A stretch of 38,216 nucleotides of DNA, taken from positions 1 through 38,216 of the forward strand of contig JAGCNO010000146.1 in NCBI GenBank assembly GCA_017645905.1, written 5' to 3'. The position numbers and the translations under genes were made by a program. Within the stretch, counting starts at the first letter, position 1. Each line of letters begins with the position of its first letter. This DNA comes from Prevotella sp. GTDB taxonomy: Bacteria > Bacteroidota > Bacteroidia > Bacteroidales > Bacteroidaceae. Below the pieces are notes generated by a model. That model was given only the letters and a program-made list of their open reading frames with translations, was not told the origin of the DNA and did not search any database. Shown here piece after piece: positions 1-38,216 of this stretch.

Positions 1-1713
1 AATAATTGTAATGCCCTTATTGAAACAGAAAGCAACACCCTTCTTATGGGTAGTAATGGGGCGTTCATTCCGGAGGGTGTGACCAGCATCGGCCGCAATG
101 CTTTCCTTGGCTTCACAGGCCTTACCGACGTCACCATCCCAGAGAGCGTGACCATCATTGGCGAGTCTGCTTTCCAAGGCTGCACCGGCCTTACAAGCAT
201 CGACATACCTTCAGGCGTGACCAACATCGGCGAGTCTGCTTTCGATGGGTGCACTGGTCTTACAAGCATCGACATACCTTCAAGCGTGACCAACATCGGC
301 AGCCACACTTTCTCGGGTTGCAGCGGCCTTACCAGCGTCACCTTTAATTGTGCTTGGGTTGATAATTGGTTCTTTGATAATGAATCCATCAAGGAAATAA
401 CTCTTGGAGAAAATGTTAACACTATTTACTATAATGCTTTCCGTAGTTTAACCGGCCTTACCAGTGTCACCATTCTTTCACCGAACCTTACCTTCTACGA
501 GTCCGATGCTTTTTCCAATTGTCCCAACCTTGCAAGCGTTAGCATTAGGGGCAGCAACGTCGGCAATTGGTTCAGCGGCATTAAGTCCATCAAGGAAGTA
601 ACCCTCGGAGAGGAAGTGACCAGCATCGACGGCAATGCCTTCAATGACTGCACCGGCATCACCAGCGTCACATCGCTCATTCGGAAGCCGTTTAAAATCG
701 ACACAAACACCTTCTCAGTATATAATACTGCCACCCTTTATGTTCCGAAAGGTACTAAGTTGAAGTATGAAAACACATCGGCTTGGAGTCAGTTCGGAAA
801 CATCGAGGAGGTTGAGGTCAGCGTGCGGCCTAAGGGCGACGTGAACAGTGACTATGCCGTTGACGTAGCCGACATCTCCACCGTCATCGACGTCATGTCT
901 GGGAACACGAATGTCTCATCCGCAACTGCCGATGTAAACAAGGACGGCGCAGTCGACGTGGCCGACATCTCCAACATCATCAGCATCATGGCAAATGCCG
1001 GATACTTCTATCTCGGCACGACCCGGCCCACGGCAGAAAACTACAAGACGCTGCCCGGCGTGGTGGATTACTACACCTCGATCGAAGAGGCAAAGGGAGA
1101 AATGGCTTCCGTCGATGCCGGCGAGACACTCTACATGTTATGCCCCGCAAGCTGGATGGACGGGGGAAACGTGACCATCGAGGATAATTCAGGGAACATC
1201 GTCTTTTTCTTAGAAGATTTTGACGCTGAGACCATTCCCGGGTATGTCATCTACAAGACACCATCCTGGAGTGAAGCGACAACCGTGAAGCTTACCATTG
1301 GCTATGTAGAAGTAAAATCGGTTGACTTCAGCACCATGAACGAAGGGGAATACGACGGTACTATAGAAAAGGGGAAGGCTGAAATCGTCAATTATGAGGG
1401 CCAGAATTGTCTTAAAGTAAACATGTCAAGCCATGTCCGCATCATTGAAGGTTTCGAGGTTGACCCGCTTACTGACTATACCACGACATTCTGGGTAAAG
1501 TCCGACAAGGATGCTAAATTCAACATAACCTTCTCTGGCAACAGGATTAATGGTCCCAGTACTAATGGCCTGTGGGACTTAAAGGCTGGCGAATGGACGA
1601 AGATTGTGGTTGAAGGTCAGCCTGCGGAAGGTGAGACAGAAGGTTACTTGAGAATTGAGAATCTCCGTTTATCCGACCTCTATATCTCAAAGGTGCAGGT
1701 AGGCAAACCGTAG
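1..1713 (+). CDS. BspA-like leucine-rich-repeat surface protein, 5' end missing
   Basis: The reading frame is open from base 1, so the true start and any signal peptide lie upstream; the first internal ATG is at 46. The N-terminal half consists of LRR_5 (BspA/TpLRR-type) repeats of about 23 residues with the pattern GVTSIGxxAFxGCTGLTSxxIP (to about nt 720). Next come two dockerin-like repeats (DVNSDYAVDVADIS and DVNKDGAVDVADIS, nt about 835-1000), a module beginning YFYLGTTRP (nt about 1003-1300), and a C-terminal beta-rich module resembling a carbohydrate-binding jelly roll (nt about 1310-1710). BspA relatives are surface or secreted proteins that bind host or matrix ligands. No type IX sorting domain is evident. 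The ligand is unknown. Family call is firm, function is inferred. Confidence 0.85.
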   Translation, partial: NNCNALIETESNTLLMGSNGAFIPEGVTSIGRNAFLGFTGLTDVTIPESVTIIGESAFQGCTGLTSIDIPSGVTNIGESAFDGCTGLTSIDIPSSVTNIGSHTFSGCSGLTSVTFNCAWVDNWFFDNESIKEITLGENVNTIYYNAFRSLTGLTSVTILSPNLTFYESDAFSNCPNLASVSIRGSNVGNWFSGIKSIKEVTLGEEVTSIDGNAFNDCTGITSVTSLIRKPFKIDTNTFSVYNTATLYVPKGTKLKYENTSAWSQFGNIEEVEVSVRPKGDVNSDYAVDVADISTVIDVMSGNTNVSSATADVNKDGAVDVADISNIISIMANAGYFYLGTTRPTAENYKTLPGVVDYYTSIEEAKGEMASVDAGETLYMLCPASWMDGGNVTIEDNSGNIVFFLEDFDAETIPGYVIYKTPSWSEATTVKLTIGYVEVKSVDFSTMNEGEYDGTIEKGKAEIVNYEGQNCLKVNMSSHVRIIEGFEVDPLTDYTTTFWVKSDKDAKFNITFSGNRINGPSTNGLWDLKAGEWTKIVVEGQPAEGETEGYLRIENLRLSDLYISKVQVGKP

Positions 1714-1770
1714 AGATGACAATGCGCAGCCATACCCAAGCGTGCCCGTCCCTATGACCCGCACGACAAA

Positions 1771-1811
1771 AAACAAATAAAACCATCCGGTGTGGATGGT
1801 TTTATTTGTTT
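1771..1811. terminator. bidirectional intrinsic terminator
   Basis: Arms 1771-1788 and 1794-1811 are perfectly complementary (18 bp) around the loop GGTGT. The A/T-rich outer half gives a U-rich 3' tail on both strands. It sits between the convergent BspA-like gene (ends 1713) and the minus-strand TPR gene (ends 1832), so it should serve both. Confidence 0.9.
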
Positions 1812-1831
1812 TGGTGTGTGACGTTTACGTT

Positions 1832-3310
1832 TTACTTGGCAACCTTTGCCAGAGCCTCTACGGCGCTCTTCACGTCGGGGTCGTCGGGCTGCAGCTCCTG
1901 AAGCTTGAGGGCGTACTCGTAGGCTTTCTGGTTGTCCTTGGTCTTCAGGTTATAGCGCATGAGGTATGCGTAGGCATCGAAGAGGCGGGCCTTGTCGGTG
2001 TCGTCAAGCTCCTCATGAGTATTGATAAGCTCTGCCAGACGCATGAAGTGGGGGTTGGCGAGTGCCTGACTCATGTCGGCGTCCATCTGAGCGTTCAGAC
2101 GACCGCGCTGCCAGAGTGCATACTCCTCAGCATCGGCAAACTTCTCCACCAGTCCGGCGTAGGCCTGGTCAGCGTTCTTCAGGGCCTCGGTCACGGCAGC
2201 ACTCTCCTCGGGCGTGAGGTCGGCAGGCTTCTTGTCACCACGGATGTTGCGGGCCATACCGTTGTAGAGCAATGCCAGTCCGGCGTGGTCGGTAGCATCG
2301 GCATCTTCCTTCAGCTCCAGGAACTTCTTGTATGCTTCGATAGCCTCGGGGAAGTTCTTCAGGTCCTTGTAGCTGTCTGAGATGCTCTTGCAGAGGTCGG
2401 CCTGCATGGTGGTCTCCACCTCGGGCAGTGCCAGAGCGGCCTTGTACTTCTCGATGGCAGCCTCGAACTGCTCGCAGCCGTCAAGGGCCTTACCGTAGTT
2501 CTGATAGTCGATGTCGCTGAGCGTGACGCTGTCCTTGTCCACCTTGGTGAAGAGTGTCTCGGCGTACTTCAGAGCCTCGGGATACTGCTTCAGCTCGTTG
2601 GAGCACATCATGGCGATACGGTTCAGCGTAGCGTTAAGCTCCTCCTTGCCAAGACCGGCCTTGACAATCTCCAGGGCCTTGTCGTACTGGCGGCCGTGGT
2701 AGTTGGACATGGCATACTCGATGTAGTCCATGCGGCTGAGGTCGTTGATGGGCACTTTCGAGAAGGCTTCGTTGGCCTTACCGTAGCGCAGCGAGATGTA
2801 GTTGATGTGACCGATGAGGGCATCGACGGGATAGTCGGGGCGCTCCTGTCGCAGCTCCTCAAGCTTCTGCACGGCTCCCTCGGGGCTGATCTTACGGTAG
2901 ACCGTAGCATAGCGGCGATAGGGGTCGGGGTTCTTCGGGTCGGCAAGAATGGCCTGCTCGTAGTTCTGAGCGGCTGCACCGCCGTCGTCGGCCTTAGCCG
3001 AGATGTCGCCCAGCAGAATGTATGCCGGAGCGCAGTTACGTTTCGAACTTGAAAGGGCCTGCTCGGCAAACAGCTTGGCACTCAGCGTGTCGTCGGCCTC
3101 ATAGAGCGCACGACCGATGGCCACGAGGTTGTCCACGTTCTTCTTGTTGGCCTTGATGTAGTTCTTCACTTGCTTGCCATAGTCGGCAGGCTTGTTCTTT
3201 ACCATAGCTTTCATGGCCTCGATGTCGGCCTTAGTGCCAGTCTGGGCCATGACGGTTACACTGCCGCAGAGCAGCAGAGCACCCACAAATAGATATTTTA
3301 CTGTTTTCAT
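1832..3310 (-). CDS. secreted tetratricopeptide-repeat protein
   Basis: A 492-residue protein with a signal peptide (MKTVKYLFVGALLLCGSVTV, then an M-A-Q cleavage-type ending). The rest is helical repeats with TPR signatures such as NCAPAYILLGDISAKADDGG, AAAQNYEQAILADPKNPDPY and FPEAIEAYKKFLELKEDADA. TPR arrays are protein-protein scaffolds; in Bacteroidales such periplasmic TPR proteins are common and mostly uncharacterised. It is monocistronic, with its own consensus promoter (3354-3385) and the shared terminator at 1771-1811. The start is well supported because the ATG lies about 45 nt downstream of the -7 element and is followed at once by the signal peptide. No catalytic domain seen. Confidence 0.85.
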   Translation of the reverse strand: MKTVKYLFVGALLLCGSVTVMAQTGTKADIEAMKAMVKNKPADYGKQVKNYIKANKKNVDNLVAIGRALYEADDTLSAKLFAEQALSSSKRNCAPAYILLGDISAKADDGGAAAQNYEQAILADPKNPDPYRRYATVYRKISPEGAVQKLEELRQERPDYPVDALIGHINYISLRYGKANEAFSKVPINDLSRMDYIEYAMSNYHGRQYDKALEIVKAGLGKEELNATLNRIAMMCSNELKQYPEALKYAETLFTKVDKDSVTLSDIDYQNYGKALDGCEQFEAAIEKYKAALALPEVETTMQADLCKSISDSYKDLKNFPEAIEAYKKFLELKEDADATDHAGLALLYNGMARNIRGDKKPADLTPEESAAVTEALKNADQAYAGLVEKFADAEEYALWQRGRLNAQMDADMSQALANPHFMRLAELINTHEELDDTDKARLFDAYAYLMRYNLKTKDNQKAYEYALKLQELQPDDPDVKSAVEALAKVAK

Positions 3311-3353
3311 GTTTTTGAGTGTTATTTCTTTGCTTTCTGTTTATAACAGGCTG

Positions 3354-3385
3354 CAAAGTTACACAAATAACATGATACGGCCAAA
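3354..3385 (-). promoter_or_regulatory. Bacteroidetes-type promoter of the TPR gene
   Basis: On the minus strand TTTG (3382-3385) is followed after exactly 20 nt by TAACTTTG (3354-3361), then C. This matches the Bacteroides -33/-7 consensus. The start-site region continues CAGCCTGTTAT (3343-3353), a sequence shared with the efflux operon promoter at 12528-12535. Confidence 0.85.
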
Positions 3386-3421
3386 GGTTTGACGTAAATT
3401 AACTTTACGGAGCCCCTCCGT

Positions 3422-3440
3422 CTCCCCCTGTTAGGGGGAG
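3422..3440. repeat. short G/C-rich hairpin (CTCCCCC/GGGGGAG)
   Basis: A perfect 7-bp inverted repeat around TGTTA. It belongs to the same class of C/G-run motifs seen at 6216-6332, 7703-7743 and 7814-7846. There is no T-run, so it is probably a dispersed repeat remnant rather than a terminator. Confidence 0.5.
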
Positions 3441-3460
3441 TTTCTGCCCCCTCGGAGAAT

Positions 3461-3570
3461 AAGCCGTTCTTTCTATGAGAAAAAGCCGTTCTTTCGATGG
3501 GAATAAGCCGTTCTTTCGATGGGAATAAGCCGTTCTTTCGATGGGAAAAAGCCGTTCTTTCTCCGAGCCC
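3461..3570 (-). repeat. 22-bp tandem repeat array, five units
   Basis: Units start at 3461, 3483, 3505, 3527 and 3549, an exact 22-bp period. Plus-strand core is AAGCCGTTCTTTC, so the minus strand reads GAAAGAACGGCTT. The array is bracketed by short inverted CTCGGAG (3451-3457) and CTCCGAG (3561-3567). The same unit appears in the opposite orientation at 20603-20756 and in degenerate form at 13395-13480. There are no unique spacers, so it is not a CRISPR. Confidence 0.9.
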
Positions 3571-3644
3571 CCTCCGCGTAGGGAATCTCGCTTGTCCAAT
3601 TCCGGCCTACAACGCACAGCAAACGTGTCATATATATTGCAGAC

Positions 3645-3679
3645 AAAAAAAGGACCCGCACAGACAGTCTGCACGGGTC
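3645..3679 (-). terminator. intrinsic terminator of the ferredoxin gene
   Basis: On the minus strand a 12-bp stem (one G-T pair; arms 3668-3679 and 3653-3664) with a 3-nt loop is followed by C and seven Ts (3645-3651). It lies 36 nt past the ferredoxin stop codon. Confidence 0.85.
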
Positions 3680-3714
3680 TCCTTGCGATTCTTAGTTTAT
3701 GAAGCACGCGATTG

Positions 3715-3882
3715 TTATCCCAGGCTGATGGCCTCAGAGGGGCAAACGCTGGCGCAGGTACCGCACTCGGTGCAGGCATCGGCGTCGATTACATACTTCT
3801 CGCCCTCGGAGATAGCCTCCACGGGGCACTCGCTCTGACATGTACCGCAAGCGATACAGTCGTCACCAATTACATAAGCCAT
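3715..3882 (-). CDS. 2[4Fe-4S] ferredoxin
   Basis: A 55-residue protein starting MAYVIGDDCIACGTC. It has two canonical cluster motifs: C9-x2-C12-x2-C15-x3-C19-P and C37-x2-C40-x2-C43-x3-C47-P. This is the complete small clostridial-type bacterial ferredoxin (usually 55-60 residues), a cytoplasmic low-potential electron carrier for anaerobic oxidoreductases such as pyruvate:ferredoxin oxidoreductase. It stands alone, with its own candidate promoter (3964-3971) and terminator (3645-3679). The specific redox partner cannot be read from the context. Confidence 0.95.
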   Translation of the reverse strand: MAYVIGDDCIACGTCQSECPVEAISEGEKYVIDADACTECGTCASVCPSEAISLG

Positions 3883-3963
3883 AATAGTAGAAATTAAAAG
3901 ATGTTAGTGAATTAATTTGCGATTAGCAATCTGCAATTTTACGATTACCGTATTTTTGCGGTG

Positions 3964-3971
3964 CAAAGGTA
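3964..3971 (-). promoter_or_regulatory. -7 element upstream of the ferredoxin gene
   Basis: The minus strand reads TACCTTTG followed by C, a perfect match to TAnnTTTG. The expected -33 position (about 3992-3995) carries TTAG, not TTTG, so the upstream element is weak. It leaves a leader of about 75 nt before the ATG. Confidence 0.6.
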
Positions 3972-4083
3972 AGCAGTTTTTCCGAACTGTACTAATTTTT
4001 AGGTATCTTTTTTGTCAATTTATACGATGTCGAAATAAAACGGTATATAATATCGCCCCTGTTTTTGCGTTAATTATATTAGT

Positions 4084-4887
4084 ATGAAGAAACCTGTGCT
4101 CATAGTCCTTTGCCTGCTGCTCCTGCTGCCGACGTTGGCGCTGTGCCAGACGCGCAAGCCGCAGAACAAGCCCTACATCGACCTGCGCCCCCTGCACTTC
4201 GGCATCAGCGTGGGTATGAACCTGCAGGACCTTGAGTTCGAGAACGTAGGGCCACAGGTGATTGACGAGGAGACCACGCGCACGGTGCTCTGCGACGTCG
4301 ACACGTGGAACCCGGGCTTCAGCGTGGGCGTGCTTGCCGACCTGCGACTGAGCAACCACTTCTCCTTCCGCATCGCCCCGACCATGCACTTCGGCTCGAA
4401 GCGACTGGTGTTCCGCGACCTCGACGGACAAAGGCAGGAGATTACCCCTGCAGACGACGGGGAGACGCTGGAGCCTCTTCCTGCAGACGGGCAGACATGG
4501 GAGTTTGTCCCCACAGAGGCAACGCAGGACATAAAGAGCACCTACCTGTCCATACCCTTAGAGCTGAAGTTCGCCGCAGAGCGCTTCAACAACTACCGGC
4601 CCTACATGCTCTTCGGCGTCAGCCCGATGATTAACCTCACGGGCAAGGACCAGGAATACATATCGCTGAAAAAGATGGACACACAGTTGGAATTGGGCAT
4701 GGGCTGCGACTTCTACCTGCCCTTCTTCAAGTTCATCCCCGAGATAAAGTTCTGCTACGGACTGGGCGACGTGCTCGACAAGAGCCACGTCGAAGAGCTC
4801 ACCGACGTGAACAAACGCATCTACTCGCAGAGCGTGGCCAGCGCCAAGCCCTCGAAGATGTTTGTAATTTCCTTTTATTTCGAATAA
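4084..4887 (+). CDS. porT: PorT-like outer-membrane beta-barrel protein
   Basis: 267 residues with a signal peptide (MKKPVLIVLCLLLLLPTLAL, then a C-Q cleavage site). The mature part is a small porin-like barrel: alternating strands, RPLHFGISVGMNLQDLEF near the N-terminus, IAPTMHFGSKRL in the middle, FKFIPEIKFCYGLGDVLDKS near the end, and a C-terminal aromatic FYFE. This pattern is that of the PorT family, an outer-membrane component linked to type IX secretion in Porphyromonas and relatives. The next gene starts directly after its stop codon, so the two are translationally linked. The family call is good. Actual involvement in type IX secretion is inferred; no other Por genes lie in the window. 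Confidence 0.72.
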   Translation: MKKPVLIVLCLLLLLPTLALCQTRKPQNKPYIDLRPLHFGISVGMNLQDLEFENVGPQVIDEETTRTVLCDVDTWNPGFSVGVLADLRLSNHFSFRIAPTMHFGSKRLVFRDLDGQRQEITPADDGETLEPLPADGQTWEFVPTEATQDIKSTYLSIPLELKFAAERFNNYRPYMLFGVSPMINLTGKDQEYISLKKMDTQLELGMGCDFYLPFFKFIPEIKFCYGLGDVLDKSHVEELTDVNKRIYSQSVASAKPSKMFVISFYFE

Positions 4888-5424
4888 ATGAGAGCCTTAG
4901 CCAGTATTCAGAAGATGTGGTGGCTGTGCCTGGCTGTATGCCTGCTGGCCAGCTGCGTGATAGATGATGACGAAGACGACAACGGCGGAAACATCGTGAA
5001 CGTTGGCGACAGCGTGCCCGACTTTGTGCTCACGGGGCCCGACGGCGTAGAGGTGTCATTGGCATCGCTCAAAGGGCAGGTGTTCGTTCTGTCGTTCTTC
5101 GACACCACCTGTCCTGACTGCCAGAAAGAGTTTCCCGTTCTGCAGCAAATCTACGACAAATACCGCGACGTGGTAAAGGTCTTTAACGTTCCCCGCAACC
5201 AGCCGGCCAACCAGATTGCGGCCTACTGGAAGCAGGAGGGGCTGACCATGCCCTACTATAAAGCCAGCGACAAGGACCTCTACTACAAGTTCGCCAAAAG
5301 CGGCATACCGCGCACCTACATCGTCGACGTCGACGGTAAGGTGCGCGGTATGTTCACTGACAGTCCGTTGCCCGACTTCGGCACGATTGACAGTGTGCTG
5401 AAGGCTCTTGTCGGCAAGGGCTAA
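4888..5424 (+). CDS. thioredoxin-fold (TlpA/AhpC-TSA-like) lipoprotein
   Basis: 178 residues with a lipobox (LLASC, Cys23), an Asp/Glu-rich linker, then a thioredoxin fold. It has VGDSVPDFVLTGPDG near 39-53, the redox motif CPDC (Cys75-Cys78) in FFDTTCPDCQKEFP, and a cis-proline in GIPRTYIVD (Pro141). TlpA-like lipoproteins reduce or isomerise disulfides of exported proteins, here from a membrane-anchored periplasmic position. The ATG abuts the porT stop codon with zero spacing, so it is co-translated with the barrel gene and may handle its cysteines or those of exported clients (inference). The gene ends 8 bp before the convergent LpxA-like gene, with no visible terminator between them. Confidence 0.85.
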   Translation: MRALASIQKMWWLCLAVCLLASCVIDDDEDDNGGNIVNVGDSVPDFVLTGPDGVEVSLASLKGQVFVLSFFDTTCPDCQKEFPVLQQIYDKYRDVVKVFNVPRNQPANQIAAYWKQEGLTMPYYKASDKDLYYKFAKSGIPRTYIVDVDGKVRGMFTDSPLPDFGTIDSVLKALVGKG

Positions 5425-5432
5425 CGGGACCT

Positions 5433-6209
5433 CTACTTACACATGATGCCCCGGGTGGTGTTCTCTAAGAACTGGGTGATGTTACGGATTTCGGGACTGT
5501 CGGGCACCTGGTCCTTTATCTGATTGATGACATCGTAAACGCTGGTCTTGCCGTGGAAGAGCAGGCGGTAGGCGTTGGCAATATGCTTCTGAACCTTCTT
5601 GTCAATCTTGGCGAAGTCCATCACCGTGGTGTTAGGACCGCAGTACTCCATGGGGTTACCGCCGGCAATGACGTAGGGAGGAACGTCGTGTGAGAAGGCA
5701 CAGCCGGCCTGAATGAGCGACAGGTCGCCGGCACGGGTGTTGGCGTTCTGGATGGCTCCCGTGGAGAAGATGACTCCGTTGCCAATGACGCAGTCGCCAG
5801 CTATCTCTACGCCGTTGCCGAAGACACAGTGAGTGCCCACGACAGTATCGTGACTGATGTGTACGCCCTCGAGGATGTAGTTGTGGTCGCCTATCGTGGT
5901 GCAGCCGTCACGCTGGGTGCCACGGTTAATGACCACGTTCTCGCGGATGATGTTGTTGTCGCCAATCTTGACGTACGACTTCTCGCCGCGGTAGTTGAAG
6001 TCCTGCGGCAGGGCAGCAATGACCGACCCCTGGTGAATCTTGTTGTTCTTGCCGATGCGGGCTCCGTCGAGGATGCTGACAAAGGGGAAGATGATGCAGT
6101 TGTCGCCAATCTCCACATCGTCCTCGATATACACGAAGGGGAATATCTTACAGTTGTTGCCGATTTTCGCCTTGGGAGAAATCTCGGCCTTTGGACTAAT
6201 TTCTGACAT
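5433..6209 (-). CDS. lpxA: LpxA-like UDP-GlcNAc O-acyltransferase (divergent paralogue)
   Basis: A left-handed beta-helix protein of hexapeptide repeats (IGNNCKIFPFVYIEDDVEIG and onward), 258 residues, close to the usual LpxA length. It has an LpxA-type C-terminal helical region (NAYRLLFHGKTSVYDVINQI). LpxA transfers 3-hydroxyacyl groups from ACP to UDP-GlcNAc in the first step of lipid A synthesis in the cytoplasm. The catalytic histidine is present (HISHD, His120, equal to E. coli His125). However, the residues aligned with E. coli His144 and His160-Gln161 are Asp and Gln-Asn, so substrate preference may differ. The ATG at 6209 is preferred over 6224 because the extra five residues fall at the edge of an inverted repeat. 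It lies 121 bp downstream of the efflux outer-membrane-factor gene. Confidence 0.8.
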   Translation of the reverse strand: MSEISPKAEISPKAKIGNNCKIFPFVYIEDDVEIGDNCIIFPFVSILDGARIGKNNKIHQGSVIAALPQDFNYRGEKSYVKIGDNNIIRENVVINRGTQRDGCTTIGDHNYILEGVHISHDTVVGTHCVFGNGVEIAGDCVIGNGVIFSTGAIQNANTRAGDLSLIQAGCAFSHDVPPYVIAGGNPMEYCGPNTTVMDFAKIDKKVQKHIANAYRLLFHGKTSVYDVINQIKDQVPDSPEIRNITQFLENTTRGIMCK

Positions 6210-6215
6210 TACTTT

Positions 6216-6332
6216 AGCCCCCAAGTTAGGGGGTTGGGGGTCTGAACAAGCGTTTATCAGACCCTTTTAGTAAAACTATTGTGCAGGGGGACTGCGCTTG
6301 TTCAGCCCCCCAACCCCATAACTTAGGGGGCT
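6216..6332. repeat. 117-bp element with 37-bp terminal inverted repeats
   Basis: Arm 6216-6252 (starts AGCCCCCAAGTTAGGGGG, ends CTGAACAAGCG) is nearly complementary to arm 6295-6332, with two or three differences and one indel. It lies between the outer-membrane-factor gene and the LpxA-like gene; its right end overlaps the TAG stop of the former. It resembles a MITE-like or REP-like dispersed element and could fold in mRNA. Confidence 0.8.
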
Positions 6333-7779
6333 ATAGACCGCCTCCTCCGAGAGCCGTATAAAGGCTCACGACAGACTGCATCTTGTTGAAGTCGGCCGTC
6401 ACCTTGTTGAGCTGTGCAGCGAGCAATTGTTGCTGTGCGGTGAGCACCTCAAGGTAGCTGGAGCCGCTGCTCTTGTAAAGGGCGCGGGTGCCCTCCACGT
6501 TCTTCGTGAGCACTTCCACGCGCTCGCTCTCCACCTTCGAGTTGTCGTCGTAGCCGTTGTAGTTCACCAGCGCGTTCGACACCTCGTTGCCGGCCTGCAG
6601 GATGAGGTTCTGCCAGGTGTTGAAGGCCTGCTCATACTGCAGCTGGCTCACCTTGAGGTTGGCCGTCAGGGCACCACGCTGGAAGATGGGCTGCGTGAGT
6701 GAGCCGAAGAGCGTGGTGAGCCACTTGCCGGGATTCATAGCGCCGCTCATGTTGCTGAAGGCTGCCGTGGCACCCACGGTGACGTTGGGATAGAACTGTG
6801 AGCGGGCCGTCTGCACGTCGTGGAAGCAGGCGGCAAGGCTCATCTCAGCATTGTGCACGTCGGGACGGTTCTTCAGCAAGGCGACACCAACACCGGTCTT
6901 GAACTCCGTGGGCAGCGACTGCTGGGCCAGCGTGGAACGAGGAATCTGCTGACCCTGCTGCCCGATGAGCAGCGAGAGAGCGTTCTCCGTGGCACGTATC
7001 TGGCGGCGGAACTCGTTCATCTGTGTCTGCGTGCTGAGATAGGCGGCCTGGGCGCTCTGCACGCTGGTGGAACGAACACGGCCCAGGTTGTACTGCAGCT
7101 GCATCATCTCCCACGTCTCCTTGGACATGGCCTGCATCTCGGTGACAATGCGCAATTGCTCGTCGAGCATCAACAGCGTGTAGTAGGCATTGGCGATGCC
7201 GCTGACAATCTGGGCACGGACAGCCATCTGGTAGTCCTTGAAGCCTAAGAGCTTCATCTGCGTGGAGCGCTTCTGCGACAGGATGTTGCCGAAGAGGTCA
7301 AGCGTCCACGATGCCGTAATGGGCAGCGAGTAGCTCTTCGTGGTAGACGACGGGTCGGTATAGACGGTAGAAATAGAGCCCATGTTCTGTCCGCCCAGAG
7401 TGACGGCAGGCAGGAAGGCCAGCTTGGCAGCCTGCAGCATGGATTCATACATCTGCACGGTGAGCGCTGCGTTCTTCAGGTTGGCATTGCGCTCCAGTCC
7501 CTGCTCGATGAGCGCCTGCAGCTGCGGGTCGGTGAATACCTCGCGCCAGGGCAGGTTGCCGAAGGAGGCAGTGTCCTGCGGTGCCACGGCCAGCGTGTCG
7601 CCGTCGATAATGGCATCGCGGATGAGGCCATTGGTGACCACATTCGGACGCTCGTACTTGTTGTAAACGCCGCAACCGGAAAGGAGAAGGCAAAGCAGGA
7701 AGAGACCTACCCCCCAGCCCCTCCCTAAAAGGAGGGGAGTAGATGCATTATTGCCAGATATCATCTTCTCTGTAATCAT
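6331..7779 (-). CDS. TolC/NodT-family outer-membrane efflux lipoprotein
   Basis: 482 residues. A lipobox (LLLSGC) follows a hydrophobic stretch and the mature part begins GVYNKYERPNVV. It carries two outer-membrane efflux protein repeats (around FGNLPWREVFTDPQLQALIE and KNRPDVHNAEMSLAACFHDV) typical of the RND outer-membrane factor. It forms the trimeric exit channel for the pump encoded upstream. The N-terminus is odd: residues about 13-25 (STPLLLGRGWGVG) are encoded by a C/G-rich dispersed repeat (7703-7743), so the signal sequence is unusually long and partly repeat-derived. No better start codon exists downstream of the repeat. Probably co-transcribed with the pump gene, 70 bp upstream. 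Confidence 0.92.
   Translation of the reverse strand: MITEKMISGNNASTPLLLGRGWGVGLFLLCLLLSGCGVYNKYERPNVVTNGLIRDAIIDGDTLAVAPQDTASFGNLPWREVFTDPQLQALIEQGLERNANLKNAALTVQMYESMLQAAKLAFLPAVTLGGQNMGSISTVYTDPSSTTKSYSLPITASWTLDLFGNILSQKRSTQMKLLGFKDYQMAVRAQIVSGIANAYYTLLMLDEQLRIVTEMQAMSKETWEMMQLQYNLGRVRSTSVQSAQAAYLSTQTQMNEFRRQIRATENALSLLIGQQGQQIPRSTLAQQSLPTEFKTGVGVALLKNRPDVHNAEMSLAACFHDVQTARSQFYPNVTVGATAAFSNMSGAMNPGKWLTTLFGSLTQPIFQRGALTANLKVSQLQYEQAFNTWQNLILQAGNEVSNALVNYNGYDDNSKVESERVEVLTKNVEGTRALYKSSGSSYLEVLTAQQQLLAAQLNKVTADFNKMQSVVSLYTALGGGGL
7703..7743. repeat. C/G-rich dispersed repeat inside a coding region
   Basis: It contains the inverted pair CCCCTCC/GGAGGGG around the sequence CTAAAA and a run of six Cs. 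It lies in the signal-sequence region of the outer-membrane-factor gene and resembles 7814-7846 and 6216-6332. Confidence 0.6.
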
Positions 7780-7813
7780 ATTTTCTTGTTATTTATTATT
7801 GTTGTTATGTAAC

Positions 7814-7846
7814 CACTCCCCTCCCGGGAGGGGTAGGGGGAGGGTT
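7814..7846. repeat. C/G-rich repeat with 16-bp perfect palindrome
   Basis: CCCCTCCCGGGAGGGG (7818-7833) is a perfect palindrome, followed by TAGGGGGAGGG. It sits in the 70-bp gap between the pump and outer-membrane-factor genes and is a second copy of the motif at 7703-7743. Confidence 0.65.
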
Positions 7847-7849
7847 ATT

Positions 7850-10800
7850 CTATTTCTCCACTTCGTATGTCACGGGCTCTTTGTGCGCATACTGTGCCAG
7901 TTCGGCAGCCACTTCTTCGTTGCCCTCCTCGTCCTCGAACTTGATGGGCGAAATCTTCTCCTGCAACGTCTGGAAGATGACGAACAGGGTAGGCACGACG
8001 AATATCTGGCAGAGCGTACCGATGAGCATACCGCCCACGGCAGCGGCACCGAGCGTCTGGTTTCCGTTCTTGCCTACGCCCGATGCGAACATCAGCGGCA
8101 GCAGACCGATAATCATGGCCAGCGATGTCATCAGGATAGGACGCAGACGGGCGGCAGCACCCAGCACGGCCGACCATGAGATGGCCATACCCGTCTGACG
8201 GCGCTCCAGAGCGAACTGTACTATCAAGATGGCGTTCTTCGCCAACAGTCCTATAAGCATGATGAGCGAAATCTGCATATAGATGTCGTTGGCATGGCCG
8301 AAGAGCATCGTGAACAGGAAGCAGCCTGCCAGTCCGAAGGGTACGGACAGGATTACCGACAGCGGCAGGATATAGCTCTCATACTGTGCCGAAAGGATGA
8401 GGTAGATGAACACGATACAGAGCAGGAAGATGATGCCCGTGGTGTTCGATGCTTTCGCCTCCTCACGTGTCAGGCCCTGATAGTCGTAGGTATAGCCGGT
8501 GGGCAGCATCTCGGCAGCCACCTCCTGTGCGGCTTTGATTGCCTCACCGCTGGAGTAGCCGTTGGCAACCGTTCCCGTCACGTTGATAGACGTAAAGAGG
8601 TTGAAACGGTTGATGTTGGACGGTCCGTAGACGCGCTCCAGCTGGCAGAACTCCTGTATGGGAGCCATGTTGCCACTATTAGTACGAACATAAATATTGT
8701 TCAACGACTCCGGTGTCATGCGTGTCTCTGGCGAGCCCTGCACCATCACTCGGAACAGCTTTCCGTAGGCATTGAAGTTAGAGGCATAGAGACCGCCGTA
8801 GTATCCCTGCAGCGTGGAGAGGATGGTAGAGGGCGACACGCCACTCTGCTTACACTTCGCCACGTCGACATGAATCATGTACTGCGGGTAGTTCGGGTTA
8901 TAGCTGGTCTGTGCCATCTGGAACTCCGGCCGCTTGTTCAGTTCGGCAATGTAGTCAGTCACGATGCCGAAGAACTTTTCTAACGAGCCGCCCGTACGGT
9001 CCTGCATCACGATGGAGACACCGCTGTTGGCCGAGAATCCGGGAATCATAGGCGGTGAGAAGGCCAGAATCTTGGCATCCTTGATATGTGCCGTCTTGAT
9101 GAATATCTGGGCTATCACCATCTGGGCATCCATCGGGTTGATGAAGAAGCGGTAGATACCGTCGCCTTCCCACAGTCCCGAGAGCTTCCACCAGAAGCCT
9201 TTCTGGCGCTCCTTGAACGGTTTCAGCTTCATGATGAACGTGGCCTGGTCGGAACCGGCACCGGCAATGAAGTTGTAACCCTGAATCTGCTCACGGCTCT
9301 GTATGGCCGGGTCGGCAGCAAGGATGCTGTCCACCTCATTGATAATCTGACGTGTGCGGGCCACCGACGTGGCGGGAGGCATGGAGATAGTACAGAAGAT
9401 GGTACCGGTGTCCTCGTCAGGTACCAGACCGGTCTTTGTCGTATACAGCGTCGTAGCAAGGGCTACGATACCGATGACGACGGCGATGATGATGACGACC
9501 GGACGGCGCACATACTTCTCCATGCTCTTCTTGTACTTGCCCAGAATCTTGTCGTAGGCAGTATTGAACGAAGTGTGGAAACGGTCTATGCGCGACATCT
9601 TCCGCTCATGGCCGTCCTTGTCGTGCGGCTTCAGGAAGATGGCACAGAGTGCCGGCGACAGCGTCAGGGCGTTCAGGGCCGAGATAAAGATACTGACGGC
9701 CATCGTCACGCCGAACTCACGGTAGAATGTTCCGCTGGTGCCACCAATGAACGACACGGGGATGAACACCGAGGCCATCACCAGCGTAATAGAGATGATA
9801 GCACCCGAAATCTCGTTCATGGCATCGATGGAGGCCGTCAGCGACGACTTGTAGCCTTGGTCAAGCTTCGCATGCACGGCCTCGACCACCACGATGGCAT
9901 CGTCCACCACGATGGCAATAGCCAAGAGCAAGGCCGACAGCGTGAGCAGGTTGATGGAGAAGCCGAAGATGCTCAGGAAGAAGAACGTACCGACGAGCGA
10001 CACAGGCACGGCAATGAGCGGAATGAGTGTTGAGCGCCAGTCCTGCAGGAAGATGTAGATGACGATGAACACCAGAATGAGGGTGAACAGGAGCGTGAAC
10101 ACCACCTCCTCGATAGAGGCGTAGAGGAACTCCGTCACGTCGTAGTTGATCTTGTAGATCATTCCCGGCGGGAACAGCTTGGCCTGCTCCTCCAGCTCTT
10201 TCTTCACCTGCTTGGCTATCTCGTTGGCGTTCGAGCCGGCAATCTGCTGCACCATACCCATCACCGACGGGATGTTGTTGTTCTTCATCGACACCGTGTA
10301 CTGCTGTCCGCCCAGCTCTATGCGGGCCACGTCCTTCAGTTTGAGTGTCGTGCCGTCGGTCTTGCTCTGGATGATGATGTTGCCAAACTCCTCGGCGCTC
10401 TTCAGTCGGCCGGTATAGCGCATGGCATACTCGTAGGCCACGTCGCTCTGCTCGCCGAACGTACCCGGAGCGGCCTCCACATTCTGCTCAGCCAGCACGG
10501 CGCTGATGTCGGAGGGCATCAGTCCGTACTGCTTCATCACATCGGGCTTCAGCCAGATACGCATGGAGTAGGTCTTCAGACCGGGGCTCTGCACGTCGCC
10601 CACACCCTGAATACGCTTGATGGCAGGGATGATGTTAATGTTGTTATAGTTCGTCAGGAACTCATCGTCATATCGGCCGTCAGAGGTCAGGGTGAACATC
10701 ATCACCTGGCTGGTCTGACGCTTCATCACCGTCACACCGATGCGCGTCACCTCGGCAGGCAGCAATGCCTGAGCCTGCTGAACGCGGTTCTGTACGTTCA

Positions 10801-11113
10801 CGGCACACATATCGGGGTTCATGCCCTGGCGGAACAGTACGCTGATGCTGGCCGAGCCACTGGAGGCCGACGATGAGATATAATCCATGCCTTCCACACC
10901 GTTAATGCTCTCCTCGAGCGGCGTGATGACGGAGTTCTTCACCGTCTCGGCGTCGGCACCAGGATAGCTGGTCCATACCACGACCGTAGGCGGCGCAATG
11001 TCTGGGTATTGCTCAATAGGCAGCGAGACCAGGCCAATGAAACCCAGCAAGACGATGACTATGGAAATCACCGTCGACAATACCGGACGTTTAATAAAGT
11101 TTGTAAATGTCAT
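7850..11113 (-). CDS. RND multidrug efflux pump permease (HAE1/AcrB family)
   Basis: 1087 residues, a little longer than AcrB (1049). It starts MTFTNFIKRPVLSTVISIVI (TM1), then has a periplasmic porter domain and GFSINLLTLSALLLAIAIVV with the proton-relay acidic pair Asp404-Asp405 in TM4. A second hydrophobic repeat (about 540 onward) and TM10-12 (LIMLIGLLAKNAILIVQFAL and LRPILMTSLAMIIGLLPLMF) complete the duplicated 12-TM layout. The family exports amphipathic drugs, bile salts or dyes by proton antiport. It sits in the order adaptor, pump, outer-membrane factor on the minus strand; the 160-bp gap to the adaptor holds an inverted repeat. Actual substrates cannot be read from sequence. Confidence 0.96.
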   Translation of the reverse strand: MTFTNFIKRPVLSTVISIVIVLLGFIGLVSLPIEQYPDIAPPTVVVWTSYPGADAETVKNSVITPLEESINGVEGMDYISSSASSGSASISVLFRQGMNPDMCAVNVQNRVQQAQALLPAEVTRIGVTVMKRQTSQVMMFTLTSDGRYDDEFLTNYNNINIIPAIKRIQGVGDVQSPGLKTYSMRIWLKPDVMKQYGLMPSDISAVLAEQNVEAAPGTFGEQSDVAYEYAMRYTGRLKSAEEFGNIIIQSKTDGTTLKLKDVARIELGGQQYTVSMKNNNIPSVMGMVQQIAGSNANEIAKQVKKELEEQAKLFPPGMIYKINYDVTEFLYASIEEVVFTLLFTLILVFIVIYIFLQDWRSTLIPLIAVPVSLVGTFFFLSIFGFSINLLTLSALLLAIAIVVDDAIVVVEAVHAKLDQGYKSSLTASIDAMNEISGAIISITLVMASVFIPVSFIGGTSGTFYREFGVTMAVSIFISALNALTLSPALCAIFLKPHDKDGHERKMSRIDRFHTSFNTAYDKILGKYKKSMEKYVRRPVVIIIAVVIGIVALATTLYTTKTGLVPDEDTGTIFCTISMPPATSVARTRQIINEVDSILAADPAIQSREQIQGYNFIAGAGSDQATFIMKLKPFKERQKGFWWKLSGLWEGDGIYRFFINPMDAQMVIAQIFIKTAHIKDAKILAFSPPMIPGFSANSGVSIVMQDRTGGSLEKFFGIVTDYIAELNKRPEFQMAQTSYNPNYPQYMIHVDVAKCKQSGVSPSTILSTLQGYYGGLYASNFNAYGKLFRVMVQGSPETRMTPESLNNIYVRTNSGNMAPIQEFCQLERVYGPSNINRFNLFTSINVTGTVANGYSSGEAIKAAQEVAAEMLPTGYTYDYQGLTREEAKASNTTGIIFLLCIVFIYLILSAQYESYILPLSVILSVPFGLAGCFLFTMLFGHANDIYMQISLIMLIGLLAKNAILIVQFALERRQTGMAISWSAVLGAAARLRPILMTSLAMIIGLLPLMFASGVGKNGNQTLGAAAVGGMLIGTLCQIFVVPTLFVIFQTLQEKISPIKFEDEEGNEEVAAELAQYAHKEPVTYEVEK

Positions 11114-11150
11114 GTGATTTACTTTTTATGATACCACTTTTTTCTTTTAC

Positions 11151-11250
11151 CACGAATTTTACGAATGACACAAATTATTATTTTATTTCTCAAATAATTC
11201 GTTTAATTATATGTAATTCGAGGAATTCGTGTAATCAGTTAAATTCGTGG
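11151..11250. repeat. 100-bp A/T-rich imperfect inverted repeat
   Basis: The left end CCACGAATTTTACGAATGAC (11151-11170) pairs imperfectly with the right end GTGTAATCAGTTAAATTCGTGG (11229-11250). The unit ACGAATT/AATTCGT recurs inside. It fills most of the gap between the adaptor and pump genes and looks like a dispersed non-autonomous element. Confidence 0.7.
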
Positions 11251-11273
11251 TTATAACAACTTTTGTGGTTTAG

Positions 11274-12446
11274 TTAGTTTTTCACCGCGTCAAAAATATC
11301 GCTGGCGCTCATGGCCTTGGCCTGCTCCTGGATTTTCTCCTGATAGCGCTCCGGCGTGATAGGCACGATTTCCATCTGGTCGCTGAGCTTCGTGATGCCG
11401 TTGGTGACGTACTTGTCGCCGGGCTTCAGGCCTTCGGTGACGATGAAGTTGTTACCGTCGTTCTGCGGGTCGACCTTAATCTCGGTGTACACCACACGGT
11501 TAGAGTCGCCCAGGAGGTAGACGAACTTCTTGTTCTGCACCTCCATGACCACGCTCTGTGGTATGACGATGGCCTCGCTGGCCGTGCGGGGAATGATGAT
11601 GGTGCCGCTGCCGCCGCTCTTCAGCAGGTGGTCGGGGTTGGGGAACTGAGCCTTCAGCTGCACCGAGCCAGTAGCCTGGTCAATAACGCCGCTGGCGGTC
11701 ATCACCTTGCCCTCATAGCCATACTCCGTACCGTCGGCAAGCATCAGCTTCACGGCGGGCAGGGCATCGACAGCACCACGCAGACCGCCATCGGCCTTCG
11801 ACAGTGCCAGCATGTCCTTCTCCGTCATAGAGAAATAAACCTCCATCTTGCTGATGTCGGCCACATGGGTCAGCACGTTCGACGCACTCACCAGCGCACC
11901 CTTCTTGAAGGGCAGCGTGCCGACGACACCCTTTGCCGGGCTCTTCACGTAGCAGAAGCTCAGCTGCTCCTTAGCGTTGGCCAAGTTGGCTTGTGCCTGA
12001 GCCAACTGTGCCTGCGCACTGCTATAGCTGTTCTCGGCCGTCTGCAGCTCATAGTCGCCGACGACGCGGTTTGCGTGCAGCTGTTTCGTGTTCTCAAACG
12101 TCAGCTTCGCCGTGTTCACCTGGCTCTGCGCCGTGTTCACAGCAGCCTGGGCCTGGCGCACAGTTGCCTGATAGGTCTCGTTGTCGATGACGAACAACAC
12201 CTGTCCGACATTCACCGTCTGGCCTTCCACCACATTAATCTTCGTGAGAAATCCTGAAACCTTAGGACGTATCTCCACGTCCTGGATACCGTTGATGACG
12301 GCGGGATAGCTGCTCTGCATGGCTGCCGAGCTGGTGCCCACAGTCGTCACAGGGTACTCGTTGTCGCCAAACGTAGGACGGCCGCCGCCGCAGCTCACAA
12401 GGAGAGCACCGGCAGCAATGGCCAAAAGAATCTTTTTCTGTTTCAT
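11274..12446 (-). CDS. RND efflux periplasmic adaptor lipoprotein (AcrA/MexA family)
   Basis: 390 residues with a lipobox (LLVSC, Cys19). The first lipoyl half-motif VEIRPKVSGFLTKINVVEGQ is followed by an alpha-helical hairpin rich in Ala/Gln (about 90-165), the second lipoyl half (FCYVKSPAKGVVGTLPFKKG), a beta-barrel, and a membrane-proximal domain ending near GLKPGDKYVTNGITKLSDQM. The adaptor bridges the pump and the outer-membrane channel. It is the first gene of the efflux operon. A -7 element lies at 12528-12535. No TetR- or MarR-type repressor gene is adjacent, so regulation is unclear. Confidence 0.95.
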   Translation of the reverse strand: MKQKKILLAIAAGALLVSCGGGRPTFGDNEYPVTTVGTSSAAMQSSYPAVINGIQDVEIRPKVSGFLTKINVVEGQTVNVGQVLFVIDNETYQATVRQAQAAVNTAQSQVNTAKLTFENTKQLHANRVVGDYELQTAENSYSSAQAQLAQAQANLANAKEQLSFCYVKSPAKGVVGTLPFKKGALVSASNVLTHVADISKMEVYFSMTEKDMLALSKADGGLRGAVDALPAVKLMLADGTEYGYEGKVMTASGVIDQATGSVQLKAQFPNPDHLLKSGGSGTIIIPRTASEAIVIPQSVVMEVQNKKFVYLLGDSNRVVYTEIKVDPQNDGNNFIVTEGLKPGDKYVTNGITKLSDQMEIVPITPERYQEKIQEQAKAMSASDIFDAVKN

Positions 12447-12527
12447 ACCTATTTTATTTGTTAATTGCTTGTAAGGACATAACCCAAATTAGCACGCAAG
12501 CACACGGTTTGCGCACATAACAGGCTG

Positions 12528-12535
12528 CAAAATTA
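12528..12535 (-). promoter_or_regulatory. -7 element of the efflux operon with flanking inverted 11-mers
   Basis: The minus strand reads TAATTTTG followed by C. The start-site region carries CAGCCTGTTAT (12517-12527), and an inverted copy lies at 12588-12598, so the promoter sits between two inverted 11-mers. No TTTG lies at the expected -33 position. The 11-mers could be an operator or the arms of a weak hairpin. Confidence 0.55.
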
Positions 12536-12643
12536 CGAAAATTCCACATTATAATAATAGGCCGCAACACTTATTTAACAAAGTTTACAGCCTGTTATTT
12601 GCCGTTACACAAAAAAAGGTGGCTTTACGGGATGATTCAGACT

Positions 12644-12952
12644 TTACTTTTTCTTTCCCGTTTGCTTCGTCAGCGTCCGTATGGCCTTCTGCTGCTCGGG
12701 CGAGAGGGCTGGAATGTTGTGGGCTCGCTCGTATGCTGCCAGCTCTTCGAGGCTCATATCACCATAGTAAGGCTTGCTGATCTCCTTGCCGCGGGCCTTG
12801 ACCTCAGCCTTGTCCATATAGCCTTTGTCGGTGGCATAAAGATAGACAACAGATATCTTCCTGTTGCCGTCCTTCTTGTCGTACTCTAAGTGAGCCTGAT
12901 CCATTACGAAGTTTTCGGGCTGAACTTTCCCATCCTCGTCGAGGTTCTGCAC
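12644..12952 (-). CDS. small hypothetical protein, start uncertain (possible frameshift)
   Basis: 102 residues if the GTG at 12952 is used. It is charged and soluble, with NFVMDQAHLEYDKKDGNRKI, VVYLYATDKGYMDKAEVKAR and a Lys-rich C-terminus; I do not recognise the family. The in-frame sequence continues sensibly upstream of the GTG (TWQKII) to a stop with no ATG. An ATG at 12983, 14 nt downstream of a perfect -7 element, is in a different frame and would read MTADNLAK. Dropping one base near 12959 would join the two, so either GTG is the true start or the gene carries a one-base frameshift. It ends about 200 bp upstream of the efflux adaptor gene, on the same strand. Confidence 0.5.
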   Translation of the reverse strand: MQNLDEDGKVQPENFVMDQAHLEYDKKDGNRKISVVYLYATDKGYMDKAEVKARGKEISKPYYGDMSLEELAAYERAHNIPALSPEQQKAIRTLTKQTGKKK

Positions 12953-12997
12953 GATTATCTTTTGCCAAGTTATCTGCCGTCATTAAAAATTTGGGTG

Positions 12998-13005
12998 CAA
13001 AGGTA
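12998..13005 (-). promoter_or_regulatory. -7 element upstream of the small hypothetical gene
   Basis: The minus strand reads TACCTTTG followed by C. The expected -33 position has no TTTG. The out-of-frame ATG at 12983 lies only 14 nt downstream. Confidence 0.55.
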
Positions 13006-13133
13006 CAATATTTCAGCCAATTACAGGCAGCGAGCCGTCTTAAATAAGGTGAAGGAACCGGTAAGTTTTTTCATTTTGTAAAGAAAAAATGACAGAAAAA
13101 CGCATTTGGAAATGAGGCGTTATAGACGAAAAG

Positions 13134-13161
13134 CCTGCACAAACCTGACCGTTTGTGCAGG
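13134..13161. repeat. perfect 11-bp inverted repeat
   Basis: CCTGCACAAAC (13134-13144) and GTTTGTGCAGG (13151-13161) surround CTGACC. Neither strand has a strong T-run after it, so terminator function is weakly supported. A further GCACAAA lies at 13171-13177. Confidence 0.6.
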
Positions 13162-13394
13162 TATTTGCACCAGAACGGATGCACAAATCGGACAAAATGA
13201 GCAGAAAATGGAGGCAAGGAGCCGCTGTTTAACATTTCTTTGCTCCCAGAATGGGGAAAACCTCCGTTTTGCCAAGTGGGCAAAAAAACCTATAAATTGG
13301 GAGTAAAAACATATAAATATGCAGAAATGAAATAAAAAAGCTCAGAATTACACATAATTATACGAAAAACGTGGACGGTTCAAAGGGTGGCTAT

Positions 13395-13480
13395 AAGCCG
13401 TTCAAGACCTGGTAAAGAGCCGTTCTTTCCCATAGAAAGAACTATTATTTCTCCCAGAAAAGATAGTCTTTTCTCCTCAG
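13395..13480 (-). repeat. degenerate copies of the 22-bp repeat
   Basis: AAGCCGTTC at 13395 and GAGCCGTTCTTTC at 13417 are exactly 22 bp apart. Weaker units (GAACTATTATTTC, AAGATAGTCTTTTC) follow near 13439 and 13461. Orientation is the same as the array at 3461-3570. Confidence 0.6.
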
Positions 13481-13604
13481 GGGTGCCGTCCATGCCCTCC
13501 GAGGCGTTATTCGCCTTCAATACTTGCACAGATGAAGCCGAGATAAGTGTCGTGGAAAAAATCGGAGTATTAACGGGGTTGTTGTAAAGTTTTTTCGCTG
13601 TCAG

Positions 13605-14090
13605 TCAGCTTAACTCTACGACCACGCCCTGCTCTAACGAGTGCTTTACGTCGACGAGTCGCTGGTTGCGTGAGCCTCGGAAACGGAGGGTCTCGTCGCG
13701 GAGGCTCTTTACAAAAGGACCGTCGACAAGCACGTCTATCAGTTCCAAAAGGGCACGCTGGCGGGGATTGACGAGCAGTTCCTCGAAGGTGAAGCCGGTG
13801 TAGCACCAGATGGTCTTCTGCGTGCGCTGGCGGATAGCACGGGCCAGCTCGGCAAAGCCCTCGGGCTGGTACATCGGGTCGCCGCCGCTGAAGGTGACGT
13901 TGGCGTAGGGGTCGGCCTCGATGATGCGCATAATCTCGTCGGTGGTCATGGCACGGCCGCCGCTGAAGTCCCACGACTGCGGGTTGTGACAGCCCTCACA
14001 ACGGTGACGGCAGCCAGCACAGTAGATGGACGTACGGAACCCGGGGCCGTCGACCATCGTGTCCTCGACGATAGAAAGAACGGATATCAT
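13605..14090 (-). CDS. nrdG: anaerobic ribonucleotide reductase-activating protein (radical SAM)
   Basis: 161 residues from the ATG at 14090 (an in-frame ATG at 14102 would add MIYH). The start ISVLSIVEDTMVDGPGFRTS is the typical NrdG N-terminus. The radical-SAM cluster motif is C-x3-C-x2-C inside CAGCRHRCEGCHN, and the SAM-binding GGD motif is in VTFSGGDPMYQPEG. NrdG uses S-adenosylmethionine to install the glycyl radical on class III ribonucleotide reductase NrdD, giving deoxynucleotides without oxygen, which fits an anaerobe. Its usual partner nrdD is not in the window. An inverted-repeat element (14107-14225) separates it from the beta-galactosidase gene upstream. Confidence 0.93.
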   Translation of the reverse strand: MISVLSIVEDTMVDGPGFRTSIYCAGCRHRCEGCHNPQSWDFSGGRAMTTDEIMRIIEADPYANVTFSGGDPMYQPEGFAELARAIRQRTQKTIWCYTGFTFEELLVNPRQRALLELIDVLVDGPFVKSLRDETLRFRGSRNQRLVDVKHSLEQGVVVELS

Positions 14091-14106
14091 GTGATAAATC
14101 ATAAAT

Positions 14107-14225
14107 GAGAAATGAAAAATATGATTAGACCCGGAGGCAGAAAATCCGACGAGCCAGGTCTAATCATATCTCTCATCTCTCGTTCCTTTTCCTGCCTCCA
14201 GGTCTAATCATATTTATCATTTCTC
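14107..14225. repeat. 119-bp element with 34-bp inverted arms and an internal third copy
   Basis: Arm 14107-14140 (GAGAAATGAAAAATATGATT, then AGACCCGGAGGCAG) matches the complement of 14192-14225 at 32 of 34 positions. CCAGGTCTAATCATAT occurs directly at 14154-14169 and 14198-14213. It lies in the gap between the beta-galactosidase and nrdG genes and would form a long mRNA hairpin. Confidence 0.85.
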
Positions 14226-14237
14226 ATCTCTCATTTC

Positions 14238-16652
14238 TCAATAGATGTAGACCTTGAAGTTACGGATGCTGCCGGGTGCTCCCTGTTCGGCACGGGGCAG
14301 ATACTCCAGGGCGGTGACCGTCTGCTCGGCTCCAAGGTCGATGACGAGCAGATGAGGTGTATTCTGGCCACGCTCTGTCTGCCAGTAGGTCGACTCCTGC
14401 AGGTCGAAGACCTTATCGCCGGTGTGGTTGCCATTCTCCTCCTCGCTGTTGGCGTATTTGCAAGTCCAAGGCTCACGAGAGAGGCGCTTGCCATCGGCAC
14501 CCTGCAGGTAAAGCTCGGCAATGGCTACGCGGTCGCCATCCTTCTGGGTGCTAAGACATTCGATAGCTAAGTAGCGCCCCTTCTTCTGCCCATTGAACTT
14601 GATGGTCTGCCAACCGTTGCCTGCCTTAAAGCTGCCTGTACTTACGGGCGTGGCGCTGTTGAGGTCGGGCTTGTCGCCGATGTTGTTGTGCTTGTTCGAC
14701 TTCTCTAACTGGAGCTTGTTCAGCTCAGGCTCGGCCTGTCCCCAAACGACAGCCTCCTTCGGGCCTACCACGTCAAGGACAATGACCTCGTTCTTGCCCT
14801 TCTTCAGCCAGCAGCCGGGCACATAGAGCGTCTGCTGCGGACCGATAGACCAGATGCGGCCCATAGCATGGCCGTTCACATAGACCTGTCCCTTACCCCA
14901 AGTCTCGAAGTTCAGGAAGGTGTCGCCCACCTTCTTCAGCGTGAAGTAGCCGCGGTGGTAGCCGGGAATCATGATGTCGCCAAGTTCCTTAGACCCTTCA
15001 TAGCCCTGTGTAAAGGCGAGCGCAGGAACACTTCCCTTTACCTTGCCTGCAGCAACCTGGTCATTGACACCCTTCACCATATCAAGTGCCTTGACAGCCG
15101 TCTGATAATCATCGGGGATGGCCACATTCATCCATTGCTTCGGCGTCAGCACCATCTCCACATCGTCGGTCTCGGTGGTCAGCGTGACGTTGCCGACGAT
15201 ACCTTTGAAATCCTTAATGGCGCGGCCGAAGTTGATGCGGCCCATGCCCTCGACGATAATAATCAGTTCGGCACCTTTCTTCACGGCAGGGATGGTGAGC
15301 GACTTCTCGTTCTTCACGCGGTCAATCTTACCAATATACTTCTTGTCGATAAAGACCTGAGCGAAGTCGTGGAACTCGCCTGTGAGCACGCTCTGCGAAG
15401 TAATTTCGGGCAGGCAGGTAGAGTACATCATCGTGCCCCAGCCCATGTCCATCTCCTCGAAGGTCTTGGGAGCGCCATTGACGGGCTTGGTCATAGCAGC
15501 CATGAAGGGTGCGAACTCCTTCAGTTCGAACTTCGGCACGGTAATGATAGGCATGGGAGCCTTGGGTACGGCGGGCATCTTCTTGCCGTCGTTGTACTTC
15601 TCCATCATCTTGCGCAGTTCCCAGAACTTCGGGGTGGCAAGACCCCATTCGTTGATAGGCGCGTCGTAGTCGTAGGAGGTCACGTCGGGAGCAAAGCCGG
15701 GGCTGTTGGCACCTGCCCAGTGGCCGAACGACGTTCCTCCGTGGGTCATGTAGAGCGAGAAACTGATGCCTTTCGACAGCATCTCGTCCATACCGTCGAC
15801 CATATCCTTGGCCGGACGGGTCTCGTGGCGGGCTCCCCACTTGTCGAACCAGCCGCTCCAGAACTCGGAGCACATCTTCGGGGCATTGGGACGCAGCTCG
15901 CCAAGACGGCGGAACTGGTCATCAATGTTTGCTCCCGTGCCGAAGTTCATGGTCCAGGTAAGGTCATCAAGGCCGTTCTTCTCGAAGTTGCTGGACCAGT
16001 CGCATTGGAAGAGCGAGAGTTCCTTGCCGTAGATGCTGCGCAGGCAGTCACGAATCTCAGAGACGTAGGGCTTGTCCTCGCCGTAGCTTCCGTATTCGTT
16101 CTCTACCTGAATCATGATGATAGGGCCACCATTCTGGATAATCAGCGGCTTGAGTTGTTCGCCCACCTTCTCCTCGAAGATCTTCACGCGCTCTATAAAA
16201 TAAGGATCGCGCTCGCGAAGACGGATGTCCTTCTTCTTCAACAGCCACCAGGGCAGGCCGCCCATCTCCCACTCGGCACAGACGTAGGGGCCGGGGCGCA
16301 CGATGACATAGAGGCCGTTCTTTTGGGCAATGCGGCAGAATTCTGCCACGTCGTTATTGCCCGTGAAGTCGAACTGACCTTCTTTCTGCTCGTGGATGTT
16401 CCAAAAGATGTAAATACACACGGCGTTCATGCCCAGTGCCTTGCACATCTGGATACGGTGCTCCCAGTAAGGTCGCGGGATACGGGGGTAATGTACTTCG
16501 GCCGCCTTAACTACGAAGGGCTGACCGTTCAACAGGAAGGTCTTGTCACCAGTGGTGAAGGTGCCCGCCGGAGAAGCGGCGGGAACGGTGGCCGGTGCCG
16601 TCAACAGCATGGCCGACAGCGCAAACAACTTTAGGATTCGCTTTGCTTCCAT
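14238..16652 (-). CDS. secreted GH35 beta-galactosidase with discoidin-like C-terminus
   Basis: 804 residues with a signal peptide (about 1-26). The GH35 TIM barrel has the family signatures RPGPYVCAEWEMGGLPWWLL, the acid/base Glu186 in VENEYGSYG, and the nucleophile Glu263 in CSEFWSGWFDKWG. Beta-sandwich domains follow, and the last 140 residues look like an F5/8-type (discoidin) sugar-binding module (HLLVIDLGAEQTVTALEYLP). The enzyme removes terminal beta-galactose from plant or host glycans, probably in the periplasm or at the surface. It has a perfect promoter (16680-16711) and is not in an obvious PUL. The substrate cannot be narrowed further from sequence. Confidence 0.95.
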   Translation of the reverse strand: MEAKRILKLFALSAMLLTAPATVPAASPAGTFTTGDKTFLLNGQPFVVKAAEVHYPRIPRPYWEHRIQMCKALGMNAVCIYIFWNIHEQKEGQFDFTGNNDVAEFCRIAQKNGLYVIVRPGPYVCAEWEMGGLPWWLLKKKDIRLRERDPYFIERVKIFEEKVGEQLKPLIIQNGGPIIMIQVENEYGSYGEDKPYVSEIRDCLRSIYGKELSLFQCDWSSNFEKNGLDDLTWTMNFGTGANIDDQFRRLGELRPNAPKMCSEFWSGWFDKWGARHETRPAKDMVDGMDEMLSKGISFSLYMTHGGTSFGHWAGANSPGFAPDVTSYDYDAPINEWGLATPKFWELRKMMEKYNDGKKMPAVPKAPMPIITVPKFELKEFAPFMAAMTKPVNGAPKTFEEMDMGWGTMMYSTCLPEITSQSVLTGEFHDFAQVFIDKKYIGKIDRVKNEKSLTIPAVKKGAELIIIVEGMGRINFGRAIKDFKGIVGNVTLTTETDDVEMVLTPKQWMNVAIPDDYQTAVKALDMVKGVNDQVAAGKVKGSVPALAFTQGYEGSKELGDIMIPGYHRGYFTLKKVGDTFLNFETWGKGQVYVNGHAMGRIWSIGPQQTLYVPGCWLKKGKNEVIVLDVVGPKEAVVWGQAEPELNKLQLEKSNKHNNIGDKPDLNSATPVSTGSFKAGNGWQTIKFNGQKKGRYLAIECLSTQKDGDRVAIAELYLQGADGKRLSREPWTCKYANSEEENGNHTGDKVFDLQESTYWQTERGQNTPHLLVIDLGAEQTVTALEYLPRAEQGAPGSIRNFKVYIY

Positions 16653-16679
16653 AATATTCGTATTAGATTAACTTGGCCG

Positions 16680-16711
16680 CAAAGTTACGAAAACTATTTT
16701 ATACAGCCAAA
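16680..16711 (-). promoter_or_regulatory. consensus promoter of the GH35 gene
   Basis: On the minus strand TTTG (16708-16711), 20 nt, TAACTTTG (16680-16687), then C. This is a perfect Bacteroidetes -33/-7 pair, with the ATG 27 nt past the -7 element. Confidence 0.88.
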
Positions 16712-16721
16712 TTTTGAAACG

Positions 16722-16753
16722 AAAAAAAGAGACTGTGCCGTCACACAGTCTCT
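16722..16753 (-). terminator. intrinsic terminator of the barrel protein gene
   Basis: A perfect 10-bp stem, AGAGACTGTG (16728-16737) with CACAGTCTCT (16744-16753), and a 6-nt loop. Seven Ts follow on the minus strand (16722-16728). It starts just after the stop codon at 16759. Confidence 0.9.
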
Positions 16754-16758
16754 GTATT

Positions 16759-19700
16759 TCACGGGCGTCCGCCGCCCCAACCTCCACCTCCGCCAAAGCC
16801 GCCTCCTCCGAAGCCGCCGCGACCTCCTCGGCCACCGCCGCCGTCGGGACGTCCACGACCGAAGGTTTCGCGGTCCCAGTCGCCACGGTTGCCACCGCGT
16901 TCACCGCCGTTACGTCCGCCGAAGAAGTTCAGACGGTAGCTCACATGAAGCATGGCGTAGCTGGTGATGGCGTTCACCTCCTGGTCGCGCCATCCGTTAG
17001 CATTGACGGTTCGGTTGAAGTTGGTCTGCTCATGCAGGATGTCATACCACTGTAGCATGACGGTCATCTTCTTACCTCGCAGGAAACTGTGCGAGAGCTG
17101 TGCGTTCCATATCAGCTCATTGGTGTTAAGCGTGGCGTCGGTATAGCCGCGCTTGCTGTAGACATGGAAATCGGTGGAGAGGTTCGAGCCCCAGGGGAAG
17201 GTGATGCGGGTGTTGCCGCCGTAGTTGAAGTTCCACGTGGTCTGGTTGCGGCTGGACTGCAGTTCGTTCTCCGTTCGGGCATAGGTGGCTCGTCCGTTTA
17301 GCGAGACATTCAGCCATTTGTTGCGGAAGCTGAGCGACACGTTGGGTGCCACGTTGTAGGAATGGGTAACGTTGCGGTCGGGGATAGCCGTGCGGTTCAG
17401 ATTCACGTAGCCGATGTGGTGGCTGTAGTTGCCGTCGATGCCGCCGCTGAAGTCCCAACGGTTCAGTGTGTCGAGGCCAATGTTGAACGACACTCCGGCA
17501 CGGGTGTTCCAGTTGCCGTTGATGTTCTCCGGGCGTGTGGTACGTCCGCCGGTCTCCTCGTCGTAGGTCACGATGTTACCGATGGAGTTGCTGGTACGCG
17601 ACCAGTTGACGTTGGCGCTATAGCTCCAGTGGCGCTGGTTCTTGGGTACCTGGAAACCCAGGCTGTCTTCCACGAAGGTTGGCTTGCGCTGCTGCTGGTA
17701 ATTGGCGCTCAGGTTATAGGTGAACGAGGGCTTCAGTCCCGGGTTACCAATATTAATATTCAGCGGGTTGGTGTCGTCGTAGATTTCGAGCAGCTGGGTG
17801 ATGTTGGGCTGCTGCGTCTGGCCTCGCATCTGAACTTGCAGGTTGGAGTACTGGGTGAAGCGATAGCGCAGGTTGAGTGTGGGCGATATGTTCGTCACCG
17901 TGCGAACGGTATCGACGGGCACACCCAGGTACTGCTGAATATAATGTGATTTCTGCGGCTGTACAGAGACGCCCAAGTTCATGTTGTACTTCTCGCGGTT
18001 CAGTCGCAGCTGCACGTCGATGTTGTGGCCGTTCTCGGTACGTTCGGAGTAGCGGCTCAGGCGGTCGCTGAGGTACATCTCCAAGGGGTTGTCCAGATAG
18101 CCGAACAGGCTGCCCCACTCATGATACTCGTTGAGCATACTGGCAAAGGCCTCATCGTTGAAGTCGGGGAAGTCGTAGGTCGCAGGATCATTCTTCTGGT
18201 GGCTATAGCTGTAACGATAGTTCACCTGCAGGAAGATGCCCTCCTGTCCCACCATACGGCGTCCGCCGCCATTCCGGCCCCGTCCAAAAGGCCCACGACC
18301 CCGTTGTTGCAGGGTGTCCTCGGGTGTCACCTTCCTTGGGAAGATATACAGCGGCTCAGTGTAGGTCGCTCCGAGCGAGAAACTGAAGTTATCGTTGCCA
18401 GAGCTGGTGTATCGGTTGGTCTGGTAGGTGGAGTCGTTGCCGAAACGGTCTTTCGTCTGGTAGAGATGAACGAGGGAGAGGTTGCCGTTCTGATTGTTGC
18501 CGTCGCGATAGTTGATGTTCGAGCTGACAGCCACGTTACGGCCGTTGCGGCCGAAACGCCGATAAAGCTGCAGCTGCGAAGAGAGGCTCTTGTTGTCGCC
18601 ATCGCCGAGCGACTTGTTCTGCCGTCCGTTCACGATGATGTCCTCTACGGTCTTGTCCTCCTCCGTTTCAGCCCGCGTTCCATTCTTGACAAACAGCAGC
18701 GGGTCTTCCGTATAGTCGAAGGGGTTGGCGTTGAACGATGCCGAGGTGGAGTACGAGCGGCTGTCGCTGGTGGAGAAATTGATGTCGGGACGCCACGACA
18801 GCGTGGTCATCGAGTCGATGGTCCACTGCAGGTTCATGTTTCCCGTCCAGTTGTTGTTGCGCGAATAGCTCTGGCTCACGCTGTTGGAGAAGGCTCCACT
18901 TCGGGTGTTGACATAGTTCTCCGACCCTGTACGGTTCCAGTTGTCGGCATCCTGTCGGCTCCACGTCACACGCCCGCTCAGCTTCAGGTCTTTGTTGTTC
19001 TCGTAGCTGATGTCGAGCGCCGCCGTCTTAGCTTCGCGCTGTCCCTGATTGTTGCCCCGTCCACGTCCTCCCCGTCCCGAGAAGTTACGGTCGTTCACAT
19101 TGTTGGCGTTGCCCATGAACGTGTAGCGCATGGCTCCGAAAGGCTTCATCGCCGTCAGTCGTATGCCGTAGCGGCCGTCGGTGCCGTAGCCAATGTCGGG
19201 GTTGGCCTGCAGACCGTTGCGGGCGCTGCGCTTCGTGGTAAACTCCAGGACGAAGTCATCGTTGCCGTCGTCCACGCCCGTCAGTCGGCTCAGGTCGCTC
19301 TTCTCGTCGTAGGCCTTTACCTGGTCTATCACGTAGCTGGGCAGGTTCTTCATCACCGCGTCGTTGTTGCCGGTCATGAAGTCGCGGCCGTCGAGCTTGA
19401 ATCGCCTCACGTCCTTGCCGTTGATGCTTATCTTTCCGTCGTCGTCAATCTTCGCTCCGGGCAGCACCTCGACGAGGGCCTCGATGACGCTTCCCTCAGG
19501 TACACGGAAGGCATCGGCGTTATACACCACGGTGTCGTCCTTGATGACCATCTTCGGCAAGTTCGCCGTCACCACGGCCTCGCTGAGCAGCACGGCGTCG
19601 GCCTCCATCTTGATAGTGCCCAGTGCCTGCGTCCTGCCACGGGTCACCGTCACCGACCGCTCCAAAGTCTTATAGCCCAGATAGGAGAGCCGCATCAGGA

Positions 19701-19953
19701 AGGCGCCGGGCTTGACATCGCTGAGCGCAAATTGTCCCTGCGTGTCGGTAAACGTTCCGCTGACGAAGGTGGTATCCACTCCGCCGCCCTTTCGGTTGCT
19801 GAGCACGTAGAGCTGCACCGTAGCCTTAGCCAGGCCGTCGCCGCCCTCGGCATCGACCACCCGGCCCGACAACGAGACATTCTGGCCATGAACAGAGAGC
19901 ATGCCCGACGATAGCAGCATCAGCAGCAATATAATGCGGTTGAAGGAAGCCAT
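16759..19953 (-). CDS. TonB-receptor-like outer-membrane barrel protein with Gly/Arg-rich tail
   Basis: 1064 residues with a signal peptide (about 1-23). A carboxypeptidase-regulatory-like domain (SLSGRVVDAEGGDGLAKATV) is followed by a plug-like domain (VYNADAFRVPEGSVIEALVE, GAKIDDDGKISINGKDVRRF) and a large C-terminal barrel (OMP_b-brl_3 type). Such proteins are outer-membrane transporters or TonB-linked barrels of uncertain substrate. No SusD partner is adjacent. The last 50 residues after the final strand (AMLHVSYRLNFF) are almost only Gly, Arg and a few Asp/Trp (RGGRGGFGGGGFGGGGG), an extension absent from most relatives. Another Gly/Arg run (FSGRGGRGRGNN) lies near residue 295. Confidence 0.88.
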   Translation of the reverse strand: MASFNRIILLLMLLSSGMLSVHGQNVSLSGRVVDAEGGDGLAKATVQLYVLSNRKGGGVDTTFVSGTFTDTQGQFALSDVKPGAFLMRLSYLGYKTLERSVTVTRGRTQALGTIKMEADAVLLSEAVVTANLPKMVIKDDTVVYNADAFRVPEGSVIEALVEVLPGAKIDDDGKISINGKDVRRFKLDGRDFMTGNNDAVMKNLPSYVIDQVKAYDEKSDLSRLTGVDDGNDDFVLEFTTKRSARNGLQANPDIGYGTDGRYGIRLTAMKPFGAMRYTFMGNANNVNDRNFSGRGGRGRGNNQGQREAKTAALDISYENNKDLKLSGRVTWSRQDADNWNRTGSENYVNTRSGAFSNSVSQSYSRNNNWTGNMNLQWTIDSMTTLSWRPDINFSTSDSRSYSTSASFNANPFDYTEDPLLFVKNGTRAETEEDKTVEDIIVNGRQNKSLGDGDNKSLSSQLQLYRRFGRNGRNVAVSSNINYRDGNNQNGNLSLVHLYQTKDRFGNDSTYQTNRYTSSGNDNFSFSLGATYTEPLYIFPRKVTPEDTLQQRGRGPFGRGRNGGGRRMVGQEGIFLQVNYRYSYSHQKNDPATYDFPDFNDEAFASMLNEYHEWGSLFGYLDNPLEMYLSDRLSRYSERTENGHNIDVQLRLNREKYNMNLGVSVQPQKSHYIQQYLGVPVDTVRTVTNISPTLNLRYRFTQYSNLQVQMRGQTQQPNITQLLEIYDDTNPLNINIGNPGLKPSFTYNLSANYQQQRKPTFVEDSLGFQVPKNQRHWSYSANVNWSRTSNSIGNIVTYDEETGGRTTRPENINGNWNTRAGVSFNIGLDTLNRWDFSGGIDGNYSHHIGYVNLNRTAIPDRNVTHSYNVAPNVSLSFRNKWLNVSLNGRATYARTENELQSSRNQTTWNFNYGGNTRITFPWGSNLSTDFHVYSKRGYTDATLNTNELIWNAQLSHSFLRGKKMTVMLQWYDILHEQTNFNRTVNANGWRDQEVNAITSYAMLHVSYRLNFFGGRNGGERGGNRGDWDRETFGRGRPDGGGGRGGRGGFGGGGFGGGGGWGGGRP

Positions 19954-20039
19954 TCAGTTGTTGTGTATGGCTTTTTGACGCAGAAAAGGCGGGATGGTCA
20001 AACGCCGCCCTGCCTGTTTTAGGTTTCTTTAACGGGTCA

Positions 20040-20084
20040 GGGGACAGGCACCAGACCCAGTCCTGGGTCAGCGTGCCTGTCCCC
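20040..20084. repeat. nested REP-like palindrome
   Basis: Outer arms GGGGACAGGCAC (20040-20051) and GTGCCTGTCCCC (20073-20084) are perfect over 12 bp. Inner arms GACCCAG (20054-20060) and CTGGGTC (20063-20069) form a second hairpin. The outer motif resembles REP sequences known in many bacteria beside RAYT transposases. It lies between the divergent barrel and blaI-like genes. Confidence 0.8.
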
Positions 20085-20168
20085 ATGAACCCTGTTAATT
20101 ACTAATAAGCCGCTGCGGATTACTAAGAATGAAGGTTAAAGTTTCGGGCTTTTAGGAAGAATTTGTAT

Positions 20169-20206
20169 TACTAAGTTCTTAGATTTCTAAGATATTAGTA
20201 GTTTTG
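20169..20206 (+). promoter_or_regulatory. BlaI-type operator overlapping the blaI-like promoter
   Basis: A 32-bp dyad (20169-20200) reads TACTAAGTTCTTAGA then TTTCTAAGATATTAGTA, symmetrical at most positions. TAGTTTTG (20199-20206), followed by C, is the -7 element and overlaps its right end, which suits repression. Further TACTAA half-sites lie at 20100 and 20121. This is the expected autoregulatory site for a BlaI/MecI repressor. Confidence 0.75.
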
Positions 20207-20234
20207 CAAGCGAAATCAAAAAAAACGCAACGCT

Positions 20235-20648
20235 ATGAAACAACAGACACTGACCAAAGGCGAGATGCAGGTGATGAACATCCTGTGGGACATGCAGCGA
20301 GGCGCTTGCGTGGCCGACATTCAAGCACAGTACCCGGAACCGCAGCCGGCCTACACGACGGTGGCCACGTTCCTGAAAATCCTGGAGCAGAAGGGATTTG
20401 TGGAAAGACGGAAGAGCGGAACGGGCAAGCTGATGGTCTATTCACCGCTGATGACCCGCGAACGATACCGCCGGCTGGTGATGGACGACGTGAAACGGAC
20501 GTTCTTCGGCGGCTCCGTGGCCTCGCTCGTCTCGTTCTTTGCAGAGGAGGACGAGCTGACGCAGGAGGACATCGAGGAAATACGTTGTATACTGCAGAAA
20601 AGGAAAGAACGGTTTATTCAAATCGAAAGAACGGCTTTTTCGGTTTGA
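20235..20648 (+). CDS. BlaI/MecI/CopY-family transcriptional repressor
   Basis: 137 residues. A winged helix starts LTKGEMQVMNILWDMQRGAC, with the recognition region QPAYTTVATFLKILEQKGFV and the wing RRKSGTGKLMVYSPLM. The C-terminal dimerisation helices (SVASLVSFFAEEDELTQEDI) include the region cleaved by the partner protease in this family. Such repressors bind a dyad and leave it when BlaR1/MecR1 senses a ligand, classically a beta-lactam. The dyad at 20169-20200 fits autoregulation. The last 15 or so residues (KERFIQIERTAFSV) are encoded by the 22-bp repeat array, so the native C-terminus has been replaced or extended. The blaR-like gene follows 76 bp later. Confidence 0.93.
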   Translation: MKQQTLTKGEMQVMNILWDMQRGACVADIQAQYPEPQPAYTTVATFLKILEQKGFVERRKSGTGKLMVYSPLMTRERYRRLVMDDVKRTFFGGSVASLVSFFAEEDELTQEDIEEIRCILQKRKERFIQIERTAFSV

Positions 20649-20756
20649 AAGAACGGCTTATTCTCATGGAAAGAACGGCTTATTCTCATGGAAAGCGCTC
20701 GGCGACGAAGGAGACGCTTGTGTAATGAAATGGAGCAAGAACGGCTTATTGAATAT
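20603..20756 (+). repeat. 22-bp tandem array spanning the blaI-blaR junction
   Basis: Clear units start at 20603, 20625, 20647 and 20669 (core GAAAGAACGG). The 22-bp phase continues through degraded units at 20691 and 20713 to another recognisable unit at 20735 (GCAAGAACGGCTTATT). It supplies the end of the blaI-like frame, the intergenic gap and the first codons after the ATG at 20725. Confidence 0.9.
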
Positions 20757-22725
20757 GGACATGTTGACAGACCTGATATATTACGACTTGAAGGTGGCGG
20801 CGCTGATAGCCGTGTTCTACCTCTTTTATATGTTGCTGCTGGCCCGCGAGACCACGCACACGCTCAACCGCCTCGTGCTGCTCACCGGCATCGGGCTTTC
20901 CGCCATCTTGCCGCTGACCATTATCACCTTTCACCGCACGGTGGTGGTGGAAAGCGGTCTGCGGCCTGTGGCGGAAGACAGTGCCGTAGGCAATGCAGCT
21001 GCGATGCCCGCCATCGAGACCTTGGGGTGGGACTTCGACTGGACGGTTCCGCTGGCTGCCGTGCTGCTTATAGGCACCATCGTACGACTGTCGTATGTAG
21101 CACGCAGTTACAGAAAACTGAAAAGGCTCATGCGCACCGGCGAACGACACGCCCTTCCCTCGGGAACGCACGTCTGCGTGGTCGATGCACCCATTGCTCC
21201 GTTCTCGTGGATGCACACGGTGGTGCTGCCGCGTGCCGACTATCCCGAGGGGCACGGCGAGGCTCCTGTCCTTGCTCACGAAGAGGCGCATGTGCGCCAT
21301 CGTCATAGCTACGACGTAGTGGTCGTAGAATTGCTCACGGCTCTGCAATGGTTCAATCCCGTGGTGTGGTTCCTGCGTCAGGAACTGCGTGTCGTCCACG
21401 AGTATGAGGCCGACGCATCCGTCCTCTCACGCGGCTTTGACGAAAGCCAGTACATCCACCTGCTGATGCAGAAAGCGACGGGCATTCAGGCCTGTGCCCT
21501 GGCCAACGGCATCCGCACCCACAAAACGAAAAAAAGAATCCTTATGATGCTCAAACCGAAATCAAAACGCACGGCATGGCTCAAAGCCCTCTACGTCGTG
21601 CCGATAGTGCTCGTCTCGCTCGCTATGACGGCCAAGACCGTCGTCGACTACGAGACCACAGAAGAGAACAACGCCGTCTCCATATTCCATGAAAACACCA
21701 ACGGGCGAGGCGAAAGCTACCAAATACGCCATACACCCAGCGTGAAGTTCTACAACAACGGCAAGGAGGAGGCTATCGGCGACCGCCCTATAGCCCTCGA
21801 AGTGAAGAAGACCACCATGCAGCTTGACGGGGTAAAGTTCGACGAGCGTTCGCTGCCCACCCTGCCCGTCTCTGCCCTACACGAAATCCATCTCGACGAG
21901 ACCAGCCCTGACCATTTCGTCTGTAGGCTCGTGTCAGCGAAGGTAGGGGCAGGCCCCGTGCCAGCCCGCAATTACAGCCCAAAGATGAGCGACACGGAGT
22001 TTGCCCTCTACGTGAAGCAGCAACAGGATGCAGGCATAGATGAAAAAGAACTCAATCAGATGATGCTGAATGAGGGTAGCGGTATCAGCCGCGCCCACAT
22101 ACTTCACATTATCCGGGCGTATGGCAGCAATAAGAACAAGTTCTTCGTCGTTGACGGCAAGGAGGTCTCACGCGAGGATTACATCCAATTGCAGCCGGAA
22201 AATATCGCTTCAGTAACGGTGATGGATGTCGGCCCGGCCAAGAAAACATTCGGAGAGAAGGGTCGCTATGGAGCCACTATCATAGAGACGAAACAGGCGG
22301 CCTCCGACACTCATCAACAAGACGACCCAGTGTTTGATGTCTGCGAGCAGATGCCCAGCTTTCCCGGCGGCGAAGGGAAGCTGATGGAGTTCATCGCTCG
22401 AAACATCAAGTATCCTGAAGCGGCAACCAAAAGCGGGGTGCAAGGCCGTGTGATGGTGCAGTTCATCGTCGAGAAAGACGGCAGTCTGACGAACGCCAAG
22501 GTTTTGGAAAATCCCAAGAAGTCAGCTGTCAATATGGTGGTCGTCACGGCCTATATGCCTGATAAGCAGCGCCAGGATGCCGAGGCCCACAACGCCGGCG
22601 TGCAGGCACTCCGCGACGAGGCTCTCCGTGTCATCAACGCCATGCCCCGATGGACACCCGGCAAGCAGAAGGGCAAGCCCGTCCGAAGCAAGTTCGTCCT
22701 GCCCGTCACCTACCGACTCAACTAA
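20725..22725 (+). CDS. BlaR1/MecR1-type membrane metalloprotease with TonB-like C-terminus
   Basis: 666 residues from the ATG at 20725; ATGs at 20755 and 20761 are alternatives, as the first ten residues are repeat-derived. An M56 membrane peptidase region has TM segments (LKVAALIAVFYLFYMLLLAR and others), the zinc motif H185-E-E-A-H189, and HEYEADASVL supplying the next ligand. After a final TM (LYVVPIVLVSLAMTA) comes a periplasmic region with a plug-like motif (KGRYGATIIETKQ) and a TonB C-terminal domain (MPSFPGGEGKLMEFIARNIK, ending KFVLPVTYRLN). It lacks a penicillin-binding sensor domain, so the signal is probably not a beta-lactam. It is expected to cleave the repressor encoded upstream. 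About 30 residues (VVVTAYMPDKQRQDAEAHNA and onward) interrupt the TonB domain. Confidence 0.9.
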   Translation: MKWSKNGLLNMDMLTDLIYYDLKVAALIAVFYLFYMLLLARETTHTLNRLVLLTGIGLSAILPLTIITFHRTVVVESGLRPVAEDSAVGNAAAMPAIETLGWDFDWTVPLAAVLLIGTIVRLSYVARSYRKLKRLMRTGERHALPSGTHVCVVDAPIAPFSWMHTVVLPRADYPEGHGEAPVLAHEEAHVRHRHSYDVVVVELLTALQWFNPVVWFLRQELRVVHEYEADASVLSRGFDESQYIHLLMQKATGIQACALANGIRTHKTKKRILMMLKPKSKRTAWLKALYVVPIVLVSLAMTAKTVVDYETTEENNAVSIFHENTNGRGESYQIRHTPSVKFYNNGKEEAIGDRPIALEVKKTTMQLDGVKFDERSLPTLPVSALHEIHLDETSPDHFVCRLVSAKVGAGPVPARNYSPKMSDTEFALYVKQQQDAGIDEKELNQMMLNEGSGISRAHILHIIRAYGSNKNKFFVVDGKEVSREDYIQLQPENIASVTVMDVGPAKKTFGEKGRYGATIIETKQAASDTHQQDDPVFDVCEQMPSFPGGEGKLMEFIARNIKYPEAATKSGVQGRVMVQFIVEKDGSLTNAKVLENPKKSAVNMVVVTAYMPDKQRQDAEAHNAGVQALRDEALRVINAMPRWTPGKQKGKPVRSKFVLPVTYRLN

Positions 22726-22739
22726 ACACACGCTCAATA

Positions 22740-22826
22740 GCGTCGATGAAACCGCGATTTTTTATAAAGTTAGTAAATAATAAGTACCCGGGACAATGCT
22801 GGAGGCCACTGCGAAGTGCCCTCCAG
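22740..22826 (+). repeat. 87-bp direct repeat, copy 1 (contains a hairpin)
   Basis: It starts GCGTCGATGAAACCGCGATT and ends with a strong hairpin, CTGGAGGCCACT-GCGA-AGTGCCCTCCAG (22799-22826), followed by AGTTATTT. A second copy of the same length lies at 24596-24682. The hairpin probably terminates the blaR-like transcript. Confidence 0.9.
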
Positions 22827-22852
22827 AGTTATTTATCAAATAAAGCGAAGAT

Positions 22853-22918
22853 TGCAAACAAAATGCAAAGTGGAAACGGCGGATTTCCGACTTATTCTTA
22901 TTACTTTTGCATGCAAAA
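22853..22918 (+). promoter_or_regulatory. promoter and TGCAAA boxes of the membrane HTH gene
   Basis: TGCAAA boxes start at 22853 and 22864, 11 bp apart. A -7 element TACTTTTG (22902-22909) lies 38 bp after the second box start. A perfect 14-bp palindrome TTTTGCATGCAAAA (22905-22918) covers the -7 element and likely start site. There is no good -33 TTTG, which suits an activator-dependent promoter. Confidence 0.65.
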
Positions 22919-22927
22919 ACGAAGACG

Positions 22928-23947
22928 ATGAAATATTTCCTGACGATATTAACCACGTGCCTCTTGCTGGGATGCAGCTCAAGCGACAGCCATGACAAGC
23001 AGTATCTCCTCCAAGGGGCATGGATATTACGACAGGTGGTCTACCCCTACGGACACACCGATACGTTCTCTGAGCAGGAGGGTGCCCCGCTCCGCTTGTA
23101 CGATGGCGACAGTGTGATATACACCTGTCTGGTGGCCAAGACAGAGACGGGACTGATTGTGAGGCATAGCATGAAAAATCGTGTCACGCTGATTGAGAAG
23201 GGTAACGGCGAGTATGTCTATCTGGAAGACGACGACCCGCGACCGCTGACGGTTGCCAACGACACGACCATCGTCATTCAGCGCAACGGTTCCCTCTCTA
23301 CCTGGCATCGTGCTGACGACATAGCGAAGGAGTGGGGCGAGGAAATACGTGACATCGTCACCGCCGACTTGCAGCGACCCGACGCTGACGACACGCAGAA
23401 CTATATGCTTTCGGCCAAGGAGCGTAGCCAGGCCAACGTCATTCATTGGCTGTTTCTTTCGACCGTCGGCGGCATTATCCTGCTGCTGCTCATAGCCCGC
23501 ATTGCTGTTCAGAACCGAAAAGCCAAACGCCGCCTACAACTGCAACTGAAGCAGATTCAAGAGATTCAAGAGGAGCGTCCGCAGTCGGTGAGACAAGCCA
23601 TTGAGTCGGTGGAATCGTCCTTTTATGCGTCTGACGATTACCAAATGCTGCAACGCCGCATAGCCACGGGTCAGCTGTTGAAGGACGATGACTGGCACGA
23701 CATAGAGGCTCAGCTCAGGAAGGTTTATCCCGGCTTCGGCAGTCAGCTGCGCGGCCTTTATACGATGTCGGAACTGGAATACCAGGTGTGCCTGCTCATT
23801 AAGCTCCGCATCGCCCCAAAGGACATAGCCACCATCCTGGCCCGCGACATGAGCACCATCAGCACCGTTCGCAGCCGACTATATAAAAAGGTGTTCGGGC
23901 GGAAGGGCGGTGCCCGAGACTGGGATGAATTCATCCTGTCAATGTAA
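22928..23947 (+). CDS. membrane-spanning HTH transcriptional regulator
   Basis: 339 residues from the ATG at 22928; the longer frame with a TTG at 22907 is rejected because it begins inside the -7 element. An N-terminal signal with a lipobox-like LLLGC (Cys16) leads to a periplasmic domain of about 150 residues, one TM segment (WLFLSTVGGIILLLLIARIA, about 175-195), a charged coiled coil, and a C-terminal LuxR-like HTH (MSELEYQVCLLIKLRIAPKD, STISTVRSRLYKKVFG). This layout resembles Bacteroidales one-component regulators that sense outside the cytoplasm and bind DNA at the membrane. The boxes upstream of this gene and the next suggest autoregulation. No TPR sensor is present; the periplasmic fold is not recognised. 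Confidence 0.82.
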   Translation: MKYFLTILTTCLLLGCSSSDSHDKQYLLQGAWILRQVVYPYGHTDTFSEQEGAPLRLYDGDSVIYTCLVAKTETGLIVRHSMKNRVTLIEKGNGEYVYLEDDDPRPLTVANDTTIVIQRNGSLSTWHRADDIAKEWGEEIRDIVTADLQRPDADDTQNYMLSAKERSQANVIHWLFLSTVGGIILLLLIARIAVQNRKAKRRLQLQLKQIQEIQEERPQSVRQAIESVESSFYASDDYQMLQRRIATGQLLKDDDWHDIEAQLRKVYPGFGSQLRGLYTMSELEYQVCLLIKLRIAPKDIATILARDMSTISTVRSRLYKKVFGRKGGARDWDEFILSM

Positions 23948-23968
23948 GGGCAAGCCCGCTGGGGAGCT

Positions 23969-24047
23969 TGCAAATAAATTGCAAACACCATGCAAAGTAA
24001 ATGCAAACCCGTTTCCTTGGCTGGTTGGCCGAAAGCCCATACCTTTG
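23969..24047 (+). promoter_or_regulatory. four helically phased TGCAAA boxes and promoter
   Basis: TGCAAA starts at 23969, 23980, 23991 and 24002, exactly 11 bp apart. Eight bp further is CTTG (24016-24019), then 20 nt and TACCTTTG (24040-24047) followed by C. The distance from last box to -7 (38 bp) equals that of the HTH gene promoter. Confidence 0.75.
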
Positions 24048-24079
24048 CAGCGTCATTAATCCCTAAAACAAAAAGTCTT

Positions 24080-24574
24080 ATGAAAAAAGTAATGTTAGTA
24101 ATGGCACTGGCACTGACAGGTGCCATGCAAGTAAGCGCACAAAATGTGAAAATCGACGACAAAGAGCTCGTCGGAGTGTGGTACATGGAGTCTATGCAGT
24201 GGGAGGGCGAGAAGAAAACTGTCTGCGGCAAAGCCACCGGCTACACACAGTTCAAGTTTTACGGCCCCGACGGCGAATACGCTTGTGCAGAGCTCGCCCT
24301 TACCAAGGAGGGCAAAGTGGTGGTCATGCCCCATGAGTATGGTACCTACACGTTCAAAGACGGATGGTACTCAGAAATGGGGCGAGAGAAAATCAAGGAT
24401 GCCATAGTCTGGGTAGATAAGACCACGACAAAAGGCACCTGGCAGAAGCGTCACGACATCTGGAAGAAAATCAACCTGCCCGACAAGGTCGTGAAATACA
24501 TCGTCGACTGCTGCAAGAAGAAGGAGACGCCTGCCGAGATACAACAATCCATCAAGCAAAACCTGTTCAAATAA
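24080..24574 (+). CDS. small secreted protein, probably lipocalin-like
   Basis: 164 residues from the ATG at 24080, with a clear signal peptide (MKKVMLVMALALTGAMQVSA, then Q). The mature domain begins with LVGVWYMESMQWEGEKK and continues with alternating strands (YTQFKFYGPDGEYACAEL, VVMPHEYGTYTFKDGWYSEM). This resembles the small DUF4488/lipocalin-like proteins of Bacteroidales, but I cannot confirm the family. A helical tail (NLPDKVVKYIVDCCKKKETP) follows. The promoter carries four phased TGCAAA boxes, so it is probably controlled by the membrane regulator encoded directly upstream, and might be its ligand-binding or feedback partner (inference). A terminator hairpin in the 87-bp repeat follows 22 nt after the stop codon. 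Confidence 0.75.
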   Translation: MKKVMLVMALALTGAMQVSAQNVKIDDKELVGVWYMESMQWEGEKKTVCGKATGYTQFKFYGPDGEYACAELALTKEGKVVVMPHEYGTYTFKDGWYSEMGREKIKDAIVWVDKTTTKGTWQKRHDIWKKINLPDKVVKYIVDCCKKKETPAEIQQSIKQNLFK

Positions 24575-24595
24575 CATCACACTGCACAAGTCAGA

Positions 24596-24682
24596 GCGTC
24601 GATGAAACCGCGATTTATTATAGTTAGTAAATAACTGTAGTACCCGGGACAATGCTGGAGGCCACTGCGAAGTGCCCTCCAG
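24596..24682 (+). repeat. 87-bp direct repeat, copy 2 (acts as terminator)
   Basis: Same length and ends as 22740-22826. The first 20 and last 40 bases are essentially identical; only the central A/T stretch differs. The terminal hairpin (24655-24682) is followed by CGTTTTTT, a good intrinsic terminator for the small secreted protein gene. It stops 6 bp before the end of the convergent EnvC-like gene. Confidence 0.9.
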
Positions 24683-24688
24683 CGTTTT

Positions 24689-26209
24689 TTATCGCCGCAG
24701 CCAAAGGCGTGGATTGAGTAGCTCCGTCCAGTTGCGGAGCTGGAACTGCATGATGGCGTTGGGGCCGAGGCTTCCGAGAATCTGACTGGTGGAAACCTTC
24801 TGGCCGGCCTTGACGCTGACGGCGGCGATGTCGCTATAGACGGAGATGAATCGTCCGTGGCGCACCATGACGACGTAGGCGGAGCCGGTATTGAAAATCT
24901 TGCTTACCTCGCCGTCGAAGACACAGCGAGCCTTGGCGCCGGGCTGACCCTTGAGGTAGATGCCCTTGCTGGCGAGATGAACACCTCGGGTGCCGTCGAC
25001 GACGTTATCGCCAAAGCCGCGCACCATCTGATAGGCTCCGGTGATGGGCATGGGCAGACGGCCCTTGTTGCTGGCAAAGCTGCCGGTGAGGTGGGCATCG
25101 GGGTCGGCAGCGACGTAACGCTCTGGAGCAGTAGTGGCGGAATTAGACGAGCTCGATTCCCTACCAGTTGCAGTACGGGCCATCTCCTTCGTCTCCTTGC
25201 GCACTTGCTTCTCGATGGCTTTGTCCTGTTTTTTCTCCTGCTTCTCCTGTTTCTTCTGTTCCTTCTCTCTTTCACGGGCAGCCTGTCGTTCACGCTCCTG
25301 ACGCTCACGTTCCAGCCGAGCCTGCTCCTCCTTGCGCTTGCGCTCGGCCTCGAGGCGTGCCTGTTCGCGGGCTATCTCCTCGGCGATGATGCGGTCTATC
25401 TGCGCATTAATGGCGGCCTCCTCCTTCTGCTGCTGCTCGATGAGGGCGGTGACGGTGCGCTGCTGCTTCTGCAGCTCCTTGGCCATCTGCTGCTTCTGGT
25501 CTTGCTGGCGTACGAGGGTCTGGCGCTCCTGCTCCTCACGGGCGAGCATAGCTTTGCGGGCATCAAGGATCTGGGTTATCTCCTCGCTCTTCTGATTCAC
25601 CTGAGCCTGCTTCTGCTTCACAGCCTCGCCCTGGGCACGCTGGTAGGTGGAGTATTCGTTCATGAAGCGCGTGCGGCGGTACATCTGGTTGATGTTCTTT
25701 GCCGAGAGAATGAACATCATGCGCGACTGCATCTTGCGGTTGCGGTGCATGTAGCGAACGGAGCTGGCATAACGCGCCTGGCGGTCGCGCAGCTCGGCCT
25801 CCAGCTTCTCCTTCTCCTTGTTGAGCTGCACAATCTGCTGCTCCAGGGAGTCAAGGCTCACGCGGATGGTGTCGATGACGCGCTTCTGCTCGTCAATCTC
25901 GGTGCCGAGGATGAAAGCGTCCTCCAGCTGCTTCTTCACCTTCTGCTCCAGCTCGGCCTTCTGCCGCTTGTTGGCGGCAATGTTCTTCTTCAGTTGCTGC
26001 TGCTGGGCCTGAAGCTGCTGCTTCTGGGTAGGCTTAGTGGGTTTCTTTTTGGTAGTGGTAGTAGTGGATTTCTTTTGCGTGGCAGTAGTGGACTTCCTTT
26101 GTGTTGCTGTGGTGGTCTGGCGGCGTGACGAACGTCTCGTCTGCGGTTTCTGGGCCACAGACGAGAGGACGATGCCGAGCATCACTATCAGCAAAAAGAA
26201 TTTCCTCAT
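24689..26209 (-). CDS. EnvC-like murein hydrolase activator (coiled coil plus degenerate LytM/M23)
   Basis: 506 residues: a signal peptide (to about 19), a Thr/Lys/Gln-rich low-complexity linker (20-65), a long coiled coil (about 60-330, very Glu/Lys/Gln/Arg-rich), and a C-terminal LytM/M23 domain (GRLPMPITGAYQMVRGFGDN to the end). The M23 zinc ligands are missing: where active enzymes have H-x-G-I-D there is SKGIYL, and the HxH motif position reads VYSDI. This matches EnvC, which does not cut peptidoglycan but activates amidases at the division septum. It is the last gene of the prfB-dut-TPR-DUF4292 block and starts 24 bp after the DUF4292 gene. Confidence 0.88.
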   Translation of the reverse strand: MRKFFLLIVMLGIVLSSVAQKPQTRRSSRRQTTTATQRKSTTATQKKSTTTTTKKKPTKPTQKQQLQAQQQQLKKNIAANKRQKAELEQKVKKQLEDAFILGTEIDEQKRVIDTIRVSLDSLEQQIVQLNKEKEKLEAELRDRQARYASSVRYMHRNRKMQSRMMFILSAKNINQMYRRTRFMNEYSTYQRAQGEAVKQKQAQVNQKSEEITQILDARKAMLAREEQERQTLVRQQDQKQQMAKELQKQQRTVTALIEQQQKEEAAINAQIDRIIAEEIAREQARLEAERKRKEEQARLERERQERERQAAREREKEQKKQEKQEKKQDKAIEKQVRKETKEMARTATGRESSSSNSATTAPERYVAADPDAHLTGSFASNKGRLPMPITGAYQMVRGFGDNVVDGTRGVHLASKGIYLKGQPGAKARCVFDGEVSKIFNTGSAYVVMVRHGRFISVYSDIAAVSVKAGQKVSTSQILGSLGPNAIMQFQLRNWTELLNPRLWLRR

Positions 26210-26233
26210 AAGTATAGTCCTTTTTGCTCCCCT

Positions 26234-27097
26234 TTAAATATTGAGAGAGAGTAACCGCTGGAAAATATCCTCGACGGTGACCTGACGGTACTTGTCGGTG
26301 ATCTTTGTGCGTGTCTCCCAGTCGCTCTTATTGTCGAGGTTGGTGAGCTTGAAGCCTACCTTCACCTTCTTTTCAGGCGTGGTGAGGGTGACGTTCATGT
26401 CGGAGGGGAATTCCTGTTTGCCCATCTTGTCGAAGGCCTGGTAGTCCCAGTTCAGCTGGGTGTTGCCATTGTCGCGGTCGTGGTGGGTGATGTTGACCGT
26501 CTTAATCTTTCCGGCCTTCTCATTGACCATCCAACTGTATTTCATCTTACTGCCCTGCTCCTCGAAGTTGATGATGATGTCATCGCCTCCACGGGTAGTG
26601 GCAAAGCGTGTGAACATGGTGGAGTCGACGGTCTCCTGGCCTGGTAGGAAGAGCTCGTTCCAGAAGAGCGACTGCAGCATGTGGAAGTTGATGCCGCTGC
26701 TGCGCAGGAAAGAAACTTCGCGGTAGGGTGTCTTGAGGTACTGCTTGTTCACGCGGTCCATGATGAGCACGTAGTCCTTGGTGAACTCTAAGCGCCCGAC
26801 TTCGGCTAATCCTAAGGCCATGAGCTGGACCATAATGACGTCGTCGCGCTTCATGCGGAGGTTGCCCGAGAGGCTCACCCTGTGGTCGCCCAGCTCTAAG
26901 GAGAACTTCAGCTTCGAGGTGACGAAGAGCTGCTGCACGTTGTTGTCCTGCACTTTCTGAAGGAACTCGCTCTGCGCAATCTTTTGCTGTGTGGAGGGCT
27001 TGGGACCTTCTGTCACCGCCGGCTTGTTGGAGTGGCAGGAGGCCAGCAAAAGCGGCAAGACGAGTGCCGCCATCTTCAGGAATGTCGTCGCTTTCAT
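26234..27097 (-). CDS. DUF4292-type lipoprotein
   Basis: 287 residues from the ATG at 27097. That start overlaps the upstream TPR stop codon as ATGA and gives a clean lipobox signal (MKATTFLKMAALVLPLLLAS, then Cys21); the longer frame is rejected. The mature part is beta-rich, with FVTSKLKFSLELGDHRVSLS and LRMKRDDVIMVQLMALGLAE. This pattern fits DUF4292, whose fold resembles the lipoprotein carrier LolA/LolB group, though a role is not proven. Its fixed place between a TPR protein and an EnvC homologue in Bacteroidetes suggests a part in envelope assembly. Translational coupling to the TPR gene is clear from the 4-nt overlap. Confidence 0.82.
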   Translation of the reverse strand: MKATTFLKMAALVLPLLLASCHSNKPAVTEGPKPSTQQKIAQSEFLQKVQDNNVQQLFVTSKLKFSLELGDHRVSLSGNLRMKRDDVIMVQLMALGLAEVGRLEFTKDYVLIMDRVNKQYLKTPYREVSFLRSSGINFHMLQSLFWNELFLPGQETVDSTMFTRFATTRGGDDIIINFEEQGSKMKYSWMVNEKAGKIKTVNITHHDRDNGNTQLNWDYQAFDKMGKQEFPSDMNVTLTTPEKKVKVGFKLTNLDNKSDWETRTKITDKYRQVTVEDIFQRLLSLNI

Positions 27098-28794
27098 TGC
27101 TTGATGTATTTTTTGCGTTTGATTTTCCTTGCCAGAATCTTGTTCGAGGGGTCGTCGGCAAGGGCTTTCTGCCACAGTTCAAGGGCACCCTCGGTGTCGC
27201 CGGTCATGAAATGTATGTCGCCGGCATGTTCGGTGACCACGCTGTTGCCCGTGGAATCGTTCTCGATGGCCAGGTCGATGTAGATGCGCGCCTCCTCATA
27301 GCGCTGCTGCACGAAGAGAATCCAGGCGTAGGTGTCGAGGTAGGTGGCGTTCTTGGGCTCGGCCTTGATGGTCTTGTAGCTCATCTGCTCGGCCTCGTCA
27401 AGGCGGTCGCTCTGAAGGCTGAGGTAATAAGCGTAGTTGTTCAGGCAACCCACATTGTCGGGTTTCCACTGCAGACAGGAGTCGTAGGCTTCGAAGGCCT
27501 CACGTTCACGGTTTTTCTGGAAAAGCAGGTCGCCCATGATGGCATAGAAGTCAGAGACGATAAGCGGAGAGCTGTCCTCGTTGATGACGTTGATGCCGTT
27601 GCGGAAAGTCTCGAGGGCATTGTCCACATCCTTCTGCCGGTAATAGGCCATGCCCTGATAGTAGTAGAAAACCATCTCCTCGGGGTTGTACTCACGTGCC
27701 GGCTGGCAGAGGTCGATGATGCGCTGGTCGTCCTCGTCATCCCAAGCCATCTGCACAAGGTGAAGGCGCGACGAGGCGCGGTCGGGAGCCAGTTCAAGCA
27801 CCTTGCTGAAAGCGGCGGCAATAGTGTCGCGAGGCATCTTCTTCAGGTCCATGTAAGCTGCTCGCAGCTCGGCAATGTCGGGGTCTACGTCCTTCTGGGC
27901 CATCAAAAGGTCCATGAGGTGCAAAATCTTCGTGCTGTCGCCGTCGAGCGTCTGCTCGCTCTCGGCAATAAGGTCGCGCAACTGGTAAATCTTGATGTCG
28001 GTGGGAGCCGTGGGGTTGAGGAGGAGGAGCTCGGTGAGAGAGTCCACGGCCAAGGAGTCGCCCTCGTTCTGGTAATAGTCACGCAGGGCTACCTGAGCAC
28101 GGGCGTTGTCGGGCTCCTCGGTGAGAATACGCGTCAGCACGTTGTAGGCCTCGTCGTTGCGGTCGGCGGCGAGGAGCGAGTTGGCATAGACCACCTGATA
28201 GCCCACGTCGTTAGGATGCTCATTGGCCAGTGTCTCCACCTCGCGGATAGCCTTCTCCTTCTCGTCCAAACGGAGGTATAGCTGGCTCTTCGTCAGAGAG
28301 AGACGCTCGGAACGGCCATCGATGGCCTCCATGCGCTCAAGCATCTCAATGGCCTTGTCGAAGTCCTGCTGCTGAAGGTAGAGGCGATAGAGCATTTCGA
28401 GCAGCTCCTGGCGGCTCTTGTCGGCGGTATACATCTTCTCCACCACCTCGGTGGCTGCGGCATAGTCGTTTTGGTCAATGCAAGCCTGTGCCAAGGTCTC
28501 CATGTAGGTCATGTTTTCAGGCTCCAGCTCGTAGGCTCGACGATAGCACCACTGCGCGCTGTCCTGCTGCTTCATCTCTGCGAAGTACTGGGCCTGAAAG
28601 AAATAGACCTCTGAGGCTTCGGGCTTCAGCTCACGGCAGCGGGACAGCAGGTCGAAGGCTGAGTCGTGGTGGCCTTTCTGCCGCTGGAGCATCGCCTCAT
28701 GGAAGAGCAGGTCGTAGTCACGCTGGGAGGACTGAGACAGTCCCGGAAGCGAGAACAGTCCCAGCATGAAAGACAGTATGATACGCGCTAACAT
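27094..28794 (-). CDS. periplasmic TPR protein of the dut-EnvC block
   Basis: 566 residues with a signal peptide (MLARIILSFMLGLFSLPGLS, then Q). About a dozen TPR units run to the C-terminus (AFDLLSRCRELKPEASEVYF, AQWCYRRAYELEPENMTYME, AFEAYDSCLQWKPDNVGCLN). The C-terminal tail is basic (KIKRKKYIKQ). TPR arrays assemble protein complexes; the client here is not known. The start lies 15 nt after the dut stop codon, and the end overlaps the DUF4292 start, so the three are co-translated. The same neighbours occur across Bacteroidetes (established gene-order knowledge). Confidence 0.87.
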   Translation of the reverse strand: MLARIILSFMLGLFSLPGLSQSSQRDYDLLFHEAMLQRQKGHHDSAFDLLSRCRELKPEASEVYFFQAQYFAEMKQQDSAQWCYRRAYELEPENMTYMETLAQACIDQNDYAAATEVVEKMYTADKSRQELLEMLYRLYLQQQDFDKAIEMLERMEAIDGRSERLSLTKSQLYLRLDEKEKAIREVETLANEHPNDVGYQVVYANSLLAADRNDEAYNVLTRILTEEPDNARAQVALRDYYQNEGDSLAVDSLTELLLLNPTAPTDIKIYQLRDLIAESEQTLDGDSTKILHLMDLLMAQKDVDPDIAELRAAYMDLKKMPRDTIAAAFSKVLELAPDRASSRLHLVQMAWDDEDDQRIIDLCQPAREYNPEEMVFYYYQGMAYYRQKDVDNALETFRNGINVINEDSSPLIVSDFYAIMGDLLFQKNREREAFEAYDSCLQWKPDNVGCLNNYAYYLSLQSDRLDEAEQMSYKTIKAEPKNATYLDTYAWILFVQQRYEEARIYIDLAIENDSTGNSVVTEHAGDIHFMTGDTEGALELWQKALADDPSNKILARKIKRKKYIKQ

Positions 28795-28809
28795 AATATT
28801 AACGATGAA

Positions 28810-29244
28810 CTATTTCACTCCGGTATGGCCGTAACCGCCCTCACCACGTTCGGTCTCACTAAGTACTTCTACTTCAACAAACTCAGCAGTCTCGTGACGG
28901 GCGATGACCAACTGGGCTATGCGCTCGCCGTCGTTAACGATGAAGTCCTCATTGGAGAGGTTAATGAGCACGACGCCAATCTCACCACGGTAGTCGGCAT
29001 CGACAGTACCAGGGGCGTTAAGCACGGTGATTCCATGCTTAAGAGCCAAGCCACTACGGGGACGCACCTGTGCCTCATAACCCGTCGGGAGGGCGATGTG
29101 CAGACCCGTGGGAATAAGCCGACGTTCCAATGGACGGAGCACGACTGGCTCGTCAATGTTGGCACGGAGATCCATGCCAGCACTCTGCGACGTGGCATAC
29201 TGCGGCAGGGGCTGATGGCCGCGGTTCACTATTTCTATTTCCAT
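28810..29244 (-). CDS. dut: dUTP diphosphatase
   Basis: 144 residues, typical for trimeric dUTPase. The five family motifs are visible: AGMDLRA (motif 1), PRSGLA (2), [13 protein letters not shown] (3), ERIAQLVI (4) and the C-terminal [10 protein letters not shown] (5, Gly-rich lid). The enzyme hydrolyses dUTP to dUMP, keeping uracil out of DNA and feeding dTMP synthesis. The ATG lies inside the last codons of the CYTH gene (10-nt overlap), and the TPR gene follows after 15 nt, so expression is coupled to both. Confidence 0.97.
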
Positions 29245-29714
29245 AGCTTAAAGGGATTTGCGCTAAGGCTTGCGTTGGTGTATCGGCGGTCGCCTGTCAC
29301 CTCCTCACCCAGGAAGGGCGGACGGGCGTAGGGCTCGTCGGGCGCACCTAACTCCACCTCAGCAATGACGAGTCCCTCGTTGTCGCCGTAGAACTCGTCC
29401 ACCTCAAAGGTGTGGCCATCGTCGACAGGTACCAGATAGCGCGTCTTGTCGATAATGCCCTGCTTGCAGAGACGGAATAGCTGTGTAGCCTCATCAAGGG
29501 TGATTTCCTTCTCAAACTCATAGCGGCTGAGGCCACCATCGAACGAGGGTCCCTTGATGGTGAGGAACCCTTGTCTGTCTCGCTGGCGAACTCGCACAGT
29601 ATGCCCGTGGCCGCTACAGATGTAGCCTTGACGGATGCGGTAGCTCCGTTGTGCCATCGACTTGTAACTGTCGTCACGCACCAGGAACTTCCGCTCAATC
29701 TCCATGCCACTCAT
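29235..29714 (-). CDS. CYTH-domain protein (adenylate cyclase/thiamine triphosphatase fold)
   Basis: 159 residues; the signature EIERKFLV is at 5-12 (an in-frame ATG at 29705 would start MEIERK). Conserved charged strands follow: [58 protein letters not shown]. These line the triphosphate tunnel. Family members hydrolyse inorganic triphosphate or thiamine triphosphate, or make cAMP; which applies here cannot be told. It overlaps dut by 10 nt. Just upstream lies a short GGTGAGA tandem stretch (29722-29751). Confidence 0.9.
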
Positions 29715-29753
29715 GCTATTAGGGGTGAGAGGTGAGAGGTGAGGGGTGAGAGA

Positions 29754-29912
29754 TTAGCCGTACATGTAGATGGACATGAGGCAGAAGGCGAGAGCCACGA
29801 CGATGAGCACGCCGAAAATCCAGTTCACCACCTTGCGGCCTTCCTGTTCCTGCTTCTTCACATAAGCCCGCTGCTTTGCATTGAGCTTCTTCTCTTTTTC
29901 TTTCTTTGCCAT
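29754..29912 (-). CDS. 52-residue single-span membrane protein
   Basis: The sequence starts MAKKEKEKKLNAKQRAYVKK, a highly basic cytoplasmic N-terminus, followed by one hydrophobic helix (VVNWIFGVLIVVALAFCLMS) and the ending IYMYG. I recognise no family. It is a credible gene because it fits tightly between prfB (29 nt upstream) and the CYTH gene (39 nt downstream) on the same strand, and has a biased, membrane-protein composition. The basic head could bind RNA, ribosomes or lipid head groups (inference). Confidence 0.72.
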   Translation of the reverse strand: MAKKEKEKKLNAKQRAYVKKQEQEGRKVVNWIFGVLIVVALAFCLMSIYMYG

Positions 29913-29941
29913 TTTGTTTCGTATTTAATTGTTTGACTTGG

Positions 29942-31060
29942 TTATTCGTCGCTTTCTGGGAATTCCATTAAATAAGCTTTTATGAATCCATCGAGTTTCC
30001 CGTTCATGACGGCATCGACGTCGTGGGTCTCATAGTTTGTACGGTGGTCCTTCACGCGCTTGTCATCGAAAACATAGCTGCGTATCTGGCTTCCCCACTC
30101 TATCTTTTTCTTCCCGGCTTCTATCTTCGCCTGAGCCTCCATGCGCTTCTTAAGGGCACGGTCGTAGAGCTGACTCTTCAGCAGCTTCATGGCACGTTCC
30201 TTGTTCTTCGGCTGGTCGCGTGTCTCTGTATTCTCGATGAGGATTTCCTCCTCTTCGCCCGTGTCGGGGTCGGTATACCAGTAGCGCAGTCGCACACCCG
30301 ACTCCACCTTGTTCACGTTCTGTCCGCCGGCGCCTGACGAGCGGAAGGTGTCCCATGAAAGCTTCGCCGGGTCGACATACACCTCGATGGTGTCGTCGAT
30401 GAGCGGCGAGACGAAAACACTGGCGAAGGAGGTCATACGCTTTCCTTGGGCGTTGAACGGACTGACCCGAACGAGGCGGTGCACGCCGTTCTCGCTCTTC
30501 AGGAAACCATAGGCATACTCGCCACCCTCTATCTGCATGGTGACGCTCTTGATGCCGGCGTCGTCGCCTTCGAGCAGGCTGCTTATCGACACCTTATGTC
30601 CGTGGGCCTCTGCCCACCGCATATACATTCGCATAAGCATCTGCGCCCAGTCCTGGCTCTCAGTGCCACCGGCTCCGCTGTTAATCTTCAACACACAGTC
30701 CATGGAGTCTTCCTTCTGGCGCAGCATGTTCATCAGCTCCAATTCCTCGATGGCCGCAAGAGCCTGGCGATAGTCGTCGTCGACCTCCTGCTCCGTCACC
30801 ATCTCCTCCTTGTAGAAGTCAAAGGCAAGCTGCAGCTCATCGGCTTTCTGCTGCACATCCTTGTATCCGTCGAGCCACCGCTTGATTTCCTTTACCTTCT
30901 TCATCTGCTCCTCGGCGCGCTTGGGGTCTTCCCAGAAGTCGGGAGCCTGCGTGCGCAGTTCCTCTTCCTCGAATTCCACCTGTCGCTCGTCGATACGCAA
31001 GTAGCGGTGCAGCTTCTCGGCACGGTCAAGTATGTCTTTAAGTTGCTCCTGTGTTATCAT
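29942..31060 (-). CDS. prfB: peptide chain release factor 2
   Basis: 372 residues. The RF2 stop-codon anticodon motif SPF is at 200-202 (VRVSPFNAQGKR), and the catalytic GGQ is at 245-247 (SSGAGGQNVNKVESG). It has a Bacteroidetes-type insertion after the GGQ loop (YWYTDPDTGEEEEIL). RF2 reads UGA and UAA and releases the finished peptide. The frame is continuous: at the position of the UGA frameshift site found in many prfB genes (after Tyr-Leu, codon 22) there is CGT, so there is no programmed frameshift. The -7 element (31069-31076) leaves only about 8 nt before the ATG. Probable first gene of the operon to the EnvC-like gene. Confidence 0.97.
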   Translation of the reverse strand: MITQEQLKDILDRAEKLHRYLRIDERQVEFEEEELRTQAPDFWEDPKRAEEQMKKVKEIKRWLDGYKDVQQKADELQLAFDFYKEEMVTEQEVDDDYRQALAAIEELELMNMLRQKEDSMDCVLKINSGAGGTESQDWAQMLMRMYMRWAEAHGHKVSISSLLEGDDAGIKSVTMQIEGGEYAYGFLKSENGVHRLVRVSPFNAQGKRMTSFASVFVSPLIDDTIEVYVDPAKLSWDTFRSSGAGGQNVNKVESGVRLRYWYTDPDTGEEEEILIENTETRDQPKNKERAMKLLKSQLYDRALKKRMEAQAKIEAGKKKIEWGSQIRSYVFDDKRVKDHRTNYETHDVDAVMNGKLDGFIKAYLMEFPESDE

Positions 31061-31068
31061 TCAGTCTG

Positions 31069-31076
31069 CAAAATTA
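31069..31076 (-). promoter_or_regulatory. -7 element of the prfB operon
   Basis: The minus strand reads TAATTTTG followed by C, with TTGG at the expected -33 position. Only 8 nt separate it from the prfB ATG, implying a leader of a few nucleotides. Confidence 0.65.
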
Positions 31077-31114
31077 ATCATTATCGGCGAAAACACCCAA
31101 CATTTTATAATTTA

Positions 31115-32215
31115 TTAAACGTTGAAGCGGAAGTGCATGATGTCGCCGTCCTGCACGACGTAGTCCTTTCCCTCGACGCCCATCTTTCCTGCCTCCTTGA
31201 CAGCGGCCTCAGAGCCATACTTGATGTAATCGTCGTACTTGATAACCTCAGCGCGTATAAAGCCCTTCTCGAAGTCGGAATGGATGACGCCGGCGCACTG
31301 CGGAGCCTTCCATCCCCTGCGGTAGGTCCAGGCCTTCACCTCCATTTCACCGGCGGTGATGAACGTCTGGAGATTGAGCAGCGCGTAGGCTTTCTTGATG
31401 AGACGGTTCACGCCACTCTCCTCCAGTCCCAGCTCCTCGAGGAACATCTGCTTGTCCTCGTACGACTCCAGCTCGGCGATGTCCTCCTCGGTCTTGGCGG
31501 CGATGATCATCATCTCCGCGCCCTCCTCGGCAGCCAGAGCCTCCACCTTCTTCGTAAAGTCATTGCCGCTCTTGGCGTCGGCCTCACCCACGTTGCAGAC
31601 GTAGAGCACGGGCTTCGCCGTGAGCAGGAAGAGGTTGCGGGCACAGTCCTGTTCGTCCTTCGTGTCGAACTCCACCACGCGGGCGTTCTTTCCCTGGTCG
31701 AGCACCTCCTTGTAGGCTTTTAGCACGGCAAGCTCCACCTTTGCGTCCTTGTTGCCGGCAGCAGCGGCTTTCTCCGTTCGGGCCAGGCGTCCTTCGATGG
31801 TTTCGAGGTCCTTCAGTTGCAGTTCGGTGTCGATGATTTCCTTGTCGCGTATGGGGTCGATGGTGCCGTCCACGTGGGTGATATTCTCGTCCTCGAAGCA
31901 GCGCAGCACATGGATGATGGCGTCCGTCTCACGGATATTGCCCAGGAACTTGTTTCCCAGTCCCTCGCCCTTCGAAGCACCCTTGACCAGTCCGGCGATG
32001 TCCACTATCTCGCAAGTAGCGGGGACAATACGTCCCGGATGCACCAGCTCTGCCAGCTTGCCGAGCCGCTCGTCGGGCACGGTGATGACGCCCACATTGG
32101 GCTCTATCGTACAGAAGGGGAAGTTTGCTGCCTGCGCTTTAGCGCTCGACAGACAATTAAAGAGTGTGCTCTTGCCCACGTTGGGAAGGCCCACTATACC
32201 ACATTTTAATGCCAT
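31115..32215 (-). CDS. ychF: YchF/OLA1-family ribosome-binding ATPase
   Basis: 366 residues. P-loop GLPNVGKST (9-17), switch region FPFCTIEPNVGVITVPD, Walker B-like VDIAGLVKGASKGEGLGN, and the nucleotide-specificity motif CNVGEAD in place of NKxD, which favours ATP over GTP. A coiled-coil insert (about 130-190) and a C-terminal TGS domain (FITAGEMEVKAWTYRRGWKA to the end) complete the family layout. YchF binds ribosomes and affects the oxidative stress response. It is transcribed divergently from the Fur-family gene, with overlapping promoter region. Confidence 0.97.
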   Translation of the reverse strand: MALKCGIVGLPNVGKSTLFNCLSSAKAQAANFPFCTIEPNVGVITVPDERLGKLAELVHPGRIVPATCEIVDIAGLVKGASKGEGLGNKFLGNIRETDAIIHVLRCFEDENITHVDGTIDPIRDKEIIDTELQLKDLETIEGRLARTEKAAAAGNKDAKVELAVLKAYKEVLDQGKNARVVEFDTKDEQDCARNLFLLTAKPVLYVCNVGEADAKSGNDFTKKVEALAAEEGAEMMIIAAKTEEDIAELESYEDKQMFLEELGLEESGVNRLIKKAYALLNLQTFITAGEMEVKAWTYRRGWKAPQCAGVIHSDFEKGFIRAEVIKYDDYIKYGSEAAVKEAGKMGVEGKDYVVQDGDIMHFRFNV

Positions 32216-32244
32216 TGCTCTTTACATTATTATTATTTCGCGTG

Positions 32245-32278
32245 CAAAGTTACAAAGAAAAAACGAAACCCCGACAAA
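32245..32278 (-). promoter_or_regulatory. ychF promoter
   Basis: The minus strand has TTTG (32275-32278) and TAACTTTG (32245-32252), followed by C. Spacing is 22 nt, slightly longer than the usual 19-21. The leader is about 25 nt. Confidence 0.7.
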
Positions 32279-32309
32279 ATATAGCGCAAATTAAAAAAAT
32301 GTTAGCATT

Positions 32310-32341
32310 TTTGGCCGTCACGCACCATTTTACTACCTTTG
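32310..32341 (+). promoter_or_regulatory. consensus promoter of the Fur-family gene, leaderless geometry
   Basis: TTTG (32310-32313), 20 nt, TACCTTTG (32334-32341), then C. The ATG begins at 32347, only 5 nt after the -7 element, so the transcript should begin at or next to the start codon. Confidence 0.82.
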
Positions 32342-32346
32342 CAACC

Positions 32347-32772
32347 ATGAATACAACAGAAGCTACGCAACGGTTAGAGCACAAGGGCATCAAAGCTACA
32401 GCCAACAGGATTTTGGTCTACCGCGAACTGGCACGACACAGACGTCCGCTAAGCCTGGCCGACATGGAGAACAGCATGCCGCAGATGGACAAGTCGAGCA
32501 TCTTCCGCGTGCTGTCGCTCTTCCTGGACCACGACGTGGTGCACACCTTCACAGACGGGCGCGGCGTGCAGAACTACGAGCTGTGTCACGACGACGGAGC
32601 GTGTCATCACGACGACGGCCACCTGCACTTCTACTGCGAGACGTGCCACCGCTCCTTCTGCCTCGACGACGTGCCGCTGCCCGAAATCGAGCTGCCAGAG
32701 GGCTATGCCCCACGCTCAGTATCGTTTGTCATCACGGGCGACTGTCCTGACTGCAGGAAAGCACGGCAGTAA
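32347..32772 (+). CDS. Fur-family metalloregulator
   Basis: 141 residues from the ATG at 32347; the longer open frame is rejected because it crosses the promoter. The winged helix (LEHKGIKATANRILVYRELA, MPQMDKSSIFRVLSLFLDHD) is followed by a metal-binding dimerisation domain with a His/Asp-rich sensor (CHHDDGHLHFYCETC) and two structural CxxC motifs (CETC, CPDC). Family members repress iron, zinc or peroxide-response genes when metal-loaded. Which metal cannot be decided here, though the HHDDGH cluster suggests Fur, Zur or PerR-like sensing. It is divergent from ychF and its transcript is probably leaderless. Confidence 0.9.
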   Translation: MNTTEATQRLEHKGIKATANRILVYRELARHRRPLSLADMENSMPQMDKSSIFRVLSLFLDHDVVHTFTDGRGVQNYELCHDDGACHHDDGHLHFYCETCHRSFCLDDVPLPEIELPEGYAPRSVSFVITGDCPDCRKARQ

Positions 32773-32802
32773 GTCTATGCCAGGAAACTACGTCTACAAA
32801 TG

Positions 32803-32837
32803 AAAAAGACCAGCACCCTTACTCAGAGTGACTGGCC
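32803..32837 (-). terminator. intrinsic terminator between convergent genes
   Basis: Arms GACCAG (32808-32813) and CTGGCC (32832-32837) pair with one G-T, extended inward by CACCC with GAGTG. The minus strand ends in five Ts (32803-32807). It terminates the Met-rich protein gene and perhaps weakly the Fur-family gene. Confidence 0.7.
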
Positions 32838-32864
32838 TTTCCTTATAATTATGAGAAATTGTTA

Positions 32865-33377
32865 TTATTCGAAGTACTCAATGGTGCGTGTCTGCTCCAT
32901 CTCCTGACCCATCATCGAGCCCTTGCGGCTGATCCAGTTGCCACGGTCGTCGTATTTGTAGTCGGTGAAGGGAGTCGACATTTCCTGGCCGCCCATGTCC
33001 ATTGTCTGTGCAGCCACAGCGCCCTTCTCATTGTAGGTGTACTTAATCACCATGTCGCGGCCCATCATGTTCATCGTCTGGCTTGCCACACGACCATTCT
33101 CCCAGGTAAACTTCACGGTTGACTCAGCTCCCTGCATCATCGTCATCTTGGCCGACTGCAGATAGCCGTTTTCATCATACACAAGGTCCGTCATACCCTC
33201 GCGCTCCATCTTGCCTTCCTTTGTGAAGGTGGTCTTCTGCACTCTGCCCATAAAGTCCATAGAGATGGTCTTCACAGGGCCGGTGGCCTCGTTCAGCTCT
33301 ACGTCGTGGAACTTTGACTGTGCCTGAATGGCAAACGGAATGGCCAGCATGGCCATCATCATCATAATCTTTTTCAT
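32865..33377 (-). CDS. secreted methionine-rich beta-repeat protein
   Basis: 170 residues with a signal peptide (MKKIMMMMAMLAIPFAIQAQ). The mature part is built of short repeating strands resembling RHS/YD-type units: VYDENGYLQSAKMTM, KYTYNEKGAVAAQTM, YKYDDRGNWISRKGS. Methionine is very frequent (23 of 170 residues), mostly as MM or MxM pairs (KMTMMQ, QTMNMMGRDM, GSMMGQEM). The fold is probably a small beta-sheet repeat. Function unknown; Met clusters can bind copper(I) or act as oxidant sinks, which is only a suggestion here. A terminator follows at 32803-32837. Confidence 0.78.
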   Translation of the reverse strand: MKKIMMMMAMLAIPFAIQAQSKFHDVELNEATGPVKTISMDFMGRVQKTTFTKEGKMEREGMTDLVYDENGYLQSAKMTMMQGAESTVKFTWENGRVASQTMNMMGRDMVIKYTYNEKGAVAAQTMDMGGQEMSTPFTDYKYDDRGNWISRKGSMMGQEMEQTRTIEYFE

Positions 33378-33417
33378 TGTTTTTTGGTATTAATGGTTAA
33401 TAATTGGATAAAAAGCA

Positions 33418-34611
<1,194 letters not shown>

Positions 34612-34687
34612 TTATGTAATACTATTGGTTGATTATTTCTTACTTAGACGCCGACCTCTGCAAAAAGTCAAACGCACCATTCGTTTG

Positions 34688-35902
34688 TTAGGGAATATTA
34701 ACATATAAAGTGGCACCTGCATGCTCCTTCACCAAGGCCGGCACCTCACCAGCAGGGACAACCGTATAGTCGTAGGGCACGATCACGGCGTCGTCTGAAG
34801 AACTGGGCGTAAAGCTCTCTGCACAGTAGTTGCTCGATGCCCATGTCCACCGTTTAGCGCTGTTTTCACTGAAAATATGTTTCACGCCTTCGTCAAAGTA
34901 ATTTCCCTCGATAAGAAATTCCGATTCTTTGCGGGCATTGATGCAGAGACCGGCACCGACACAACTGTAGTAGTTGTTCAGCATGTGAATCGTGCCATAA
35001 CGGGCCATAGGCATGCGCTGCTTGCAGCCCGTGCCCCACCAGTTGAAAGCAAAGGTGGTGTTGAGATAGTCCTCGTCCATGGCAAACCGGTCGCCGCTGC
35101 CAACGAGGTTAGTGTTCTGGTGCATGTATGAGCGGGCGGTATAGCTGAACGTACACCAGCTGACCGTGATGTAGTCCGACTGCATGTTAATGTCGAAGTT
35201 GCCGTCCATGCCGTCCATAAACGCACAATGGTCAATCCAGCAATGCGTGGCTCTGCCTGCTGACAGCAGGTCTTTGCCGCCCACGTCGATAGAGCCGGGG
35301 CCTACGAAGGTGAGGTTGCGGATGATGATGTTATTACACCTGCTAAGACTCATAATACCCGAATTGCGATAGCTCTCTTGGGTGTCTCCCGTATAATTAA
35401 TGATAAGCTGGCGAGTCATCAATTCGGTCGCCTCAGACACCCTCTGACCGGTGGACAGCGTTCCGCCAGTGCCGCCGCTGGTGCTCAGACTTGGTACGTC
35501 ATTGTCATCAAGGAGCTTTCTGATCTCATCGGTCACGTACCACTGGGTGCAGAGACGGGCATTGTTCACGCCCAACAGCGTCTTGTCAGATGTTCTGATG
35601 GTGACGTTGCTCGACACCATAAAGTCACCCTCAGAGCCATCGAAGATGATGACGTCATTCTGCTTGATGGCACTCTCAATAGTACCCTTCATGTCCTGCC
35701 CATTGGACTTCAGGACAACAACCTTACCTGTAAAATCGCTCGGTATGGGATAGGTATAGCAGCCGCCACCGGTAACGTCAAAAGTTCCGGTGCCATTAAG
35801 TGAGTCCCGGGTGCAGAAGCCGAAGGGGCTGTCCTGATCATATCCCGTCGCCACTGCCATCAGCGACAAAGCCAGTAGCGTGAAAAGAATAGTAAGTCTC
35901 AT
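34688..35902 (-). CDS. secreted pectate lyase, PL1 family
   Basis: 404 residues with a signal peptide (about 1-19). It is a parallel beta-helix with PL1 landmarks: NNIIIRNLTFVGPGSIDVGG, the WIDH motif (CWIDHCAFMDGMDGNFDI) with calcium-binding aspartates, and the catalytic arginine motif QRMPMARYG (Arg296 and Arg301). The enzyme cleaves polygalacturonate by beta-elimination outside the cytoplasm. It starts 21 nt after the carboxylesterase gene, so the two are co-transcribed, and the CE1-like esterase follows 79 bp later. Together they look like a small pectin-degrading unit. No SusCD pair is present in the window. Confidence 0.93.
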   Translation of the reverse strand: MRLTILFTLLALSLMAVATGYDQDSPFGFCTRDSLNGTGTFDVTGGGCYTYPIPSDFTGKVVVLKSNGQDMKGTIESAIKQNDVIIFDGSEGDFMVSSNVTIRTSDKTLLGVNNARLCTQWYVTDEIRKLLDDNDVPSLSTSGGTGGTLSTGQRVSEATELMTRQLIINYTGDTQESYRNSGIMSLSRCNNIIIRNLTFVGPGSIDVGGKDLLSAGRATHCWIDHCAFMDGMDGNFDINMQSDYITVSWCTFSYTARSYMHQNTNLVGSGDRFAMDEDYLNTTFAFNWWGTGCKQRMPMARYGTIHMLNNYYSCVGAGLCINARKESEFLIEGNYFDEGVKHIFSENSAKRWTWASSNYCAESFTPSSSDDAVIVPYDYTVVPAGEVPALVKEHAGATLYVNIP

Positions 35903-35923
35903 AACTCAGTTTCCATTAGTATT

Positions 35924-37498
35924 TCACCTCCTTTGCTTCTCCGTCTCTTCGCGCTTGGCCTTGAAGAAGCGGTCTACGAAGTCAATCTTGTCGCGATTGG
36001 GCACCATGATGAGCGAGGCTCCGTTGCTGAACTGCATCGTGGTAGGCTTCGCTTCGTCGAACGTCGGCCAGTAGGGCAGGCCCTTGCCGTTGGGATTGCC
36101 CGTCTTGGCAAAGTTCACCCAGTACTGCTGGAGTATCTCGGCCACGGCAGCCTCATGGGGATACTTGTCGGGCTGGTTGATGAACTCGTTGTTCAGATAC
36201 ATGATATCGTCGGCATGGGCCACACCCTTACGGCGAGGGTCCCGCGAGAAGCTGCGTGTGGAGGGCTGGGCGAGATAGGCAGCGTAGGCACCGCTCTTGC
36301 CCGTCTTGCTTTGCAGGCTCACCCAGGCATAGGAAGGCCAGGCAAAGCCCACATCGCGGAAGGCATCGCCATTGCCGTGCCAAGCCTCGTCGTCGGTATT
36401 GCCGGGATAGACCTTCAGGGCCTCGTCGGCAAAGTCGCCGAAGACCTGTCGCGCCTGTTTCTGATAGTCCTCCGCCTTGATGTTGCCGGGTGAGAAGAGG
36501 GCACCCTCGTCACTGTTGGTCATCACGATGACAGGCACGTCGTTATACTCGCCACGCTCATAGAGGCGGTACTGGTCGTCGCAGATGACATAGCCGTCGA
36601 CACAAGGCCAGAAGCCGCCGAAGCCCACGTTACCGTCGCAAAGCTCCATCGCCGGCATCTTGCGCATCTGCTTGATGTTCTTCTTCTTCAGATGTTTCTG
36701 GAAAGCGACTCCCTGCTGCTCGGCACCCTTCTGCGAAGCATCCTGCCCGAAGCGGCGAGGCTGGTCGCTCCAAGGGGCAAACGAGCCGCCGCTATGGCTG
36801 ATGGCAGCACGGAAGAGGCCCTTGGCCAAAGGCGAGCCACAAAGCATGCTACAGCTGATGGCACCTGCCGACTCGCCGAAGATGGTCACCTTCGAGGGGT
36901 CACCGCCGAAGTTCTGGATGTTGCGCTGAATCCATTTCAGGGCGTATATCTGGTCGAGCAGACCGTAGTTGCCCGAATGTCCGTCGGGCGACTCCTTCGT
37001 GAGTTCCGGGTGAGCCATGAAGCCTAAGGCACCCGTACGGTACTCGATGCTGACGATGACCACTCCGCGACGGGCAAGGCTCGTCCACAAGTCGCCGCCA
37101 TACCACTCTGTCTGGAAGCCGCCGCCATGAATCCAAGCCATAACGGGGAGCCTCTCGGCAGCCGACTTAGCAGGTGTAGCAACAGCAAGATACAGGCAGT
37201 CCTCACTCATCATGTCTGCCGTCCGGCCAGGCCGTGTAGGCTGTGGCGGCAGCGGGCCGAACGTGTCGCACAGCCTCACGCCCTCCCAGGCCTTGGCAGG
37301 CTGGGGAGCCTTCCAGCGGAGGTCGCCCACAGGCGGAGCGGCATACGGTATGGCCTTATAGACCGCAAGGTCTGAGCCGTCAAGGATTCCTTCAACTTCG
37401 CCCGTTTCCACGTGCGTCTTCAACAATGGCTGTGCCTGTGCGAAAGAAACAGCCAGTAGCACAAATGCTGCTACGAAAAATCTTTGCTTCGTCATCAT
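35924..37498 (-). CDS. secreted type-B carboxylesterase
   Basis: 524 residues from the ATG at 37498 (a second ATG follows at once); the longer frame from 37537 is rejected because it begins upstream of the -7 element. A signal peptide (KQRFFVAAFVLLAVSFAQAQ) is followed by the carboxylesterase type-B signatures SEDCLYLAVATP and IFGESAGAISCSM with nucleophile Ser210. Oxyanion motif GGGF is in WIHGGGFQTEW, and the C-terminal catalytic His region lies near KGVAHADDIMYL. The family hydrolyses carboxylic esters; next to a pectate lyase, pectin or plant-ester deacylation is a fair inference. It is the first gene of a probable three-gene operon. Confidence 0.92.
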   Translation of the reverse strand: MMTKQRFFVAAFVLLAVSFAQAQPLLKTHVETGEVEGILDGSDLAVYKAIPYAAPPVGDLRWKAPQPAKAWEGVRLCDTFGPLPPQPTRPGRTADMMSEDCLYLAVATPAKSAAERLPVMAWIHGGGFQTEWYGGDLWTSLARRGVVIVSIEYRTGALGFMAHPELTKESPDGHSGNYGLLDQIYALKWIQRNIQNFGGDPSKVTIFGESAGAISCSMLCGSPLAKGLFRAAISHSGGSFAPWSDQPRRFGQDASQKGAEQQGVAFQKHLKKKNIKQMRKMPAMELCDGNVGFGGFWPCVDGYVICDDQYRLYERGEYNDVPVIVMTNSDEGALFSPGNIKAEDYQKQARQVFGDFADEALKVYPGNTDDEAWHGNGDAFRDVGFAWPSYAWVSLQSKTGKSGAYAAYLAQPSTRSFSRDPRRKGVAHADDIMYLNNEFINQPDKYPHEAAVAEILQQYWVNFAKTGNPNGKGLPYWPTFDEAKPTTMQFSNGASLIMVPNRDKIDFVDRFFKAKREETEKQRR

Positions 37499-37524
37499 TA
37501 ATATAAAGACAATACTTTTGTGTG

Positions 37525-37532
37525 CAAAAGTA
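37525..37532 (-). promoter_or_regulatory. -7 element of the pectin/esterase operon
   Basis: The minus strand reads TACTTTTG followed by C, 26 nt before the ATG at 37498. The -33 position lacks TTTG. Confidence 0.65.
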
Positions 37533-37672
37533 CACATTCTTTTCCAACCAGAAAAGAAAAAGGCAGAAAAATTCTAAATAATTATACCTTGAAAGTTTGC
37601 TCTTAGGGGAATCTCAGCTTATGAGTAATCAAGAATTCAAGTTTCGGAAGTAATGAAGTGTCGCGCTGCAAA

Positions 37673-37833
37673 GCCCCGTAGGGGCAAAATAGGGGTAGCC
37701 AGCCATTAAATGGCTGGTATGTAGAAGCCGCAGGGAAAGCATGCCGTAGGTATGCGATATGCATTACCTAATTATCGCGTACCTACGGCACGCCCGTTAT
37801 CGTCACCATTTTACCAGCCATAAGAATGGCTGG
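37673..37833. repeat. composite REP cluster beside the RAYT gene
   Basis: Four palindromes in a row: GCCCCGTAGGGGC (37673-37685); CCAGCCATTAAATGGCTGG (37699-37717); a long hairpin with 21-bp arms at 37739-37759 and 37773-37793 (19 of 21 paired, arm begins GCATGCCGTAGG); and CCAGCCAT-AAGA-ATGGCTGG (37814-37833). The two CCAGCCAT palindromes flank the long hairpin, like a BIME. The last one overlaps the 3' end of the RAYT frame. The stretch 37538-37672 upstream shows nothing else. Confidence 0.88.
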
Positions 37834-38216
37834 CCGCTCGGCATCCCGTGGAGATTCCAGGCGTAACGAGCACCGTGCCCTCTTCGGCTATGCGCAGCAG
37901 ACGGGCACGCTCCTGCCGATAGGCCTCAGTGAGTTCAGTGGGCTGGCCTGTAGCCCTGTCCTTGCGATGAAAGAACACCTGTTCCTTCATAGGATATTTC
38001 AGCAAGAACAGGTTCCCAAAGGCAGCATATTCCCGACCAGCAATACAAAGATGCAACTGACGCTCCATGAGCCGGGGACACTCCTCACGAATACGGGCCC
38101 GAAGGGGGTTCTCCTGCATGTATCGCTTGATGTTTTCAAGCATGCCAGGCCGGTTGATGATGCGGTCGTGGTAGCCCTTCTCGAAAAGAACCGGGCGAAG
38201 CTGTCCGTTTCCCGAA
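37811..38216 (-). CDS. REP-associated tyrosine transposase (RAYT/Y1-like), partial
   Basis: The frame is open to the window edge on the minus strand, so the 5' part, including the HUH catalytic motif, lies outside. The visible part reads RPVLFEKGYHDRIINRPG then MLENIKRYMQENPLRARI, the typical C-terminal signature of RAYT/Y1 transposases (gyhDri..., rYi.eNP.rA). A second domain (AAFGNLFLLKYPMKEQVFFH, EEGTVLVTPGIS) resembles the Rossmann-like extension seen in Bacteroidetes members, but it stops soon after TPGIS, with the last residues (SHSYGW) encoded by a REP palindrome, so the 3' end is probably truncated. RAYTs cut single-stranded REP hairpins; the cluster at 37673-37833 is its likely substrate. 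Confidence 0.8.
   Translation of the reverse strand, partial: SGNGQLRPVLFEKGYHDRIINRPGMLENIKRYMQENPLRARIREECPRLMERQLHLCIAGREYAAFGNLFLLKYPMKEQVFFHRKDRATGQPTELTEAYRQERARLLRIAEEGTVLVTPGISTGCRAASHSYGW

Follow-up and report, generated by a model that had tools for sequence, protein, structure and literature searches.

The window, that is, the whole stretch of 38,216 nucleotides of Prevotella sp. DNA that was analysed, belongs to a genome assembly of 3.4 Mb in 181 contigs, which is 87.5% complete. It carries a two-gene cassette, in which a gene for a membrane HTH protein is followed on the same strand by a gene for a small secreted protein, and each of the two genes is preceded by TGCAAA boxes at 11-bp steps and by a promoter (Table 1). 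The start of the HTH gene was taken to be the ATG at 22928, as indicated by the alignment of orthologues, over the mechanically called TTG at 22907. Directly upstream of the HTH gene (20235-22725) are located genes for a BlaI-like repressor and a BlaR1-like M56 peptidase with a TonB C-terminal domain. Tandem arrays of a similar 22-bp unit occur in opposite orientation at 3457-3561 and 20602-20695, the latter overlapping the end of the BlaI-like gene. The flanks of the cassette (22739-22837 and 24595-24693) are two copies of one sequence, 92% identical over 101 columns and including a terminator-like hairpin, as though a duplicated terminator had been the insertion site of the cassette or had travelled with it.

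Table 1. Coordinates of the regulator cassette and its promoter features in the window.
Feature	Position	Strand	Remark
Two TGCAAA boxes at 11 bp (22853, 22864)	22853..22869	+	Proposed autoregulation operator of the HTH gene
TACTTTTG, -7 element of HTH-gene promoter	22902..22909	+	32 bp past the last box
Membrane HTH regulator, 339 aa	22928..23947	+	Lipobox Cys16, lipocalin-like sensor, membrane-like stretch, C-terminal HTH
Sensor domain, residues ~30-128	23015..23311	+	Lipocalin-like; probably homologous to the small protein
HTH region, residues ~282-323	23771..23896	+	Rich in invariant residues
Four TGCAAA boxes at 11-bp steps (23969, 23980, 23991, 24002)	23969..24007	+	Proposed operator of the small-protein gene
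CTTG, -33-like element	24016..24019	+	[CT]TTG there in 67 of 78 small-gene promoters
TACCTTTG, -7 element of small-protein promoter	24040..24047	+	32 bp past the last box; fits the Bacteroides consensus
Small secreted protein, 164 aa	24080..24574	+	Signal-peptide-like N-terminus; proposed target

In the promoter of the small-protein gene, the four boxes (23969-23974, 23980-23985, 23991-23996 and 24002-24007) are followed by 8 nt (24008-24015), CTTG, a further 20 nt and TACCTTTG, and the original prediction, which had described this arrangement, proved exact in both letters and coordinates. The Bacteroides -7 consensus is TANNTTTGY, as given in PMC12632263. TGCAAA as a single hexamer is not clearly enriched in the window (28 copies against 22.3 expected, with 28 reached by 13 of 100 shuffles). 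Pairs of TGCAAA at 11 bp were found four times in the window, for which a first-order model predicts 0.017, and the search of the whole genome that had been proposed for such pairs gave nine, four of them in the window, against none in a reversed control. The array is not a slippage repeat, since its three 5-bp spacers are all different; it is also absent from the Tandem Repeats Finder list. When two boxes were combined with a -7 element at a gap fixed at 32 bp, the genome, at its 87.5% completeness, contained only two perfect sites, none with one mismatch and one with two, which speaks against a wide regulon; with up to three mismatches, ten sites were found versus two in the reversed control. 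A second array, before the HTH gene, had been overlooked in the original prediction. Its last box is separated from the -7 element TACTTTTG by 32 bp, the same distance as in the promoter of the small-protein gene.

The regulator is predicted to be a lipoprotein in which a periplasmic lipocalin-like sensor is followed by a membrane helix and, at the C-terminus, by an HTH region. Cys16 of the lipobox is invariant in the 20 aligned homologues and conserved at 90% or more among 68, and a strict lipobox expression matches 64 of 79 relatives; the lipobox is absent from the divergent homologues L200 and L201. The membrane-like stretch (residues 171-194, the hydropathy maximum) lies within a long helix (163-215) of the predicted model, and a membrane-like 19-mer was recognised by hydropathy in all 79 relatives. 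Neither protein of the window scores above the cut-off of any Pfam or NCBIfam model. When the HTH segment was compared with Pfam, in which a LuxR-type HTH would be recognised as GerE, no match was found, and the fold search results were occupied by the sensor domain; a profile sequence search found no solved relatives of the regulator.

The small protein is modelled as a lipocalin-like barrel with two C-terminal helices, and in the predicted models the barrels of both the sensor and the small protein match solved lipocalin-like proteins. None of 76 small-protein relatives has a membrane-like 19-mer after residue 30. Sequence matches are weak: no Pfam family was found for the small protein of the window even at an E value of 10, Lipocalin_4 matched five of 64 members at E up to 0.1 (best E 0.0017, below the gathering cut-off), NCBIfam TIGR03066 matched the small protein with E 3.9e-5 and 23.7 bits against a cut-off of 93.25, and the solved relatives found by sequence comprised seven weak matches (best E 0.081). 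The small protein is probably homologous to the sensor domain of the regulator, a conclusion that is moderately supported.

An alignment of 20 HTH homologues, that of the window and 19 from array-bearing loci of genus genomes, was used as the query for a wider search, in which 204 places encoding a relative were found. The best 80 of the 204, mostly from rumen and gut assemblies of Prevotella and Bacteroidales, were kept; this set and the set of genus genomes overlap, some records being the same. A conserved pair was defined as two boxes with no more than one mismatch, at 11-bp spacing and 31-33 bp ahead of TAnnTTTG. The original prediction was made dependent on conservation of the boxes in orthologous promoters, and they proved to be kept: among these best 80 loci, for which all search seeds came from array-bearing loci, the pair precedes 77 HTH genes (gap 32 in 48, 33 in 27 and 31 in 2), as well as 76 of the 78 small genes with a placeable start (gap 32 in 74 and 33 in 2). 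At the other spacings between 8 and 14 bp, no more than three pairs were found, and shuffled promoters averaged 0.01 and 0.00. No recognisable pair was found in three of the 80 HTH promoters (L115, L134 and L146) and in one of the 78 small-gene promoters (L142); L124 carries TGCGAA instead. The small gene itself was matched 3' of the HTH gene and on the same strand in 78 of the 80 loci, in 76 of them within 260 bp, and at L117 and L120, which gave no match, the contig ends shortly past the HTH gene.

TGCAAA hardly varies in the proximal pair, TGC being as constant as AAA, although selection at no more than one mismatch favours such constancy. The spacers are A-rich and partly conserved, in target promoters best at the base that precedes the second box and in HTH promoters at the C that follows the first, and the recognition unit is therefore probably longer than six bases. 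A third box (no more than one mismatch) is present in 35 of 75 small-gene promoters versus nine of 77 HTH promoters, and a fourth in 54 of 75 versus four of 77, with an off-register rate of about 1%; six boxes occur once, in the target promoter of L116. Judging from these counts, two boxes are the core, to which the target promoter often adds more. At -33, [CT]TTG was recognised in 67 of 78 target promoters versus 19 of 80 HTH promoters, so that a position of the boxes upstream of -33 is well supported for the target only.

The distribution of the array across genomes follows that of the HTH protein. The pattern was found in 30 of 150 genus genomes (46 matches, against one in the reversed control), and a full-length HTH homologue (E below 1e-70) in 21, all of which bear the array, whereas only nine of the 129 genomes without such a homologue do (Fisher p 6e-19). 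Two of these nine (G018 and G025) encode TPR-type HTH paralogues with TGCAAA pairs at their own and neighbouring promoters, the gap at the paralogues' own promoters being 45 bp rather than 32. The matches in the remaining seven (G024, G126, G027, G073, G029, G046 and G042) have gaps of 30, 33 or 34 bp, some lying inside reading frames, and may be due to chance. In an order-wide sample of 198 genomes, six matched, including the genome of the window; one of them, from another family (G260), contains two sites 1.1 kb apart that are identical to both promoters of the L148 cassette, and the other four have a single site each. Divergent HTH homologues, 33-34% identical and without a lipobox, occur in G049 and G120, where an array at gap 32, its distal box with one mismatch, precedes a different target (thioredoxin-like in G049). 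Upstream of the divergent homologue itself, two pairs without a -7 match were found in G049 (at L200 no TAnnTTTG comes after them), and no pair in G120 (at L201 the 300 bp before the gene contain no TGCAAA). No such array was found at the small-gene remnants located away from any HTH gene in G032 and G034. Given the co-occurrence, the divergent homologues with other targets and the array-less remnants, the array is tied to the HTH protein and not to the small gene. The choice of the neighbouring membrane HTH protein as the natural candidate for binding, made in the original prediction, is strengthened by the 21 of 21 against nine of 129 genomes, by the array in its own promoter, and by arrays beside divergent HTH homologues that have a different neighbour gene.

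We consider it likely that the four boxes serve as operator for the product of the gene directly upstream, a membrane-tethered HTH protein that would activate both its own gene and the small-protein gene. This reading builds on the computed arrays, their spacing and conservation, their co-occurrence with the HTH gene and the similarity of sensor and target, from which we infer binding, co-operativity, activation, a ligand and feedback. Anchored in the inner membrane through a lipid and a single membrane helix, the regulator protomers would occupy successive TGCAAA units in head-to-tail order, with one protomer for each turn of the DNA and all of them on the same face. The bound array, ending 8 bp 5' of the -33 element, might then recruit or aid RNA polymerase. 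The lipocalin-like periplasmic domain would sense a ligand or the state of the envelope, whereupon the regulator would switch on both its own gene, which usually has two boxes, and the small-protein gene, which has two to four and once six. Given its likeness to the sensor domain, the small protein probably deals with the same ligand, be it as a scavenger, carrier or damper.

The same HTH protein might instead use this operator for repression, or for activating one gene while repressing its own. The two promoters do differ consistently, with usually two boxes, a gap of 31-33 bp and a -33 element recognisable in 19 of 80 cases at the HTH gene, against up to four boxes, a gap of 32 bp in 74 of 76 promoters and a -33 element in 67 of 78 at the target, but repression is unlikely in our opinion, as the boxes end about 32 bp before -7 (8 bp before -33 in targets) and do not lie over -7 or the start site. 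A position upstream of the promoter elements, and not over the -7 element or start site, is the usual place of an activator. That the array is bound by another, chromosomally encoded regulator, the HTH gene being just a part of the regulated cassette, seems very improbable: arrays track the HTH gene (21 of 21 genomes), the genome of the window has only two perfect sites, and arrays are also found where the HTH protein is a divergent homologue or a TPR-type paralogue and the target gene is unrelated, which outweighs the occurrence of the pattern in nine of the 129 genus genomes that lack a full-length homologue.

Still less probable is that no specific protein reads the boxes and that they are phased A-tracts which bend the DNA or act in a UP-like manner. 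Runs of AAA are indeed placed at 11-bp steps 5' of the promoter, with A-rich spacers between them, but TGC is as constant as AAA (again, as favoured by selection at no more than one mismatch), and arrays found beside paralogues, such as those of TGCGTAC, TGTACAT and TGTAGAC, contain no A-tracts. Almost no weight can be given to chance, or to the boxes being a by-product of the TTTGCA that the -7 region contains. The caution, expressed in the original prediction, that TGCAAA is also the complement of part of the -7 consensus is fair, for 24044-24049 reads TTTGCA and the single hexamer is not rare (28 against 22), but it explains neither the 11-bp phasing nor the fixed distance of 32 bp; the chance reading is refuted by the conservation of pairs in orthologous promoters and not in shuffles, and 11-bp pairs number four against 0.017 expected.

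Activation by the membrane-tethered HTH protein, the preferred reading, recalls several known systems. In ToxR/ToxS and VtrA/VtrC of Vibrio and enteric bacteria, a membrane regulator is paired with a lipocalin-like periplasmic protein (PMC9214523 and PMC10269533), and in the window too a gene for a lipocalin-like periplasmic partner is adjacent. The ToxR target is TNAAA-N5-TNAAA, according to PMC8517210, and the boxes of that system are spaced 10 bp apart, as compared with 11 bp in the window. ToxR and VtrA have an N-terminal cytoplasmic HTH, a membrane helix and a C-terminal periplasmic domain, which forms an obligate heterodimer with that of the partner, whereas in the window the order is reversed, the HTH being C-terminal, and the regulator carries a lipocalin-like barrel of its own. 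The ToxR/VtrA partner genes overlap or abut and are cotranscribed, whereas those of the window are separated by 132 nt (stop 23947, start 24080) and by a separate conserved promoter. In the small protein, the signal peptide is followed by no membrane-like stretch. Thus, the pair of the window may work in a ToxR-like way, but is not regarded as a member of the ToxR/VtrA co-component class because of the reversed domain order, the non-overlapping genes and the partner without a membrane anchor. One-component transmembrane transcription regulators (TTRs), reported as enriched in Bacteroidota (PMC10269533), are similar to the regulator of the window in that DNA-binding, membrane and extracytoplasmic parts are predicted, from hydropathy and the model, to occur in one chain. 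A word search of the main text of this TTR paper found no mention of LuxR, GerE or lipoprotein, and the architecture lipobox-lipocalin-TM-HTH was not seen in its passages on such regulators.

Among Bacteroidales proteins, those of the BT3442 family, or DUF6377-type TPR-HTH proteins, have a related C-terminal DNA-binding region. BT_3442 itself is a TPR protein located in a cluster with MACPF genes (PMC2954219). The regulator of the window is not a member of this family (NF053779), reaching 13.3 bits against a cut-off of 940, with residues 249-322 as the best stretch, and it has a lipocalin-like sensor in place of the TPRs. The TPR-type paralogue L160 matched the family with E 3.6e-17, also below the cut-off, and is adjoined by TGCAAA arrays. 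Another system of comparison is the pho box of PhoB, which consists of 11-bp direct repeats placed head to tail, each with a 7-bp unit and a 4-bp AT-rich spacer, and replaces the -35 element. The array of the window is likewise made of 11-bp head-to-tail direct repeats upstream of a promoter; however, PhoB belongs to another protein family and is not membrane-tethered, and the array of the window sits upstream of -33. No described operator of this regulator family, or paper on it, was found in the open-licence literature.

Paralogue loci were scanned for hexamers of whatever sequence that recur at a distance of 9-12 bp and lie 30-34 bp ahead of TAnnTTTG. The first set of 30 loci, which includes the TGCAAA loci that prompted the idea, gave 29 overlapping matches at spacing 11 versus 0-5 at other spacings from 8 to 14, and the second set, of 40 more distant loci, gave two arrays at spacing 11, five at 10 and two at 9. 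Among 60 loci (L204-L223 and L239-L278), several of them mutually orthologous, so that independent cases are fewer, an exact array was found in 20 and none in the other 40. The 21 arrays of these 20 loci are spaced at 11 bp (eight), 10 bp (nine), 12 bp (two) and 9 bp (two); 20 are on the strand of the HTH gene (seven after its stop by 19-106 bp, 12 upstream by 13-997 bp and one inside a called ORF) and one is on the opposite strand. Shuffles gave 0.05-0.3 per set and spacing for spacings 10-12, and the real loci gave one, two and one at spacings 7, 8 and 13, respectively. The letters vary between paralogues (TGCGTAC, TGTACAT, TGTAGAC, TGTGAA, TGTGTAA, TGTAAT and others), most beginning with TG. 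With 40 of the 60 loci lacking an array, several of the 60 orthologous to each other and a spacing of 10 bp commoner than 11 in the distant set, this wider pattern is a lead and not a law. We tentatively suggest, with somewhat more doubt than confidence, that there is a large Bacteroidales family of membrane-tethered HTH proteins sharing an operator geometry (short, mostly TG-starting direct repeats 10-11 bp or about one helical turn apart, ending about 32 bp before -7), in which each paralogue would have private letters, the six listed above as well as TGCAAAC and TGCGAAG, and private wiring to itself or an adjoining gene. The array of the window would then be a single instance of an architecture found across the family. 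In the lipocalin branch the target would be a secreted relative of the sensor, giving feedback across the membrane through a shared or competed ligand.

The complete genome of Prevotella communis E15-14 contains two cassettes, L124 with TGCGAA boxes and L147 with TGCAAA boxes, which might represent a natural specificity switch. In the recognition helix, the L124 regulator has the sole S307 and the sole M314 among 68 relatives. A simple recognition code is nevertheless broken by L160, which also has Ser at the first position (aligned by eye) yet TGCAAA boxes, and by L138, the one canonical relative with A314, which keeps TGCAAA-type boxes. TGCGAA arrays were found in five of 398 genomes of the genus (G097, G089, G498, G529 and G547), one site in each. 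In G097 the site is a promoter, that of the canonical HTH gene at L110, and in G089 it adjoins the HTH paralogue L237; at 3005-3124 of L237, four TGCGAA boxes in two 11-bp pairs lie just 3' of an assembly-split TPR-like HTH gene. No HTH gene was found in the 4-kb contig of the G498 site, either by tblastn of the 1.7-kb locus or in the ORF list.

A sensorless TM-HTH paralogue of about 169 aa is encoded in the genome of the window itself (contig 124, L162 2907-3413) and at L163-L165 and L189-L196. A TGCAAAC box 32 bp before -7 was found in nine of 14 distinct genomes, or 12 of 19 loci, five places among these having been fetched twice; no such box was found at L162. Several relatives of this type have a palindrome of TGCAAA-type boxes, one of which lies 32 bp before -7. 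The genes beside the paralogue at L162-L165 are presumably NfeD-like and SPFH-like.

Many gut and rumen species have the cassette, with different genes around it. Relatives of BlaI and BlaR1 are found near it in only nine and 16 of the 80 loci, respectively, and the function could not be derived from neighbours, the flanking genes being variable and the commonest other cluster present in 14 of the 80 loci, some of which are cut short. Carriage by a mobile element found no support, as megablast gave no plasmid match and the HTH protein no phage match. At L072 and L199 (G034 and G127), fragments of the small gene or sensor domain are fused to, or lie beside, a gene that we take to be Crp-like, which suggests recombination around the cassette.

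If the proposed reading is true, a family of Bacteroidales membrane regulators would gain a DNA site to bind, a gene to control and a logic that can be tested, and would become a series, provided by nature, in which to study how a single HTH scaffold comes to read different DNA letters. Being compact, the cassette of a regulator, a secreted lipocalin-like protein and a private operator could become an envelope sensor for the genetics of gut bacteria, once its signal is known.
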